A DNA stretch of 64,000 nt from a virus. The stretch lies in IMG/VR virus record IMGVR_UViG_3300033149_004753, positions 1-64,000 of that record; one strand, written 5' to 3'. The position numbers and the translations under genes were made by a program. This document shows positions 1 to 64,000 of this stretch, piece by piece; the stretch's first letter is position 1; each line of letters starts with the position of its first letter. The notes under the pieces are model-generated. The model had not been told where the DNA came from. It saw only the letters and a program-made list of their open reading frames with translations, and did no database searches.

Positions 1-327
1 GAGGCTGGAGCGAATATACATGCTAATGATGATTGCGCTCTCCGGTGGGCGGCTGAAAATGGGCATGTGGAAGTAGTAAAACTTTTACTCAATGCAGGTG
101 CAGATATACATGCTGACAATGATTATGCTCTTCAGTGGGCATCTGCATATGGTCATGTGGAAGTGGTAAAAATCCTACTCGATGCTGGTGCAGATTTACA
201 TGCTGACAATGACTATGCTCTCCGCTTGGCAACTGAAAATGGGCACAAGGAAGTGGTGAAAATCCTACAACAAGCTGAATCGGAAAGGAGAAAAAAATGT
301 CAAAAGAATCAAAAGAATCAATGCTGA
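1..327 (+). CDS. Ankyrin-repeat protein, 5' end outside the window
   Basis: The frame is open from base 1, so the gene begins upstream. It encodes about three ankyrin repeats of a shortened 30-residue type (LLLDAGADIHADNDYALRWA followed by a short basic loop). Ankyrin repeats bind proteins; the target is unknown. The C-terminus runs past the usual KILQQA ending into a basic tail because it reads through the ribosome binding site and start of the next ankyrin gene, overlapping it by 31 bases. That tail is probably a by-product of a lost stop codon. Its closest relatives are the ankyrin genes at 297-572 and 20.5-22.2 kb, which suggests duplication within this genome. Confidence 0.85.
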   Translation, partial: EAGANIHANDDCALRWAAENGHVEVVKLLLNAGADIHADNDYALQWASAYGHVEVVKILLDAGADLHADNDYALRLATENGHKEVVKILQQAESERRKKCQKNQKNQC

Positions 328-572
328 TAAGTGCGGCATATGATGGGTGCATTGAAGAGGTAAGGAGTCTGCTCGATGCCGGTGCGGACGTACATGCTGA
401 AGATGATTGCGCTCTTCAGTGGGTGGCTGAAGAAGGTCATGCAGACGTGGTGAAAATTTTGCTCGAAGCCGGAGCAAATATACATGCTTGCAATGATTAC
501 GCTCTCCATTGGGCAACCGAAAATGGTCACACGGAGGTGGTGGAAATTTTACAGCAGGCTGGAAAACAATAA
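297..572 (+). CDS. Small ankyrin-repeat protein
   Basis: A 91-residue protein starting MSKESKESML, nearly the same opening as the ankyrin genes at 20515 and 21439. It holds two full 30-residue ankyrin repeats and a capping half-repeat ending EILQQAGKQ. The start is preceded by GGAAAGGAG inside the previous ankyrin gene. It is likely a shortened paralogue in the same family. The molecular target is unknown. Phage-encoded ankyrin proteins have been linked to interaction with eukaryotic cells in symbiont phages (ankyphages); whether that applies here is inference. Confidence 0.85.
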   Translation: MSKESKESMLISAAYDGCIEEVRSLLDAGADVHAEDDCALQWVAEEGHADVVKILLEAGANIHACNDYALHWATENGHTEVVEILQQAGKQ

Positions 573-605
573 TCAATAGCTGAAATTGGAAAGGAGGACA
601 AGATA

Positions 606-837
606 ATGGAGATGGAGATCAAAAATACAGATTGTAAGATGATCTGTGTGTCTATTAGTGGTAATGTTCTAAAGAGTATGACTGTTGAGGTAGTGAGAAA
701 TATAGACGATCTGTAAGGGTTTGATTTAAATAAGGTCAACATGGAGGGTGAAATTGAAGGGATTTGATCTGTAAAGAGCAGACCTGCAAGGAGCTAAATT
801 GAAGGAAACGGACCTGACAAACGTGGTATCAGACTAA
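606..837 (+). pseudogene. Decayed pentapeptide-repeat gene
   Basis: A strong ribosome binding site (AAAGGAGG) precedes the ATG at 606. The frame gives 36 residues ending NIDDL and then TAA at 714-716. In the same frame translation continues GFDLNKVNMEG; after a one-base frame change near 745 it continues VKLKGFDL, a second TAA, then RADLQGAKLKETDLTNV and a final TAA at 835-837. Joined, these form consecutive five-residue units (FDLNK, VNMEG, VKLKG, FDLxR, ADLQG, AKLKE, TDLTN), the A(D/N)LXX pattern of pentapeptide-repeat proteins. With two internal stops and a frameshift, only the first 36 residues can be made normally. Confidence 0.7.
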
Positions 838-848
838 AAGGAGAAGAA

Positions 849-1832
849 ATGAAAGCGAGTCAAATTAAGATTGCTCTAAAGGTAGCAGTAAAAGCGAAAA
901 AGCCTGTATTTTTATGGGGTAGTCCAGGAATCGGAAAATCAGATGTGGTGAGGCAGGTAGCACATGATAATGGTCTTGAATTGATAGATGTGCGGGCTGT
1001 ACTCCTAGACCCTGTTGATCTCAGAGGAATCCCAGCAATTAACGGAGATCATAAAGCTCATTGGTGTTCTCCAGCTTTTCTACCAACGGAAGGAAACGGG
1101 ATACTCTTTCTCGATGAACTTAATGCAGCTCCTCCTCTAGTACAAGCCGCTTGTTATCAGCTTGTACTAGATCGCAAGCTCGGAGAGTATAGTCTTCCTC
1201 CTGGATGGGCTGTTGTGTCGGCTGGGAACTTGGAGAGTGATAAGGCTATAACCCACAGGATGCCGTCTGCTTTAGCAAATCGTTTTGTTCATCTTTTGTT
1301 TGATGTGGATAGAGATGATTGGATAGAATGGGCTTTGACTGCGGATGTTGTAACAGAAGTGATTTCCTTCCTTCGATTTCGTGATAATCTTCTTCATTCT
1401 TTTGATCCTAAGAAAAATGAAAAAAGTTTTCCGACTCCGAGAGCATGGGAATACGTTTCTGATCTTATAAAAGAGGGAATACCGAAGGAGATTGAGTATG
1501 ATTTGATCTCTGGAGCAGTGGGGGAAGGTGCGGCGGCTGAGTTTGTTGGATTTCTTCAAGTTTATCGAAAACTGCCTGATCCTGATTTGGTGCTTGCAGA
1601 CCCAAATAATGCTCCTGTACCTGAAGACCCTGCTACATTATATGCAATCTGTGGAGCTTTGGCAAGGAGGGCTTCTAATCAAACTGTAATTAACTTACTC
1701 AAATATGCCAATCGGCTTCCTGATGAGTTCTCAGTAGTGTTGATTAAAGACTCAAAAAATTACAACCCTGATATAACCTTTTCAAGAGGTTTTATAGAGT
1801 GGGTATCAAAACACAAGGATGTTTTGATTTAA
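849..1832 (+). CDS. MoxR/CobS-like AAA+ ATPase
   Basis: A 327-residue AAA+ ATPase. Walker A is GSPGIGKS (residues 24-31), Walker B is GILFLDE (84-90), sensor 1 lies at SAGN (about 124-127), and MPSALANRF near 138-146 matches the conserved arginine region of MoxR proteins. MoxR ATPases usually work with a VWA-domain partner to remodel or insert cofactors into target proteins. A VWA protein is encoded two genes downstream (3066) with a DUF3150-like gene between, the same trio seen in other phages with CobS/CobT-like annotations. The start is set by AAAGGAGAAGAA. The target is unknown; a cobalt-chelatase role is not implied by the fold alone. Confidence 0.85.
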   Translation: MKASQIKIALKVAVKAKKPVFLWGSPGIGKSDVVRQVAHDNGLELIDVRAVLLDPVDLRGIPAINGDHKAHWCSPAFLPTEGNGILFLDELNAAPPLVQAACYQLVLDRKLGEYSLPPGWAVVSAGNLESDKAITHRMPSALANRFVHLLFDVDRDDWIEWALTADVVTEVISFLRFRDNLLHSFDPKKNEKSFPTPRAWEYVSDLIKEGIPKEIEYDLISGAVGEGAAAEFVGFLQVYRKLPDPDLVLADPNNAPVPEDPATLYAICGALARRASNQTVINLLKYANRLPDEFSVVLIKDSKNYNPDITFSRGFIEWVSKHKDVLI

Positions 1833-1999
1833 GTGAATCAGGGGAAAGGTGGTGATGTTTGGGATAGTAGAGCAAGGATTGTTTAAGTTCTTTTTTTAGG
1901 GGTTGCTAAAATAGACCCTTTGAGGTCCACCTGACTGAGGTTTTCTTCGGTTACTGATGATACAGAGAAATGGATAAATTTCAAACAAAGGAGAAAAGA

Positions 2000-3028
2000 A
2001 TGAAATCGAAAGAACTGTCGGAAAAAGCAATGCTGGTAAACTTGCATATCAGTAATTGGTCAGGTCGTAAGTATGATAGAAGAGTCAGCGACATGGTGGC
2101 TGAAGAATATGGTGCTAAGCCAGAATCAGGTAGATATAACAAGTGTCTGGTAGCAAAAGATGCTATTGGGAAAGTGCAGAATATTGCTGTATTAGCTAGA
2201 AACTTTCATTATGAAAACACTCTGCCCTGGACTGATGAGGGGTCAAGAATATTACCAGTTAAAAACTTTGACAATTATAGTAATAAACTCAGGAAGTATA
2301 GATCACAATACGAGGATGCAGTGCAAGAGTTTTGTGAGATTTATCCTACTCTTAAATCACAAGCAAAAGATGACTTGGGAGAGTTATATAATCCTGACGA
2401 CTATCCCTCTCCAGCAGATATTCCGGGAAAGTTTGATTTTCGGATCAACATCAGTCCTCTTCCTGTGTCTGATGATTTTAGGGTAGCTTTGAATGAGGAA
2501 GATGTAAGTAAAATCAAAGATGAGATAGAGGAAAGATTGAAAGATGCACAAGACAAAGCTCTCAAAGACTTGTGGCACAGACTGTATGATGTTGTAGATA
2601 AGGTAGCTAATAGATTATCGGAGCCAGACAGAATAAATAAGAAAGGAGAAATCAAACCTCCGGTGTTCCGAAAATCTTTGATTGGGAACGTGGTGGAGTT
2701 GGTTGAGTTGCTTCCTAAACTCAACGTGACTGATGATCCTCGCCTGGAAGAGCTTCGTAAAGAAGTTGAGAAAAAATTGGCAGGTGTTGTTCCTGCTGAT
2801 CTTAGGGAAGACTCTGAATATCGAAAACAGACTGCACAAGAGGCTAAGGAAATACTGAATAAAATGTCTGGATATGTGGGTGACATCTCGGAAAAGAAAA
2901 AAGTTGAAGAGGAAAAAGAGGAAGAGGAGCAAAGTAACAGATTCCAGTGTGTTTGTGGTTTTAGATACTTAGAGGATTCTTGGCTTAAGTTCTGTCCAAA
3001 ATGCAAAGAGCCAAGAGTAAAGAATTAA
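2000..3028 (+). CDS. DUF3150-like protein with C-terminal zinc ribbon
   Basis: The start at 2000 is chosen over an in-frame ATG at 1970 because AAAGGAGAAAAG lies just before it. The 342-residue product opens MLVNLHISNWSGRKYDRRVS, which resembles the N-terminus of DUF3150 phage proteins that accompany MoxR/VWA pairs. The middle is charged and helical, then an acidic stretch (KKKVEEEKEEEEQ) leads to a zinc ribbon (CVCGFRYLEDSWLKFCPKC). It sits between the ATPase and the VWA gene, so it is probably the third member of that complex. The family call is from memory of the motif and is moderately secure. Confidence 0.6.
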   Translation: MKSKELSEKAMLVNLHISNWSGRKYDRRVSDMVAEEYGAKPESGRYNKCLVAKDAIGKVQNIAVLARNFHYENTLPWTDEGSRILPVKNFDNYSNKLRKYRSQYEDAVQEFCEIYPTLKSQAKDDLGELYNPDDYPSPADIPGKFDFRINISPLPVSDDFRVALNEEDVSKIKDEIEERLKDAQDKALKDLWHRLYDVVDKVANRLSEPDRINKKGEIKPPVFRKSLIGNVVELVELLPKLNVTDDPRLEELRKEVEKKLAGVVPADLREDSEYRKQTAQEAKEILNKMSGYVGDISEKKKVEEEKEEEEQSNRFQCVCGFRYLEDSWLKFCPKCKEPRVKN

Positions 3029-3065
3029 ATGAGCTTATCAAAACAAAGTAAAAGAGAACAAAAAA

Positions 3066-4241
3066 ATGAAGAATGACAAAGCAGAAAAAAAGATCAGAAA
3101 GGCAAGGGTGGGTTTGATTCTTGAGCATCCTTTTTTTGGTTCTGTTGCTCTAAGACTCCTGCTTCTTGAAGATACTCAGTGTGATACGATGTGGACTGAT
3201 GGTGTGCATCTAGGCTATAATCCAATGTTCATCGAGAATCTGAGTTTAGGTGTCATCAAAGCAGGTGTAGCTCATGAGGTCATGCACATTGCTAGTTTTC
3301 ATCACACAAGGAGACAAAACAGGGATCATCAACAGTGGAATGAGGCTGGTGATCTGGCAATTAATGGTATTCTTGATAATTGTAAATTTGAAATTCCTAA
3401 AGAGTGGCTTCTTGATCCTCAATATAAGGATAAAAGTACTGAGGAAATATATGCTCTAAGATATAGACCTCCTCAGCAGAAGAAGTCTGAAGGAAAGTTG
3501 GAAGTAGGAAATGGGTTAGGACAAGGATCAGAAAAAAGTCAAGAAGAGAAAATGATGACTTTTGGAGAGGTTAGGGATTATCCGGAAAAAGATGGAAGTG
3601 CTTCTTCTGAAGCTGAGTTGAGGAATCATGAAGCTAATGTTAAGGTGATTCTATCTCAAGCTATTCAGGCTGGTAAAAGTGCAGGATCATTATCTGCTGA
3701 TTTGGAAAGATATGTTAAGGAATTACTTGATCCTAAACTTTCCTGGCAAGAGATATTGCGGAGATTTGTAGAGCAATCTGCAAAAAACGATTATTCCTGG
3801 TTCCCACCTAATAGGCGATATATTCACCAAGGACTATATCTTCCTTCCTGTCATTCAGACGAACTTGGAGAGATAGTGTTGGTTGTAGATACATCTGGTT
3901 CAATTGCTCAAAAGGAACTAGATGCTTTTGCGGCTGAGATAGGTGGGATTCTTGAAGAATTTCCTACTACGACTCTCACAGTTATTTATTGTGATAGTCA
4001 AATAAGAAATATAGAAGAAATTACAGAACTTCCTTTAGAGCTTCATCCTAAAGGGGGAGGTGGAACCAGTTTTATACCTCCCTTCGAGTGGCTTGAGAAA
4101 GAAGGAAGAGAGCCTGTATGTTTTATATATCTTACAGACGGATGTTGTAATCTTTATCCAGAAGAACCAAATTTTCCAGTTCTTTGGGTAGGTACTCAAG
4201 ATTTTACTCCTAAATTTGGTGAATTTGTGAATTTGATTTAA
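3066..4241 (+). CDS. Putative metallopeptidase with VWA-like domain (DUF2201-type)
   Basis: A 391-residue protein in two parts. The N-terminal half has the zinc motif HEVMH (residues 70-74), followed by HHTRR and NEAGDLAINGIL, typical of the DUF2201 putative metallopeptidase domain. The C-terminal half is a von Willebrand A-like domain with an intact metal-binding motif DTSGS (275-279) and a later YLTDG. Such proteins are the usual partners of MoxR ATPases. It is the third gene of the MoxR/DUF3150/VWA run and ends TAATG with a short downstream reading frame. Substrate and phage function are unknown. Confidence 0.8.
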   Translation: MKNDKAEKKIRKARVGLILEHPFFGSVALRLLLLEDTQCDTMWTDGVHLGYNPMFIENLSLGVIKAGVAHEVMHIASFHHTRRQNRDHQQWNEAGDLAINGILDNCKFEIPKEWLLDPQYKDKSTEEIYALRYRPPQQKKSEGKLEVGNGLGQGSEKSQEEKMMTFGEVRDYPEKDGSASSEAELRNHEANVKVILSQAIQAGKSAGSLSADLERYVKELLDPKLSWQEILRRFVEQSAKNDYSWFPPNRRYIHQGLYLPSCHSDELGEIVLVVDTSGSIAQKELDAFAAEIGGILEEFPTTTLTVIYCDSQIRNIEEITELPLELHPKGGGGTSFIPPFEWLEKEGREPVCFIYLTDGCCNLYPEEPNFPVLWVGTQDFTPKFGEFVNLI

Positions 4242-4274
4242 TGAACAATGAAAATCTAAATAAGGAGATAAAAT

Positions 4275-4829
4275 GTGGTAGAAGGAAGAGATTTAAAGAT
4301 TGTGAAGAAAGGTTTGATGATTCAGAAAGTGCCTATAAAGTTAAAAAAGTTTAGTTTAAGAATTAAAAAATTTGCTCTGAGTACTTGTAAATCTCGTTTA
4401 TCAAGTAAATGTGCTTTACTTATAAAAAAAGAAAGATTAGGAAAAATTGATGATTTGGGTTTTCTCTTCAAGAAGTTTAATGTGAAAAATGAAGAAATAG
4501 GAAAAATGTGGGAAGTATTTGATAAGGCTTGTAATAAAGGATATTGTAATGAAAGGTTAGCTGGTTATTTTTGTAAATCATTGAGAAATTATAGAATAAA
4601 TAATTATAAAAAAAGAGTTAGGGAAGTGACTAACCCATTAAAAATTGAATTATTACCAGATCAAACAATAGATTTGGAAAGATGTATTTATATTCAAGAT
4701 AGAATCAATGCTTTTAAATTTTGGTATCCTGAATATGCTTTATTGCTTGATATGTTCTTGGGAGGAAAAGAAATAAATAGAATTTCAGTTTGGAATATGG
4801 TAGAAAAGTTTGAGGAACTTATGGTATGA
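4275..4829 (+). CDS. Unrecognised basic protein, possibly frameshifted at its 5' end
   Basis: The 184-residue frame starts at GTG 4275, seven bases after AAGGAG. The first 35 residues are lysine/isoleucine-rich and look unlike a folded domain, whereas the rest looks like a helical globular protein. A second frame starts at ATG 4241, overlaps the previous stop, and encodes 37 residues including CGRRKRFKDCEERFDDSESAY before TAG at 4352-4354. The true protein may combine that head with this body through a frame change in the A-rich tract near 4340-4375. No family was recognised. Confidence 0.5.
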   Translation: MVEGRDLKIVKKGLMIQKVPIKLKKFSLRIKKFALSTCKSRLSSKCALLIKKERLGKIDDLGFLFKKFNVKNEEIGKMWEVFDKACNKGYCNERLAGYFCKSLRNYRINNYKKRVREVTNPLKIELLPDQTIDLERCIYIQDRINAFKFWYPEYALLLDMFLGGKEINRISVWNMVEKFEELMV

Positions 4830-4958
4830 TAGGTTGTTTTGTTAGGTGTATTTGTCAATGATTAGATTTTTTGTAAATGTTTTTGAATAATCTCGTAGTG
4901 AGAAAAAAAAGGATAAATGGTAATTCAGGAGACTAGTTGAAAAAAGGAGGAAAGGATT

Positions 4959-5291
4959 ATGAGGACAATGACAATAATGGGTTTGACATCAGAAGCAGAG
5001 AAATGGTTACAAATAAATGCGGAAGAAGAAGTTGATTTACTTTGTCCTAATTGTAGATGTGTAATTTCTAAAAAATTAAAGTATGAGATTTATAGTACTC
5101 CTGATTGTTGGTATGGGGAAGGTCCTTCTCTTAAGAAGTATAGTTTGAAGAATGGGGGAATAGCGAGGGAAATAATCCAGAGTAATAGTTGGTCTTCTGG
5201 TCCTTGTATCTTTTTATGTCTTGAAGTGGAGGATTCAGGTGGGACTAGAAAAATGTTTCAATGGCCTGATGAAGAATTAAATGAAGTGTGA
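4959..5291 (+). CDS. Unrecognised small cysteine-containing protein
   Basis: A 110-residue protein with an excellent ribosome binding site (AAAGGAGG). One CxxC (LLCPNCRCVI, about residues 28-37) suggests half a zinc site, but the second cysteine pair is spread out (C52 and C87/C91 regions). The rest is mixed alpha/beta with no motif I recognise. It lies between the MoxR/VWA group and the reductase genes. An AT-tract at 4864-4891 upstream faintly resembles the phage promoter motif. Confidence 0.65.
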   Translation: MRTMTIMGLTSEAEKWLQINAEEEVDLLCPNCRCVISKKLKYEIYSTPDCWYGEGPSLKKYSLKNGGIAREIIQSNSWSSGPCIFLCLEVEDSGGTRKMFQWPDEELNEV

Positions 5292-5353
5292 GAGTTTAAG
5301 AATGAAATGTGAATAAGAGTTTATTAATGAATTTAAGATTGAGGAGGATAAAA

Positions 5354-7975
5354 ATGGATAGTAATATAGAAAAGATTTTAAAAGTAAGATATTGTAGAGA
5401 AGGAGAGTCAACTTGGGAAGATGTAATTAAAAGAGTCTCTTGTGCTTTAGCTTGTAACGATTCAGAGAGAATGATATTTGAAGAGTTGATGAGAGATAAA
5501 TTATTCATTCCTAATTCTCCTACCTTATCAAATGCTGGAGTTGAAGGTGGTCAATTGTCTGCTTGTTTCGTTCTTCCAGTTGGGGATGATATAGATGAAA
5601 TTTTTGATGCTTTGAAATACATGGCTAAGATTCATAAAAGTGGAGGAGGAACAGGATTTTCATTTTCAAATTTAAGAGAAGAAGGAGCGTCTGTTAAAAC
5701 TACTAGAGGGATAGCTTCTGGTCCTTTGAGTTTTATGAGAATATTCGATGCGGCAACTGAGGAGATAAAGCAAGGGGGAAGACGTAGAGGTGCTAATATG
5801 GGAGTTTTAGATGTAAGTCATCCTGATATAGAGAATTTCATACTTTCAAAATTAAGAGGTGGATTCAAAAACTTTAACTTTTCGGTTATGGTAACTGATG
5901 ATTTTATGAGGGCTGTAGAATCAGATATAGAGTGGGAACTTAGATCAATAGTGGATGAGACAATTATCAAGGTTTTAAAAGCTAGAAAAATTTGGAATTT
6001 GATGGTGGATTCAGCATGGAAATGTGGTGATCCTGGTATATTGTTTAAAGACGAAATTAACAGAAAGCATACTTTATCTTCTGTAAGTTCTATTGAAGCT
6101 ACTAATCCATGTGTAACTGGAGATACTTTAGTAGCGGTTGCAGATGGTAGAAATGCTGTTACAATCAAACAGCTTGCAAAAGAAGGAAAAGACGTTCCGG
6201 TTTTTTGTAAAGATGATAAAGGAAAAATTAAAGTAAGAATGATGAGAAATCCTAGATTGACCGGAAAGAAAAAGAGAATACTTAAAATTTATTTAGATAA
6301 TGGAGACTTTATAAGATGTACTGAGAATCACAAATTTATATTAAGTGATGGTTCAATTAAGGAAGCTAAAAGTTTAGTTAAAAGTGATAGTTTAAGTATT
6401 ATGACTAAAAGAATTGCTCCTTTTGAAAAAGTTATAGAAGGATCAAATAGTAAGTCTAATAATTATTGTTGGATTAATAATACTTTTGAGAAGGAATGGG
6501 TATTGGAACATAGACTTATTGCTAATCATTATTTTAAAGAAAGAACAAGGAAAAATGTGAGCTGGGAAAATCATGTTGTTCATCATAAAGATTATAAAGG
6601 ATTTAAGAAAAAAGCTTTAAAAAAACTTAAGGAATGTCAATCTAAGACCAATCTTGAATGTTATCTTGATAAAGATTCAGTTATGGTTAGAAAAATGTGT
6701 GAAGGATGTGGAAAGAAGTTTGATATTTCTTGGACAAAGAGAGAGGTTTGTTTTTGTAGTCATAAATGCTATAAGAGTAATTATAAAGATAGTTTTGAAA
6801 TTAGAAAAAAAGCAAATGGAAAGTTGAATAAAACTTGTTTTGAAAGAGGGAGAATAAAAAGGGATAAACAAGTTAAGGTTTTTCTTGATTTTAGAAAAGA
6901 ATTAGGGAGAGTACCTTTTAAGAGTGAATGGGAAAAAAAGTGTGAATCTGAAGGAGTAAGTAACAGATTAAGAACAAAATATGGATTTTGGAATTATGGA
7001 GAACTGAAGGAATTTGCTTTAACTCACAATCATAGAGTAGATTCTATTGAATTTGATGGGTATGAAGATGTTTACAATGGAACAGTTGACGACTTTCATA
7101 ATTTTTATATAGGTAATTTCGATGGTGATTTGGATGGTAGTTATTGTTATGTTAATGTTTTGCAATGTGGAGAGCAACCTCTTATGTTTTACGAAAGTTG
7201 TAATTTAGGATCAATGAATCTAGTCAAGTGTGTAGAAAATGGAAAGTTTGATTTTGAATTATTGAAAGAGATAACGAAGAAATCTGTTTTGTTTTTGAAT
7301 AGAGTAATAGATAATAATTGTTATCCACTCCCTCAAATAAAAGATATATCTTCTAAAACTAGAAAAATTGGGTTAGGTGTGATGGGTTTGGCTGATGCTC
7401 TGATTCTTTTGAAGATTAAGTATGGAAGTATGGAAAGTTTGGGTATAATAAATGATATTTTTAAAACTATTGCTGAAACTGGGTGGACAAGTTCAAGGAA
7501 TCTGGTTGATGATGAAATCTATAGTGAACCTTTTTTATTGCATGATTCAATGGAGAAGAAGTTGTCTTTTCAGAGATTGGGGGCTATAAATTCAACTATT
7601 ACGACTATAGCTCCTACAGGAACTATTTCAATTGTAGTAGGTGTTAGTTCAGGGATAGAGCCGTTATTCAAAGTTAAGTATAAGAGGAAGGATAGTTTCG
7701 GAGAGAGGGATGTAGTTCATCCTTTATTCGAGAAGATTAATTATAGTAAATATAAAAAATATGTTGTTACTGCTGAGGAATTAGATGCTGTGGATCACTT
7801 GAAAGTACAATCTACAATTCAGAAATGGATTGATAATGCTGTATCTAAAACTATTAATTTGCCTTTTGACGCTACTGTTGAAGATGTTAATGATATTTAT
7901 ATAAATGCTTGGAAAATGGGTTGTAAAGGGGTGACAGTTTTTCGTAGAGGTTCAAAGCAGGGTGTGTTGAGTTGA
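5354..7975 (+). CDS. nrdJ: Class II (adenosylcobalamin-dependent) ribonucleotide reductase, intein-containing
   Basis: Reduces ribonucleotides to deoxyribonucleotides for phage DNA synthesis. Start 5354 is set by GAGGAGG; an upstream in-frame ATG at 5309 has no such site. The product is 873 residues before splicing, about 521 after. Landmarks: FIPNSPTLSNAG, redox C71 (LSACFVLPV), NPC-GEQPL split by an intein (253-604) directly before catalytic C605 and E607, C616 (ESCNLGS), APTGTISIVVGVSSGIEPLF, and INLPFDATVEDV near the end. The protein stops at GVLS without the cysteine tail of typical NrdJ; a TSCPD and zinc module of that type is in the separate gene at 8206. Use of B12 is inferred from the family. 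Confidence 0.9.
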   Translation: MDSNIEKILKVRYCREGESTWEDVIKRVSCALACNDSERMIFEELMRDKLFIPNSPTLSNAGVEGGQLSACFVLPVGDDIDEIFDALKYMAKIHKSGGGTGFSFSNLREEGASVKTTRGIASGPLSFMRIFDAATEEIKQGGRRRGANMGVLDVSHPDIENFILSKLRGGFKNFNFSVMVTDDFMRAVESDIEWELRSIVDETIIKVLKARKIWNLMVDSAWKCGDPGILFKDEINRKHTLSSVSSIEATNPCVTGDTLVAVADGRNAVTIKQLAKEGKDVPVFCKDDKGKIKVRMMRNPRLTGKKKRILKIYLDNGDFIRCTENHKFILSDGSIKEAKSLVKSDSLSIMTKRIAPFEKVIEGSNSKSNNYCWINNTFEKEWVLEHRLIANHYFKERTRKNVSWENHVVHHKDYKGFKKKALKKLKECQSKTNLECYLDKDSVMVRKMCEGCGKKFDISWTKREVCFCSHKCYKSNYKDSFEIRKKANGKLNKTCFERGRIKRDKQVKVFLDFRKELGRVPFKSEWEKKCESEGVSNRLRTKYGFWNYGELKEFALTHNHRVDSIEFDGYEDVYNGTVDDFHNFYIGNFDGDLDGSYCYVNVLQCGEQPLMFYESCNLGSMNLVKCVENGKFDFELLKEITKKSVLFLNRVIDNNCYPLPQIKDISSKTRKIGLGVMGLADALILLKIKYGSMESLGIINDIFKTIAETGWTSSRNLVDDEIYSEPFLLHDSMEKKLSFQRLGAINSTITTIAPTGTISIVVGVSSGIEPLFKVKYKRKDSFGERDVVHPLFEKINYSKYKKYVVTAEELDAVDHLKVQSTIQKWIDNAVSKTINLPFDATVEDVNDIYINAWKMGCKGVTVFRRGSKQGVLS
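6110..7165 (+). other. Intein with HNH homing endonuclease inside the reductase gene
   Basis: A 352-residue in-frame intein. It begins CVTGDTLVAVADG (splicing block A), has a TENH block B (IRCTENHKFILSDG), and ends in a block F-like VYNGTVDDFHNFYIG followed by YVNVLQ before the extein Cys. The last residue is Gln, not Asn, and the penultimate is Leu, not His, an unusual C-terminal junction. The middle carries an HNH-type segment (HVVHHKDYKGFKKK), cysteine pairs (CEGCGKK, CFCSHKC), and a homing-endonuclease-associated repeat (FRKELGRVPFKSEW ... YGFWNYGELKEFA). The insertion separates NP from CGEQPL, so accurate splicing is needed for a working active site. Confidence 0.9.
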
Positions 7976-8040
7976 TATATAAAATATATTGATAATTATT
8001 ATAAAGTTAAGTGTGTGAGAATATAGCAAAGGAGAAAAGT

Positions 8041-8205
8041 ATGGAAAACCTTAATTTGAAAGAAAAATGTCCGATTTGTAAGAGAATCATATCAGTAGAT
8101 AAGAGAGGAGTTTTTTGTAAGCATAAAGTGAAAAATGGAAAGAAAAATTCTTATTGTATTAATAGTGGAAAAAAGTTTGTGGAAAGAATATTTAAGGAGT
8201 GTTAA
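8041..8205 (+). CDS. Small zinc-ribbon-like protein
   Basis: The ATG at 8041 follows AAAGGAGAAAAG; an upstream in-frame start at 8011 lacks such a site. The 54-residue product has CPICKRI near the N-terminus, then C26 and C37, a possible four-cysteine zinc site. It lies between the reductase catalytic gene and the gene carrying the reductase-type C-terminal domain, so it may be an insertion in what was one gene or an accessory to it. No family recognised. Confidence 0.6.
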   Translation: MENLNLKEKCPICKRIISVDKRGVFCKHKVKNGKKNSYCINSGKKFVERIFKEC

Positions 8206-8664
8206 ATGAATAGAGGTGAAATAAGAGAGCTTTCTGGCAAAACAATATGGGTAATGACTGGATGTGGAAAGCTTTATATAACTATAAATCGTAGTGAAAG
8301 TGGAAAAATCATAGAGACATTTTTTAATTTAGGAAGGTCTGGTGGTTGTGCTTCGGGATTTTTAGAGACTCTTGGAAGATTTGTTAGTCTTATGTTTCAA
8401 GAATCTGAAAGAAATGAGGAGAAAATTATTAAACAAATGAGGGGAATAAAGTGTCCAAGGTTTGCTTTTGATAATGAATATGGAAAAATAGAAAGTTGTA
8501 TTGATGCTATTTATTCAGTTTTGAGTAAGGAACTGGAATTTGTTCCAACTAGTAAATTGGATGGGGAAGCTCTTGAATATCAATGTGAGCAATGTGGATC
8601 AGAAAATATTGTTTTTGAAGGAAAATGTTATACTTGTATGGATTGTGATTTTACTAAATGTTAG
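8206..8664 (+). CDS. TSCPD-domain protein, separated C-terminal part of class II ribonucleotide reductase
   Basis: A 152-residue protein starting at an ATG just after the previous stop, with AAGGAGTG upstream. LSGKTIWVMTGCGKLYITIN, the FFNLGRSGGCASGF segment and a later ESCIDAI match the TSCPD domain found at the C-terminus of NrdJ enzymes. It ends with a cysteine-rich tail (CEQCGS, CYTCMDCDFTKC) like that terminating NrdJ, where a cysteine pair re-reduces the active site. In most relatives this is one chain with the catalytic domain. Here it is about 230 bases downstream as its own gene, so the two products probably act together; that is inference. Confidence 0.8.
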   Translation: MNRGEIRELSGKTIWVMTGCGKLYITINRSESGKIIETFFNLGRSGGCASGFLETLGRFVSLMFQESERNEEKIIKQMRGIKCPRFAFDNEYGKIESCIDAIYSVLSKELEFVPTSKLDGEALEYQCEQCGSENIVFEGKCYTCMDCDFTKC

Positions 8665-8699
8665 TTTGATTTATCTTGTAAAAGATTAAAAAAAAGAGA

Positions 8700-9083
8700 A
8701 TGAAAAGAACCATAAATGAAATTGAATCTTTACTAATAGAAGCAGGTAAGAAATTTAAGAATTTGCAGTTTATGGCTGATTATCTAGATATATCATATCA
8801 AGTACTTACTTATTGGATAGAGGTGTATCTGGGAATAAGAAAGGAAGATTTTTTCAGAAAGTGTATTTGTAAGAGAAATTGTAAACTTTTAAAAATGAAA
8901 GAAGGTTATAGATATATTGTTGATAAAAAAATTGAAAAAGAAGTAAATTGTAGATGTAGGATAGGACATGATAATTTAATAGTTAGTATAGAGGATCAAG
9001 ACTTGAAAGAATTTTGTTTAAAAAATGGATTTGAAATAAATGAAATAGTGTTAAATGATGAATATGAAATTAAAGTTAAGTAA
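8700..9083 (+). CDS. Unrecognised protein with possible helix-turn-helix N-terminus
   Basis: A 127-residue protein starting MKRTINEIESLL. Residues about 5-45 (FKNLQFMADYLDISYQVLTY) look like a helix-turn-helix in which successive helices are read by a tyrosine-rich recognition helix. A cluster of cysteines follows (CICKRNC, CRCRIG), perhaps a metal site. It could be a small DNA-binding regulator, but the call rests only on pattern. It is the last gene before a terminator-like hairpin and promoter at 9.13-9.18 kb. Confidence 0.55.
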   Translation: MKRTINEIESLLIEAGKKFKNLQFMADYLDISYQVLTYWIEVYLGIRKEDFFRKCICKRNCKLLKMKEGYRYIVDKKIEKEVNCRCRIGHDNLIVSIEDQDLKEFCLKNGFEINEIVLNDEYEIKVK

Positions 9084-9128
9084 TTGTTGATTTGGTTGTT
9101 TTTCAGGTGGAAAGCGCTTTAAAAAAGG

Positions 9129-9149
9129 AACTTAGTATATAAGTTTTTT
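9129..9149 (+). terminator. Terminator-like hairpin before promoter A
   Basis: AACTT (9129-9133) can pair with AAGTT (9141-9145) around a seven-base loop, followed by a T run. The stem is short and AT-rich, so it would be a weak intrinsic terminator. It lies in the 130-base gap after the 8700 gene and merges into the promoter T tract. Another palindrome, AAAGCGCTTT, lies at about 9112-9121. Confidence 0.35.
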
Positions 9150-9180
9150 AAATTTTTTTACTCTAATATGGTATGATAAT
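9143..9180 (+). promoter_or_regulatory. Phage promoter A (AT-tract family)
   Basis: T6-AAA-T7 at 9144-9159 is followed by an extended -10 element, TGG-TATGAT, with TATGAT at 9172-9177. The AAA-to-TATNAT distance is 22 bases, against 23 in the three sister promoters at 25.5, 31.5 and 45.4 kb. It would drive the gene run starting at 9214. No match to a sigma-70 -35 box is visible, so the T/A tract may serve as that element or be read by a phage-modified polymerase. Confidence 0.6.
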
Positions 9181-9213
9181 ACTGTATGAAAGGTTTTATA
9201 GGGGGATGATTTT

Positions 9214-9444
9214 ATGAGAAATCCAATTGAAAGTAATATTTTGAATGGTGATATCATTTTAAAATTAGCAGATCATTTTGGGATTGAAGTACGAAGTAAA
9301 AGTGAAAGAATTAAAGTCAAAAAGAGTGATTTGAATAGAATGGAAAAAGTTGGGAACAAAATATATAAGTTTGGTCATAAAGTTTGGGAATTGAAAAAAG
9401 AAGGAGATGAATTTTTTCTGTGTAGATTAAAAGATGAAGAGTAA
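9214..9444 (+). CDS. Unrecognised small protein
   Basis: A 76-residue protein with ribosome binding site AGGGGGAT, first gene after promoter A. It has a short hydrophobic/helical start (LNGDIILKLADHFGI) and a lysine-rich middle, then a small beta-rich end (KIYKFGHKVWELKKEGDEFF). No family recognised. Confidence 0.6.
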   Translation: MRNPIESNILNGDIILKLADHFGIEVRSKSERIKVKKSDLNRMEKVGNKIYKFGHKVWELKKEGDEFFLCRLKDEE

Positions 9445-9468
9445 TTTTTTCAAACAAAGGATAGTTAG

Positions 9469-9738
9469 ATGAATACTGTAAAAAAAGCATTGGATGATTA
9501 TGGAAAATTGTACTGGTCGAAGTATCTTGAAAATACAGGAATGGACAAACAACTTTTGAAAGTAGCTATAAATGAAGTTACAGAATTGGTTAGTATTGAA
9601 GATGAGCTAACTCCTCACGATCTTAGAAAATTTTATATAACTCTTGCTAAGAAATATGAAAGTAATGGTGGTTTGGAGTTTATAAGAAATCTTCGTTCGG
9701 ATTTAATAGAGTTTGTCAAAAAGGAGATTGAAAAATGA
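9469..9738 (+). CDS. Unrecognised small helical protein
   Basis: An 89-residue, largely helical protein with an AAAGGA ribosome binding site. Its stop overlaps the start of the next gene (ATGA), so the two are probably translationally coupled and may act together. No recognised motif. Confidence 0.6.
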   Translation: MNTVKKALDDYGKLYWSKYLENTGMDKQLLKVAINEVTELVSIEDELTPHDLRKFYITLAKKYESNGGLEFIRNLRSDLIEFVKKEIEK

Positions 9739-11135
9739 ACACTGTGAGTGATTTTTATAGCAGATTGTATCAAGAATCAAAAGAAGTAAAAAGTCTTAAT
9801 GAAGCTAAAGGATATGTTATTAATCCTATGATAGTGAAAGGAAAGAAATTTTATCAGGATATAAAGAATGTGGGTGGGGATGATATCTATTGGAGAGAAC
9901 TGGAAAAGATAGCTTTGAATAGAAAATCATCTTCCTGGACTCTTGAAGATTTGTCTGATCTTCATGGATATTTTTCTAGATTTGGATCAGCAGGGGATGT
10001 AGTTAGATTTATTCAGGATTACTTGAAACAGGAAGCAGATAAGGTGGATTGGAATGATCTATCTCGATTTGCCAAACAGATAGATGATGAAACTGATTTT
10101 AGAAATGTTGTAAATTATATGAATATCGAAGGTTCTGATCTTAAATCTAAAATTATAAGAAGTTATCTTGGTGAGTTTGTGCGGGAATATAGAGGTAAAG
10201 TTTTGGGAGAAGACTTAAATATTTCGATTAATCCTAATGAATTTGGTGTGGATACAGAAAAAGAAATTATGGATTCTATGGGAAATGCTGTTACTGAAAT
10301 TGCAAAAGAAGAATCTGAAAAAATTCTTAGTACAGCGTCTAAAGAATCTAGGCATAAACTTTATGAAACTTTGATAACTCTTGCAAATGAATACTTAGAT
10401 GGAGGATTAAATTCTAAACAGTTAATTAAAAAATTAGAAAAAATTGATAGAGATTTAGCTGATGGAGTTAGACATCTGGCAGAAGAAAATGAAATTGTAA
10501 AGATGATTGAAGAACCTGAAGAAATTAAATATGTAAAGTTAAATAAAAATGTGAAGTATGGAGAAGATATACTTGTTGAAAAAGGAAGTGTAGGAAAAGT
10601 GATAAAAGAAAATAAGAAAGAAATGACTGTAAGGTTTGATGATGGAATAATAGTAACTTCTGATAAAGATGATTTTGAAGAAGTATCAAAAAAGAAAACA
10701 AAATCTCAAAAGTATCTGATAAAAGCTTACGCTCTTGATAATGAATCTAGGAGATCAATTGAGCGAGGATATTGTATTGTTTGCTCAGGAAAACTGATAC
10801 CTAGAAGCAGAAAGGTATTATCTTGTTCAAGTTGTAAAGCTATGTATGAAGGTTTGAGAATAAAAGCTCAGGAAGGGGTATATAACGATTATTCAGGAAC
10901 AACAGCCAATCCTATTGGAATAGGTAAAGCTGTCAGAATAGAAGGGAATCCAGCTAGTGCTTATTATGGAAAAATTGGGTTAATAGAAAGAATCACAGAA
11001 GACGGCTTTATTGGGGTTAATCTTAGAGATGGTAATTACATAGAAAGACCTGCTGAAGATTTGACTCCGGCTCCTAAGCAGGATTTTTATAAGAATATTG
11101 AAAATATAAAATCTGATGTTGATATGGGGGAATAA
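9735..11135 (+). CDS. Mosaic protein with KOW/SH3-like segments and a zinc ribbon
   Basis: A 466-residue protein. The first 270 residues are helical and unassigned. Then come a KOW/SH3-like segment (EDILVEKGSVGKVIKENKK, about residues 275-315), a basic junction KKKTKSQ (about 319-325), a zinc ribbon (CIVCSGKL ... CSSC, about 348-370) and a second KOW-like segment (KAVRIEGNPASAYYGKIGLI, about 396-415). The junction belongs to the K/R-A/S-Q motif seen at module boundaries in other proteins of this phage. The role is unknown; it may be a virion or nucleic-acid-associated protein. Confidence 0.6.
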   Translation: MNTVSDFYSRLYQESKEVKSLNEAKGYVINPMIVKGKKFYQDIKNVGGDDIYWRELEKIALNRKSSSWTLEDLSDLHGYFSRFGSAGDVVRFIQDYLKQEADKVDWNDLSRFAKQIDDETDFRNVVNYMNIEGSDLKSKIIRSYLGEFVREYRGKVLGEDLNISINPNEFGVDTEKEIMDSMGNAVTEIAKEESEKILSTASKESRHKLYETLITLANEYLDGGLNSKQLIKKLEKIDRDLADGVRHLAEENEIVKMIEEPEEIKYVKLNKNVKYGEDILVEKGSVGKVIKENKKEMTVRFDDGIIVTSDKDDFEEVSKKKTKSQKYLIKAYALDNESRRSIERGYCIVCSGKLIPRSRKVLSCSSCKAMYEGLRIKAQEGVYNDYSGTTANPIGIGKAVRIEGNPASAYYGKIGLIERITEDGFIGVNLRDGNYIERPAEDLTPAPKQDFYKNIENIKSDVDMGE

Positions 11136-11138
11136 TAT

Positions 11139-11462
11139 ATGGATTTTTTGATGCTGATATTTCCATTTTTGGTACTATTATTAAGTATACCTTTAATTAT
11201 AAAAGCTAAAAAGATAAGAAAGTATCAAAAATATTTGAAAGATGTAGCTGAATCTCTTGCTAGTATAAATAAGATTTTTATGGTTTGGGTTGTGTACGAT
11301 CCATTTTTGTTTATATATTTCATGTATTTTTGTAAACAAAGGTTGAACTTGGATGATGACTCTTTGAATAATTTGAATTTGATGATTAAAATGGCAAATA
11401 AAGTATATGAAGGAAATTTAGATAGAGATATAGAAAGGGAGTCGAGAGAAATGATACATTAA
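11139..11462 (+). CDS. Small membrane protein
   Basis: A 107-residue protein with two likely membrane helices (about residues 3-22, FLMLIFPFLVLLLSIPLII, and 45-64, around FMVWVVYDPFLFIYFMYF) joined by a basic helical loop, then a hydrophilic tail. Basic residues follow the first helix. It is just upstream of the tail-fibre gene, so a lysis or membrane role is possible, but there is no holin-specific evidence. Confidence 0.6.
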   Translation: MDFLMLIFPFLVLLLSIPLIIKAKKIRKYQKYLKDVAESLASINKIFMVWVVYDPFLFIYFMYFCKQRLNLDDDSLNNLNLMIKMANKVYEGNLDRDIERESREMIH

Positions 11463-11471
11463 GGGCTAAAA

Positions 11472-14012
11472 ATGTCAATAAAAAATTATAATGTTATACA
11501 TGATGGGGTAGTTGTAGAAGCTTCGGGGGGTTTCCCAACTTCTCATGCTTCAACTCATAAAACTTCTGGTTCTGATCCTGTAGACCATTCTGATCTTTTT
11601 ACTGATTATCTGATTCAAGTCTCTTCTGATTTTGTAGCTAATGATAACTATAATATTTATCCAACAATAGTTGCAGGACTGGCTCGTGCTAATGCTTTGG
11701 TTTCTGGTGGAGTACCTTTGGTAGAGGTGCGTGTAAGACCTGGATATTACGAAGAAGAGGGTCTTGAAGTTCAAAGTGGTGTGGTTCTATCTATGGACCC
11801 TGGTTCGTCTCTAGTGGGGCCGTCTGGAGGTGCCTCCACGTATTTGCTTCGAGCAAGCGGAACAGGGAGATTAAAAAATGTTCTTGTAATCCCGCAATCA
11901 AACGGTCCTACAGGTGTTGGAGTTATTCAGATAGCCCCAGATCAAAACAACACCATCCACGAAAACATAATCGCAGTGGTGCTTTGGAAAACTGGATGGG
12001 ACGCAGTATGTAAGGTGGAAGATGTTACGGGTCATGAAAGTGTGTTAATGTTCAATCTGGTTTTCACATCCTTGCCCGTCGGCACTGCCCTCCTGAATGT
12101 AGGGGGCGGGGGAATTACTTACTATAAGGGTATTTTCTCAGGTGAGCGATCCTTGAAAACAATCAATGGGCTGGTGGGTAGTACGCAGGAAATAGGATTA
12201 TTTGAATTTTGTGAGTTCGCTGGCCCTGTGGAACTGGATACATATGCAATCATTAATTGTGGAGGGACGACACCCCTGGATTTAAGCACAGCGATTCTTC
12301 CCGATGGTTTGAACCAGGTTGTATATCTCCCTCGTGCGACTCAAATGGAACAAAGCGTTTATCCTGATCCGTTGGTAGTGGGACCTCCACGTGGATTAGT
12401 AAATAATGCACTGGTAAAGATCAATGATGTTACGAATGGGTTGATTCTGGATGTGGGTCAGTTGCGGGACAATTTGGGTATACTGATAACTGAAGTCCAG
12501 ATGGAGTCGGATGTGAGTAGCGGGAATTATGAAGGGCTACTGGTCGAAACGTTCGGGTCGGATTTATCCGGTATAGACCAATCGTCTGGAAAAACCGAAG
12601 GTGTGATTCTGAACGGTGATGGTATAGCAATATTTGGAGAAGATGTAACCATTGACAATTTTGAAGGGTATGCCAACACCAGTGCCCTGCGAACAGTGTG
12701 GTCGGAGTATCCCAACTCCTTAAATCTAAGCATAAACTTGATGGACAGCGGTGGGGCTGTGGGATCAGGTAAACACATGCAAATTACACTCGACAACAAT
12801 AATGCTTCTGGTGTCGCCGTGCGAAGGACGCCCTCATCCTCCGACTTTTCCGATCAGGCAGAAATATTTTTTTATGCTCGTGGTGATGGTAGTGCTATCG
12901 GTCCAAATCATTTCCTGCGTTTGCGGGACAACTTAGGAAATACAATCGTATCGCCAGGCTTTAAGGTCAGTGCTGTATGGGAACTCAAGCGCATAAAATT
13001 CACTGCTGACTTCAGGTATCATGATATCGCATACATTGAGATCGTGGTTGGTACGGTAACCGGGTCGGGAAATATTTACATAGATGATATATGGGTCGAG
13101 AACATTGAAACGTTTTACCAAGAGGGTATAATTTCTGACTGGAATGATGTGACGGAGGTAAATACTTGGACCGAGGATGGAGGTGTTGTTGCTTCCTTCA
13201 GCACTGCTGACCCCTATTCCGGTGCTGGTAATATTTTGTTGACAAGTATGCCTTCGGGGACATGGTCAATTTCCAAAACATTTGCTAGTCCTTTAGCTAT
13301 CTCCAAGCACACGACTATAGCCGCACGTATGAGGTACAGATGGGATTCTACACCTGCTGGATCAAATTTGCGGTTGCGACTTGAATTTGAGGATGGGTCA
13401 GGCAATGTAATATGGTTCCCTGGCTATACCATTGACAGGGTCAATGATACAGTGCAACTGGAGATCAGGCCCAATGTTAAGAGATGGGAAACTGTGGAAT
13501 TTTTCTTCACAGATTATTCATTTACTAATGGATCGGCCTTTGATTGGGATGATATAAGGGGAGTAAAAATTTTTAATTCTATATCTCCGTCTCCAACTGG
13601 TGATCTCCATCTCGATTTATTGGAATTTGGACGGCCATCAACAATCGAATCCACGGAACTCGATATTACAGGATCGGTATTCACACGGTCCAAACCTCAC
13701 GCTTCATATAGTAGCAGGGGGGAGGTGGACATTTTCGGGATACTTTATGATGGGGTTGAAAACCGGATCGAGTTGAACTTCAGTGCTCCTGCAACACCAT
13801 TTAACCGGAATCTCCCCCTGTCGGATGAGGAAGTTCATTTTGCCTGTTATGATGCTCAGATAAGACGTCTTGGGTCCCCACCCAACCCAGGGCCAGACGG
13901 GACTTATGGTGAGTTTCTAGATGTAACTCCTGATGCGTCATTGACTGTAAAATACCGATTTTATTCCAGGCTCAGAATGAAGAGTGGTGGGATAACCGTG
14001 ATATGGGATTAG
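11472..14012 (+). CDS. Tail fibre / receptor-binding protein, GC-richer insert
   Basis: An 846-residue virion fibre-like protein. The N-terminus contains SHASTHKTSGSDPVDHSDL, the His/Gly-Asp-Pro motif common where phage fibres attach to the particle. The middle resembles a right-handed beta-helix, and the C-terminal half has jelly-roll-like carbohydrate-binding segments (SGNIYIDDIWVEN, TGDLHLDLLEFG). From about 11.8 kb to the end, base composition and codon choice are clearly richer in G+C than the surrounding genes, which suggests recent exchange of a host-range module. No enzymatic residues recognised. Confidence 0.75.
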   Translation: MSIKNYNVIHDGVVVEASGGFPTSHASTHKTSGSDPVDHSDLFTDYLIQVSSDFVANDNYNIYPTIVAGLARANALVSGGVPLVEVRVRPGYYEEEGLEVQSGVVLSMDPGSSLVGPSGGASTYLLRASGTGRLKNVLVIPQSNGPTGVGVIQIAPDQNNTIHENIIAVVLWKTGWDAVCKVEDVTGHESVLMFNLVFTSLPVGTALLNVGGGGITYYKGIFSGERSLKTINGLVGSTQEIGLFEFCEFAGPVELDTYAIINCGGTTPLDLSTAILPDGLNQVVYLPRATQMEQSVYPDPLVVGPPRGLVNNALVKINDVTNGLILDVGQLRDNLGILITEVQMESDVSSGNYEGLLVETFGSDLSGIDQSSGKTEGVILNGDGIAIFGEDVTIDNFEGYANTSALRTVWSEYPNSLNLSINLMDSGGAVGSGKHMQITLDNNNASGVAVRRTPSSSDFSDQAEIFFYARGDGSAIGPNHFLRLRDNLGNTIVSPGFKVSAVWELKRIKFTADFRYHDIAYIEIVVGTVTGSGNIYIDDIWVENIETFYQEGIISDWNDVTEVNTWTEDGGVVASFSTADPYSGAGNILLTSMPSGTWSISKTFASPLAISKHTTIAARMRYRWDSTPAGSNLRLRLEFEDGSGNVIWFPGYTIDRVNDTVQLEIRPNVKRWETVEFFFTDYSFTNGSAFDWDDIRGVKIFNSISPSPTGDLHLDLLEFGRPSTIESTELDITGSVFTRSKPHASYSSRGEVDIFGILYDGVENRIELNFSAPATPFNRNLPLSDEEVHFACYDAQIRRLGSPPNPGPDGTYGEFLDVTPDASLTVKYRFYSRLRMKSGGITVIWD

Positions 14013-14021
14013 GAGGTTGGG

Positions 14022-14699
14022 ATGGTTGATATCAAACAAGGTGATAAAACTACGGGAACTCAATTTCCCATCATAAAATCAGATGGGTTACATATCAGGA
14101 TCAAAGGTGGTAATGTAAGTAGAGCGAATGTGTCTATTGCTGTTTTGAAGGTAGACATTACACTAATCGCATCCGCTGTAAATTATGTTTTTATTGATTG
14201 GGTTGATAATGCAATCAAGGCCAATACTACAGGATTTCCTCAAGTATGCACAGAGCTATATGAGATTACAACCAGCACAGATAAAATATTGAGTATTGTG
14301 GACAGACGTTCTTTACTGAGAATGTCGGCTCATAGTGATTTTCAAACTTCAGATTCCTGGTTGGTAGAGGTTACTTTTGATACTGATAAAGATTGGACTG
14401 ATTTGGATTTATCGAACTTGGTTTCAATTCCATCAGGGGCTACGGGAGTGTGGTTAGAAGTACATGTTAAGGAATCTGGAGTAATTCCATCTACAACTGC
14501 TGTGCATTTGTTATTACGTAGACCTGGAGATACATCACAAAGTCAATGGAAAGCTATATTACCACAAGTAAGTGATAGATGGTTTACGAGAATGGTCCCT
14601 GTTAAACTAGGAGATGATGGAAAAACAATTCAATATAAGGTTAATGTTGAAACTCAAATACAAATTAAACTAGCTTTGAACGGTTGGATTTTTGGTTAG
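14022..14699 (+). CDS. Tail-fibre-associated virion protein
   Basis: A 225-residue beta-rich protein with a GGAGG start site (TTAGGAGGTTGGG) ten bases after the fibre gene. The N-terminal part has a fibre-like pattern of the type VNYVFIDWVDNAIKANTTG followed by ILSIVDRRSLL, often seen in phage fibre or spike N-termini. The second half is a beta sandwich-like segment. It is probably a partner or chaperone-like accessory of the preceding fibre. Confidence 0.55.
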   Translation: MVDIKQGDKTTGTQFPIIKSDGLHIRIKGGNVSRANVSIAVLKVDITLIASAVNYVFIDWVDNAIKANTTGFPQVCTELYEITTSTDKILSIVDRRSLLRMSAHSDFQTSDSWLVEVTFDTDKDWTDLDLSNLVSIPSGATGVWLEVHVKESGVIPSTTAVHLLLRRPGDTSQSQWKAILPQVSDRWFTRMVPVKLGDDGKTIQYKVNVETQIQIKLALNGWIFG

Positions 14700-14713
14700 T
14701 CGGAGGTTATTTA

Positions 14714-14977
14714 ATGGTTGAATCAATTTTCATATCAGTAGTGGGAATTACATTAGCAAGTTTGATAGTTGCATTTTTTACTAAAACTAATTCTAAATTT
14801 AAAGATTTGAAGACTGAAGTGGTCAATAAGGATGTTTGTAGTGAAAGACATCAAGGTCTTGATAATACAATCAAGCATTTAGAAAAATTACATGAAAAAC
14901 AGTTTGAGAAACTTGAAAAAATTGAAACCACATTGAATGATGTGAAAGTGCAAGTAGCTAAAATCAATAGTACTTAA
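14714..14977 (+). CDS. Single-membrane-helix coiled-coil protein, holin-like
   Basis: Start 14714 is chosen because GGAGG lies eight bases before it; the longer frame from 14684 would read through that site. The 87-residue product has one N-terminal membrane helix (FISVVGITLASLIVAFF) and a long coiled coil with C-x-x-R-H (CSERHQGLDNTIKHLEKL). Small proteins with this layout occur near phage lysis genes (XhlA/BhlA-like), but no endolysin is next to it, so the lysis role is only a suggestion. Confidence 0.55.
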   Translation: MVESIFISVVGITLASLIVAFFTKTNSKFKDLKTEVVNKDVCSERHQGLDNTIKHLEKLHEKQFEKLEKIETTLNDVKVQVAKINST

Positions 14978-14985
14978 TATATATT

Positions 14986-15390
14986 ATGAAAAAAATATAT
15001 CAATCTGATAATAATATTTTAATGAATCCTCCAACATGGTTGCCAGAGGAGTATCATGAATGGTGGAAAGATTTTTCTTTATATTTTCCATTTCTTATAT
15101 CACAAGGTTGGAAATTTTCAATTCCTGTATTCAAAGGGTTATTAAAAAGATATCATTATGAAGTTTACAAGAATATATTTGGAGAATGGAGAAGTAAGTT
15201 TGACAGGATAGAAGAAGCAAAGAAATATTTGAAAGTAATATTATCACCTTATATTAGTGTTGATAATATAAGAACAAGAGATGTGGAAATAGTGGTAATT
15301 TTGGAAGAAGATGATGAATATATCAGAAACATCACTCCACAAAGAATATTTGGTGTAAACGTAAACTTTCAAATTGGAGAAGACTTTTGA
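14986..15390 (+). CDS. Unrecognised aromatic-rich protein
   Basis: A 134-residue protein rich in Trp, Tyr and Phe (PTWLPEEYHEWWKDFSLYF near the start). The ribosome binding site is weak. Its end overlaps the start of the next gene. No family recognised; it could be virion-associated given the neighbouring fibre genes. Confidence 0.55.
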   Translation: MKKIYQSDNNILMNPPTWLPEEYHEWWKDFSLYFPFLISQGWKFSIPVFKGLLKRYHYEVYKNIFGEWRSKFDRIEEAKKYLKVILSPYISVDNIRTRDVEIVVILEEDDEYIRNITPQRIFGVNVNFQIGEDF

Positions 15391-16763
15391 ATTTAATGGT
15401 GAAAAGTAAAGCATCACCTTTCAGGTTGGATGTTGCTGGAAGAAAAAAACTTTTAGAATTTTTTCAAGATTTTGATATGGATGGTTATATATCAGATATA
15501 AAGGTGAGAAGAATGATTCAAGAACCTGATAGTAAAAAAGGAACTGTGACTTATGGTGTAACTATTAGAGGTTATACTTCAGGAAATATTGATTTAGAAA
15601 TTCCTTTAACTTTTGATGCAGATTTGAAAGAATTAAGCATTCCTGTTATAGCTTTCATAAATGGAAGAGCAACTTTGATAAATCAAGGATTGATGGACAG
15701 TTTATTGTCGAGTTATAATTTTGAAAAGAAGTTTTATCCTGGATGGATGGATGTGTATAATTTAACTTCTCCAGCATCATATTTTATATATAATAGATTT
15801 AATGAAAGATATAGTAATAAAATAGGCAAAAAAATAACGAGAAAAAAAGAGTGGGAAGATTGTGTAAATGATTTTTTAATAAATATGCTCTCAGGAAATA
15901 AAAGTGTTGGAAGAGTCTTTAAAAAGAAGATTAAAAATATAAGAGGAAGCAACGAAGACGAACTTACAAGTTTGATACTATCTTTTGGTTCAAGAATAAG
16001 ATTAAGTTCTATTATAAATATATATGAATATACATTATCAAAAAAGTCAAATATAAATAAAATTTATAACGAGAATAGAGTAGTAAAGGCTGAAGACTTA
16101 CCAGAATTTCCTGAATACAACCCATTAGATTTTATAGAAGATGAAGAAGAAAAAGATGAAGACTTACCAGAATTTCCTGATTATAGTCCTCTTGATTTTA
16201 TAGAAGAAGAACCGGAAGAGTTGGAGGTGATTCCCGTTCCTTCGGAATATGAAGAACAGGAATTTAAGGATGTAGATATAGTAATTCCAGAGACTTACAC
16301 TAAGATTGTTTATCCTGAACCTAGAGAATTAATAGAGTTGATTAGACTCTATAGGATTATAAGATTTACATATAAAAAGTTGAATGATGAGTGGGTGATG
16401 AGAACAGGAGAACCACATTATCTTTGGTTAACTAAAAAAGGTAATATTATCTGTATCTTATGGGATTATTACAGGGGAAATTGGAGAGCTTTTGATATAT
16501 CAAGAATGAAGGATGTAGAGGTTTATTATAGTGATAGATGGTTGCAGTTAGGACAATTTTTAGAAGTATTGGAAAATTTCAGACAGGAAGGTGCAGAAAT
16601 AGGTTATGATTATACGGAGATTTTCTCTCCTAGAGGTCCTTATCACGATAGTTTAGTTTACGTGAGAGGTAATTTAAAAAAGATGAATAGTAAGTTTGGT
16701 GAACCACTCAGAGGATTAGTGGATAACATGATAGAAAAAATTGAATTGTGTTTAGGAGGGTAA
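15387..16763 (+). CDS. Unrecognised protein with acidic tandem repeat
   Basis: TTG at 15387, six bases after GGAGA, is preferred to an ATG at 15396 that is too far from it. The 458-residue product has an unassigned N-terminal half, then two copies of an acidic unit (EDLPEFPEYNPLDFIE and EDLPEFPDYSPLDFIE, coded by about 16091-16215) and a C-terminal domain with a WYL/SH3-like pattern (IRFTYKKL ... GNWRAFDISRMKDVEVYY). The repeat is likely a flexible spacer or binding site. The WYL-like call is tentative. Confidence 0.55.
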   Translation: MNLMVKSKASPFRLDVAGRKKLLEFFQDFDMDGYISDIKVRRMIQEPDSKKGTVTYGVTIRGYTSGNIDLEIPLTFDADLKELSIPVIAFINGRATLINQGLMDSLLSSYNFEKKFYPGWMDVYNLTSPASYFIYNRFNERYSNKIGKKITRKKEWEDCVNDFLINMLSGNKSVGRVFKKKIKNIRGSNEDELTSLILSFGSRIRLSSIINIYEYTLSKKSNINKIYNENRVVKAEDLPEFPEYNPLDFIEDEEEKDEDLPEFPDYSPLDFIEEEPEELEVIPVPSEYEEQEFKDVDIVIPETYTKIVYPEPRELIELIRLYRIIRFTYKKLNDEWVMRTGEPHYLWLTKKGNIICILWDYYRGNWRAFDISRMKDVEVYYSDRWLQLGQFLEVLENFRQEGAEIGYDYTEIFSPRGPYHDSLVYVRGNLKKMNSKFGEPLRGLVDNMIEKIELCLGG

Positions 16764-16766
16764 AAA

Positions 16767-17042
16767 ATGAAAAGAGTAAAAGTAAGTAAAAGAATTGCAA
16801 ACTCTGAAGATTCTCTAGATTCTCTTATAAAGATTTTGGGAGACCTTATTAGTCTTCTTGAGGAAGTATCTAATGAATATTATAATGATGCTAAAGATTA
16901 TGAAAATGATGATGATATGAGGAACTGGGCTGAAGGTATGGCTGAAGGTATTGAATATAGTGCTGATTTTATTAGAAAAAGGTTAAGATGGAGAGGTATT
17001 GAATTGAGTGCTAAGTTTGTTAGAGAAAGGTTAATGAGATAA
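16767..17042 (+). CDS. Small MKRVK-header protein, paralogue 1
   Basis: A 91-residue acidic helical protein starting MKRVKVSKRIANSEDSL, with GGAGGG before the start. It is about half identical to the next gene, and its C-terminal part repeats IELSAxFxRxRL twice, which suggests an internal duplication as well. Part of a run of small genes sharing an MKR(V/I)K opening. Confidence 0.65.
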   Translation: MKRVKVSKRIANSEDSLDSLIKILGDLISLLEEVSNEYYNDAKDYENDDDMRNWAEGMAEGIEYSADFIRKRLRWRGIELSAKFVRERLMR

Positions 17043-17054
17043 GAAGATAAAAAA

Positions 17055-17282
17055 ATGAAAAGAGTAAAAGTAAGTAAAAAAATTGTAAGCTCCGAAGATT
17101 CTCTTGTAGAGAGTTTGGAAGACCTTATTAGTTTTCTTGAGGAAACATCTAACGAATATTATAATGACGCTGAAGATTTTGAAGAAGATGCTGTTATGAG
17201 GAGCTGGTATGAAGGAATGGCTAAAGGTACTGAATTGAGTGCTAAGTTTATCAGAGAAAGGTTAATGAGATGGGAGAGATAA
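17055..17282 (+). CDS. Small MKRVK-header protein, paralogue 2
   Basis: A 75-residue protein, tandem duplicate of 16767-17042. The first 24 coding bases are identical and shared stretches include SNEYYNDAxD and ELSAKFIRERLMR. It lacks the extra repeat of its sister. Function unknown. Confidence 0.65.
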   Translation: MKRVKVSKKIVSSEDSLVESLEDLISFLEETSNEYYNDAEDFEEDAVMRSWYEGMAKGTELSAKFIRERLMRWER

Positions 17283-17285
17283 AGA

Positions 17286-17606
17286 ATGAAAAGACTCAAA
17301 AAGTTTTCTGGTGCTTGGGTAGTTCCATTTACTGAAGAACGAGCACGGCAGTTGCAGGATATTGTGAATTGGATTGAGATAGGAGGACTTAGGGATATTG
17401 TGGATGAGAAACTATATGATGTATATGGATCAGATGAATTGTTTGACAGTATCGAGGACTTGATTGATGATATATCTGATAAACTTTCTAATTTGATTAG
17501 AACTGAAGTTTTGGGTTTGCTTTCAGATTATGATGATGAACCTGAAGGATTTCAGGAGAAACTTGAGCCAGAAGCTAAAGAAATATTGGAGAAACTTGTG
17601 AGATAA
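17286..17606 (+). CDS. Small MKRLK-header acidic protein
   Basis: A 106-residue, mainly helical acidic protein starting MKRLKKFSGAWVV, four bases after the previous stop. No recognised domain. It continues the run of small genes with a basic MKR opening and an acidic body. Confidence 0.6.
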   Translation: MKRLKKFSGAWVVPFTEERARQLQDIVNWIEIGGLRDIVDEKLYDVYGSDELFDSIEDLIDDISDKLSNLIRTEVLGLLSDYDDEPEGFQEKLEPEAKEILEKLVR

Positions 17607-17632
17607 ATGAAAATAAGGAAAGAAATTAAAAA

Positions 17633-17686
17633 ATGAAAAGAGTAATCAAAATTGGTGAAAACTTAAAAATTTATTGGGATGGTTAA
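17633..17686 (+). CDS. Very short MKRV-header reading frame
   Basis: A 17-codon frame (MKRVIKIGENLKIYWDG) with a ribosome-binding-like GGAAAG upstream. It shares the MKRV opening of its neighbours and ends just before the start of the 17701 gene. It may be a leader peptide or the stub of a truncated paralogue. Confidence 0.3.
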   Translation: MKRVIKIGENLKIYWDG

Positions 17687-17700
17687 GGGAGGAAAGAAAG

Positions 17701-18795
17701 ATGACAAGGAAGATGCAAATTGTGAAAGTTAAATACTCTGATTCTGAAATCAGAAATAATCAAACAGGAACCGGAAAGATTGTGTCTTCATCTATGAATG
17801 GAACAAATGTGAAAATCAGACAGGGTAAGAACAACAAACTTATAAATATTCCTCCTGGTAATATTAGAGTTATAGGAAATAAGAAAGCTCAGGATGATGA
17901 AGATGGTGATTTTGTACCTGGTGAGTGGGATGAGCAAACAGTAACAATAGAGATGGCTAAGGAACTTGAGATTGATCCTAATCTTGATATAGATGATTTA
18001 CTCGATATTTTTGAATCTTTGGCTGAGAGAGTAGGAGAGGATTTTTACCCAGAGGATGTGGTAGACGCTCTTAATTTGGATCAATTTGATATCTCTACAA
18101 TAGATGGATTGGAAAAAGCTGTGGACTTGATTCTTGAAAGTTATGATTTTTTTCCTGTGGAAAAAGGTGGTGTGTTTGAGGAATTAGAAGAATTTATAGA
18201 TATATATGTTGAAGATGCTTCAGATTTTGGTGTGTTTTACTTTAAAGTTACAGCAGAAGGAAAAGAATATCTAGTTTTTATGGATGATAATGATGCTAGA
18301 CATTATGCTGAAAGTTATGTAAAAGAAATGATGGAGACAGAACCAGAACTTTTTGCTAAGGATTTTTTGAAAGATTATGTTTATATCTCTCTAACTGATA
18401 GAAGGATGATTGCTCTTGATATGGCAAATAGTTATGTCTCGGATATTGATGATTATAGAGTAGTAGCGGAAGCTGGTATAGAAGATGAGTATATAGAAGC
18501 TGAAGAAAATGAAAATTATGAAATGATGAATGAGATAGTTGAAGAAGCCAGAGTAATTTTATCTGATAAGATAGTGGCTGAGTGGGAAGAAGGGTTGAAA
18601 AATGATCCTATTGGTTTTTTGATTGATGAACAAGGTCTCTATTCAAGTGTTGATGAAATTGATTTCTTACAGTTTGATTATGATGAAGCAGTTAAGGATG
18701 CAATACGGATAGATGGGGTCGCTCATTTCATTGCTCATTATGATGGAAAAGAAAGGGAAACATCTAATGGGTTGTTATATTATAGAACTAATTAA
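17701..18795 (+). CDS. Unrecognised acidic protein with basic N-terminal header
   Basis: Start 17701 follows GGGAGGAAAG; the longer frame from 17674 lacks a site. The 364-residue protein has a basic KOW-like N-terminal segment (about residues 1-60), a junction NKKAQDDEDGD (about 61-71), then a strongly acidic, mixed alpha/beta body. The KKAQ junction matches those in the long mosaic proteins. A virion or internal-head role is possible but unproven. Confidence 0.6.
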   Translation: MTRKMQIVKVKYSDSEIRNNQTGTGKIVSSSMNGTNVKIRQGKNNKLINIPPGNIRVIGNKKAQDDEDGDFVPGEWDEQTVTIEMAKELEIDPNLDIDDLLDIFESLAERVGEDFYPEDVVDALNLDQFDISTIDGLEKAVDLILESYDFFPVEKGGVFEELEEFIDIYVEDASDFGVFYFKVTAEGKEYLVFMDDNDARHYAESYVKEMMETEPELFAKDFLKDYVYISLTDRRMIALDMANSYVSDIDDYRVVAEAGIEDEYIEAEENENYEMMNEIVEEARVILSDKIVAEWEEGLKNDPIGFLIDEQGLYSSVDEIDFLQFDYDEAVKDAIRIDGVAHFIAHYDGKERETSNGLLYYRTN

Positions 18796-18813
18796 TATTT
18801 AAGGTAAGATAAT

Positions 18814-18939
18814 ATGATGGGTGATTCAGTGAGAGTTAGTTTTGATTTCTATAATTATTTTCGTCATCATGGAAACCTGTCGAGAAAACTGTTGGGGTTT
18901 AGAAGTTTGAATGAGAGAAATGAAAAAACTGAGAAATAA
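18814..18939 (+). CDS. Short reading frame, uncertain
   Basis: A 41-residue frame (opening MMGDSVRVSFDFYNYF) after a weak AAGGTAAG site, overlapping the next frame. No motif. It may be a real small protein or chance. Confidence 0.3.
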   Translation: MMGDSVRVSFDFYNYFRHHGNLSRKLLGFRSLNERNEKTEK

Positions 18940-19129
18940 GAAGAAAGGAAAAGTTATAGGAGAATATTTGGTTATTGGTGTTCTCAGAAATAATGAATCT
19001 GAATCTTTTTATGTTCCTGAAGGTTATATTCCTGTGTCGGCTACTGCTTGGCCTTTTGGACATAGAATTATATGTGAAAAGAAAAGTTTACTCTATAAAT
19101 ATAGAAGATGGATAAGAGGAATTATTTAG
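18911..19129 (+). CDS. Unrecognised small basic protein
   Basis: A 72-residue protein, very basic at both ends, with a central beta-rich segment (GEYLVIGVLRNNESESFYV). The start could be 18911 or the ATG at 18920; neither has a good ribosome binding site. No family recognised. Confidence 0.45.
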   Translation: MREMKKLRNKKKGKVIGEYLVIGVLRNNESESFYVPEGYIPVSATAWPFGHRIICEKKSLLYKYRRWIRGII

Positions 19130-19177
19130 TTAGAGAAAGTTAAAATTTGTATTATTTATTTAGGAGGAATTGAAAAT

Positions 19178-19405
19178 ATGAAAAGGATTAAACAATCTCA
19201 AACTTTATCTTCTGAGTACGCTTCAGTATTGAGAGATATGCTTGCTAATGAAAGTTTTTCAAATGTTTTGGATTATATGGCTATGGAGGCCAGATATTAT
19301 CGTGTTGAAGAAGATAATCCTGGGTTTATGGATATTGCAAATATTATAGAAGAAGCTAAAAGAAAAGTATGGGACATTGAAGGTGAGATGGTAGAAGGAG
19401 TTTGA
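19178..19405 (+). CDS. Small MKRIK-header protein
   Basis: A 75-residue helical protein (MKRIKQSQTLSSEYASV) with a strong TAGGAGGA site. Its MKRIK opening matches 16767, 17055 and the broken gene directly downstream. The body is acidic and helical. Function unknown. Confidence 0.65.
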   Translation: MKRIKQSQTLSSEYASVLRDMLANESFSNVLDYMAMEARYYRVEEDNPGFMDIANIIEEAKRKVWDIEGEMVEGV

Positions 19406-19407
19406 TT

Positions 19408-19556
19408 ATGAAAAGAATTAAATGAGCACAGGAAGGTCTTGAAACTGTTCTGATCTGGTATTATCAACAGTTCATAAAATTGATGGGTATCTGATAGAAC
19501 TAAGGGATTTAAGGACGGCTTTGGAAGAGGCCAGCAAAGGAATAGCGGAAGAATAA
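19408..19556 (+). pseudogene. Broken MKRIK-header gene
   Basis: ATG AAA AGA ATT AAA is followed by TGA at codon 6, then AQEGLET in the same frame. After a frame change near 19445-19470, translation continues LSTVHKIDGYLIELRDLRTA and ALEEASKGIAEE to TAA at 19554-19556. Header and tail both look like a normal protein of this family, so it is probably a small gene with a nonsense change and a frameshift. If codon 6 was once K or R, the header would read MKRIK(K/R)AQ, matching the junction motif in other proteins of this phage. Confidence 0.6.
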
Positions 19557-19558
19557 TT

Positions 19559-20218
19559 ATGTGGAAATTGGATTCATTAAATAAAGCACAATTTATTTCT
19601 TTTATGATGGAAAAATGTAAACTTGTCAAACCTTATTGTGAAGAATGTAATTTTAATAGTAAAGATGGAAAAAGAGGACTATGTGATAAATTAAGAGATA
19701 AAGTAAAAAATACACTAAAAAATGTTGAGAATGAAGATTACAAAAAAATTAAAGAGCTGGTGAAAGTAATGCCTGAAAAAGATAAAAGAGATTTTACTAT
19801 GAAAGAATTTGAAAGTGAGAAGCATACTTGCTTGAGGAGAACAAGTCAGATTGGTCCTTGGGATAGAAGTGAAAATCTTGACACCTGGGAAAAGAGAGGT
19901 AAGGATAGAGTTTGTTCATTCTGTGGATCAATGCACCCTGATGAGTTTTTAAAGTTTTGTAAAGATGTTGATGGAATTAATAGATATGTGTTACAATCAG
20001 ATAGGAAGAATAAGTTTTATATAAGAAGACCAGAAGTCAATAATGCAGGAGAGGGAGCTATAAAGTTTTATTTACATCATTCTAAAGGATTTAGTGATGA
20101 AGAAATTGCTATAATCAAAGGAGCTATTGAATTATCAAACTTGAAAGGAAATGAGAGAATGAAAGAATACAAACAGAAACTAAAAAAATTGATTGAAGAG
20201 GATAAAAAGGAAGAATAG
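19559..20218 (+). CDS. Unrecognised cysteine-rich protein
   Basis: A 219-residue protein with two candidate zinc sites: CEECNFNSKDGKRGLC near residues 27-42, and a C-terminal-half CSFCGSMHPDEFLKFC near 120-135. The end is basic and lysine-rich. It begins two bases after the broken 19408 gene and its 3' end overlaps the next frame. Possible nucleic-acid-binding protein; no family recognised. Confidence 0.6.
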   Translation: MWKLDSLNKAQFISFMMEKCKLVKPYCEECNFNSKDGKRGLCDKLRDKVKNTLKNVENEDYKKIKELVKVMPEKDKRDFTMKEFESEKHTCLRRTSQIGPWDRSENLDTWEKRGKDRVCSFCGSMHPDEFLKFCKDVDGINRYVLQSDRKNKFYIRRPEVNNAGEGAIKFYLHHSKGFSDEEIAIIKGAIELSNLKGNERMKEYKQKLKKLIEEDKKEE

Positions 20219-20426
20219 GTTGGCTTATTTTAATTCATGTTCTATTTGTAAAAAAGATGACATTGGACTTGAAACTTGTTTCAAATGTTCAGATTTTACA
20301 TTTGACAGACCTATATCTTTTATACTTCCTAGTTCTAAATTGACAAGAGATGAATTTATAACAAAATTGTATCAGATGATTATGGAAGATAAGAAATTTG
20401 GAATGGAATTTTTTGAATTAGGATGA
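20193..20426 (+). CDS. Small zinc-ribbon-like protein
   Basis: A 77-residue frame from TTG 20193 overlapping the previous gene; a second TTG at 20220 is an alternative start. The core CSICKKDDIGLETCFKC forms a four-cysteine zinc site. The opening from 20193 is again MKRIK. Its stop overlaps a further small MKRI frame. Function unknown. Confidence 0.5.
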   Translation: MKRIKRKNRLAYFNSCSICKKDDIGLETCFKCSDFTFDRPISFILPSSKLTRDEFITKLYQMIMEDKKFGMEFFELG

Positions 20427-20536
20427 AAAGAATTAACACAGTAGCAGAGATGAATCTGGATATAATAAGGAATTTGTTGAGCTGGAAGAACGTAATTAAC
20501 AAAGGAGGGAAAAAATGTCAAAAGAATCAATGCTAA
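20423..20536 (+). CDS. Short MKRI-header frame overlapping the ankyrin start
   Basis: A 37-residue frame (opening MKRINTVAEMNLDII) whose ATG overlaps the preceding TGA. Its last part only reads through the ribosome binding site and start of the ankyrin gene, so only the first 25 or so residues could be meaningful. Possibly a truncated paralogue of the MKR-header genes. Confidence 0.3.
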   Translation: MKRINTVAEMNLDIIRNLLSWKNVINKGGKKCQKNQC

Positions 20537-21417
20537 CAAACGTGGCACGGAAAGGTCGTGCTAAGAAGGTAATGAGCCTGCTCGAAGTCAGTGCAGATGT
20601 ATACGCTGATAATGATGTTGGTTATGATCTCCGGTGGGCGGCTGAAGAAGGTGAGACGGAAGCAGTAAAACTTTTGCTCGATGCTGGTGCGGATGTACAC
20701 ACTGATAATGATTATGCTCTTCGTTTAGCGGCTGAAAATGGTCATACGGAAATAGTAAAAATCCTACTCGATGCAGGTGCAGATGTACACGCTGAAGATG
20801 ATTATGCTCTTCGTTGGGCGGCTAATGAAGGTCATGCGGACGTGGTAAAAATCCTGCTGGATGCTGGTGCGGATGTACATACTAGAAATGATTGTGCTCT
20901 CCAGTGGGCGGCTAAAAACGGTCATACGGAAGTAGTAAAAATCCTCCTCGAAGCTGGAGCAGGTATACATGCTAATGGTGGTTGCGCTCTCTGTTGGGCG
21001 GCTGAATATGGTCATACAGAGGTGGTGAAAGTCCTGCTCGATGTCGGGGCGGATATACATGCTAACAATGACGAGGCTCTTCGTTGGACGGCTAAAAATG
21101 GTTATGCAGAAGTAGTAAAAATTTTGCTTGATGCTGGAGCGAATATACACGCTATAGATGATTATGCTCTCCGTTGGGCGGCTAAAAATGGACATATAGA
21201 CGTAGTAAAACTCCTGCTCGATGCTGGAGCGAATATACATGCTGATGATGATTACGCTCTCCGGTGGGCGGCTAGAAATGGCCACGTGGACGTGGTGAAA
21301 CTCCTACTTGATGCAGGAGCGGATGTACATGCTGAGAATGATTACGCTCTCCGCTGGGCAATCGAAAATGGTTATATGGAGATAGTGGAAATTTTACAGC
21401 AAGCTGATAATCAATAG
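20515..21417 (+). CDS. Ankyrin-repeat protein, about nine repeats
   Basis: A 300-residue protein with a strong AAAGGAGGG start site, starting MSKESMLTNVA. About nine consecutive 30-residue ankyrin units follow (LLLDAGADVHTDNDYALRLA and AENGHTEIVKI type), ending EILQQADNQ. The DNA repeats with a 90-base period and units share long identical stretches, which makes the array prone to expansion or contraction. The protein likely binds a protein partner. It is a paralogue of 1-572 and 21439. Confidence 0.9.
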   Translation: MSKESMLTNVARKGRAKKVMSLLEVSADVYADNDVGYDLRWAAEEGETEAVKLLLDAGADVHTDNDYALRLAAENGHTEIVKILLDAGADVHAEDDYALRWAANEGHADVVKILLDAGADVHTRNDCALQWAAKNGHTEVVKILLEAGAGIHANGGCALCWAAEYGHTEVVKVLLDVGADIHANNDEALRWTAKNGYAEVVKILLDAGANIHAIDDYALRWAAKNGHIDVVKLLLDAGANIHADDDYALRWAARNGHVDVVKLLLDAGADVHAENDYALRWAIENGYMEIVEILQQADNQ

Positions 21418-22200
21418 CCAGGAAGGAAAGAAGGAAAAATGTCAAAAGAATCAATGCTAATAAACGTGGCACAGAAAGGTCGTGTTGATGATGATATTAA
21501 TCACGATCTCTGGTGGGCGGCTGAAGAAGGTCACGCGGACGTGGTAAAACTCCTGCTCGATGCAGGAGCAGATATACATGCTGATGATGATTGGGCTCTT
21601 CGTTTAGCGGCTAGAAAAGGTCATATAGAAGTAGTGAAACTTCTCCTCGATGCTGGCGCGGATATCCATGCTGATAACGATTATGCTCTCCGGTGGGCGG
21701 CTAAAGAAGGCCATACGGACGTGGTAAAACTCCTCCTCGATGCTGGTGCAAATATACATGCTAATGATGATTGTGCTTTCCGATGGGCTGTTATAACAAA
21801 TCATGCAGATATAGTAAAAATCTTGATAGATGCTGGTGCGGATGTACACACTGATAATGATTATGCTCTTCGTTTAGCGGCTGAAAATGGTTATGTGGAA
21901 GTAGTAAAACTCCTGCTCGATGCAGGTGCAGATATACATGCTGACAATGATTCTGCTCTCCGCTGGGCGGTTAGAAATGACCATGTGGAAGTGGTGAAAA
22001 TACTGATAGATGCAGGTGCAGATGTACATGCTAACAATGATGAGGCTCTCCGTTGTGCAGTTGCATATGATTATGTAGAAATAGTGAAAATTCTGCTCAA
22101 TGCAGGTGCGAATATACACGCTAGAAATGGTTCTGCTCTTTGCTAAACAATCGAAAATGACCATACGGAGATAGTAAAAATTCTACAACAAGCTGATAAT
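20600..22200 (+). repeat. Ankyrin-coding 90-base tandem repeats
   Basis: Two neighbouring genes are built of 90-base units whose most constant core encodes LLLDAGADIHA and DYALRWAA. The same units occur at 1-560. Such long near-identical tracts favour recombination within the genome and collapse in assembly. Confidence 0.85.
21439..22146 (+). CDS. Ankyrin-repeat protein, truncated by a late stop
   Basis: A 235-residue ankyrin protein (MSKESMLINVAQKG) with GGAAGGAAAGAAGG upstream. It ends at TAA 22144-22146, but the same frame continues TIENDHTEIVKILQQADNQ to TAG at 22204-22206, the normal end of its paralogue. At the stop, the paralogue residues R-W-A have become C-stop-T, through changes that are all C-to-T or G-to-A. 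So the gene has lost its last half-repeat recently. Confidence 0.85.
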   Translation: MSKESMLINVAQKGRVDDDINHDLWWAAEEGHADVVKLLLDAGADIHADDDWALRLAARKGHIEVVKLLLDAGADIHADNDYALRWAAKEGHTDVVKLLLDAGANIHANDDCAFRWAVITNHADIVKILIDAGADVHTDNDYALRLAAENGYVEVVKLLLDAGADIHADNDSALRWAVRNDHVEVVKILIDAGADVHANNDEALRCAVAYDYVEIVKILLNAGANIHARNGSALC

Positions 22201-22232
22201 CAATAGCCAGAAAGGAAAGGAGAGAAAGAGAA

Positions 22233-22439
22233 GTGGATGATTTGAAAGAAATAGTTGAAGGTTTGAAGGCAATGAAGAATATTTTTAAAAAGAAGGAAGA
22301 GCAGTACAGACAAGCGGTTAAAGAAGGAAAATTAACTTTTTATGATTATTCTGAGTTCTTGGAAAAAGTTTCTATGTGTGTAGTACACGATAAACATCTT
22401 TTAGATTTAATTACAAAGTTAGATGATACAGTATCTTAG
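22233..22439 (+). CDS. Unrecognised small helical protein
   Basis: A 68-residue helical protein starting at GTG 22233 after an AAAGGAGAG site. Charged, coiled-coil-like (LKAMKNIFKKKEEQYRQAV). It precedes the putative small terminase gene. Function unknown. Confidence 0.6.
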   Translation: MDDLKEIVEGLKAMKNIFKKKEEQYRQAVKEGKLTFYDYSEFLEKVSMCVVHDKHLLDLITKLDDTVS

Positions 22440-22461
22440 TAATGTGATATAAATTAATAAT

Positions 22462-23184
22462 ATGAGACAAGCACTCACAACAGTCTCAGATAGTGAGAAT
22501 ATCAGGCATACAGCAGTTACGGGAAATTGTGCTGTTTGTAAACTCACAAGAATTAATCCTGAAGTGGATAGGATTGTTCATAAACAGAAATTTGATGAAC
22601 AACTTATGGTTAAAGATGTTATTGATATTCTTGAAGAGAAAGGTATAAGTGATATTAAGTATCAGGTTCTTGGAAAACATTATAGGAATCATCTTCCTCC
22701 TAATCTTTCTATGGAGTATAGAAAACAATCTTATGCAAACAGGATCAGGAATAAAGGTCCAGTAGATTGTGCTGATACCAGAAAGTTAAGTATGGAGTTT
22801 GATGCTCTTGTTCAACTGAAGGAATTGTTTGCTGATTTATCAGCTAAAATGTCAAAATTCGAGAGAGAGCATGGATCAGAACTCAAGGTTTCTCATCTTC
22901 CTGTTATGAGTAGTATAACAGGAGAACTAAGAAGGATAGCTAATGATATATCTAAAATTACAACCGATAGAGAATATGTAAAAGAGATAGTTGTAAAAGT
23001 TTATTATGATAATTTTAAAAGTATCTCAGTAGATGTCGGTAATCTTTTTAAGGAAGTGATATTGAGCTCAATTGACAACCCTGGAAAAAGAGAAGAAATG
23101 CTGTTTCTCATAAAAGAAAGATTGGGTAGATCATTTGAGAAGAACTTCAAAAAGTTTGATGAAGAGTTAGGAAAGAAATTATAA
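22462..23184 (+). CDS. Putative terminase small subunit
   Basis: A 240-residue protein two genes before the large terminase. The N-terminus has CAVCKLTRINPEVDRIVHKQ, then an IDILEEKGISDIKYQVLGKH helix-turn-helix-like segment ending HYRNHLPPNL, a pattern seen in phage small terminases (cysteine pair, HTH, terminal H-x-x-H-L). The remainder is helical and charged, suitable for oligomer formation. Small terminases recognise the packaging site and activate the large subunit. The call rests on position and pattern. Confidence 0.5.
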   Translation: MRQALTTVSDSENIRHTAVTGNCAVCKLTRINPEVDRIVHKQKFDEQLMVKDVIDILEEKGISDIKYQVLGKHYRNHLPPNLSMEYRKQSYANRIRNKGPVDCADTRKLSMEFDALVQLKELFADLSAKMSKFEREHGSELKVSHLPVMSSITGELRRIANDISKITTDREYVKEIVVKVYYDNFKSISVDVGNLFKEVILSSIDNPGKREEMLFLIKERLGRSFEKNFKKFDEELGKKL

Positions 23185-23284
23185 GTTAGGATAATAGGGT
23201 AAAACATACCTGTAAATTTTGTGGAGAATAGTGTGAAGATATAAAATGAGTTTGATAATTGTGTATTAATCTAAAAGGTGATTT

Positions 23285-23593
23285 ATGATGGAGATGACTA
23301 CAGATGGAAAGATATATGAATCACGAATAGATTATATAGGTAGATGTTATAGATGTGGGAAGTTTGTTGATGGTACAGGTGATTATCATTATTGTATTTC
23401 AAGGATAGAATTAATGTCTCCAATGAAATGTCCTAAATGTGGATCAGATACGAATACGGCTGTTTGTGATTGGATAAACAGAGAAGGTTGTTATGCTAAG
23501 TTTGAAAATGGAAAATGGGAGAAAGGATGTATTTTTGATACAGGAAATGATCTTTTCTTAAAAAATTATGCTACGAAACTGGTAGGAGGGTAA
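23285..23593 (+). CDS. Small protein with two zinc ribbons
   Basis: A 102-residue protein after AAAAGGTG. It has CYRCGKFVDGTGDYHYC (about residues 21-37) and CPKCGSDTNTAVC (about 49-61). It ends one base before the large terminase start, so the two are tightly linked; a packaging or DNA-binding accessory role is inference. Confidence 0.6.
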   Translation: MMEMTTDGKIYESRIDYIGRCYRCGKFVDGTGDYHYCISRIELMSPMKCPKCGSDTNTAVCDWINREGCYAKFENGKWEKGCIFDTGNDLFLKNYATKLVGG

Positions 23594-25465
23594 TTGTCTT
23601 TTCTTGATTCAAGTGCAAGAGTCAGAGAGTTGAGAAGGAATTTAGATTATGTTTTAGATAATGTTATTACTGATAATAATGTTTTAGAATTGAGACACCC
23701 TAGTTCAATTATCGAATGGGCGGCTTCAGGTAAATTTCTTGGACTCAAGGGAATCTTCGATAATAGAGGACAGTATTATGCACTGAGGGAGTTCTTTCAG
23801 TGTTACTGTCCTCTTTGTGCTTCATTTTCCGGTACTGATGTTTTTACAGTAGATAAGAAAGAACTGTATAATGATAAAATCTTAGTATGGGAAAATGGAA
23901 AAGAGTATTGTCCTGAATGCGGGTTAGAAAAGAAAACTCTTGTAGAGGAGGGGTTACTTAATAATTATAATATTCTTTTAGGTATAGTGGGAATGAGAGC
24001 AGGTAAAACTATGCTTGCCTCAATCATAATGACATATTTTGAACAGTTTATTTTGAGTCTTGGTAATATAAAAGATTGTCTTGGTCTTCACAAATCTCCT
24101 CATATTGAATTATGTTGTCTTGCTGTTTCTGGTAAACAAACAAAAGATACAATATGGGCGCAGTTTATAAATTTAAGAAGAGATACAGAGTGGTTTAGGA
24201 ATCTTGATAATCAAATGGTAGATTTGGGTTTTGTAAAAAGTGGTGATTATATAATCTTATCAGAAGAAATAATTAATAATGTTTATGGATATAAGATTGT
24301 AGGAATGAACTCATCATCAGCTACTTTAGCAGGTAGAACCAGAATTATTTATGTGATTGATGAGCTTGGAAGATTTGATACTACTGAATCTAAAAGATCA
24401 GCTTCGGAAGTTTGGAGAGTTGGAAATCATAGTTTGAAAACTGTAAGAAAATTAGTAAATGAAAAGAAACTTCCATACTGGATGGGATCATTAATAGCTA
24501 TTGAGAGTCCTATATCTGTTGATGATTATGGAATGAAAAGACTTGATGTGAAAGATGAGAATATGTTTTCTATGAAATTTTCTACTTGGGAATTTAATAG
24601 AGAATATAAAGAAGAAGATTTTGAGCAGGAATTTAAAGAAGACTATCACGGAGCAAAAAGAGACTTTGGAGCTGATCCTCCTGGTTCTGCTATTCCATTT
24701 ATTGAAGATTGGGAATTATTTAAAAATTTTGTTGAAGATCATGAGTTAGTTTCTCAATTTGAATTTTCTTCTGTTGATAGATATGTGGGTGAAGTTTGTT
24801 ATATCGGAAAAACCATGACTTTTGGAACTGTAGATTTGGGAGACTGGTTTATAGCTTGTGATGCAGGAAAAAGCAGGGATACATTTGCTATTGTAGGAGC
24901 AAAAAGAGAGTTTACTGATAATGGAGAAGTTAAACTTGTCCAAGGTTTTGGAGTTCATATTCTTCCAGACGCGAAAAATAAAAGATATGTTGATTTTTTA
25001 AGTATTGAATCTTTATTGGAATCTATTTGTAAGAAGATAAAAGTTAATAAAATATGCTTTGATTACTGGAACTCTGAAACTATAGTTCAAAGTTTACAAA
25101 GAAAAGGTTATAATGTTGAACAGTATCCTATGAGTTCTGTAAGACTCGCCGATTTTTTTTCTTTCAAAGCCGCAGCTCTACAAGGAAAAATAAAGTTGCT
25201 TCCAAGGAAAGGTTCTGAGGATGGGGAACCTAAACTTATGGATTCTCAGACGAGGCTTTATTGGGAAATGAAGAGGATGCAGAGAGATAAAAATTTATCT
25301 AAGGTGGATCATTCTCATGATTCTACTTCGGATTTGTTTGAATGTGTTGTCAATTGTCATAGGATGATGACTTCTGGTTTTAATAAAAATAATCCAGGAT
25401 GTTATGGAGGGTCTAATTATTCAACCAGCACAATGGGAAGCATAGCAAGATTTAGTAGATGGTAG
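23594..25465 (+). CDS. Terminase large subunit
   Basis: A 623-residue packaging motor and nuclease, starting at TTG after GGAGGG. Two cysteine pairs (CYCPLC and CPEC, about residues 73-115) precede the motor. Walker A is GMRAGKT (about 132-138), Walker B is IIYVIDE (about 251-257). The C-terminal RNase H-like nuclease shows IACDAGKSRD (D at about 423), ICFDYWNSE (D at about 490) and DHSHDSTSDLFE (about 571-582), three acidic positions for metals. The enzyme cuts and pumps DNA into the head through the portal encoded further downstream. Confidence 0.9.
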   Translation: MSFLDSSARVRELRRNLDYVLDNVITDNNVLELRHPSSIIEWAASGKFLGLKGIFDNRGQYYALREFFQCYCPLCASFSGTDVFTVDKKELYNDKILVWENGKEYCPECGLEKKTLVEEGLLNNYNILLGIVGMRAGKTMLASIIMTYFEQFILSLGNIKDCLGLHKSPHIELCCLAVSGKQTKDTIWAQFINLRRDTEWFRNLDNQMVDLGFVKSGDYIILSEEIINNVYGYKIVGMNSSSATLAGRTRIIYVIDELGRFDTTESKRSASEVWRVGNHSLKTVRKLVNEKKLPYWMGSLIAIESPISVDDYGMKRLDVKDENMFSMKFSTWEFNREYKEEDFEQEFKEDYHGAKRDFGADPPGSAIPFIEDWELFKNFVEDHELVSQFEFSSVDRYVGEVCYIGKTMTFGTVDLGDWFIACDAGKSRDTFAIVGAKREFTDNGEVKLVQGFGVHILPDAKNKRYVDFLSIESLLESICKKIKVNKICFDYWNSETIVQSLQRKGYNVEQYPMSSVRLADFFSFKAAALQGKIKLLPRKGSEDGEPKLMDSQTRLYWEMKRMQRDKNLSKVDHSHDSTSDLFECVVNCHRMMTSGFNKNNPGCYGGSNYSTSTMGSIARFSRW

Positions 25466-25500
25466 TTTAAAATTTTTGATGATTAAGTGTTTATAATAGA
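25466..25500 (+). promoter_or_regulatory. Phage promoter D (AT-tract family)
   Basis: TTT-AAAA-T5 at 25466-25477 and TATAAT at 25492-25497, 23 bases from the first A of the A tract. Same geometry as promoters A, B and C. It directly follows the large terminase stop and would serve the mosaic protein gene and portal. Confidence 0.55.
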
Positions 25501-25501
25501 A

Positions 25502-25557
25502 GTGATAGAACTTGAATATTGTGATAAGTTATAATATAGGTTAACTAAGGAGTTTGA
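25502..25557 (+). repeat. Degenerate duplicate of the next gene's 5' end
   Basis: GTG at 25502 begins VIELEYCDKL, then TAA and YRLTKEFE, closely matching LVEIEYYDKSKHKLTEEFK at the start of the next gene. It looks like a tandem duplication of about 55 bases in which the first copy decayed and now carries the ribosome binding site for the second. Confidence 0.55.
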
Positions 25558-25559
25558 GA

Positions 25560-28500
25560 TTGGTAGAGATTGAATATTATGATAAATCAAAGCATAAGTT
25601 AACTGAAGAATTTAAGGATGAAGTTTATCTTTTTATACCTTCTTTGGGAATGAACTTAGTTATTATATATGATGGAAAAATAGTTGGAGGTATAGAAGCT
25701 TATAAAAGTGGAGGAGAGATTTTTTTAAGTGCTATTTATGTTCTGTCTTCTTATTCAGGAAAAGGAATTGGAAAAGATGCAATAAGTAAGCTCTTTGATT
25801 TTTTTGGTTCTGATATAATTATTGGAGAAGCAACTGAAGATTCAATAGGTTTTTGGAAAAGTATTGGAGCTAAGTTTACTGACTCTGAAAAATTTGAATT
25901 TGAATTAACGAGGGATGATTTTATGAAAAATGCAAGTATTAAAAAGGATGTATTGGGAACCGGGAATATTCTGAGATATGTTTGTCCCTCTTGTATGGAT
26001 TTAATTACATTGACTCAGGAAGATCAAGATTATTGTCCTTCATGTCAATCAAAATTGCTTCCGGTTCTTCATGTAAACATGAGCAAGAGTAAGAATAGAA
26101 GAAGGTCTTATTTGACGGATGAAGTGGAAAATAAAATTATGGATTTAACGAATTATTTTGGTTATAGTTTGGATGATCCAGAAGTTTTGGTTGATGAACT
26201 TTCTGTTCTTTTTCCTGAATATGAATGGAGTGAATTGTTTGATATGGTTATGGATTATGAAAGAGATTATTATGATGAAGATTATGAGGATTTGATGGAG
26301 GAGAGACTGTATAAGAAAAATAGGGAAGCTCAAAATAAAGGTAAGAAAAAGTCTCAGGAAAAAGGAACTCCTGTTTATGAGATAGAAAATTATAGTGTAG
26401 AAAATCCAGAAAACTCAAACAATAATGATAAAGGTCTTCCCGGAGGTTTGGCTGATGGGGTTCCTGATGATGAGTTCGATCGGAAACAGTTAGAAAAAGG
26501 GATCAATGTGGAATTGGAACATACAGACGACCCTGAAATAGCTAAGGACATAGCAAAGGATCATCTCATGGAAATGAACGATTATTATGATAGGTTAGAA
26601 GAAATGGAAGAAGAAGCTAAGAAGGAAAAAACTAAAGGGGCTAAGAAAAGAATAAAAAGTCGAATAGTTAAAAACAGCACAAACGGAAATGATATATTAA
26701 GAGAAAAATGGGAGCATGAACAGCAGGAAATCCAGAATTTGATTGATGAATTTATAAACGATTGGGCTTTAGAGGCTGGAATTACTGATCCTTTTGATGA
26801 TAGAATATATGATATTTTAGATGAGTTTCATGAGTTTAAAAAGAAATTTGGGTTGTTTCTAAATTTAGAAGAATTTTTTGAGAGTATTCTTGATAACTGG
26901 CCTTATGAAGAATCGAAAAAAAGTAAACGAGAAATTGGAAAAAATAAAGTTATAGGTTGGATATGGAAGAAGGCTGAGAGAGAGTGTGGGAAAAATGCTT
27001 CTGAAAAGGATGTTAGAGCATTGTATAATAAATTAAAAAATAAATATAGTGAGAAAGGTGAAATTGCTGTATCTAGTTCTAAAAGGATAAAACTATATAG
27101 TGATGTATCTGATCCTTATAATAAAAATTATCCGTCTCAATTTATTGATGGTCTGGAAGAAGATGAAGGAGTTTATGATGATGTGGAAGTAGGTGAAGAA
27201 GTTTTGATTGATTACTTTGATCCTCTTATCAGAAGACATCGTGTTGATACAGGTTTTGTTGAGAAAATTAGAGAAGATGGTTTAATTTTAGTTAGATTAA
27301 ATCATAATAATATGTTAATTAATGTTCCTCTGTTTGATGTACATAAAATTAGCAAGAAATCTTATAATAAAAATTATTCACAATCAAAGTATTCAAAAGT
27401 TAAAAAGATTATTATGGAAAGTAAAAAAAATTCTATGACCGATGAGGCTCAGAAATTTATTAGTGATAAGATTCGTAAACTTATGGATGAAGGAAAACCA
27501 CAGAACCAGGCTATTGCTATAGCTTATGAGATGGCACGAGAAAGAGGTTATGATGTTCCAAATAAACCTAAGAAATCAAAAGTTATAGACTGGGTTTGGA
27601 AAAAGGCTGAATCTAATAAGAAAAGAAGAAATAAAAAAAGAAAAAGTAAACTTCATCTAGAAGAAATATATATAGTCCGAGAGGATGAACCGAAGAAAAC
27701 TTTGGTGGGAGTTTTTAGAGATAAGGAAAAAGCTTTTAATTATGCCTCTCTTTGGAAAGATGAGAATGGGGCTAAAGTTTATAAAATTACTGATCCAGAA
27801 AAAATAAAATTATATATTGAGTACAGATTCAACTTTGATCTTTCTAGTGATATATCTTATCCTTACTTTAGGAGTAGTGATAAAAAGAAAAAATCTGTAA
27901 ATATGGATGATCTGAAAAATGTTCCTGTATCTGGTGTGTATAAACTTGGGAAGAAATCTTTGAATGAGGATTATTCTTATTCAAAATCCAAACAGTCAAA
28001 AATGAAAAGGTTATATTATCAAACTAAGGAAGATTTAGAAAGAAGGATAACTGAACTTTCAGATAGGTTTATGGAACTTGGTGATATGTTGAAGGAAGCT
28101 AATGCTCTTCATCAAGAAATAAAAGATATAATTAATACTATTGCTTCTGCAAGGACAGGGTTGCTCTACGAGCTTAGAAAAGTTACTGATGATTATAAGA
28201 GAATGAAAAGACGGTTTTTTAAAATTAAAAAAGCTCAATGGTTTGATACTAATGAAGATAGAGAAATTGAAGAAATGGGCAAAGATATAGAGCAACTATC
28301 AAGAGAATGGGAATCTCTTGATAGAGAAATAAGTGAGACTGAAAGGGAACTTTATGATCTTGAAAGAGATAGAGAAGATGTAAAAAGAGAAATGGAAGAT
28401 GTAGCTAGAGAACTTAGTGAAGCTGGAAAAGAATTTGATATTGATACTATGAGTTATTATACATATCCTATGGGATGGATGGCAAGAGCTTTAAGAGACG

Positions 28501-29234
28501 GTTCTAGAGGAGAAACTGAAGAATTTAATAAACTTATAGCAGATTACGAGGATGCTGAATTAGCTAAACTTTCAGATGAAGAACTTACAAGTATAGTTAA
28601 TCAACAAGCCGATCAAATAACAGAATTAATAAACCGGATAAAGATCAAGCAACAGGAGTTAGATGCTTTAAAATCTCAACATAAAGAAAAGTTAAAGTTT
28701 TTCAGCAGACTTCATGATGAATTGAATACTGAAATTTATAAAACTGAGCAATATATGATTAAGATTAAAAAATGGTCTCAGAAGAAATCTAAACCTTGGA
28801 AACAAATAATTAACTATATGCTTGAAAATGTTAATGAGGATTTGAGAAAGCAATTCCAGGAGTATATAGATAGTTTGGAAGAACTTGACGAAAGGATACG
28901 TGTTGATGTTACTCCTAAGAATGTTGAAAGTTCAATTCCTGTTTCCGGTCTAAATCCTGAGTTCTATGCTTATCAGTTTATAGAAGATTCTTACAAACGA
29001 GGAATGAAAAGAAGTAAAATATGGAGTGAAATAGTTAAAAGGTTTGCTCATGAAGTGGATAAGGAGAGGTTAAGTTATCTTCTGGAATCTTATCATAACA
29101 AAAGAAAAGCTGAAGGTGTGTGGGAAAAGATAAAAGGTTATGTTAAGAGACTTTGGGACAGTGGAGTTTCTTTGCTTAAGAGTTTGAGAGCCTGGAATAA
29201 AGAACTTGAACATGCAATTTATGAAGAAGATTGA
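25560..29234 (+). CDS. Giant mosaic protein: GNAT, zinc ribbon, DUF5661-like and coiled coil
   Basis: TTG at 25560, seven bases after AAGGAG, is a better start than TTG 25554. About 1,224 residues. In order: GNAT acetyltransferase (SGKGIGKDA near 75, its acetyl-CoA loop), zinc ribbon (CPSCMDL ... CPSCQSK), basic SQ junction (GKKKSQ), a DUF5661-like segment (ELEHTDDPEIAKDIAKDHL), an unassigned helical block, VIGWIWKKAE, a KOW-like segment, KPQNQAIAIAYEMARERG (DUF6496-like), VIDWVWKKAE again, then a long coiled coil with IKKAQ near 893 and a basic helical end. It looks like several small proteins fused through lysine-rich linkers; a protease-processed internal virion protein is one explanation. 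Confidence 0.75.
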   Translation: MVEIEYYDKSKHKLTEEFKDEVYLFIPSLGMNLVIIYDGKIVGGIEAYKSGGEIFLSAIYVLSSYSGKGIGKDAISKLFDFFGSDIIIGEATEDSIGFWKSIGAKFTDSEKFEFELTRDDFMKNASIKKDVLGTGNILRYVCPSCMDLITLTQEDQDYCPSCQSKLLPVLHVNMSKSKNRRRSYLTDEVENKIMDLTNYFGYSLDDPEVLVDELSVLFPEYEWSELFDMVMDYERDYYDEDYEDLMEERLYKKNREAQNKGKKKSQEKGTPVYEIENYSVENPENSNNNDKGLPGGLADGVPDDEFDRKQLEKGINVELEHTDDPEIAKDIAKDHLMEMNDYYDRLEEMEEEAKKEKTKGAKKRIKSRIVKNSTNGNDILREKWEHEQQEIQNLIDEFINDWALEAGITDPFDDRIYDILDEFHEFKKKFGLFLNLEEFFESILDNWPYEESKKSKREIGKNKVIGWIWKKAERECGKNASEKDVRALYNKLKNKYSEKGEIAVSSSKRIKLYSDVSDPYNKNYPSQFIDGLEEDEGVYDDVEVGEEVLIDYFDPLIRRHRVDTGFVEKIREDGLILVRLNHNNMLINVPLFDVHKISKKSYNKNYSQSKYSKVKKIIMESKKNSMTDEAQKFISDKIRKLMDEGKPQNQAIAIAYEMARERGYDVPNKPKKSKVIDWVWKKAESNKKRRNKKRKSKLHLEEIYIVREDEPKKTLVGVFRDKEKAFNYASLWKDENGAKVYKITDPEKIKLYIEYRFNFDLSSDISYPYFRSSDKKKKSVNMDDLKNVPVSGVYKLGKKSLNEDYSYSKSKQSKMKRLYYQTKEDLERRITELSDRFMELGDMLKEANALHQEIKDIINTIASARTGLLYELRKVTDDYKRMKRRFFKIKKAQWFDTNEDREIEEMGKDIEQLSREWESLDREISETERELYDLERDREDVKREMEDVARELSEAGKEFDIDTMSYYTYPMGWMARALRDGSRGETEEFNKLIADYEDAELAKLSDEELTSIVNQQADQITELINRIKIKQQELDALKSQHKEKLKFFSRLHDELNTEIYKTEQYMIKIKKWSQKKSKPWKQIINYMLENVNEDLRKQFQEYIDSLEELDERIRVDVTPKNVESSIPVSGLNPEFYAYQFIEDSYKRGMKRSKIWSEIVKRFAHEVDKERLSYLLESYHNKRKAEGVWEKIKGYVKRLWDSGVSLLKSLRAWNKELEHAIYEED

Positions 29235-29355
29235 CGCTTGAAAAATGTTTTTAGGTTCAACTTATCATGATGAGATAATTTATAATTTTGTGATTGATTC
29301 TGATAAGTCAATAAAACAAATACGGGAAATTTTAAGAAAGGAGAAAATTTAAGAT

Positions 29356-31494
29356 ATGGCTAAAAAAGTTAAAAAATCAGGATTGAAGTTTGATAATAAA
29401 GAAAACTATTTCCCGATGATAATTCGCACTTCTGGAAACAAAGACTGGATTACAGAGGAAGTCACAAGATTTTATGAAGGAACTCAAGAAGGTATAAGTA
29501 AGTCAGGTCAAATCATAGGAGGGGGAACTTCGGCTGTCAGTCCTAATATTTCTGTAACTGTTCCTCAACCTTATATTCCTGAGTTTGCATCTCCTGACAG
29601 ATTGTTTTTTCCAAGCAATGTCAAGGAAGCAATGAAGTATTGGAGATTCTTTTATGCTCTTGATCCAGTTTGCGGAAATATAATTGATATGTACTCGGAG
29701 ATGCTTTTGTCTGATGCTGAGCTTTCAGGAGAAGGGTTTGATAGTGAAATAAGGGATATATGTTATCAGGCTTTGGAGGATACAGAGGCTTTAGGACAAT
29801 TTAGATGGTTGATAGTTGGTTATATGGTTGATGGAGAGGTTATTCCTCATCTGATTTGGGATGAGAATCAGGGTCATTGGATTTATCTAGGATTTCAAGA
29901 CCCTATGAATGTGATAGTTGAGGATGTTCCATTTATAGGAGTTGATCCTTATGTGGAACTTGAAATTTCGGATAAAGTTAGAAATATGCTGACTAATCCC
30001 GATCCTAAATTTGAAAGATTTAGAAAGAATGTTCCTGAAGAATTTCTTGAATTAATTATGATGGGAAGAAATATACCATTAAACACGGAAGAAAATGTAA
30101 CTTTTATTCCTAGAAGATTAAGTCCTTATGATGTGAGGGGTGTAAGTATATTTAGTAGAATATGGAGAGTTTTGATGTATGAGGATGCAATATTTAATGC
30201 TAGTTTGGCTACTGCTCGAAGACATGCCGGACCTTTGAAAATTGCAAAATTAGGAAACCCTGCAACCGGGTGGATACCTGGGCCGGAGCATGAAGACAAA
30301 TTAAGATCATTATTAGCAATAGCTGAAACTGATCCTCATGCTTGGTTAATTTATCATTATGGTTTAAATATGGAAGCATTTGGAACAACAGAAAGAGTAA
30401 TGACTATAGATAAGAATTGGGATGTGATTGAAAGAATTAAACTCATAGCTTTTGGAACTTCCAAGGCTTTTCTCACAGGAGAGGTGACATATGCCAGCTC
30501 TTATGTAGATTCTAATATAACAATGTTTGATAAGTCAACTAAAAGTATTGGTGATGTTAAAATTGGGGATAAAGTTATAGATAGATTTGGAAATGTTAAA
30601 GAAGTGACTGATGTTTTGGTTTATCCGTCTCCTGATGAGATGATGGAAATAACTTTAGTTGATGATAAAAAATTAACTATTACAGATAATCATAAATTAC
30701 CTGTTGGTGAAAATGGTTTAAAGATAAGAGCAGATGAGATTACGGATACTGATTATTTGTATTCTCCCTTAGAAGATAAATATATAAAAGTTAAGTCTGT
30801 AAGTAAAGTAAAGGTTGATAAGAGTGTAAATCCTGAAGTTTATAGTTTGACTGTAAAAGATACGGAGAGTTATATTTTAGATGGGATTGCTTCTTATAAT
30901 TCAGCAGAAAAAGGTTTACAAATATTTCTTTCAAGATTGAATGGTATGAGATCATTCTTTGAAAGGAGATGGTGGTATCCTAGATTTTTTAAAGTTATGG
31001 CTGAGAAAAATGATTGGATCATGCCAACTGAGGCAGAAGTTAAGCATCGAGTAAAAACTAAAAGAAGCAGGAGAGAACTTGAAGAAGGAAATAGGTATAT
31101 TATTCCTAAGATAGTATGGAGTAAAAGTCTTGATCCTCAGAGTAAGGGGGACCTTGTAAGATTATATGGGGAGATAAAAGAAAAATTTGGGGTTAATGTT
31201 TCAAGAACTGAAGCATCTGCTACTGTAGGGTTGAATTGGAAGGAGGAGGAAGAAAAATGGAGAGAGGAAAATAAAGTTCTTAGAGAATTAGAAGAAAAAT
31301 ATGGAGAAGAAGGTGAGTCTCCTGCTGAAAAAACTCCAGAAAGTTCAGGTGGTTTTTTACCTCCTGGTGGTCCTCCTCCTCCAGGAATTGGGAGTCCTGG
31401 GGAAATGGAGGAATTAGAAACTCCTGTGGAAGGGGAGGAAATTGAAGAAGGAGAAGAAATTCCTCCTGAAGAAGCTGGAGCAGAAGTTGAATAG
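29356..31494 (+). CDS. Portal protein with mini-intein
   Basis: A 712-residue portal precursor. The extein opening (YWRFFYALDPVCGNIIDMYS) and the FERRWWYPRFFKVM segment are portal-type; TGEVTYA joined to SAEKGLQIFLSRL restores the conserved portal helix. The C-terminal tail is acidic and proline/glycine-rich. Portals form the dodecameric ring through which DNA enters and to which the neck attaches. An intein occupies residues 381-515. The start follows AAAGGAG. It is followed by a terminator and a new promoter. Confidence 0.85.
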   Translation: MAKKVKKSGLKFDNKENYFPMIIRTSGNKDWITEEVTRFYEGTQEGISKSGQIIGGGTSAVSPNISVTVPQPYIPEFASPDRLFFPSNVKEAMKYWRFFYALDPVCGNIIDMYSEMLLSDAELSGEGFDSEIRDICYQALEDTEALGQFRWLIVGYMVDGEVIPHLIWDENQGHWIYLGFQDPMNVIVEDVPFIGVDPYVELEISDKVRNMLTNPDPKFERFRKNVPEEFLELIMMGRNIPLNTEENVTFIPRRLSPYDVRGVSIFSRIWRVLMYEDAIFNASLATARRHAGPLKIAKLGNPATGWIPGPEHEDKLRSLLAIAETDPHAWLIYHYGLNMEAFGTTERVMTIDKNWDVIERIKLIAFGTSKAFLTGEVTYASSYVDSNITMFDKSTKSIGDVKIGDKVIDRFGNVKEVTDVLVYPSPDEMMEITLVDDKKLTITDNHKLPVGENGLKIRADEITDTDYLYSPLEDKYIKVKSVSKVKVDKSVNPEVYSLTVKDTESYILDGIASYNSAEKGLQIFLSRLNGMRSFFERRWWYPRFFKVMAEKNDWIMPTEAEVKHRVKTKRSRRELEEGNRYIIPKIVWSKSLDPQSKGDLVRLYGEIKEKFGVNVSRTEASATVGLNWKEEEEKWREENKVLRELEEKYGEEGESPAEKTPESSGGFLPPGGPPPPGIGSPGEMEELETPVEGEEIEEGEEIPPEEAGAEVE
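30496..30900 (+). other. Mini-intein in the portal gene
   Basis: A 135-residue in-frame insert starting with Ser (SSYVDSNITMFDKS, then IGDVKIGDKV as block A), with block B TITDNHKLPV and block F VYSLTVKDTESYILDG, ending ASYN before extein SAEKG. No endonuclease domain is present. The first residue is Ser and the penultimate is Tyr rather than His. Removal yields an uninterrupted portal helix. The exact first residue (30496 or 30499) is uncertain. Confidence 0.85.
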
Positions 31495-31532
31495 AGAAAA
31501 GAATAATAACATGTTTTTTTCTCTTGTTTTTT
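31493..31532 (+). terminator. Intrinsic terminator after the portal gene
   Basis: AGAGAAAA (31493-31500) pairs with TTTTCTCT (31517-31524), followed by TG and a T6 run. The stem is AU-rich. It overlaps the portal stop codon and is followed by promoter B. Confidence 0.5.
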
Positions 31533-31566
31533 AAATTTTTTGATTCATAATAGGATATTATGATAT
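31526..31566 (+). promoter_or_regulatory. Phage promoter B (AT-tract family)
   Basis: T6-AAA-T6 at 31527-31541 and TATTAT at 31556-31561, 23 bases from the first A. The 16 bases GTTTTTTAAATTTTTT are identical to promoter A, 22 kb away. It would drive the protease and capsid genes. Confidence 0.6.
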
Positions 31567-31585
31567 ATGGAGGGAAATTGTAATT

Positions 31586-34500
31586 ATGAGAAAAATAAAT
31601 TCTATTTCAGAAGAAGTTAGGTTACTTCCTTCTATAGCTGCTCGTAATGAAAAAGGAAGATTAAATATTCAGGAAGCTATTAATATTGTTGCTGATAAAT
31701 ACAAACTTTCAAAAAATCCTGATGATTATGAATATATGGTTTTAATTGCTCTTCATGCTGATGAGCCTAATTGTAATGGAGATGCTTTTACACTTGAAGA
31801 ACTGGAAAGATTCGATCCTAAGTATGGATGTAAAGTTTATCAAAGTTTTACTCTTAAACCTCATTTTATTGAACATCGGCAGGATGGGGAAGTTTACGGT
31901 TTTGTTCTGGATTCTCATCTTGAGAAACCAAAAGAAGGAAATGCTTATGTAGAACTCTGTATTGCAGTTGATAAAACCAAAGACCCAGTTTATGGAGAAA
32001 TGGTTAAGAATGGGGAAGTTGATAAATTCTCTATGGGGTGTTCTGTTGATTATACAGTTTGTAATGTTTGTGGAAATGAAAGTTATGATGAAGCTAGCTT
32101 TTGCAATCATATTTTGAATCATAAAATGTCAACTTTTAAGGTTGCAGATGAGAATGGAAATGAAGAAGAAAAGTTGGCTTATGAAAAATGCTTCGGAGTT
32201 GTGTTTGATGAAATTTCTGCTGTGGGTGATCCTGCTGATGAAGGAGCTTTGAAGCAGGAAACTTTGAAAGCGGCGATGAAGAAAAGGTTTAAAAAGTTAG
32301 AAAAATTAAGTAAGAAAAAAGCTCAGAATGATTTTGATATAGATGAATTGTTATGGGAAGAATTAAAAGAATATGTAGGAGCTATAATTTCAAAGTATGG
32401 AGATGAGATTAGATATGATCTTGATAAAATAGATGAATTGTTATGGAAAGAATATAGGATTAATGTTGAAGATACAGGATTTGACTTGGGTAAGTTAGTT
32501 TCTGAGTATTTAATGGAGCGTGAAGGGAAGAAAGATAGAAAAAGTAAAAAATCTCGTTATGAGGGTTCTCTTTCATCTTTTGGTGGTGATGTGTTTGAGA
32601 TTATTAAGGATAAATCTGATTTATTAGATTCTCCATTAAAACCTTTAAAATTTGATAATGAGTCTGTAGTTATTCATTTTGGTTATGAAGGAATAAATTA
32701 TTATATGTCATTTGAGAGATATCGTGTACGTGGTCCTGTAACATTGTTTCAAGTTAGTATTTCTGCAACAGGTGATGGTATTACAGGTGTTATAGGTTTG
32801 TCTGGTAATATTTATTCTGATCCACATGATGTGGCTTCTGATCTTATGAATGCATTAGTGGCTTATGAACAGTTTGGTGATGTAAGAGATGCTGGAACTG
32901 TAAAATCTATAAGGAAATTGAGAAATAGAAAAAAGAAATCTCAGAAATGGGTTGATTGGGGTATAAAAGAAGATAAACCTAAAGAAATATTTGGTAAAAG
33001 TAAGGTTTCATTTTCAGAAAGTGAATTAAGGAGTATAGCTAAGAATCTTATAAGAGAAGGATTGAGTAAAACTAAAGTTATAGAAACTCTTATGAGATTG
33101 AGTAATATCACTCCTTTTGCAACTGCCGAACAAATTGTGGAGGATATAATGTACATGGTAGCTGATAAGAAAAAGGTTGGGGCACAATCTTCATTCTCAA
33201 GAAATCAAGGACATATCAAGAAGGTTTCAAGACTTATAAAAAAGTATAGAGAAGAAACCGAGAGAAAAGAATGGGCTTTGGTTTCTAAGGATGATGCAAG
33301 CAAAATTTTGAAGTGGTTTGGTCCTGAGAAACCTTCTAAAGAGGAAGTTCAAAAAGAGGAACAACGTGTTCAGTATTTCAAAAGTAAAGGTAGAAAAATA
33401 AAGAAAGTTCAAAATTCAGAAGCTACAAATTATAAATATTGGATGCACACTGTATCAGGTGATGTATATGCTGTTGGTGTGAATGAAAGAGGAGAAGTTG
33501 TAGAATCTGTTGGTCCATTATATTATAAAGAATATCAGGAATTTCAACCAGAAGATTTTAGACATAATATGATAACTGAAGATAATGAATGGTTTAATGA
33601 AAACTCTGAAGATTTTGTATTAAAATCCAGTAGAAAGAAAGCTCAAGTTCCTGATGAAAATGTTGTTCCTTCTGAAAAGGAGAGGGGATGGTTATTGAAC
33701 TTGTCTCAAGATATAACAACTGGTGAGGTTACAGATGAATTTTCTGCTCAACAGTGGTTCAGAGATAAGTATAATCGTGAACCTAATTATGGTGAGCAGG
33801 AAAATATGAGAAGTTTATTTTCTAAGAAAGGATTGAAAAATAGATTTCTCAAGAAAAAGAAGTTGGATGAGTCTGGTGTATATGGAAAAACTTTAAATAA
33901 AAACAGGAGGAATAAAATGAGAGAAAGAACTAGGAGTGTTAGGAAAACTCCTGTTTCTAGGACTGTTGAAAGTAAAATTCTTAGAAACAGAAAGGGTAGA
34001 AGTTTAGAAAATAACAAAAGAAGAAATCTTAGAAACAGGAAATCGGCAAAGGATTTAGTAAAGAAAGAGTATTATATTGAAGGTATTGATAAGAGAGCTA
34101 CAGATGTGAGGTATCCTAATTATAGAGATTGGAAAATTACTGTATTAGGAAATGGAAAGGTTAAGTTTGTCAGACTTGGTAATGATAGGAGAACTTCTTT
34201 CAGAAAGGTTCTGAAAGCTGGTGATGAGAGAAGGTTTGCAGAAAATGTTCTTGATGATTTGGTGAGAAAGGGGTTGGCTTTTGTAGTTAAGAAATATGGA
34301 TTTGGAAGATTTAAATCAATTCTTGAAGATGGAACAATTGACAGGGGTACTGGCAGTCTTTCTCCTAGAGAAGATAGGTTGACTTCTGATGGTATAACTG
34401 ATAAAAAGGATTATTCTTTAAAGAATATGAAGGATCAGGTTTCAGATGATGGGTATTGGGATAAGATGAGTGGTAGAAGGTATAGAAGAAAAGGTTTGAA

Positions 34501-35482
34501 ACTTAACAAATGGAGATTCATAAAAGCTAAGAAGTTGGCTAGAGCTTTGGAGAGACTTTATGAAAAATATGAGAAGAAAAGTGATAAAGAAGCTAGGAAG
34601 ATCATACTTGATTTATTTACAAAAGGAGCTTTGAAGAGGAGAGCTCAAGATGATGAAGAACTTCCTGATAATTTGGGACAGGTAATAGAGGAGAATGTAG
34701 AGGTAGTGGATGTTCCCGGTTTAGTGGAGGAAGTTACTAATTATTATGTGGATGATATGGAAATGAGTCCTGAAGATGCCGCTACTGAGATAGTTGATGA
34801 ATTTGTAGAAAGTGATGCTCCTGATGAAATAAAAGATGAAATAAAGAAAGAAGTGGAGGATATTGCAGAAACAGTTGAAGCTGAAACACAGGAGGTTGTG
34901 GAAGAAGAGATGGAAGATGTGAGGGAAAAGGTTGATGAGATAGCTGATAAGGTTCCTTCGATGGAAGAGATGGGAATAGATGAAGAGGAGATTGAAGTTG
35001 CATCTTCCAGAAGAGCGAAGGAATTAAATAAAGCTTTTAGAGATAAATTCTATAGAGCTTTAAAACTTGCGGCTACAAGACAACTTTTAAACATAGATAC
35101 TTCCGGTCTCTTTGCTATAAAGGACGAGCTTTGTGAGGAATTGATTCATCCTCATGGAAAGTTCGGAGGTTTGAAGACAGACACGGCTCTTGATATCATT
35201 GAAAGGTCTTTTAGAAAGGTTCTTTCATCAGAGGCTATAGATGAATTTATAAAGTCGGCTGAAAGATTAATGGAAATGAATGATGATGCTTTCAATCAGA
35301 TCGAAGATGATATTAGGAATCTTTCCCCTGTAAGTGTATCGGGGATGTCTGACAAAGAAAAGGAAGCTAGTAAAAATGACTTGACTGTTGTGGGAAGAAC
35401 TGGTTCTGGAATTTATAGTGATGAGAATTTTAAAGATTTAGTCAAGAAATCTTTACCTGGTTTTGGACTAGACAAAAGTTAA
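31586..35482 (+). CDS. Capsid maturation protease fused to a long mosaic tail
   Basis: A 1,298-residue protein. Residues 1-230 are a prohead protease: PHFIEHR (H93, H97), VYGFVLDS, then FSMGCSVDY (S149) and a zinc-like CNVCGNESYDEASFCNHI, as in maturation proteases of large myoviruses. Position between portal and capsid fits. After residue 240 the chain changes to blocks separated by basic junctions: KKKAQ (243-247), RKKKSQ, KIKKVQ, SRKKAQ, KRRAQ, ASSRRAK; the last 250 residues are acidic and helical like scaffold proteins. It may be protease, scaffold and minor head proteins in one chain, cut by the protease itself. The N-terminal call is firm; the rest is inference. Confidence 0.8.
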   Translation: MRKINSISEEVRLLPSIAARNEKGRLNIQEAINIVADKYKLSKNPDDYEYMVLIALHADEPNCNGDAFTLEELERFDPKYGCKVYQSFTLKPHFIEHRQDGEVYGFVLDSHLEKPKEGNAYVELCIAVDKTKDPVYGEMVKNGEVDKFSMGCSVDYTVCNVCGNESYDEASFCNHILNHKMSTFKVADENGNEEEKLAYEKCFGVVFDEISAVGDPADEGALKQETLKAAMKKRFKKLEKLSKKKAQNDFDIDELLWEELKEYVGAIISKYGDEIRYDLDKIDELLWKEYRINVEDTGFDLGKLVSEYLMEREGKKDRKSKKSRYEGSLSSFGGDVFEIIKDKSDLLDSPLKPLKFDNESVVIHFGYEGINYYMSFERYRVRGPVTLFQVSISATGDGITGVIGLSGNIYSDPHDVASDLMNALVAYEQFGDVRDAGTVKSIRKLRNRKKKSQKWVDWGIKEDKPKEIFGKSKVSFSESELRSIAKNLIREGLSKTKVIETLMRLSNITPFATAEQIVEDIMYMVADKKKVGAQSSFSRNQGHIKKVSRLIKKYREETERKEWALVSKDDASKILKWFGPEKPSKEEVQKEEQRVQYFKSKGRKIKKVQNSEATNYKYWMHTVSGDVYAVGVNERGEVVESVGPLYYKEYQEFQPEDFRHNMITEDNEWFNENSEDFVLKSSRKKAQVPDENVVPSEKERGWLLNLSQDITTGEVTDEFSAQQWFRDKYNREPNYGEQENMRSLFSKKGLKNRFLKKKKLDESGVYGKTLNKNRRNKMRERTRSVRKTPVSRTVESKILRNRKGRSLENNKRRNLRNRKSAKDLVKKEYYIEGIDKRATDVRYPNYRDWKITVLGNGKVKFVRLGNDRRTSFRKVLKAGDERRFAENVLDDLVRKGLAFVVKKYGFGRFKSILEDGTIDRGTGSLSPREDRLTSDGITDKKDYSLKNMKDQVSDDGYWDKMSGRRYRRKGLKLNKWRFIKAKKLARALERLYEKYEKKSDKEARKIILDLFTKGALKRRAQDDEELPDNLGQVIEENVEVVDVPGLVEEVTNYYVDDMEMSPEDAATEIVDEFVESDAPDEIKDEIKKEVEDIAETVEAETQEVVEEEMEDVREKVDEIADKVPSMEEMGIDEEEIEVASSRRAKELNKAFRDKFYRALKLAATRQLLNIDTSGLFAIKDELCEELIHPHGKFGGLKTDTALDIIERSFRKVLSSEAIDEFIKSAERLMEMNDDAFNQIEDDIRNLSPVSVSGMSDKEKEASKNDLTVVGRTGSGIYSDENFKDLVKKSLPGFGLDKS

Positions 35483-35498
35483 TAGGAGGTAATAAAAA

Positions 35499-36185
35499 AT
35501 GTTAGATCGTACAAGAAATGTTGTACTGAAAAGGTTAGGGACTGATCCTGTTGATCCTAATGCTACTTTTGAAGAAGGAGATTTGCTTCATTGGTCTGCT
35601 GATGGGTGGACTAAGAGTTCGGATGGAACTGCTGATGTTTTGAGAGGAATTGCAGGTCTTACTAAAAGTAGTATTCTCTATGCTCCTCAGATTGATGAAG
35701 AGGCTGTTTTGACCGAAGAGGATGTTATCGAATTGGCTCATGCAAATATTGTGGATGGTTCTCAGAAGGTTACTGATGAGGCGGGAACTACAACTTATGA
35801 AGAGGATACTGATTATACTTTTAATGATACTAATGGAACTATTGCTCGTATTGCTACTGGCTCCATTGATGACGGTGATACTGTTCTGGTAAGTTATACT
35901 TATCAGAGGACTGAGGAGGAGATTCAGGAGGAAATTGGTAAGAACCTTAGAAATGATCTTGATGAAACTTTTGGATCGGGAAATGTAGTTGTATATCAGG
36001 GTCGGATGACTATTGTCACTAATCGTTATGACACTTCTCAGGCTTATGCAGTTAATGATCCTCTCTATGATAATGGAGATGGTTTATTGACTTCTGATAG
36101 TACTGGTAGTGTTGTGGCAGTAGGTTATGTTAAACAGGTCCCCACCGCTTCTGATCCTTGGTTGATTGCGGAGTTGGACCTGTAA
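35499..36185 (+). CDS. Putative head decoration protein
   Basis: A 228-residue, beta-rich, Asp/Gly/Thr-rich protein between the protease and the major capsid protein, with TAGGAGGT before the start. N-terminal EEGDLLHWSADGWTKSSDGT and C-terminal NDPLYDNGDGLL patterns recall phage decoration or head-stabilising proteins. No specific family recognised. Confidence 0.55.
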   Translation: MLDRTRNVVLKRLGTDPVDPNATFEEGDLLHWSADGWTKSSDGTADVLRGIAGLTKSSILYAPQIDEEAVLTEEDVIELAHANIVDGSQKVTDEAGTTTYEEDTDYTFNDTNGTIARIATGSIDDGDTVLVSYTYQRTEEEIQEEIGKNLRNDLDETFGSGNVVVYQGRMTIVTNRYDTSQAYAVNDPLYDNGDGLLTSDSTGSVVAVGYVKQVPTASDPWLIAELDL

Positions 36186-36217
36186 GGTTCTAAAAAGTTA
36201 ATAGGAGGTAATTAAAA

Positions 36218-37270
36218 ATGCGAAAGAATCCTTATAGAGAATATAAGTCTGGTAGAACAGGAAAGTTATGGGAGGAAGACCCTTTTGAGAAGGATTTTGA
36301 TAGAAATGGTGAGCTTAATGCTTGGGATAATAAAGATGCTGGAAATAGAATTAGTGATATTTTAAGAAGAGCTTCTTCTCAAAAAACTGAAGTTATACGT
36401 AAATCTTTAGTAGGAGAAGACGTTAGGCGACGTGTGCTTACTGCGGCGGCTAAAGACCCTCAAGAGGGGATGAAGGTTATAGCTCAGACTCTTGGAGAAG
36501 TTGTTTACAAGATCGTGGACTATGCTGGATGGACTCGAAAGGTTCTGGATGTTGTTACTCTGAATCAGGGTGAAATATTTAGAATCCCGAAAGATGTTGA
36601 TGTTCTTGGTTGGGTTGTTGCTGGTGATGGTCAAACCATAGTTTCACAGCTTCGTTCAAAGTATGTTTTCCCTGGTGAGTTCAAGAATACAGCCTTTGTG
36701 GAGATTGATATACTTGATATCGTACAGGCTAATTGGGATATTTTTGATCGTGGTGTGGATCGTGCGGCTCAGCAGATAATGAGAGGTGAGGATGTTCGGG
36801 CACAACAGCTTTTGGATAGGGTTGGTAGAACTGTCAATGATGTTGTTACCTACGCGACTTTGAATCTTAATGTCTTTGAAGACGTGAGATTTCAGGTTGA
36901 AAGACACAGGCTGACTTGTGATAAGTTCATCATCTCAAGAAGTGAACTTTCTGACATAGTTAAAACTATGTCCACGGAAGTTGATTTTGTTACTCAGAGA
37001 GAGTTGATCCTAGCAGGTTATATTGGGAATGTTCTGAATTGTCAGATCATTACATCTGCTGGTATTGGAGTAGAGGAGGTTGTTCCTCCTGGTAGGATTT
37101 ATGCTGTTACTGAGGGTAAGTATCTCGGAAGGCTTGGTGAAAGATTATCACTTCAGAGTGAAGAGTATAATACTCTTGTGAGAAACGAGATTAAGAAGGG
37201 TGTTGCTCAGTACGAGATTATTGGTCTTGGTAACGGTAACAGTAAGGCTGTGGCTATCGGTTCTAAGTAA
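36218..37270 (+). CDS. Major capsid protein
   Basis: A 350-residue protein with a strong AGGAGGT site, in the usual place after protease and decoration genes. The pattern (charged N-terminal arm, EVVYKIVDYAGWTRKVLD, then a beta-rich HK97-like domain with FIISRSELSDIVKTM and a C-terminal ERLSLQSEEYNT) fits an HK97-fold shell protein. Its N-terminal 60 residues may be removed at maturation. The codon set is somewhat richer in G+C and well adapted, as expected for the most abundant protein. Confidence 0.8.
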   Translation: MRKNPYREYKSGRTGKLWEEDPFEKDFDRNGELNAWDNKDAGNRISDILRRASSQKTEVIRKSLVGEDVRRRVLTAAAKDPQEGMKVIAQTLGEVVYKIVDYAGWTRKVLDVVTLNQGEIFRIPKDVDVLGWVVAGDGQTIVSQLRSKYVFPGEFKNTAFVEIDILDIVQANWDIFDRGVDRAAQQIMRGEDVRAQQLLDRVGRTVNDVVTYATLNLNVFEDVRFQVERHRLTCDKFIISRSELSDIVKTMSTEVDFVTQRELILAGYIGNVLNCQIITSAGIGVEEVVPPGRIYAVTEGKYLGRLGERLSLQSEEYNTLVRNEIKKGVAQYEIIGLGNGNSKAVAIGSK

Positions 37271-37297
37271 AGTTTTTAAGTTTTAATTGGAACAATA

Positions 37298-37340
37298 CCT
37301 TTGTCTTCATGAGGAAGATAAAGAGGTGGGTGAAAATCCC
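37298..37340 (+). ncRNA. Candidate structured RNA upstream of PLMP locus 1
   Basis: In the 90-base gap after the capsid gene, CCUUUGUCUUC (37298-37308) pairs with GAAGAUAAAGAGG (37314-37326) around the loop AUGAG, leaving a two-base bulge, then GGG (37328-37330) pairs with CCC (37338-37340). The stem is 11 pairs with one G-U. It lies 20 bases before the ATG of the PLMP-type reading frame. In IscB systems the omega-RNA also lies just upstream of the protein. Homology to omega-RNA/HEARO cannot be shown here. Confidence 0.4.
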
Positions 37341-37360
37341 TGATCGAATAATGAAAGAAG

Positions 37361-38239
37361 ATGGAAAATTCAAAAAAGAGTGTTCAAGTTGTAGATTTAA
37401 TATATCGAAGGTTAGAGCCTACGAGACCAGGCAAAGCCAGAAAATTATTAGGTTCAGGAAAAGCAAAGTTATTAGATGAGGGATTGCCTTTAATTCAACT
37501 ACAGAAAAAAGTATTCAAAAAGGAGGATACGAAAATGGATCGAAGGAGTATTGAAAGTTATTTTAAGGAAAATGATGAAGTATACGTTCAAAATATTTCG
37601 GGAGGAGTAGTATCAATGAGTTTTTATTCTGGTCAAAGACCTGAACCTTTTACTCTTCCTAATGATAGAAGACCTATAAATCTTTCTGATTATATGACTA
37701 AGGAGATAATTAAAAGTTCTCCTGATTTTAGAAAGTTGGTTATGCGGAGACCTCCTGCACTCAGGTTGCTTACTGTTGAACAATATGAAAATACTATAAG
37801 GAAGATTGCAAAAGAAACTTCTAAAGAACCTGATGATATAGTAGAAGAAATTGCTGAAAAGATCAGTAAGCATAGGAGTAAAGAACTTGAACCTTTAAAA
37901 GAAGAAAAAGATAGTTTGAAAATGGATGTTATGGAAACTCCTATGGATGAGGGTGTAGAAGATAATGATTTAGAAATTCCTGGAACTGCTGATACAGGGT
38001 TAAATCCTAGAGTGTTACAGATAATTTCTCAAACTTCTTCTTTGTCTGAAAATAGGATGAAAGCTTCTGAAGTGATTGATGAGCTTGGAAAGTTGAATCT
38101 GACTGTTGATGAATACAATTATGTAATTGGTGGTTGTGGTTATAAGACAGTTGTGGCTTGGGCGCAGAAAAGACTTTCAGTATTACAGAAAGAACAAAGT
38201 GAGGAAACTACAGAGAAGAATGATAATATTGAGTCGTAA
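37361..38239 (+). CDS. PLMP/RRXRR-type peptide fused in frame to a head protein
   Basis: Residues 1-50 contain VVDLIYRRLEPTRPGKARK and LLGSGKAKLLDEGLPLIQL, the pattern of the PLMP (RRXRR) domain at the N-terminus of IscB-type proteins. At residue 59 an ATG (37535) has its own strong site (AAAGGAGG), so a shorter 234-residue protein is probably made alone. That part (VYVQNISGGVVSMSF, then LNLTVDEYNYVIGG near the end) is an unassigned structural-type protein downstream of the capsid gene. No RuvC or HNH nuclease is present. The PLMP part may be a relict, an RNA-binding header or a separate short product. Confidence 0.65.
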   Translation: MENSKKSVQVVDLIYRRLEPTRPGKARKLLGSGKAKLLDEGLPLIQLQKKVFKKEDTKMDRRSIESYFKENDEVYVQNISGGVVSMSFYSGQRPEPFTLPNDRRPINLSDYMTKEIIKSSPDFRKLVMRRPPALRLLTVEQYENTIRKIAKETSKEPDDIVEEIAEKISKHRSKELEPLKEEKDSLKMDVMETPMDEGVEDNDLEIPGTADTGLNPRVLQIISQTSSLSENRMKASEVIDELGKLNLTVDEYNYVIGGCGYKTVVAWAQKRLSVLQKEQSEETTEKNDNIES

Positions 38240-38276
38240 TTATTTTGTAAATCCTTGATATAATAAGGAGTAGAAT

Positions 38277-38975
38277 ATGAAAAGGAGATCAATTTTAAAT
38301 AGGAAAGCTGTAAATAAATCTAATGCAGGTAAATCTCAATATAGAAAAAGTAAAAAGATTAAGTTTCAAAGAGATGGATATGAAATATATAAAGATAAAG
38401 TTCAAGTTTACTATAATTCCTCTACAGAAGCTTTTGATCCTTATACAGTGGTTATAGGAGATTCTGTATTTACTATGAGTTCTAATGCTGATAGTCCTCA
38501 AGGAGTTAATATGTATATAGGAGAGATTGAAGATTATAATATAGAAGACTTTGGAATACCGATTCCTTTAAGTGAAGCTCCTGAAGGAGTGCAACGAGGT
38601 ATTAAACAGAGATTAGTTAATATTTCTTTCAAAGATAAGCTTATTGAGGAAGGATTTAAAATTGATGAACATGGAATTATAAGAACTCCAGGAAAATTTG
38701 AAGGTGAACGTTATCCTGTAGTTTATTTTTATGATCTGATGATGAATGATGAAGCGGAAGAAGAATATGTTTGGGGAGACAATACAGGTTTTGCTGTTTT
38801 TACTGTTACAGAGGATGATATAAGAGAACTTGGACCTGAGTCTGATCTGCAAGTAGGAGAAAAGGTAGGTATTGAATGGACAGAAGAAGGTTTTGTATAT
38901 TATTTAACTGGTGTGACCGATGAAGATATTGCTCAAGCTAAAGGATATATGGGTGAATATTATGAGGAGGAGTAA
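38277..38975 (+). CDS. Unrecognised head-region protein with MKR header
   Basis: A 232-residue protein with an AAGGAG site. The basic opening (MKRRSILNRKAVNKSNAGKS, up to about residue 30) precedes an acidic, mixed beta/alpha body. It sits between the capsid and neck genes. No family recognised. Confidence 0.55.
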   Translation: MKRRSILNRKAVNKSNAGKSQYRKSKKIKFQRDGYEIYKDKVQVYYNSSTEAFDPYTVVIGDSVFTMSSNADSPQGVNMYIGEIEDYNIEDFGIPIPLSEAPEGVQRGIKQRLVNISFKDKLIEEGFKIDEHGIIRTPGKFEGERYPVVYFYDLMMNDEAEEEYVWGDNTGFAVFTVTEDDIRELGPESDLQVGEKVGIEWTEEGFVYYLTGVTDEDIAQAKGYMGEYYEEE

Positions 38976-38984
38976 GAGCTAAAT

Positions 38985-39356
38985 ATGAAAAAGATAAAAA
39001 AAGATTCTTTTAGTGATTTTCCTTCTCTTTCTCAAATTGAGCAGATTATTCAAACTGAGTCTAAACCTACTGATGTGGGAGGGGAAGCTTTTATTCGTAA
39101 ATATATTGATAGAGGAGTTGATTGGTTTAAAGAACTTCTTTGGAGAATATATAATGTAGGTGATAAAGATTTACTTAAAGATATAACTGTAGCTTTAAGG
39201 ATTCCTGAATATAGTCATTTGTCTCCAGCTCTTTCTGTAGTGAGAGCTAAAAAAAGAAGAAAGGCTGTTAAGGTAGGTGTGAGAGTAACTGTAACAAAAA
39301 GGAATATAAGACATGGGAAAGGTTTTACCAAAGAAACTAGGAAACGTTTACGATAG
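38985..39356 (+). CDS. Unrecognised neck-region protein
   Basis: A 123-residue protein with a helical N-terminal half (GGEAFIRKYIDRGVDWFKEL) and a very basic C-terminus (RAKKRRKAVKVGVRV). The next gene overlaps its last 44 bases. Possible head completion or DNA-contacting neck protein by position only. Confidence 0.55.
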   Translation: MKKIKKDSFSDFPSLSQIEQIIQTESKPTDVGGEAFIRKYIDRGVDWFKELLWRIYNVGDKDLLKDITVALRIPEYSHLSPALSVVRAKKRRKAVKVGVRVTVTKRNIRHGKGFTKETRKRLR

Positions 39357-39690
39357 TTTTGAATTTAGTAGAGATGATAATTTTGTAGGAACTGAATTTA
39401 AGCAAAATTTTGTAGCTAGTTTATCTTCAACTGTAAGAGATATAAGAGTAGTTTTTAATGATGATAGTTTATCTAATGTTCTTGTTAGAGGTGTCATTAG
39501 AAACTTTGCAGATGATAATAAGCAGATAATTTTTGAAAGTTATGGTAATGGTTTTTTTAACAGAAATGATGATAAGATAAATTTAGGAGCAGGACAATAC
39601 TTTGGAATTGAAACTATAGCATTGGATACAGGCACCCCTCCTGGTGGTAAAGTTGTGTTAGTAATGAAATCCAACAACTGGAGAGATTAA
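39313..39690 (+). CDS. Unrecognised neck-region protein
   Basis: A 125-residue beta-rich protein overlapping both neighbours. Alternating beta strands (VRDIRVVFNDDSLSNVLV) and a GTPPGGKVVLVMKSN end. It ends in the single A that starts the next ATG. Likely a head-tail joining protein by position, not by motif. Confidence 0.55.
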   Translation: MGKVLPKKLGNVYDSFEFSRDDNFVGTEFKQNFVASLSSTVRDIRVVFNDDSLSNVLVRGVIRNFADDNKQIIFESYGNGFFNRNDDKINLGAGQYFGIETIALDTGTPPGGKVVLVMKSNNWRD

Positions 39691-40559
39691 TGGGAGCACA
39701 GTTCTCAGGTTTTGATTCTGAAAATCTTTATACAAATCCTGAAGGAGTTATTGTTACTCTTAAAGGGATAAGTAAAAGATTGAAGATATTTTTTGAAGAT
39801 TCTAATAATGATCCTTATGATCCTAATGATATAAAATTAACTGTTCAGGATGAGAAAGATAATATTATTGTTCAGGATGATCTTGCTAGCGGTTTAATTG
39901 AGAAAGAAAGTGTTGGGGTTTTTTATATTGATGCTGTGAATAGTACTTATGTTCCTAACTATGATCTTGTGGTTAATGCTCCTAAACATTATACTTTGCA
40001 ATGGCAATGGCAGGATGTGTCTGCTGGAGAATGGTTTTTGATTCTTTCTTACCTTAGTGTTCTTAGGAACTCTACATTTGGTTGGTTTCCTAGATTGAAA
40101 AATGAGTTGGATAAAGCATTTAAATTAGTAGGAGATGCAAGGATAGGATATACAGATGCAAACCTTATGTATTATTTACAGGGAGGGTTAGATGAGATTA
40201 ACACTTTTCCTCCTGTAACTGGATTTACATTAGATAATTATCCTAAAACTTATGGTCAACTTTTAATTGATTCTGCAACTGTGGTGGGGATTACATCACA
40301 AGCTATGTTTGCTATTGATACGGATGTGGGCGCTTTTTCAGATCAAGGATTCTCATTTACTTTAGATCACTTTAGTAAGTTAAATAGTATGATGACATCA
40401 TTACTTGCTAAAATAAAAGATCAATTAAGAATGTTTAAAATGGAGTTTACAAGTATTGGAGGAGTGCAGGTACAGATGGTTCCTTCATTTCCATTTTATA
40501 CTTTTTTACGAACAGCTCCAGCGGGATCATTGTTTAGAAATTTCTTTGTTTCGGGTTAA
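39690..40559 (+). CDS. Putative neck/adaptor protein
   Basis: A 289-residue protein. A beta-sandwich first half (VIVTLKGISKRLKIFFEDS) precedes a helical second half with TDANLMYYLQGGLDEINTFP, a pattern found in phage head-tail adaptor proteins. It overlaps the previous gene by one base. Confidence 0.6.
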   Translation: MGAQFSGFDSENLYTNPEGVIVTLKGISKRLKIFFEDSNNDPYDPNDIKLTVQDEKDNIIVQDDLASGLIEKESVGVFYIDAVNSTYVPNYDLVVNAPKHYTLQWQWQDVSAGEWFLILSYLSVLRNSTFGWFPRLKNELDKAFKLVGDARIGYTDANLMYYLQGGLDEINTFPPVTGFTLDNYPKTYGQLLIDSATVVGITSQAMFAIDTDVGAFSDQGFSFTLDHFSKLNSMMTSLLAKIKDQLRMFKMEFTSIGGVQVQMVPSFPFYTFLRTAPAGSLFRNFFVSG

Positions 40560-40573
40560 TAAGGAGATATTAA

Positions 40574-41659
40574 ATGAAAAAGAAATCATTGGAACTTTGG
40601 GAACCGGCTTCTAATTATTTAGGGGAAGATTTTAGAGATTATTATATAGGTCCTTCTATTAGTAGAGATAGTGGTGCTCTTGAAAAATCTAATTTTGAAG
40701 TGGCTTTGGAGATGTTAGGGGGAGAAGGTGATGGGGTTAGTGTTGAAAGATTTAGTCATTGGGCGGTAGGATGGATTGAGGTTATTTTAGTTCACAAAGA
40801 TGCCTCAGATAAAATTGCTATATTGGAAGATATTGAAAGACGATTGGAAGATTATCCTATTCTTGATGAATATGATTATTCAGAAAAAGAAAGTGAGGAG
40901 ATTACTGAGAATTATAATTCATGGGGAAAAGATTATATTATAAACATCATAAATTTGGATGAACTCATGGATTTTAATTTTGATTCTTTATCTGATGAAA
41001 CTAGAGCAACAATTGAAGATTCCTTGTGGAATCTTTATAGAAATAATGCTGAATACACAGGATCAGAAGTAGATGTTGATGAAAGAGGAGTAGAGGAGGA
41101 TTGGAAAAGAGAAATTAAAAGATTGTCGGAAAAAGGAATTAACTTTATATATACTTATGATGGGATGATAGTTGGTGTTTGGGGGGAATCTGATATAGAA
41201 GAACTGAAACAATATTATGGGGAAGATGAAATCAAAGCTCTTCCTGAACATGAGCCAGTTCCTAAAGAGCAGATGAGTTTGCCTTTTGAAAGTAAAAAAG
41301 CTCAGGAATTTGAAGTAGTGAATCCTGAAGATGAGGATTTTTGGAAAAATACATATCTGATTTATCTCGGACCTTTTGGAAGCAAGTTTGTTGTTTATGC
41401 TGATAATGAGGATGATGCTCTTGATTATTTGATTGATTATGCTGACGAGAAAAATTATAAAGGCTTCTTTTTGGATGATGAGAAAATTAATGAACTTGAA
41501 GAAGAGGGATGTTTAGATGAATATATAAGTGGTGGGAATTATGGAAAGTATTTAAGTTTTCCAGAGAATGAAGTTAGGATTAAAAGAATAAAAAGTTTAA
41601 GTTTTATAAATTCTTCTAAATATAAAAAGCTCAAGAGTTTAAGCCTGGAGATAAAGTAG
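40574..41659 (+). CDS. Conserved phage protein fused to extra module; frameshift near its end
   Basis: The first 150 residues (LELWEPASNYLGEDFRDYY, SRDSGALEKSNFEVALEML, HWAVGWIEVILVH) match a widely found hypothetical phage protein. Then a junction ESKKAQEFEV (about residues 242-251) leads to a small acidic domain. The zero frame stops at 41659, but a -1 step at AAA-AAG (41624-41629) gives KKAQEFKPGDKVEVLVDD, a KOW-like module, to TAG at 41758-41760. Either a programmed frameshift or a sequence/assembly change. The repeated KKAQEF supports the second frame being real coding sequence. Confidence 0.65.
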   Translation: MKKKSLELWEPASNYLGEDFRDYYIGPSISRDSGALEKSNFEVALEMLGGEGDGVSVERFSHWAVGWIEVILVHKDASDKIAILEDIERRLEDYPILDEYDYSEKESEEITENYNSWGKDYIINIINLDELMDFNFDSLSDETRATIEDSLWNLYRNNAEYTGSEVDVDERGVEEDWKREIKRLSEKGINFIYTYDGMIVGVWGESDIEELKQYYGEDEIKALPEHEPVPKEQMSLPFESKKAQEFEVVNPEDEDFWKNTYLIYLGPFGSKFVVYADNEDDALDYLIDYADEKNYKGFFLDDEKINELEEEGCLDEYISGGNYGKYLSFPENEVRIKRIKSLSFINSSKYKKLKSLSLEIK

Positions 41660-41778
41660 AAGTTTTGGTTGATGATAAACAACCTTATTTATCGTATGAG
41701 GGTGAAATAGATAAAGTTTTGAGTGAAATGGGGAGTGAAGTTTTATCACAGATAAAATAGTAATTAAAGGAGGAAAAA

Positions 41779-42036
41779 ATGTTAAATTTAGTTATTGTGG
41801 GGTCAATTTGTTTGGTGATTGGTATTATATCCGGTTATATTATTTCTAATTTGAAGCAGGTTAAGAATTTTGAATCTCAAATGCAAAAAGAAATAGAAAA
41901 GATAAAGTTTCAAGGGAAGAAGGAGATTGATAACTTTGAAGCAGAGATTGAAAATAAAGTAAATTTAGGAAAAGAAGCTAAGAATATTTTGGTTGAGAAT
42001 ATAAAAAAGATGAAAGAGCAACTAGAGAATCTTTGA
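41779..42036 (+). CDS. Single-membrane-helix coiled-coil protein
   Basis: An 85-residue protein with AAAGGAGG start, one N-terminal membrane helix (LVIVGSICLVIGIISGYII), then a charged coiled coil to the end. Topology suggests a membrane-anchored, cytoplasmic coiled coil. No family recognised. Confidence 0.6.
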   Translation: MLNLVIVGSICLVIGIISGYIISNLKQVKNFESQMQKEIEKIKFQGKKEIDNFEAEIENKVNLGKEAKNILVENIKKMKEQLENL

Positions 42037-42039
42037 AAA

Positions 42040-42216
42040 ATGAAAATTATTGATAATGAAAAAAGTAATTAAATTGATTTTGATACTTATGATGAAGCTA
42101 TGGACTATGCTAAGTCTTTAACTGAGAATTGATGAGAAACAGTTAAAATTTATGAAGATGGAATAAAAGAATCTGTTGGTTGTGTTGATAAAGAAGGTGA
42201 TGGTAAATTTCATTAA
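42040..42216 (+). pseudogene. Small gene with three in-frame stops
   Basis: ATG at 42040, four bases after the previous stop, opens MKIIDNEKSN, then TAA (42070-42072), IDFDTYDEAMDYAKSLTEN, then TGA TGA (42130-42135), then ETVKIYEDGIKESVGCVDKE to TAA at 42214-42216. The segments between the stops look like one compact protein. As written it is inactive unless read through. Confidence 0.5.
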
Positions 42217-42242
42217 TTTAGATTTTTGAGAAATTATTTATT

Positions 42243-42986
42243 ATGGGGATAATTGAAATATCAAAAGAATTAAGAAATTGGATAATCCTGATTGTAGTTT
42301 TAGGAGTATTGGGGTTGGTAGGTTGTCTATATGGAAAGAACTATATAGACAATAAAAATAAACAAATAAATGATCTTGAGAAAAAACTGAGAGAGAAACC
42401 TAAAGTTGAAATCAAGTACCAGGATAGGGTAGTTGAAAAGGAAGTTATCAAATATAAAGATAGATGGCGTGTAAAGACGGAAGAGAGGATAGTCTATAAA
42501 GAACCCTCACTGGAGGTGCAAAAGGCATTTTTGATCTATTGCGAAGCATGTGAGAAGGAAAATATATCTCCTTTGATAAGTATAGATGCTCTGAGATTCA
42601 AATGCACTGCTAATATCTGCAATCAGGAAGAATCAGAATGTGATGTGCAGGAGGGATATACGATTGTTAAAGAAAAAGAAATTAAAGATAAAATAGCTAA
42701 AATTTCTGTGATTGGTGGTTATGAATTTGTAAATAAAGGTATGATGATAGGAGCTAGTTTTATAGATTATAAAGGAATAACAGTGGGAGCAGATATGGTT
42801 TCTGATTTTGAAAATGCTGAAAATTCAGGAATTGGAGGGTTTGTAGGGTATAGACCACAAACTAAGAAATGGAAATTGAATACAGTTGTTGGAGTAGGAG
42901 CTTTAAGTCATTTTGATGATTTTTCTGAGATAGGACTTCAAGGTTTCATAGGTTTTAATATAATTGATCGGAAGAGTAGAAAATGA
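42243..42986 (+). CDS. Membrane-anchored protein with beta-rich C-terminus
   Basis: A 247-residue protein. An N-terminal membrane helix (ILIVVLGVLGLVGCLYG) is followed by a charged coiled coil (QINDLEKKLREKPKVEIKYQ), a cysteine-containing middle (CEAC, CTANIC, C at about 140) and a beta-rich, glycine-patterned C-terminal third (GGYEFVNKGMMIGASFIDY). It could span the envelope like a spanin, but no lipobox is obvious and no lysis neighbour is present. The middle (about 42.4-42.65 kb) is richer in G+C than the flanks. The ribosome binding site is weak. Confidence 0.6.
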   Translation: MGIIEISKELRNWIILIVVLGVLGLVGCLYGKNYIDNKNKQINDLEKKLREKPKVEIKYQDRVVEKEVIKYKDRWRVKTEERIVYKEPSLEVQKAFLIYCEACEKENISPLISIDALRFKCTANICNQEESECDVQEGYTIVKEKEIKDKIAKISVIGGYEFVNKGMMIGASFIDYKGITVGADMVSDFENAENSGIGGFVGYRPQTKKWKLNTVVGVGALSHFDDFSEIGLQGFIGFNIIDRKSRK

Positions 42987-43306
42987 AAAAAATAAGAATA
43001 TATGAGAAACTTAAAGGTTGGAAATTAAAATGGTATGTTGCTGGATGGGATGATTTGGATTTGGCAAGAAAATGGTATGAGGCAGGATGGGACAATCCTA
43101 CCTCAGCTATGGGTTTTTATGAAGCTGGTTGGTTAGACCCTATATTAGCTCTTGAATGGAAAAAATCTGGATGGAGTGGGATTGATGCTGATTATGCTCT
43201 GAAATATTATAATAAAGGTTTTGATCCTTCAGAGGCTCTTCATTTTTTTGAAGATGAAGGTTTAAGACCTGATGAAGCTTTGGAGATGATGAAAAATGAC
43301 GTTTAA
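42983..43306 (+). CDS. Protein of short AGW repeats
   Basis: A 107-residue protein made of about six 15-17-residue units of the form WYxAGWDxPxxA (WYVAGWDDLDLARK, WYEAGWDNPTSAMG, FYEAGWLDPILALE, then weaker units ending FFEDEGLRPDEALE). It overlaps the previous stop (ATGA). Such helical repeats occur in bacterial proteins of unknown role. Function here unknown. Confidence 0.6.
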   Translation: MKKIRIYEKLKGWKLKWYVAGWDDLDLARKWYEAGWDNPTSAMGFYEAGWLDPILALEWKKSGWSGIDADYALKYYNKGFDPSEALHFFEDEGLRPDEALEMMKNDV

Positions 43307-43511
43307 TGAGATTATGGATGTTCTTCAGAGTATGGCTTTTGATGTTCCTGAGTATCGTGATAAAATAAGAGAAGTTGCTATGTCTATTGAAAGTAAAAGA
43401 AATCGTTTGAGAGATTATGTTAATGAATTAGAAGAATTATCTTATTATTATAATGATAAAGAATTAGAAGATATTTTTAAGAAACTTGATAATGTTGTGT
43501 ATGGAGATTAA
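43296..43511 (+). CDS. Unrecognised small helical protein
   Basis: A 71-residue charged helical protein, overlapping the previous gene by 11 bases. No motif recognised. Confidence 0.5.
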   Translation: MTFNEIMDVLQSMAFDVPEYRDKIREVAMSIESKRNRLRDYVNELEELSYYYNDKELEDIFKKLDNVVYGD

Positions 43512-43514
43512 TTG

Positions 43515-44453
43515 ATGGTATATTGGGGAAGGAATCCTAATAAAGTTATAGATCAATGGTGTGAACTTGATCGAGTAAGAAAACAAGTAGAAACAGGCAG
43601 AGATATTATTCAAATTAGAGCTAATTTGTGGATGGTGATAAATGATGGTGTAACTTGTTCTTGTAAGAAGAACGAAGGATTTGATAAACTTTGTTTTACT
43701 TGTTATGGAACTGGATTTATAGGTGGATTTAGGAAGATAATAAACTTTTATAATACATTAAGTGCTACTGGATCAGTAAGTTATAATCAGAATGGGGTTG
43801 TTTCTTCTATTTCCAATCCTCTTTTGGTTAATATAGAGCAAGTTACAGATATTCTTCCTTTTAGATATAGACTTGTAGATGGAGAAGGATCAGGAACTAT
43901 TGAGTGGACTGGGTTAGATTTATCTGATATTTATGATTTTCAGTTTGATAATAGAGCTTTTTTGAGAGATACAGATTTAGGAACTGCTGAAGTATCTGTT
44001 GACATTAATGTTGATGCTTCGGGTTATGTACCAATTACAACTTTGGTTGGGAATGATTTTGTAGGAGCTCATAGTGCTGATGTGAGAATATCTTTGAGTA
44101 GAAGTGATTTGAGTATGAGAAGCCCTCTATTTGAAATTTTGAGGATACGGGGAAGGAAAATCAAGAAAGATGTAGATTATATAATAATTTCAAAAAGTAG
44201 AGGACCAGAAGATGAAGCTTTTGAAAGAACTGGAAAGATTGATATTGAAAGTGGTATATCTGGATTGTGGACCATACTTGAATTTGAGATTACCCCAAAA
44301 GCTCTAATTGAGATGATTGATTCTCCATTTACTGGTAATAGGTATCAATTATTTAATTTTAGAAGATCATTTTGGAAAGACAAAACTTTCAGGCAGATTT
44401 TTGACGGGCGTATGATATCTCGTGATCGTGAGATTTTCAATGAGGTTTTTTAA
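43515..44453 (+). CDS. Zinc-binding head-tail connector protein
   Basis: ATG 43515 lies eight bases after GGAG (a TTG at 43512 is the alternative). A 312-residue protein with CSCKKNEGFDKLCFTCYGTG (about residues 50-70), a four-cysteine zinc site ending in a C-x-G-x-G motif. The rest is beta-rich. Its place between neck and sheath genes suggests tail completion or a connector. Confidence 0.6.
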   Translation: MVYWGRNPNKVIDQWCELDRVRKQVETGRDIIQIRANLWMVINDGVTCSCKKNEGFDKLCFTCYGTGFIGGFRKIINFYNTLSATGSVSYNQNGVVSSISNPLLVNIEQVTDILPFRYRLVDGEGSGTIEWTGLDLSDIYDFQFDNRAFLRDTDLGTAEVSVDINVDASGYVPITTLVGNDFVGAHSADVRISLSRSDLSMRSPLFEILRIRGRKIKKDVDYIIISKSRGPEDEAFERTGKIDIESGISGLWTILEFEITPKALIEMIDSPFTGNRYQLFNFRRSFWKDKTFRQIFDGRMISRDREIFNEVF

Positions 44454-45392
44454 TTGTCTGATATAATAACAGGATTCGAGAGACTGAGTGATTTTGTAAG
44501 AAGCACTTTTGTTTCTAGGATATCAGAATTTTTTAGTGCTCAAGATGGATTTTTAAGAGCTGTAGTTTCTGAAGTTCCAAATATAGAAAAGTATGAGATA
44601 ACGGAAAATCAGGAAAGATTTTCAAGTTCAGTTCATATTCAGAGATATTTTGCTGATCTTTTTGAAAAATTACCTTTGATAGCTATAACAACTACAGGAG
44701 CCAGACAAGCTTTCAATCAGGTGGGAATACAGGAATTTATGAATGAATATAATCCAGTTGTAATATCATCTTTGGATGCTCCTTACACTTTAGCCGATCA
44801 GGATGATCTTGTAGTAAAAATTAATGGTGTAGAATATACTATAATTTTTGAAAGTATAATGTTTGATGATATTACAGATGTTTCTATTAAAGAGTTTAAG
44901 GATGTTGTGGATCAACTATTAATTTTTTTGAGGTCTTATGACGTAGAAGGAAAGTTGGCTCTTAGAGATGTTTATTCAAGACCACTTGAGATAGTGGGTG
45001 GTTCAGCAGTGACAAAGTTAGGTTTTACAAGTGGTCAAACTCCTGCTAATACTTTTATAAAATATTCTTTAATTTCTGAATCTATGGAAGCAGTTGTGGA
45101 TATTGTAACTTCTGATAGAAATCAAAGAGTGGAAATTATGGATTTACTTTCTTCACTTTTTGGATTCTATGTTTTTGATAGATATCTTGGGCAATGGTTG
45201 GAGGAGGAAGGTTTTATATTCTTTACAACTAATTATAGTAGGAGAGGAGAATCTGAAACTTTTTTGGATAATGCTCCTGTGGAAAAATTGTATTTTGATA
45301 CTTTATCTATTCCGGTTAGAGCGTTTGTTCAAATTGATAGAGAGGAAAATTTTGAAGAATTGAATATATCGAAAGAAGGAATTATTCTGTGA
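44454..45392 (+). CDS. Unrecognised neck/tail-completion protein
   Basis: A 312-residue protein starting at TTG 44454 directly after the previous stop, with GAGG upstream. Alpha/beta, with PLEIVGGSAVTKLGFTSGQ in the middle. Immediately before the sheath operon promoter. A tail terminator or completion role is by position only. Confidence 0.55.
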   Translation: MSDIITGFERLSDFVRSTFVSRISEFFSAQDGFLRAVVSEVPNIEKYEITENQERFSSSVHIQRYFADLFEKLPLIAITTTGARQAFNQVGIQEFMNEYNPVVISSLDAPYTLADQDDLVVKINGVEYTIIFESIMFDDITDVSIKEFKDVVDQLLIFLRSYDVEGKLALRDVYSRPLEIVGGSAVTKLGFTSGQTPANTFIKYSLISESMEAVVDIVTSDRNQRVEIMDLLSSLFGFYVFDRYLGQWLEEEGFIFFTTNYSRRGESETFLDNAPVEKLYFDTLSIPVRAFVQIDREENFEELNISKEGIIL

Positions 45393-45430
45393 TTTTTAAA
45401 ATTTTTTCAGTAAATTAGGTTATCATAGAG
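45392..45430 (+). promoter_or_regulatory. Phage promoter C (AT-tract family)
   Basis: T5-AAAA-T6 at 45393-45407 and TATCAT at 45421-45426, with 23 bases from the first A. Same geometry as A, B and D. It precedes a candidate structured RNA and the sheath operon. Confidence 0.55.
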
Positions 45431-45448
45431 AGTGTAAAAAGGAACTTT

Positions 45449-45512
45449 CTGAAACTTGATATTTATATTCAAATAGCTTCAAAGATGATTGGGATATTAA
45501 GCTAAGTTTCAG
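45449..45512 (+). ncRNA. Candidate structured RNA upstream of PLMP locus 2
   Basis: CUGAAACUU (45449-45457) pairs exactly with AAGUUUCAG (45504-45512), and inside it UAGCUU (45474-45479) pairs with AAGCUA (45499-45504, sharing one base with the outer stem). The RNA lies between promoter C and a PLMP-type reading frame, so the transcript start would fall just upstream. A short 5' leader of the sheath operon is the simpler alternative. Confidence 0.4.
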
Positions 45513-45532
45513 TAGTTAAGGAGATTGCTTAA

Positions 45533-45664
45533 ATGTAAAAAATTTTTGTGGTTGATAGGAAAGGAAAGTCATTTCTTTCGACTTGTTCTACAAGAGCAAG
45601 ATTATTATTGAAGAAAAATAAAGCTAAAATTATATATGGTTTTCCATTCGTAATTCAGTTGTAA
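45533..45664 (+). pseudogene. Minimal PLMP/RRXRR-type peptide gene with a stop at codon 2
   Basis: After AAGGAG, ATG (45533) is followed at once by TAA, then KIFVVDRKGKSFLSTCS, TRARLLLKKNKAKIIYG, FPFVIQL and TAA at 45662-45664. This is the full PLMP/RRXRR motif of IscB N-termini (hydrophobic VVD, LxPxxPxxAR-like stretch, K-A-K, F-x-I-Q-L) and nothing more. The stop at codon 2 means it is broken, starts internally (GTG 45548), or is read through. Its presence next to locus 1 in the same genome supports a real mini-element. Confidence 0.6.
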
Positions 45665-45691
45665 ATTGAATAAAAAGGGAGGTCATGTAAG

Positions 45692-47692
45692 ATGACACAA
45701 TATATTGAGCCTGGAACTTATATAACTGAGTTGTTTAAACCTCAAGCTGTTATTCCTCCTGGTTTGGGTTTGAATCTAGTTATTGTAGGAGTAGGGAGTA
45801 AACAAAAGTCTATAGTCAATGAGGAAGTTTTGAGAGGAGGAATATATAATGAACTTTTGACTGTGTCCGGTACGTCTCCTCATTCAGCTACGTTGGTTAA
45901 TACTTCAGATCAGAAAAAGGAAAACACAACTATTTATGCTGATGGAATTGCTCTGACTTTGGATCAGTGGCAGTTTAATTCTGCTACTGAGGTTCAGATT
46001 CTTGATGCTTATTTTAATTCAGGAGCTACTTATACAATAGATTATGTAGCGATTGATTCATATATTGATGATCTTGATAATGAAATTCAAAGTGTGGATA
46101 AGGTGGGTTTGTTTTCTGGAAGTTCAAATTACAAAGAAAATGAGGATTTTCAAATAACAGGTGGTGATATTGATTGGACAATATTAACTGATGCGGAGTT
46201 TACTGGATTAAATACTGAAACTTTTGATGTATCTACCAATAAAAATTTGAAGCTGAGTTTAGATGGAAAACCTTCTATAACGATTGATGTTTCTGCGACC
46301 GCATCTGATCCTGCAAATGCGACTGCGACTGAGATTGTTACTGACATTAATGCGGCTTTGGTGGCAAGTGGAGATTATGGAGCTGATTATGGATCGGTTG
46401 CTTCTGATGTTGGTGGAAAAGTTAAACTTACTGCTCCAGGTCTTGATCCTTATGTCGGGATCAATTCTATAATAACTTTGTTTACCACAACTGATTCTGC
46501 TCTTGATACAATTTTTGGTTTGTCTGAAGATGATGCTCCTTATGAGTATAGAGGAACAGGAAAGAGACCTTTAGCTGGTCAAACATATTTTGTGGATTAT
46601 AAAATAACTAGACCTAGCTCAGATTATAATAAAGTAAGACAATTTAATAATGATATTGATTTTTACAATGACATAGGTTACCCGGCTGAGGGTAATACAT
46701 TGGCTAATGCGGGAGAGTTGGCTTGGTCAAGAGGTGTTTTAACTCTGTTTGTTGTTCAGGTGGAAGATGCTGATGATGATGGGGTTTATACAAATTCTGA
46801 TTTTATTACTGCAATTGATGCTCTTGTGGATGAGAGAGAGGCTACTGATATTGTGGTCTTGAGAAGTAATGCTACGATAAGAGCAAAGGTGAGAGATGTA
46901 CTTACAAATGAGAGTGCGCAACTGAAATCAAACTATAAGAGATATTGGTGTGGGATGCCAAGAGGATCATCTTTGGGAGATGTAGATACTCCTGATACGG
47001 CTATTTGGGTGGCCCAGAGAGAGTTTTCTGTCACCCCTGATTCAGTAGCAAGAGGAAGATTTATAGTTATCTTTCCTTCTGATTTACAACAGACGATTGT
47101 TGAGAATACAACAGAAAAAATTCTTGATGTTGATTCTAATTATATGGCTACGATTCTTGCGGCCGAGACTGTAAGTTTTGAAAATGCAAGTAATAGTCTC
47201 TTTGGAAAAACTTTCTCAGGGTTGACAGTTGAAAATAATCTCAGTAAGGCTGATATGAGATTTGCGGCGGCTAACGGTATAACTTGTGTTTTCCAGGAAG
47301 GGGGAGTATTGAAGTTGTTTGATGTTCTTACTACCGATGCTTCCGGGGATGCAAGATATGAAGAACCTTCAAGCTCTACACAGAAAGATAATTTAGCTTT
47401 CAAAATGATTGATGCTATTGATAATAATTTAAAAGGGATAGTACCTGATAATCCTTCAGAATTTGTTGGTACTATTAAAGCGGTTGCTGGAGGAGTTATA
47501 CTTGGAGAAATTGAATCTGGTAATATTGGATACTATACAGATGATGATGGGAATGTGAGAGATATAGATTATAATGTTGATCTAGTAGCTTTCAGAGAAG
47601 CTGGTGATCCTAGAAATTATCGGTTGAGATACTACTTTAATTTGAGATATGTTGCTAAGAGATTCTTTGGTGAGTTCACCGTTACGATTTAA
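45692..47692 (+). CDS. Contractile tail sheath protein
   Basis: A 666-residue protein starting MTQYIEPGTYITELFKPQA, the usual opening of tail sheath proteins, and ending with VAKRFFGEFTVTI, a sheath-like C-terminal strand. The middle (ATDIVVLRSNATIRAKVRD) also fits the sheath fold. AAGGGAGG precedes the start. It defines the phage as a myovirus. The tube gene follows after one broken small gene. Confidence 0.85.
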   Translation: MTQYIEPGTYITELFKPQAVIPPGLGLNLVIVGVGSKQKSIVNEEVLRGGIYNELLTVSGTSPHSATLVNTSDQKKENTTIYADGIALTLDQWQFNSATEVQILDAYFNSGATYTIDYVAIDSYIDDLDNEIQSVDKVGLFSGSSNYKENEDFQITGGDIDWTILTDAEFTGLNTETFDVSTNKNLKLSLDGKPSITIDVSATASDPANATATEIVTDINAALVASGDYGADYGSVASDVGGKVKLTAPGLDPYVGINSIITLFTTTDSALDTIFGLSEDDAPYEYRGTGKRPLAGQTYFVDYKITRPSSDYNKVRQFNNDIDFYNDIGYPAEGNTLANAGELAWSRGVLTLFVVQVEDADDDGVYTNSDFITAIDALVDEREATDIVVLRSNATIRAKVRDVLTNESAQLKSNYKRYWCGMPRGSSLGDVDTPDTAIWVAQREFSVTPDSVARGRFIVIFPSDLQQTIVENTTEKILDVDSNYMATILAAETVSFENASNSLFGKTFSGLTVENNLSKADMRFAAANGITCVFQEGGVLKLFDVLTTDASGDARYEEPSSSTQKDNLAFKMIDAIDNNLKGIVPDNPSEFVGTIKAVAGGVILGEIESGNIGYYTDDDGNVRDIDYNVDLVAFREAGDPRNYRLRYYFNLRYVAKRFFGEFTVTI

Positions 47693-47920
47693 GTGTTTGA
47701 TGCTGTGTTGGGAGCTTTACAAGATGAATGTTATATTATATGAGAAGATGGAGAATATTCTTTGGCTCCTGGTTATGAAAACATATCTTTAGAGAAATTA
47801 AAAATGAAGATGCTGGAAGTTCCTTTAGTTACTATTTCAGGAAGAAATTTTAAGTTGAGTAACTTAGAAGATGTTGTTATTGAGCTTATTATAGAACAAA
47901 CTATAGACTGGATTATATAA
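47693..47920 (+). pseudogene. Small gene with an in-frame TGA between sheath and tube
   Basis: GTG at 47693 follows the sheath stop directly. The frame gives VFDAVLGALQDECYII, TGA (47741-47743), then EDGEYSLAPGYENISLEKL and further protein-like sequence to TAA at 47918-47920. A single nonsense change separates it from a 75-residue protein. No family recognised. Confidence 0.5.
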
Positions 47921-47943
47921 AAATAAAATAGGAGGATAGTAAA

Positions 47944-48420
47944 ATGCCTGAAACTTTTCCAGTAAATAATCCCCCTGATACTTTGATAAAATCCTCACAT
48001 GGGATACAAATTAAAGTAAGGGGAGAAACAATCGGAGCTATTGCGTCTTGGAGACCAGCAGATTATTCAAGGGAGATGAGACACATTTTTGAGTTGAATC
48101 CTTTGTCATCTGGTCATCCTATTGATGTGGTTCCTGGGAACCTTGGTGGTTTTACACTTGATGTGGAAAGATATGATATCTGGCGTAGAGAGTTTGAAAC
48201 TATCTTTGGTGGTGATGTAAGCTTGTATGAAGCTCTTGGGAGACAGGATAATCCTTTTGAGATTTATCAGTATTTATGGCATCCTGATGGGTTCAAAGAA
48301 TTGGTAGTATATAGAGGAACTTGGTTTAATCGTGTGGGTAGAGAGTATAGGGCTGATGGAGAAAGGACAGTTATGGTTAGAGCAGGGTTGACTTTTGTGA
48401 GGAGAGATAAAGTGATATAA
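47944..48420 (+). CDS. Tail tube protein
   Basis: A 158-residue protein two genes after the sheath with a TAGGAGGA start. The pattern (GETIGAIASWRPADYSREMR, then DVVPGNLGGFTLDVERYDIW) fits myovirus inner tube proteins. It stacks into the tube enclosed by the sheath. Confidence 0.8.
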   Translation: MPETFPVNNPPDTLIKSSHGIQIKVRGETIGAIASWRPADYSREMRHIFELNPLSSGHPIDVVPGNLGGFTLDVERYDIWRREFETIFGGDVSLYEALGRQDNPFEIYQYLWHPDGFKELVVYRGTWFNRVGREYRADGERTVMVRAGLTFVRRDKVI

Positions 48421-48476
48421 AACTTTCTTTTTTTTAAGACAAAGCAAACTTTAAAATTAATCAAAGGAGGATTGTA

Positions 48477-49004
48477 ATGGGAGACATTTTAAAAGATTTA
48501 GGTGAACTGTTTTTGAAGGGTTTTGTGGAAGATGAAGTTGAGATTTCCGGGTTCAAATTCAAATTGAGAACTCTTGATGAACAAGAATCTATATGGAGAG
48601 ATAAATACACTGATCTCTCCATGAATACTTCTTTTTTATCATCCAGGAGAGTTCCTACATTGGCTATATCTATTCGGGAAATTAATGGAAAAAAAGTTAA
48701 AGATATAGTTGATATTAGTGAAGAAGAAAAGAAGAAGTATGAAGATAAAGAAGATAATTATAAGTATTTGGTAGCAGAGAAAGTTAAAGATTTTCTTCTT
48801 GAAGCTCCTCCTTCATTCATTGATAAACTCTGGTCTAAGTATCAGGAATTGGAAAGTAGATCATCTACGTTTTTGGGGGATATAAAAGACCCTGAGTTTT
48901 TTCGTAAAGAGGGGAAAGGAAAATCCCCTTCTAATGATGAAACTGGAAGTGATGAAGCAAATGAATCTGCTCCCAACGGAGGAGAGAGTAGGCAAGCTCT
49001 CTGA
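48477..49004 (+). CDS. Tail assembly chaperone, first part (gpG-like)
   Basis: A 175-residue protein with AAAGGAGGA start, between tube and tape measure. ISGFKFKLRTLDEQESIWRD resembles myovirus tail chaperones. The acidic, Ser/Asn-rich end overlaps the next frame by 71 bases, in the manner of the gpG/gpGT pair. Confidence 0.65.
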   Translation: MGDILKDLGELFLKGFVEDEVEISGFKFKLRTLDEQESIWRDKYTDLSMNTSFLSSRRVPTLAISIREINGKKVKDIVDISEEEKKKYEDKEDNYKYLVAEKVKDFLLEAPPSFIDKLWSKYQELESRSSTFLGDIKDPEFFRKEGKGKSPSNDETGSDEANESAPNGGESRQAL

Positions 49005-49401
49005 TTTTCAATGGATAATTTTATATAAATATATTCAGGAAAGAAAAAATAATGAATTGGAAAATTATCTTACTATCATTCATAGAGTTCTCGGTACTGA
49101 TGTTTTGGGAGATGATAAACTGATTCCTCTAACAGCGTTTATGAATGTGGATATGTTCAAAGAATTAATTAAGCAAAGAGAGATAGATGGAGAAGTGGAT
49201 TCTGATCTTCTATCAGAAGATATAGACCTGAAAGCTCAACAGATGTTTGAGAGTGATATAGAAGGAGCTTTTACAGAGGAAGATTGGAAGAAGATGGAAG
49301 AATATGAAATGAAGAAAAGAGAAGAATGGGAACGTCTTGAAAAAATAGCAGGAATAAAAGTGATTGAAAAAGGTGAGGACATAGAAGATGCCTCCGACTA
49401 A
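48934..49401 (+). CDS. Tail assembly chaperone, second part (gpT-like)
   Basis: A 155-residue frame overlapping the first chaperone and the tape measure. It is +1 (or -2) relative to the first frame. Its own ATG has a poor ribosome binding site, so it may be made mainly by frameshifting from the upstream gene, perhaps at TCCCCTT (48924-48930). Helical, acidic. Frames open upstream of its ATG support a fusion. Confidence 0.6.
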   Translation: MMKLEVMKQMNLLPTEERVGKLSDFQWIILYKYIQERKNNELENYLTIIHRVLGTDVLGDDKLIPLTAFMNVDMFKELIKQREIDGEVDSDLLSEDIDLKAQQMFESDIEGAFTEEDWKKMEEYEMKKREEWERLEKIAGIKVIEKGEDIEDASD

Positions 49402-51514
49402 TAAAGAATTACAAGAGCAAATTGAAATTCTTGACCATCTTGGTAGAGTAATGAAAAGTACTACTGGTTCTGTGGATTCAACTGTTGATGCTACTAATGA
49501 ATTAGGTGAAAGAATTGAAGATGCTGGAGAGAGAGTTGAAAGGTTAAAAAATAAATTATCTGATCTCAGAATAGCTTTTCAACAAGGAGTTGAAGTTAAT
49601 CAAGAGATGCAGGATGCTATGGAAAATCTTGGTATAAAGTTTAAGACTTTTACAGAAGAAGATATGAAAAAAATGAAGGATAATATAGATGTATTAAAAC
49701 AAAGATGGAGTGAATTACCAGAGCATGTAAAAAAGAAAGTTAATGAAATGGAAGCTGAATTGAAGAGGTTGAGTAGTGGAACTGAAAGTTTAATAAAGAG
49801 AGTTGGAAAAATTACAGCAGAAGGAGCAAGAAGTACGGTACAGCAAGTTGGTGCTATAACTCAAAGTGAGATATCTAATTTAATTCCTGGTGGTAGGGCA
49901 ATGATGAAATTTGGAATATGGGGAATATTGCTTGGAGCAGCTTTTGCGGGAGTTGAAAGATTTAGAGCAGAAAGATCACAAATTGTAAATGAATGGAGAA
50001 GAATGACATTTGCAGTAGGTGAAGGTGTTGGTAAAGTTACAGCAGATGTTTCTTCTTTAGGAAGTCAGTTTGATGCTTTTAGAGAAAAATGGCAATTTGT
50101 GATGACTGAAGAACAGATGGTTAAAGTTATGGGTGGAGTAGGTGGAGTTTTGGATCAATTTCAAGGAAATATTGGTGGTGTGACAAGTGAAATGGATAAT
50201 CTTATTATGACTACTACTAATTTAGATTTAGTGATGGGTACTCAATATGGATCAACAGTCAATCAGCTTACTAATATGATGACTCAATATAATGTGAATG
50301 TGCAGAGAACAGTAGGAAATATGGATAATCTTGCAAGTAAGTTTGAAGATAATATAGGGCCGACAAATTTATGGTTGCAGAATGTTATGGATTTACAGTC
50401 CAGGTTAGGGTCTCTTGGAAAAGATTTAGGAAGAGTAGGAGAAACTTTAGATATTACAGGTGAAGCTTCTCAGAGATTGGGTGGTGGTATGACTCAGGCC
50501 AGAAAGGCTACTGAAGAAATAATGGGGATTTTTGGAAAAGTTGATATTCCTTTTCAGTATTTATTGGGAGGAAGGATTGCTGGTGAGGGTGCTGGAGCTA
50601 TGGAGAGAATTTTTGCTTTTAGAAGACAGGCTAGGTTTGCTGGAATTGAGGGAAAGTTACAACCTGAAATGTTTATGCAACTCTTGGAAACTGTGGCTCC
50701 AGGATTAAGAACAGCTAGAACAGGAGAAGATGTAAGAAAGCAGTTGTTTGCGGCTGAGAAAATGTTGGGATTATCTGAAGAAACTACTACCATTCTTGAG
50801 GAATTATTTACTACAGCTGAGGACGAACCTAGAAGCAGGAAAGAAATGTTGAAAGCTTTATCTAAGAGTGGTGATTTGAGTGAATCAATGAAAAGTGATG
50901 CTGAAAAATTGAGGAACTCTTTAAAAGAAAATGTGGGGGCAGTTGAAAGAGCTATAGGAGAATTAAAAGATATAATATTTAATCTTTTAGGTTTGATATT
51001 AAGTGCTATTCTTGGAGGTATTGCAGTTTTGGCCGCTCCTGACAGAAAGGCTGCCGCTGAAGCTTATATGAATATATTGGGAGGGAAAACTAATGTAATT
51101 ATATCTTCTCTTAAAGGATTAGGAAAGACAGCAGGAGCTTTTCAGATTGTTAAAGATTTGGAAAGGATATATGGGGCAGGATCACCTTTAACAGAAGAGG
51201 AAGTAAGTGCAATTTGGAAAGAACATGAATCTACTACTCTTGAAGGAAGAGCTAGACCATTGCTTTTTGACATTCCAGAGGGAACAGAAAAGTCCAAATC
51301 TCTTTCATCTGCTTTTGAAGCTTTTAGAATGAGAGAAATTGGAGAAGGTCTTAAAAAAAGTAGATTTGATTTTTATGATGTAACTAAGGAAGGTGGGCAA
51401 TTAGTAATAAAAGCAAATATTGTAATGGATGAGAATACTTCAAGTAAATTGAGTTCTAAGTTAAATACAAGTGGAAAAGATTCTGAACCGATTCCATCAG
51501 CTCCTACAGAGTAA
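49388..51514 (+). CDS. Tape measure protein
   Basis: A 708-residue, mainly helical protein directly after the tail chaperones. Long coiled-coil N-terminal region, hydrophobic segments near residues 180-195 (FGIWGILLGAAFAGVERF) and 530-550 (IIFNLLGLILSAILGGIAVL), and repeated GG-containing helices. The tape measure sets tail length; at about 0.15 nm per residue this suggests a tail near 0.1 micrometre. Start overlaps the previous frame. Confidence 0.8.
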   Translation: MPPTNKELQEQIEILDHLGRVMKSTTGSVDSTVDATNELGERIEDAGERVERLKNKLSDLRIAFQQGVEVNQEMQDAMENLGIKFKTFTEEDMKKMKDNIDVLKQRWSELPEHVKKKVNEMEAELKRLSSGTESLIKRVGKITAEGARSTVQQVGAITQSEISNLIPGGRAMMKFGIWGILLGAAFAGVERFRAERSQIVNEWRRMTFAVGEGVGKVTADVSSLGSQFDAFREKWQFVMTEEQMVKVMGGVGGVLDQFQGNIGGVTSEMDNLIMTTTNLDLVMGTQYGSTVNQLTNMMTQYNVNVQRTVGNMDNLASKFEDNIGPTNLWLQNVMDLQSRLGSLGKDLGRVGETLDITGEASQRLGGGMTQARKATEEIMGIFGKVDIPFQYLLGGRIAGEGAGAMERIFAFRRQARFAGIEGKLQPEMFMQLLETVAPGLRTARTGEDVRKQLFAAEKMLGLSEETTTILEELFTTAEDEPRSRKEMLKALSKSGDLSESMKSDAEKLRNSLKENVGAVERAIGELKDIIFNLLGLILSAILGGIAVLAAPDRKAAAEAYMNILGGKTNVIISSLKGLGKTAGAFQIVKDLERIYGAGSPLTEEEVSAIWKEHESTTLEGRARPLLFDIPEGTEKSKSLSSAFEAFRMREIGEGLKKSRFDFYDVTKEGGQLVIKANIVMDENTSSKLSSKLNTSGKDSEPIPSAPTE

Positions 51515-51519
51515 ATACA

Positions 51520-52266
51520 ATGACTGATTTTTTATCTACATATGACACAGATAGTTTATTACGGAATATACTGTCAAGAGAAGTTTCACAATACGGGGTT
51601 TCCAGAATACCTTTCTGGTTTGGTAGTACAAAGAGTACAGGGATCAGAGTTTCTGATTTGGTTGAGGATGAAACTTTTAGGATAAATTTTGAAGCTTTGA
51701 GAAAGATGCTAAGATTGAAAGTTAATCCTAATTCAATAGAAATAACTCCTTATATAAGATTTGCAGAATCAAGGACCAATGCAGGAAGGATTTATTATCA
51801 TTGGGTGAATGAAGAAGGAAAGGCAGTAGATATATATGAAATTTCAATGAGAGGTCAAACAGGAAATCTTTTGCCAGGAAATGCTGAAGCTAAAAGGAAA
51901 CTTTATTTGTGGATGAAATTAAGGGAACTTTCTTATGAACCTAGAGTGTTTAAAAGTACAGAAATTACTGAAGATAGAGTTAGAGTTGGACCTGAATTTC
52001 AAACAATTACAAGTGAAAAAACTAAAGAAATAAAAAATGAGTTTTTCATATTTGTTAGAACTGTTAGTTTACCGACTCTTATTATGTTTACAGGATTCTT
52101 CAAGACTCCAATAGTTATAACAGAAAGAGCAGAGGATCAGTATAACATTGAATGGAGCTTTACTTTTGGAGTTACTAATGTATATCCAAGATTAGAAACT
52201 TTATCTAAGGTAGCTATGATACCTTTTTTCCCACAATTATTGCATAGAGTGTTTGGAGAAACTTGA
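51520..52266 (+). CDS. Baseplate/tail protein
   Basis: A 248-residue protein starting six bases after the tape measure. The middle (LKVNPNSIEITPYIRFAESR and WVNEEGKAVDIYEISMRGQT) resembles baseplate or tube-end proteins located between tape measure and hub. Its last codon overlaps the next ATG. Confidence 0.65.
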   Translation: MTDFLSTYDTDSLLRNILSREVSQYGVSRIPFWFGSTKSTGIRVSDLVEDETFRINFEALRKMLRLKVNPNSIEITPYIRFAESRTNAGRIYYHWVNEEGKAVDIYEISMRGQTGNLLPGNAEAKRKLYLWMKLRELSYEPRVFKSTEITEDRVRVGPEFQTITSEKTKEIKNEFFIFVRTVSLPTLIMFTGFFKTPIVITERAEDQYNIEWSFTFGVTNVYPRLETLSKVAMIPFFPQLLHRVFGET

Positions 52267-54206
52267 TGGCTCTTCAAAGTAAAAATATAGAGCTTAGAGT
52301 TTATATTGATGGTGTTAATGTTACAGAAAGATGTACCGGAGTAAGTGGTGTATCTTATCAGTTGAATAATCCTTCTTATTGTACTATTACTTTAGAATGT
52401 CCTGATTTTGATTTTCTTATTACTGAAGAAGATTTACAGAAAATAGATAATGCTAGAAAGACTAAAACTTTTAATAGTTTAACCTTCAATAATAAGTTTA
52501 AAAACTCTTTCTTGCCTGAACTAGCAGAAAAGACTTATGGATCAATAGCTAAAGGTGAAGCTGGTGGAACGGGTGAAGTAAAACCTAAATTTTTATATAA
52601 ATTTGGTTTATTTAATCATGTAGTTCCGGTTCGAGCTAACGTAAGAGTTTTTGTTAAAGTAAATGGGATATGGTATTATGTTTTTACAGGAGTGGTAAAT
52701 GGAAGATCATTCACTGTTGATGAAAATGGTAGATATTTTGTTACCTATCAGGTTATAGATGTCTTTTGGTTCTTGAAGAGATCAACTCAAAGTACTTCTC
52801 TAGGAATATATGAACCAGCTAATCTTGTAGAATTTTTCAAAAATTATATAAAAATTGTGTCAAGAAAGACTAATAATGAAGATAAAGATTTGATAAGGGT
52901 TGTAAATGATACAGATGGGATATTTGCTATTCCTAATATTAACTATAGCATTACAAGATTTGGAATTAAGGAAAGAGAATTTATCCCGGCACTTATTTAT
53001 ACAGTTTATGGGGATGTTCCTTTGGATATATCTAGTTATGGAGATGAAACAGAATCTATTAAAATAGGTGAAAATATAATTGAAAGGAATACAAATTCTT
53101 CTGGTCTTTGGAGTTTGCATCAGATTGAAGTTGGTGTGTTTGGACAAGGTGCTGAAAATTTCAGATCAACTTTGGATACTCTTTATAGTGGAAGAGGATG
53201 GAGAGGAAAAATCAGGACTATTCAGGATTTATCAGTTTGGGATGATATAGTAGGAAATGTAGTGAGAAGGGAAGATGTAAGGGATTTAGCTGTTGTTGAA
53301 AATGAACCTGTTCCTGGTGAAAGTACTTCGATGGATGAGGTTGTTGATATTATTGGAAAAGGAACAAGAAACACAGGTCTTTATCCAGCAGGAGGACAAG
53401 GACTGAAAATTCTTATGCCTGGCTCATTGACTTCAGAAATTTATAATAAGTTGATCCCTTCTGATATTAAGAGTGAATCATTGGAATTTCATAATTTTCA
53501 AACAAGATTGCAAGCCTTTTCTTGGATTGTTCAGAGAAGGACTGATATGTTTTTCTATAGCAGTCCTAAAGGACATTTAGTGGTGGAACTTCCTATGTAT
53601 GATGTAGATCATTATGGAAGAGATGGTTGGAGAATTTTTACAAGAAATGATTGGTCAGGATCATTCTCTGATAACGAAAATCTTGATGGTCTTTTTTCAG
53701 TAGCAAGGGCTACTCCTCAAGTTGGTGCTGATGATCTTAGTATTGCTGGAAATCCTGCTGTAGTAGATATAATTCCTGAAGCTCAAGGAGCAATAAGTGA
53801 AGAATTAGTTCATAAGATAGGAGTTAGATATTTGGATAATGATGTTGGGTTTGGTTATATTCCTAATGATTCGAGGGCTGCTGAAATTAAAGCTAGAATT
53901 ATTTTAAGTTTAGCTAACAGAAAGTCTTATACTGGAAATGTATCTTTAATTTTTGATCCTAGAATAATGTTGAATAGACAAGTTCAATTTAAAGAATTAG
54001 GAAGAGCAGGATTGGTTACAAGTCAAAGTACGAATTTGATTCCTGAGAATGCTCCTAGTGTAGATGTAAACTTGGGATATATGAGACAAAAAGGAGCAAA
54101 TGGAAAATTTAGTATAGCTTTTGGAACTGAGCTTAAAGATTTGTCTATAGAATATGATAGATTTTTCAACCCGGAAGTTTTTGATAAACCTAAAGAGGAA
54201 AGCTGA
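52266..54206 (+). CDS. Baseplate hub protein (gpD-like)
   Basis: ATG 52266 overlaps the previous TGA. A 646-residue protein with IELRVYIDGVNVTERCTGVS near the start, a pattern of hub proteins, and a long internal beta/alpha region. Overlaps the next gene (TGATG). It likely forms the hub on which the spike sits. Confidence 0.7.
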   Translation: MALQSKNIELRVYIDGVNVTERCTGVSGVSYQLNNPSYCTITLECPDFDFLITEEDLQKIDNARKTKTFNSLTFNNKFKNSFLPELAEKTYGSIAKGEAGGTGEVKPKFLYKFGLFNHVVPVRANVRVFVKVNGIWYYVFTGVVNGRSFTVDENGRYFVTYQVIDVFWFLKRSTQSTSLGIYEPANLVEFFKNYIKIVSRKTNNEDKDLIRVVNDTDGIFAIPNINYSITRFGIKEREFIPALIYTVYGDVPLDISSYGDETESIKIGENIIERNTNSSGLWSLHQIEVGVFGQGAENFRSTLDTLYSGRGWRGKIRTIQDLSVWDDIVGNVVRREDVRDLAVVENEPVPGESTSMDEVVDIIGKGTRNTGLYPAGGQGLKILMPGSLTSEIYNKLIPSDIKSESLEFHNFQTRLQAFSWIVQRRTDMFFYSSPKGHLVVELPMYDVDHYGRDGWRIFTRNDWSGSFSDNENLDGLFSVARATPQVGADDLSIAGNPAVVDIIPEAQGAISEELVHKIGVRYLDNDVGFGYIPNDSRAAEIKARIILSLANRKSYTGNVSLIFDPRIMLNRQVQFKELGRAGLVTSQSTNLIPENAPSVDVNLGYMRQKGANGKFSIAFGTELKDLSIEYDRFFNPEVFDKPKEES

Positions 54207-55177
54207 TGGTTGTAGATATTTATAACAGGTTGATAAGAGGTCATATTACATCTGTAGATATAAATAAAAATACTTGTACTGTTTTGTCGGCAGATAAATC
54301 AGGAGAATATGAATGTTATTTAAGTCACCCTTTTATAAGTTCTACTTCAGGAATAAGATTTGCTCCAAGAGGAGGTGAAACTGTATTAGTAAGTTTTTCA
54401 GCTATAGGAGTTCCTACGATAGTGGGCTTTATATTGGAACAACAAAAAATAGAAGCTCAAAGAGCAAATAAAGATAAAGTTTTTTTTAGAGAATTAAAAT
54501 CTAATGAATTAGTTATATATGGGGGAGCAACTGGAGATAGTGAGATTTATATAGATCAAAATGGTAATATACAAATAGGAGCAGGTGTAAGTGTTCTTAA
54601 TCTTGATCCATTTAGAAGAACTATTGACTTCATTACTGGTTCTTTGAGAGGGTCCACATTGAATGGTGTTAATGTAGATATGGGAAATGTGATAAGAGAG
54701 ATAGCGGGACAGACTCAGGTAATTCCTGAAACCGTAGAATTTAGAGCACACGTTGAAACTAAGGATTTATCAGTTGTAGATGTAAAGTTTGGAAACGTGA
54801 TAACTGATTCGGGAATACCTGATGTGAGTAGTAGAGCGCTTCCTAAAGTTTTTAGTTTGGTTACTTATGCAGGAATAGTTAAGTTAGGAGAAATATATGT
54901 GGATCAGGGAGGTTTAATAGAAGTGACTTCCACGAATCAACTGAGTATTGATGCTCCTTTGATTCAGCTAGGAGGAAATCTTGCTCTTAGTTCTCTGGTA
55001 AAAGGAGAAGTATTGAATAGTCAATTAACAGAAATTATAAATATTTTGATTGAAGCTTTAGGAGCATTGAAACCAAAAGAGGGTTTTGAGAGTGTTCCTG
55101 CAACATTGATTACTCAATTAACTACTCTTTTAGGACAGATACCTTTGAATCTGTCTAGTTCAGTGAAGGTTAAATAA
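54206..55177 (+). CDS. Baseplate spike protein (gpV-like)
   Basis: A 323-residue protein starting in the overlap with the hub gene. The OB-fold-like N-terminus (NRLIRGHITSVDINKNTCTV) and a following PRGGETVLVSFSAIGVPTIV resemble spike proteins of the gpV/gp5 type, and the C-terminal part is a repetitive beta structure (IYIDQNGNIQIGAGVSVL). It would tip the tail tube. Confidence 0.7.
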   Translation: MVVDIYNRLIRGHITSVDINKNTCTVLSADKSGEYECYLSHPFISSTSGIRFAPRGGETVLVSFSAIGVPTIVGFILEQQKIEAQRANKDKVFFRELKSNELVIYGGATGDSEIYIDQNGNIQIGAGVSVLNLDPFRRTIDFITGSLRGSTLNGVNVDMGNVIREIAGQTQVIPETVEFRAHVETKDLSVVDVKFGNVITDSGIPDVSSRALPKVFSLVTYAGIVKLGEIYVDQGGLIEVTSTNQLSIDAPLIQLGGNLALSSLVKGEVLNSQLTEIINILIEALGALKPKEGFESVPATLITQLTTLLGQIPLNLSSSVKVK

Positions 55178-55681
55178 ATGGCAGTTGAATTTGATGAAAG
55201 TGAATTTTTGTGTCTGGTAGATTACTTTGTGAGGGAAGTCAAGAGGGAAGCTTTGCTGGCTCTGAGAAATACAGCTATTCTTCTGAAAAGTTTGTTACAG
55301 ACTTATTTAGTTACAAATATTAATGGTCTTATAGATAGACAACTGGAACAGACTCTAATAAATTTGAAGTTTGCTAATCCTGTAACTCAGGCTACTGATG
55401 ATGCTACGAGATATATAAACGAAATTAGAACTTTGATGCCTCCTGATAATATATCTGAATGTGTAGGAGCTAATCTTATTTTGGAAACTGTCAATATTGC
55501 AATGGGATTTGTTTTGAGTTTTAAGTCTTTCTCTGATTCATATTTTAATAGATATAGAATTATATCTTTTGCTGAGAGTTTAAGAGAAGACCTTTTTAAT
55601 GATGCTCTTAGCTATTTGGATATTTTAGTGACTATTATAGATGATGCTTTGACTAAGAAAACGGAGGAAGGACTTGGCTAA
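55178..55681 (+). CDS. Unrecognised baseplate-region protein
   Basis: A 167-residue helical protein that begins right after the spike stop and overlaps the next start. Contains LLQTYLVTNINGLIDRQLEQ. No family recognised; virion location is by position. Confidence 0.5.
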   Translation: MAVEFDESEFLCLVDYFVREVKREALLALRNTAILLKSLLQTYLVTNINGLIDRQLEQTLINLKFANPVTQATDDATRYINEIRTLMPPDNISECVGANLILETVNIAMGFVLSFKSFSDSYFNRYRIISFAESLREDLFNDALSYLDILVTIIDDALTKKTEEGLG

Positions 55682-56057
55682 GATTTTTAAAATAACTGAT
55701 GGTGATCTTGAAAAGGATAGTTTAAAAAGATTGAAAGTTATTACAGGAACAGATATTATTAGACAAGATGTAAGAGAGATAGTTCTTAATTCTTTATCTC
55801 CTGATCTTGTTAGTGAGGATGGGGATGCTTTTTCTGATTTGGTGGAAGGGTTAATAACTTTAAGAATAACAGCCATGATGGAAAAGTTACAAGACCTCTT
55901 TAATCAAACAGATATTGAAAGAGATGAAACTGAAAGAATAAGAGAGATAGATGCTGTGGTTGTAAGAAGATCAAAGATTGATCCAAGAACTATGAAATTT
56001 TGGATCAGGCTTTTAACATTAAGTGGAACCGAGCAGGAGATTACGGGAGAAGTATAA
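55674..56057 (+). CDS. gp25-like baseplate wedge protein
   Basis: A 127-residue protein from TTG 55674, preceded by GGAGGAAGG. The pattern FKITDGDLEKDSLKRLKVIT then DIIRQDVREIVLNSL fits the gp25-type wedge proteins found just before baseplate J. Ends TAATG with the next gene. Confidence 0.6.
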   Translation: MAKIFKITDGDLEKDSLKRLKVITGTDIIRQDVREIVLNSLSPDLVSEDGDAFSDLVEGLITLRITAMMEKLQDLFNQTDIERDETERIREIDAVVVRRSKIDPRTMKFWIRLLTLSGTEQEITGEV

Positions 56058-57475
56058 TGGCTGTAAGATCAAAAGAAGAATGGGTTACTTATCTGAATAA
56101 CTTAATACTAGGAGTTGATCGAAGCTTAGATGTTAGTTTTGGTCCTCTAAAGAATATATTTGTTGATCCTTCTGCTAATGGGCTTTCAATTCTTGATTTT
56201 GAGTTGGATAGAGTTAAGAAGATATTGAATATAGATAATAATGATTTGATGACTGATGATGAGTTTGAAGCAATATTAGGAAACTATTTAGTAGAGCAAC
56301 TTTCTGGTATTAAAGCTACAGGAGTTGTTTATTTCCAAACGAGTAATTTGAATTTTGATGTTACAATTCCAAGAGGTTTTCCTATAAGCACAAATCCTAG
56401 ATTTGGAAATAGGGTTATTTTTACAACTACTGAGAGCAAGACTATGTTTGTTGCTAGTGCTCCTAGTTTTTTCAATCCGAGTGAAAATGTCTATGAAGTA
56501 GCTGTAAATGTAGAAGCTACTATAGCAGGGGATATAGGAAATGTGCCAGAAGAGTCTATAACTGTGATGCTTAGAGGTATTACTGGGATAGATAGAGTTA
56601 TAAACAAGAATGAATTTAATACAGGATCGGGAGAAGAAACAAGAAATGAATCTGTAAGGAGACTGAAGGGATTTTTGAAGTCTAATGGAATATTGATGTT
56701 AAGAAAAGGTTTGCTTTTTGATGCTCTTAGACTTGTGGAGGATGCTTCGGTGATTGGAGCAGGAGATGAGGGATTTACAAGAGACTCTGAAAATAGTGGA
56801 GCAGTTGATTTATTTGTCATTGCTGAAGAATTAACAGAAGTAACAGATTATTTTAGAGTGGGGTATCATTATTTGGAAGACCCCTCAAATGGTGTAACTT
56901 GGATTTTTGAGAATCAACCTGTGAATGAGATAGTTGAAGTTATTATAGATGGTAATGATGAAACTTCTTTATTTACTTTACAAAAAGATGATGGGGTTTA
57001 TTCAGATTCTATAAGAGCTAAAGATGCTTTGTTTACTTCAACTCCAGCATCTCTTGATCCATACTTTGGGAAAAATGCTTCTGTAAAGTATAAGTATAAT
57101 TCAAAAGTTGGGAGTGTGAACTCAATTTATAATAATTTTGACAGGAGAGTTTGGGGTAGAGATTTGTTGGTGAGGGAAGCAACTAGTGTCAAGGCTGTAA
57201 TAACAGCTACGATTACAATTCTTTCTGGTTTTGATAAGCCTACGATTGCTTCTACTGCCAAGACTAAAATTATTGATTATGTTAATGCTCTTAATATAGG
57301 TGATCCTCTTGAGATTGCTGATATAACTTTTATTGTCAGAGGTATTCCAGGTGTAGATAATGTAGTTTATAGTGATTTTAGAAAAGAAAGTGATCCAGGA
57401 GGAATAGTTGAAGATGTAATTGTAAATAGAAATCAATATTTGAGAACTAATTCTTCATTGGTTACTGTATTATGA
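56057..57475 (+). CDS. Baseplate protein J
   Basis: Start 56057 overlaps the previous stop and follows GGGAGAAG; the longer frame from 56000 has no site. A 472-residue protein with VYFQTSNLNFDVTIPRGFPI and EVAVNVEATIAGDIGNVPEE, both typical of gpJ-type baseplate wedge proteins. It overlaps the next gene by four bases. Confidence 0.8.
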   Translation: MAVRSKEEWVTYLNNLILGVDRSLDVSFGPLKNIFVDPSANGLSILDFELDRVKKILNIDNNDLMTDDEFEAILGNYLVEQLSGIKATGVVYFQTSNLNFDVTIPRGFPISTNPRFGNRVIFTTTESKTMFVASAPSFFNPSENVYEVAVNVEATIAGDIGNVPEESITVMLRGITGIDRVINKNEFNTGSGEETRNESVRRLKGFLKSNGILMLRKGLLFDALRLVEDASVIGAGDEGFTRDSENSGAVDLFVIAEELTEVTDYFRVGYHYLEDPSNGVTWIFENQPVNEIVEVIIDGNDETSLFTLQKDDGVYSDSIRAKDALFTSTPASLDPYFGKNASVKYKYNSKVGSVNSIYNNFDRRVWGRDLLVREATSVKAVITATITILSGFDKPTIASTAKTKIIDYVNALNIGDPLEIADITFIVRGIPGVDNVVYSDFRKESDPGGIVEDVIVNRNQYLRTNSSLVTVL

Positions 57476-58158
57476 ATTTGATTGAGACAAATAGTATCAT
57501 TTTGAAAATAGAGGATGATGTTCTTGATAGTTTCGATTATCAGGAGCAAGTGGAATTTTTCAAACGAAGAGATTTCTATAAAAGTGCTGATTTTGTAATT
57601 CCTTATTTTAGAGATGGTGTAACAATAGTTGCTGAAGGAGAAGCTGGAGTAAACTATCGAGTGGAAGCTGGAGATTTATCTTTTGATTTTGTAGAGTCAA
57701 GAAATATGTTTTTTCCAGCTACGGCAATAGAAAGTAGAATTTTGGATATAAATGTTTACAAGGAAGGAAGTTATCTTGCAGGAACCTCTGTGGCTTTTGT
57801 TTTTTATATGATATTTTCTTATGTGGTTTATAAGGTATTGCTTGAACTTTTAGAGAGAGCTAGAGAAGTCAAGAAAAGTCGTTATCTTTTGGATAATACG
57901 GATTTTGCTGAAGGATTTGAAACAGTATGGGGAAGACTTTATGAAATAGGAAGATTTGATACTTGGTCTTTTGATGAATATAAAGATTTGGTTATTCAGA
58001 TAATATCAATTTTCAAGAATACTGTTGAGAAAAGTTTGAAAGAAGCTGTTACTGGAACTGGGTTTAAGATATTTGTTGAAGATGGAAGTAGAGTGGAAAG
58101 ATATAGTAGTGGTTGGAATAAGATAACGAATGATAATTGGGAAATTGAAAAAATTTAG
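57472..58158 (+). CDS. Baseplate/tail protein I-like
   Basis: A 228-residue protein directly after baseplate J, ATGA overlap. Position matches gpI/tail protein I that links baseplate to fibres; the sequence shows no decisive motif. Central hydrophobic stretch AGTSVAFVFYMIFSYVVYKV. Confidence 0.55.
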   Translation: MNLIETNSIILKIEDDVLDSFDYQEQVEFFKRRDFYKSADFVIPYFRDGVTIVAEGEAGVNYRVEAGDLSFDFVESRNMFFPATAIESRILDINVYKEGSYLAGTSVAFVFYMIFSYVVYKVLLELLERAREVKKSRYLLDNTDFAEGFETVWGRLYEIGRFDTWSFDEYKDLVIQIISIFKNTVEKSLKEAVTGTGFKIFVEDGSRVERYSSGWNKITNDNWEIEKI

Positions 58159-58168
58159 AAGGTGAAAT

Positions 58169-58390
58169 ATGGAACTTAAAATTATAAGTGATGGAACTGC
58201 TGTTGGAACTCAGGTTGTGGACAGTGAGACTGGTAAACCTGTTAGTTTTGTTCAGTATGTGGAATGGAGTGTGGATGCTGAAAAAGGGATAGCTGAAGCT
58301 GTCTTGAAAGTTTCTAAAATAGAAGTTGATTTGACTGTAAAAAAAGAAGATACAGAGATAGTGGAGAGAAAAATAGATGCCGATCTATAG
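58169..58390 (+). CDS. Unrecognised small baseplate/fibre protein
   Basis: A 73-residue beta-rich protein (ELKIISDGTAVGTQVVDSET) with AAGGTG start. Its end overlaps the following fibre-type gene by 14 bases. Confidence 0.55.
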   Translation: MELKIISDGTAVGTQVVDSETGKPVSFVQYVEWSVDAEKGIAEAVLKVSKIEVDLTVKKEDTEIVERKIDADL

Positions 58391-60131
58391 TGATATCTCA
58401 AAAAATATCACTCTTTCATCTGCTACAGATGAAGGGATAACTGTACTCGTAAGAGATTTAGGAATTATAAAATGGGTCAGTAGATGGAAGCTGGTAGCTG
58501 ATATAGAAGTTGATACAGACAATGGATTCAGTTTTGATTGTGCTATAAAGTTCTGGAACAATGATTTTTCAGTTCAATCCAGCCCTATAACTTTTACAGA
58601 TTTACAAAGAAAAATTATAAGTTTTGAGGATTTTGTTTTTTGTGGTAATGAAGACTGGTTTTATGTGACTATTGAAGTGATTGATTATAATGGTAATACG
58701 TCTATTGATTTTACAATTCACAATTCATTTTTAGTAAAAGGTGTTGATACTTTATTAATAAATAGCAATGGTAATTTGTTAAAAGATGAGCATCATTATA
58801 ATTCCAGCTTGATTCTTGATGTTATAGATAATGAAGGAATCAATAGTGCTGGTTATCAAAGTTTAGTGGATTCATTGACAAGAGATTTAGTTCAAAGCCA
58901 TTTGAGTATAAATAAGATTAGTGGTTTGTATCCTAGAGCTTTTGCAGATGGAGATTTTAGAGTGTTTAATGATGAAGGTGACAGTATGATTATTGTAAGT
59001 TTCGATCACAATAATGGTACTGATATAGAAACCATAAATGTTACGTATTTAACAGGAACAGATGAGGTAAAAGTGACTACAGCTTTGGGATCGAATACTT
59101 TAAGTTATACTGGTCCTAATTTTTATGAATTTCAAATAGTAAGTGGGCTCGATCAAGAAGATATAAGAGTGTGGGTAGATGTGGAAAAATCGAAAAGTCC
59201 TGGTCCTGTCAGTATAGGAGATATAGACACAACAGTAGTTAGAAAGTATTTGAAAGGTTCTTTAGTAGAGCAAAAGAACTTTGATTTTATTGATCGGGGA
59301 AATGACTGGTTCAATTATTATAGACCTAAGAATAAGAGTGTGTTTGAGGAGAATCTTAATTTTTCTTTTGTGGGACCAGATTGGGAAGCTGATCTGACTT
59401 ATGAAGCTATTCAAGATAAGAATTTATGTTTACTTTTGAGAGATGGAGTTCCTATTCCTGATATTTATTGGGATTTTGTTGATAGTAATACAATCTCACT
59501 CGACAATGCTGAATTTGATAGCACGGCTGTTTATACTTTCAGTTACAAACTTGATCTTTTTATAACTTTTGAAATTGATATATCAGGATTTACGAGTATT
59601 AATGAAATGTATTTGTTACCTCTGATTGATAATTTTAATCCTAATAGAAGTTTGATAGGAGAAGTTGATTTAGAAGAATCTGTAAACATAAATTCTGCTG
59701 GTGACGGAACTTTAAGGTTTTTTTCTAATGGAAATTTGGAGGATGTGGAAGTAAGAAGAATTGATAGAGATAGAGAGTTTATTCTTCCGGCTGATGGGAT
59801 AATAGAAGTTGTAGATGATAGGATAAGAATAAATCCTTTTTATTTTAATGAGAATAGTTTGTATGTTGTGAGTTATAAGGGATTTCTTGCAAATGTGGAT
59901 AGTTTTGCTGATGTATCTGTTACATGGAGATATCAGAAAGAAGATTTAAGTTGGTCATCTTTTACGGGTTGGGATGGAAGGACTTTAATTCCTCATAAAT
60001 ATTTTGACACAACAGTCAAGAATGTTCAAAAAATCGAATTAAAAGCTGAGATTGATACAATAGATAATCTTTTCTTTTTAAGAGGAATGGGATTAGTTTT
60101 TGTAAGTTTGAGAGCAGGAGAATTATTTTAG
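58377..60131 (+). CDS. Baseplate/fibre-type protein
   Basis: A 584-residue beta-rich protein overlapping the previous gene. Long stretches of beta strands with Asp/Asn and Gly turns, typical of phage fibre or host-binding proteins (ENLNFSFVGPDWEADLTYE; ADVSVTWRYQKEDLSWSSFT). No specific family recognised. Likely connects baseplate to the large fibre next to it. Confidence 0.6.
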   Translation: MPIYSDISKNITLSSATDEGITVLVRDLGIIKWVSRWKLVADIEVDTDNGFSFDCAIKFWNNDFSVQSSPITFTDLQRKIISFEDFVFCGNEDWFYVTIEVIDYNGNTSIDFTIHNSFLVKGVDTLLINSNGNLLKDEHHYNSSLILDVIDNEGINSAGYQSLVDSLTRDLVQSHLSINKISGLYPRAFADGDFRVFNDEGDSMIIVSFDHNNGTDIETINVTYLTGTDEVKVTTALGSNTLSYTGPNFYEFQIVSGLDQEDIRVWVDVEKSKSPGPVSIGDIDTTVVRKYLKGSLVEQKNFDFIDRGNDWFNYYRPKNKSVFEENLNFSFVGPDWEADLTYEAIQDKNLCLLLRDGVPIPDIYWDFVDSNTISLDNAEFDSTAVYTFSYKLDLFITFEIDISGFTSINEMYLLPLIDNFNPNRSLIGEVDLEESVNINSAGDGTLRFFSNGNLEDVEVRRIDRDREFILPADGIIEVVDDRIRINPFYFNENSLYVVSYKGFLANVDSFADVSVTWRYQKEDLSWSSFTGWDGRTLIPHKYFDTTVKNVQKIELKAEIDTIDNLFFLRGMGLVFVSLRAGELF

Positions 60132-60143
60132 TCGGAGGGTGTG

Positions 60144-63100
60144 ATGGATAAGTCTAATTTTCCAAATTCAGTTCCTTTTACTGGATCAGACTTAGTTTTT
60201 GAGTCTAATGCTAGGCAAAAGGTTGATAGAAGAACTATAAAAGAAGGACTGCAAACAGGAGTAATTGAGGGTCTTATAGTATCTGTAAACGGATCAGATG
60301 CGACTAAGGTTGATATTTCTCCTGGAAATGGATATGTGGGAGATGTTGATTTTGGGGATAAGTTAGATTCAGAGTTTGGTTCTTATATAAAACATGGATC
60401 AGGGGCCACTTTAAATGCTCCTATTGGTGGATGGATTGCTGGAACTAATTATTATGTTAATGCTGTTTATAATGAGACTGTTACAATTCAAAGACCTGAT
60501 GAAGATGGAACATCTTTATTTGATGTAAGAACTGAAAGCACGTCAGTTGATTGTACCTTTGAGATTATAACTGTTACAGATTATCTGGCTCTTAGTGATA
60601 TTGATAAGCATAAGAGATTGAAGCTTGCTATAGTAACTCCCTCTGGAACTTCATTGGTGAGCAGTGATATAGAAAATTCTTATGTTATTGAAAGAGTTAA
60701 AACTGCTGGAACTTTATCTTTGACAGGTGTAGAAGTTCTTGAAGTTTCTTCAACTGCTGTTGATGGAACTTCTGAAATTGACTGGAATCAAGCAACAACA
60801 GAATTGAAATGGAAGGACGCAGGAGATGGCTCGTTTGGAGCGTCTGTAGATATTTCGACAGATGGAATACATATTTTAGAATCTAACGTTACAAGTAAAT
60901 TTATAAAAGTAAGAACCACATTAGCATTGTTTCCAGCTTCAAGTGGAACCTTTGATCTTGAGATAAATGATCTGTATGAAGGAGTTATTAGACCTGCAAG
61001 TGGTGCAGATAGACTTTTAAGGAGTTATGGTGGGTCTGCTCTTAAAACCAGAACAAATCCTTTGGGGTTGAGTATAGATGATTTGGGTGTTGGTGTGGGA
61101 GAAGATATAAAATCTCATAGAGTATATATGCACAAGAATGGAATTGTATCTGATAATAGTAATACTCTAAAAGCTTCTATAATTCAAACATTGGAAGATT
61201 ATTTAAGTTTAGGGGTTCTTGCCGGTGCTGACAGATTCTTCGTGAAAGGGAATGTGTTTACTGGTATAGTTGAATCTGAAGACTCTGCTCCTGCCGGGAA
61301 TGAATATACGATTCAATTTAATGATTTTGATGATGGAGACTGGCATTTATTGGAGGTTTATGTTGATGAATTTGGAACTTTGAGCAGAAATGAATTGGCT
61401 AGTGTAAGTTCTCCTAATGTGATAGGAGTCGTTTTGCTTGATCTTCTTTTAGAAACACAAGCTAATTTTGATATTGATTATACTTATGTAAGTGTTGAGG
61501 AAAGGACTCTTCAATTTAATAACGGAGAAACTGTAACTTTAATTCCTGGAGCAGATGCTACTTATGAATTAACTGGAGAAAATGGATATGATAAACTTAT
61601 AGTTTATGTGGATTGGGATGAACTTGATACTTCAAATGCTTCTGATACCTGGGATATTGCTAATGCTCCTGTTGATGGAGTTGATGATAGTTTGAAGATT
61701 TGTAATATAGTTTATTTTAATTCAGTTCTTTATGGAGAGAATGCGGACTATATAACTGGTGGTGGAACTCCTTATGATTTAAGACAGTTTGGTACTCTAG
61801 GAGAAGAGAACTTTAGAAAGGATACAAAGGAATATATAGAGTTCCCAGGAAGAGAGATTTTAAGTAATGGGGTGATTCAAGGATTTGTATTGAATGAAAA
61901 TCCTGCTAATAGTCTTGAGATTGGTCCAGGTAGGGGATACATAAAGGGAAAAGAAGTAGTATTGACTGATAGTACAACTATTGATTTTAGTACAGGTGCT
62001 TATGATAACAAAACTTGGTATGTATGGCTTTCTGATGATGGAACAATAGAAGCTCTTGAAGAACCTTTAGATAATAGCTCTAATGTGCTTGAGAGTGTTC
62101 TAGTTAGATTAGCTTCTGAAAGAATAATACTAGCAAAAGTGGTAGTTGGTTCTAGTATAATATCTTCTTATTTGGATATGAGAAGCTATGTTGGAGTTGA
62201 AGATAGAAAAACAGATGATGATGAAAGTTTAGGTGTTTTAGTTCCTGAGTTGGAGATAAATAAATCTTTGATTTATCCTTCAGGAAGAATTATAAGGCTT
62301 GATGATGAGTTGCATATAACTAAAAATTTGAGAAGGAATTATAGTACTGGAAAGTGGGAGTTAGAGGATTCTAGTAAACACGGAGTTACGGTTATTATTA
62401 AGTCCAATAGTGAAGATAAGGATTTATTTTCAGTTAGACAACTTGAACCTTCATCTTCTCCTGTATCTGAAATTGATGATAGGGTATTATTTCAACAGAG
62501 TCCTTTCATACCTTATTTTAAAACACTATATGGAAATGGTGAATTAGGTAATGTTGAACTATCGTCTAATACAGATTTGGGGACTGATAGAATAAGACAG
62601 TATAAGAATTTAACAATTAAAAGTGGAGTAGAATTAACAGGGAATGGTCCTTTTTTGATTATAGGAGTTCAGGAAAAACTTACTATTGAAAGTGGTGCAG
62701 TAATAAGACTTGATGGAATTGCAGGAGCTAGTTCTGTTGGAGGTCCTGGAAAGGGTGGAGTTGGGGGAAATGGTGGTTCAAATCCTGGAAATCCAGGACT
62801 TGCAAGTGGACCAGCTTCATATCCTAATTACTATGCAAAAAATGGGTCAGCTAGAATAGGTGGTGGGGTTTTTTCTCCTTATTCTTTTGCCTCTGGTGGT
62901 GGTGGTGGTGGTGGTGGTTTAAGTTCTATCGGAGGAGGTGGTGCTGGTGGTGGTTACGGAGGTAATGGTGGTGATGTTTTTGTTGTTGGAAGTTCTGGAG
63001 TTGTAACTATGAATGGGATAGGAGAATCTGCTTTAACTACAATTAAGATTAATAAACCTGAAGGTTTAATTTTAGTATCTAAAGGTGGAATTTTAGGATG

Positions 63101-63434
63101 GGGAGGGGGAGGAGGTGGTGGTGGTGTTGGTGGTGCTGGTGGTGGTGGTGGTGGTGCTATTTATATTGAAGCTAGAGAAATTGAAGTACTAGGATCAGGT
63201 ATTAACTTTAGTGTTGTAGGAGGAGATGGACAGTCAAGTGGAAGTGGTGGAGGTGGAGGTGCTGGTGGTGGAGGTACAGTTTTTATTGTAAGTTCTTTGT
63301 CAAATGAAAATTCAGATTTGATTTTAGCTAGAATTGATACATCAGGGGGAAGTGGTGGTAGTAGTAGTAATGGTAAAAATGGTGGAGGTAGTGAAGCTGG
63401 ATTAAAAGGAGTTTATTTGTTTAGTGAATTATAA
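60144..63434 (+). CDS. Tail fibre with glycine-rich adhesin-like C-terminus
   Basis: ATG 60144 is chosen over GTG 60141; GGAGGG lies six bases before. A 1,096-residue fibre. The N-terminal half has two similar repeated modules (VEGLIVSVNGSDATKVDISP and, later, IQGFVLNENPANSLEIGPGR). The last 260 residues hold three glycine-rich tracts (GGGGGGGGLSSIGGGGAGGG and others) separated by short hydrophobic strands, as in the polyglycine-helix receptor-binding domains of gp38-type phage adhesins. It probably sets host range. Confidence 0.75.
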   Translation: MDKSNFPNSVPFTGSDLVFESNARQKVDRRTIKEGLQTGVIEGLIVSVNGSDATKVDISPGNGYVGDVDFGDKLDSEFGSYIKHGSGATLNAPIGGWIAGTNYYVNAVYNETVTIQRPDEDGTSLFDVRTESTSVDCTFEIITVTDYLALSDIDKHKRLKLAIVTPSGTSLVSSDIENSYVIERVKTAGTLSLTGVEVLEVSSTAVDGTSEIDWNQATTELKWKDAGDGSFGASVDISTDGIHILESNVTSKFIKVRTTLALFPASSGTFDLEINDLYEGVIRPASGADRLLRSYGGSALKTRTNPLGLSIDDLGVGVGEDIKSHRVYMHKNGIVSDNSNTLKASIIQTLEDYLSLGVLAGADRFFVKGNVFTGIVESEDSAPAGNEYTIQFNDFDDGDWHLLEVYVDEFGTLSRNELASVSSPNVIGVVLLDLLLETQANFDIDYTYVSVEERTLQFNNGETVTLIPGADATYELTGENGYDKLIVYVDWDELDTSNASDTWDIANAPVDGVDDSLKICNIVYFNSVLYGENADYITGGGTPYDLRQFGTLGEENFRKDTKEYIEFPGREILSNGVIQGFVLNENPANSLEIGPGRGYIKGKEVVLTDSTTIDFSTGAYDNKTWYVWLSDDGTIEALEEPLDNSSNVLESVLVRLASERIILAKVVVGSSIISSYLDMRSYVGVEDRKTDDDESLGVLVPELEINKSLIYPSGRIIRLDDELHITKNLRRNYSTGKWELEDSSKHGVTVIIKSNSEDKDLFSVRQLEPSSSPVSEIDDRVLFQQSPFIPYFKTLYGNGELGNVELSSNTDLGTDRIRQYKNLTIKSGVELTGNGPFLIIGVQEKLTIESGAVIRLDGIAGASSVGGPGKGGVGGNGGSNPGNPGLASGPASYPNYYAKNGSARIGGGVFSPYSFASGGGGGGGGLSSIGGGGAGGGYGGNGGDVFVVGSSGVVTMNGIGESALTTIKINKPEGLILVSKGGILGWGGGGGGGGVGGAGGGGGGAIYIEAREIEVLGSGINFSVVGGDGQSSGSGGGGGAGGGGTVFIVSSLSNENSDLILARIDTSGGSGGSSSNGKNGGGSEAGLKGVYLFSEL

Positions 63435-63496
63435 AGATGATGGTTTATATAATTTATAAAATTTATAGATAACTTGGAAATAAAGGAGATTGTATT

Positions 63497-64000
63497 ATGA
63501 GCTTCATGGATAATCTTAAAAGTTTAGAAAATCTGGTTGAGAATTTAAAAACAATATCTGGGAATGTAAAGAGGAATGAACTAGTTGCTCTTATAGATGC
63601 TGTTATTGAAATGCTTACAAGTGGTGTATCTACTTTAAGTAATGTTATAGGAATTGGAAAACCTTATCCACCTGAAGGTTTGTTGCTTACAGATGTTACG
63701 GCTTCTCAGGTTGATCTGGAATGGACTGCGGCTTTTTTAAGTGATGCACAGTATGTGGAACGTAGTGATGATGATGGAGAAAATTGGAGTGATATAAGTG
63801 GAGATTTAGCTTCAGGTGCTAATTCATATTCTGACGCTACTGTAAGTCCTGACACTGACTATCAATATAGAATTAAAGCTTATGCCAAGATGGGTAAACC
63901 AGATGCTAAGAAGCTTGTTTGGAGACATTCGGATTATATAAGTTCTGCTTTTCCTGAAGATATTATTTCAAGTTTGACGGATGCTTTTGCTTTTATAGCT
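63497..64000 (+). CDS. Fibronectin-III-containing protein, 3' end outside the window
   Basis: AAAGGAGA precedes the ATG. The 168 codons in view are open to the window edge. An N-terminal helical coiled coil (SLENLVENLKTISGNVK) is followed by a fibronectin type III domain (PPEGLLLTDVTASQVDLEWT ... DTDYQYRIKAYAK). Such domains are common in phage tail fibres and help surface binding. Confidence 0.75.
   Translation, partial: MSFMDNLKSLENLVENLKTISGNVKRNELVALIDAVIEMLTSGVSTLSNVIGIGKPYPPEGLLLTDVTASQVDLEWTAAFLSDAQYVERSDDDGENWSDISGDLASGANSYSDATVSPDTDYQYRIKAYAKMGKPDAKKLVWRHSDYISSAFPEDIISSLTDAFAFIA

What the first reader, a model, noticed from the sequence alone, without database searches (positions are those of the whole stretch)
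37298..37534. PLMP/RRXRR (IscB N-terminus-like) peptide after the capsid gene, behind a structured RNA and in frame with a head gene
Seen: a 50-residue segment with VVD...LEPTRPGKARKLL...GKAKLL...LIQL, 20 bases after an 11-pair hairpin plus a GGG/CCC stem in the only sizeable gap between capsid and neck genes. No RuvC or HNH follows; instead the frame enters a head protein that has its own strong ribosome binding site at 37535. Known: the PLMP domain belongs to IscB, where an omega-RNA lies upstream. Inferred: a nuclease-free relict or a repurposed RNA-linked header.
Basis: partly seen in the sequence, partly recalled or inferred. Interest (0 to 1): 0.75.

Follow-up and report, generated by a model that had tools for sequence, protein, structure and literature searches.

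The report
IscB RNA-binding domain heading phage gene
A family of uncultured viruses of microbes carries the small RNA-binding head domain of the RNA-guided nuclease IscB, without any nuclease, at the front of a gene next to the capsid gene and right behind a conserved two-hairpin RNA, which suggests that parts of a gene-editing ancestor were reused to control production of a virus-particle protein.

Summary
Residues 8-55 of ORF 37361-38239 are a genuine PLMP domain (Pfam RRXRR above cut-off; a profile of 24 relatives hits TbaIscB at 9e-17; the predicted fold's best PDB matches are all IscB/IsrB). It is not a relict. A search seeded on the capsid protein shows the same PLMP domain, in frame with the same post-capsid gene, in about 34 of 36 distinct phage loci, under purifying selection. 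At the junction there is always an internal start, usually with a strong ribosome binding site, so two products are predicted. Directly upstream lies a conserved RNA, AC-C[stem 1]G-AGG(U)-[hairpin 2]: a descriptor finds it in 21 of 31 leaders against 1.2 expected, with compensatory stem changes, and it is absent from the two loci without PLMP. Published IscB/IsrB structures show PLMP holding such tandem 3'-terminal omega-RNA hairpins, in IsrB next to the Shine-Dalgarno sequence. Best reading: a nuclease-free OMEGA fragment domesticated as a cis RNA-protein switch that sets translation of a presumed head protein. The RNA is not HEARO by Rfam. Binding and regulation are inferred, not shown.

The parts
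36218..37270 (+). major capsid protein gene
   Evidence: phrog_2522 major head protein, 2.8e-44; seed for finding relatives
37297..37327 (+). leader RNA hairpin 1: AC, stem 37299-37308/37314-37323, then SD-like AGGU at 37324-37327
   Evidence: sequence; conserved descriptor and compensatory changes in relatives
37328..37340 (+). leader RNA hairpin 2 (GGG/CCC around UGAAAAU)
   Evidence: sequence; conserved in relatives
37361..37534 (+). PLMP (RRXRR) domain with long start ATG 37361; domain proper residues 8-55
   Evidence: Pfam 1.4e-6, PDB profile hits to IscB/IsrB, fold matches; the long start has no clear SD in this phage
37520..37537 (+). internal ribosome binding site AAGGAGG (37520-37526) and ATG 37535
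   Evidence: sequence; conserved in relatives
37535..38239 (+). post-capsid protein (presumed head protein), short product
   Evidence: weak match to phrog_17686 of unknown function; conserved in 36 distinct loci
45533..45664 (+). second PLMP frame (about 41 aa): SD, ATG followed at once by TAA, PLMP, stop, before the tail sheath gene
   Evidence: RRXRR hit; guided_IscB 5.5e-9 and Pfam 8.5e-7; sequence

Best explanation
A nuclease-free fragment of an IscB-like OMEGA system has been domesticated as a cis RNA-protein control module of a phage late gene. The PLMP domain, which in IscB/IsrB holds the tandem 3'-terminal hairpins of the omega-RNA, is fused in frame to a post-capsid protein, and a short tandem-hairpin RNA with an SD-like AGG(U) is kept directly upstream of the PLMP start codon. 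Shown here: PLMP homology, family-wide conservation, purifying selection, the covarying tandem hairpin, joint presence and absence of PLMP and RNA, and a strong internal start. Inferred: the long product binds the leader and lowers its own initiation (autogenous feedback), while the short form comes from the strong internal start, so free PLMP protein sets the amount and ratio of the two forms.
For: PLMP profile and fold match IscB/IsrB. PLMP in frame with the gene in about 34 of 36 distinct loci found through the capsid protein, and in two more where the gene has moved. dN/dS about 0.1-0.3 in PLMP where dS could be estimated between close members. Internal SD stronger than long-start SD in 22 of 26, P 3e-5. 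Tandem hairpin in 21 of 31 leaders against 1.2 expected, compensatory changes, absent in PLMP-less L054, L094 and six distant phages. Literature: PLMP recognises the tandem terminal hairpins of omega-RNA largely independently of sequence (PMC9640706); in IsrB the terminal hairpin contains the SD and regulation of expression is proposed (PMC9581776).
Against: No binding, expression or virion data. The descriptor was written after seeing the leaders. About a third of PLMP-bearing leaders do not fit it (among them L040, L042, L075, L080, L081, L096, L017, L056, L085). The long start has no clear SD in the window phage. No Rfam HEARO match. Leader-to-internal-RBS pairing not supported (P 0.20).
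Confidence: 0.55

Rival explanations
1. PLMP is a structural N-terminal domain of a minor long isoform in the virion, perhaps contacting nucleic acid or protein there; the leader hairpins act separately (mRNA processing, stability, translation enhancement).
For: In-frame fusion without a stop in all PLMP-bearing members and purifying selection at protein level; the PLMP domain also makes protein contacts in IsrB (PMC9581776).
Against: The tandem hairpin is missing exactly where PLMP is missing, and it sits at the PLMP start codon.
Confidence: 0.27
2. The leader and PLMP act beyond the gene: the RNA with the PLMP protein is a trans-acting RNP, or PLMP captures host omega-RNAs.
For: Standalone omega-RNAs acting in trans are mentioned for IscB (PMC9581776); a second PLMP frame exists in the window phage.
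Against: No guide-like segment or nuclease; the RNA is very short and tied to the start codon in position.
Confidence: 0.08
3. Decayed IscB insertion (relict) that happens to be in frame.
For: No RuvC or HNH; the second copy at 45533-45664 looks like this (ATG-TAA, absent from relatives).
Against: The first copy is present across a divergent family with dN/dS well below 1 and a conserved internal start.
Confidence: 0.03
4. The RNA is an ordinary post-capsid transcription terminator and the long frame is not translated.
For: Hairpins after the capsid gene are common in these and related phages.
Against: Most members carry a separate hairpin right after the capsid gene in addition; hairpins 1 and 2 lack the U-tract of a terminator; the PLMP frame is under protein-level selection.
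Confidence: 0.07

Closest known systems
IscB / IsrB OMEGA RNA-guided nucleases (PF14239, NF040563; PDB 7XHT, 8DMB, 9K30)
   Same: PLMP domain by profile and fold; structured RNA with tandem hairpins directly before the PLMP codons
   Different: No RuvC, HNH, bridge helix or TI domain; no guide segment; no Rfam HEARO match; fused to a post-capsid phage protein with an internal start
IshB (PLMP plus HNH, no RuvC; from memory)
   Same: PLMP in a protein without RuvC
   Different: No HNH; the partner is a phage protein
TldR, TnpB-derived nuclease-dead RNA-guided repressors (from memory)
   Same: Nuclease-free domestication of an OMEGA component as a regulator, also found in phages
   Different: Derived from IscB, only the RNA-holding domain kept, cis leader instead of a guide RNA; translational control proposed
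Autogenous translational control by phage and ribosomal proteins (e.g. MS2 coat, T4 RegA and gp32; from memory)
   Same: Proposed logic: product binds a structure at its own translation start
   Different: Binding domain borrowed from an RNA-guided nuclease; two in-frame starts
IF3 N-terminal domain
   Same: Distant fold similarity (1TIF is a low-ranked match; PLMP likened to IF3-N in PMC9581776)
   Different: IscB/IsrB matches rank far above it; no IF3 family hit in Pfam

Membership tests
PLMP domain (N-terminal part of PF14239 RRXRR) | Profile match over about residues 1-50 of the family | tested here: met
   Window 1.4e-6, L007 4.6e-6, L006 6e-7, second copy 8.5e-7, Rctr197k weak 0.0018; profile against PDB 9.4e-17
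PLMP domain (N-terminal part of PF14239 RRXRR) | Beta-beta-alpha-beta-beta fold as in IscB/IsrB | tested here: met
   AlphaFold model, nine best PDB matches IscB/IsrB at 1.1-1.7 A rmsd
PLMP domain (N-terminal part of PF14239 RRXRR) | Literal P-L-M-P motif | tested here: not met
   Replaced by L-x-x-T-x-P; a motif name rather than a requirement of the profile
IscB/IsrB nuclease | RuvC nuclease domain | tested here: not met
   No Pfam or NCBIfam hit after the PLMP part
IscB nuclease | HNH domain | tested here: not met
   No hit
HEARO / omega-RNA (RF02033) | Covariance-model match upstream of the ORF | tested here: not met
   No HEARO match at E up to 10 in the window, L007, L064 or Rctr197k; real IscB loci score 108-124 bits
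HEARO / omega-RNA (RF02033) | Tandem 3'-terminal hairpins directly before the PLMP codons | tested here: inconclusive
   Tandem hairpins are conserved in the phages and seen in the fetched IscB loci, but homology, as opposed to similar layout, is not shown
Autogenous translational regulator | Gene product binds the leader and changes translation | not testable with these tools
   Needs binding and reporter assays

The most novel reading that the evidence does not exclude
A minimal OMEGA ribonucleoprotein (the PLMP domain plus the two terminal hairpins of omega-RNA), stripped of nuclease and guide, persists across a phage family as a translational switch for a virion gene with two start sites. 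It could show a self-regulating function of the PLMP-leader pair that is separable from, and perhaps older than, RNA-guided cutting.
Probability: 0.4. Interest if true: 0.88.

Novelty: new variant of a known kind. Interest (0 to 1): 0.72.

Why it matters
To my knowledge PLMP has been described only as the head domain of IscB/IsrB-type proteins, relatives of the ancestor of Cas9. Apart from holding omega-RNA its role has been guessed, including control of its own expression (PMC9581776). A phage family with PLMP and tandem hairpins but no nuclease isolates that function in nature, gives dozens of natural variants, and makes the question 'does PLMP regulate translation through the RNA before its start codon?' directly testable with a 60-residue protein and a 45-nt RNA. 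It also gives a marker for an almost unannotated phage group.

Tried and rejected
Single-sequence folding of the leader: not unusual (z -0.38; region before the second copy z 0.15). Exact motif GGTGAAAANCCNNATCGAAT in viral contigs: only L007 relevant, the other hits showed no PLMP after them. PLMP peptides by tblastn in named phages: no match at E 1; Rctr197k was found through the capsid protein. Covariance model R1 from one clade finds only that clade, because stems vary in sequence and length. Long-range pairing of leader with internal RBS: no better than mismatched loci (P 0.20). PLMP with other partner genes: the clade-specific scan gave 16 loci, nearly all contigs already known as PLMP-head loci (one new, L121, not examined); a broader PLMP alignment was not conserved enough to scan with and the second copy was too short. 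Ubiquitin-like and IF3 fold similarities are far weaker than IscB. The viral fold matches in PaBG and Motura were not traced to a gene: the second gene after the capsid gene there does not resemble the query. Literature searches gave no report of PLMP in phage structural genes.

Full report
What is there. The capsid gene (36218-37270) is followed by a 90-base gap and ORF 37361-38239 (292 aa). Residues 8-55 match Pfam RRXRR (E 1.4e-6, above cut-off) and NCBIfam guided_IscB. Residues 59-292 are a post-capsid protein with a weak PHROG match of unknown function. ATG 37535 inside the ORF has AAGGAGG at 37520-37526. The gap holds a 10-pair hairpin (37299-37323) and a GGG/CCC hairpin (37328-37340) ending 20 bases before ATG 37361.

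The PLMP identity is firm. A profile of 24 relatives hits TbaIscB at 9.4e-17, OgeuIscB at 1.3e-8 and DtIsrB at 3.3e-6 in the PDB. The domain's AlphaFold model is confident in its core, and its nine best PDB matches are all IscB or IsrB at 1.1-1.7 A rmsd; the model of the full protein gives the same nine. The literal PLMP motif is replaced by L-x-x-T-x-P. No RuvC or HNH is present.

It is conserved, not a relict. Starting from the capsid protein, which is blind to PLMP, 62 viral loci and one locus in a bacterial genome bin were found. A profile of the long protein finds the post-capsid gene downstream in 45 of the loci searched (36 distinct). About 34 carry the PLMP region in the same open frame; L054 and L094 do not. 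In two further viruses (L041, L067) the gene has moved away from the capsid gene but still carries PLMP and an internal start. Virus Rctr197k has a diverged version. Between close relatives PLMP shows dN 0.15-0.29 against dS 0.66-2.2, and its identity is similar to that of the domain it precedes.

Two starts. PLMP-bearing members have an ATG (GTG in L086) at the PLMP/head junction, about 45-59 residues after the first PLMP strand, mostly with a strong SD. The anti-SD duplex averages -9.6 kcal/mol at the internal start against -4.5 at the long start, and is stronger in 22 of 26 (Wilcoxon P 3e-5). In one clade the 16 bases AGAGATCCCAGGGAGG that overlap this site are nearly invariant at the DNA level. 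The two members without PLMP start directly there with a strong SD. The natural reading is a long and a short product.

The RNA. Directly before the long start most members show AC-C[stem 1]G-AGG(U)-[hairpin 2]. Examples: AACCCCGTTTCGACGGGAGGTTGGGTAATACCCTGG in L064, GACCTCAGCATAGGGCTGAGAGTTAGGTGAAAAACCT in L007, ACCCTCTATTTTTGAGGAGGTTAGCGAGAGCTATG in L043. A descriptor written for it matches 21 of 31 leaders against 1.2 expected on dinucleotide shuffles. Its base rate along the same loci is 0.05 per 130 nt, leaders included. In one clade five of nine pairs change on both sides, with a covariation score of 0.236 against 0.108 shuffled (that alignment was fitted to the structure). Across clades stem 1 positions 2-4 take GC, CG, AU and UA forms and are 100% paired against 50% with swapped arms (arms were chosen by pairing, so one search is the fair test). 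The element is distinct from the hairpin right after the capsid gene, which most members have as well. It is absent from L054, L094 and six distant jumbo phages without PLMP. Rfam has no match, HEARO included.

How it probably works. [quoted passage not shown] In DtIsrB the PLMP domain contacts tandem hairpins SL7/SL8, SL7 contains the SD of the IsrB gene, and the authors propose a role in regulating expression (PMC9581776). IscB loci fetched here also end in adjacent hairpins just before the PLMP codons. Recognition of shape fits a leader whose shape is kept while its letters change. I therefore propose that the long protein binds its own leader and limits long-start initiation, while the internal start supplies the short form. 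Binding, direction of control and stoichiometry are inferred. Pairing between leader and internal RBS was tested and not supported.

Second copy. 45533-45664 is a 41-residue PLMP frame with its own SD, an ATG followed immediately by TAA, and a stop before the tail-sheath gene. It is closer to IscB than the first copy (guided_IscB E 5.5e-9), identical in the three near-identical records, and absent from the L006 and L007 stretches. Its upstream region does not match the descriptor. It may be a recent pseudogene or a second use of the module.

Limits. Hosts are unknown, and there is no expression or virion data. The descriptor is post hoc. The search for relatives used back-translated patterns and is not exhaustive. 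Calling the downstream domain a head protein rests on its place after the capsid gene and a weak PHROG match. Statements about IshB, TldR and classic autogenous repressors are from memory.

Noticed in passing
window 45533-45664: Second PLMP frame before the tail sheath gene, with SD and ATG but TAA as second codon; unique to this phage among the close relatives.
   Followed up: partly
window 29356-31494: Portal gene contains a mini-intein-like insertion (Intein_splicing E 4.1e-7, about residues 387-511); in L007 the portal aligns on both sides without it, and L006 has other interruptions.
   Followed up: no
L006 14635-15816 and 19096-19416: TnpB-like (OrfB) ORF and a shorter fragment with the same start and end sequences inserted among structural genes of a close relative; called by eye, not by profile.
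   Followed up: no
L017 about 15100-15120, and the L056, L058, L085 leaders: This subclade has AACCGGC...GCCGAGGC before the start, resembling the HEARO consensus 3' end ggCGAgGcgaAc, while hairpin 2 is not evident. Possible trace of the omega-RNA nexus, or chance.
   Followed up: partly
L007 5389-9252: The protease-containing protein upstream of the capsid gene carries a Walker-type ATPase-like insertion (GPPGTGKS) lacking in the window homologue; seen by eye.
   Followed up: no
window 42983-43306: Small ORF made of repeated WYxAGWxDPxxAL-like units, by eye.
   Followed up: no
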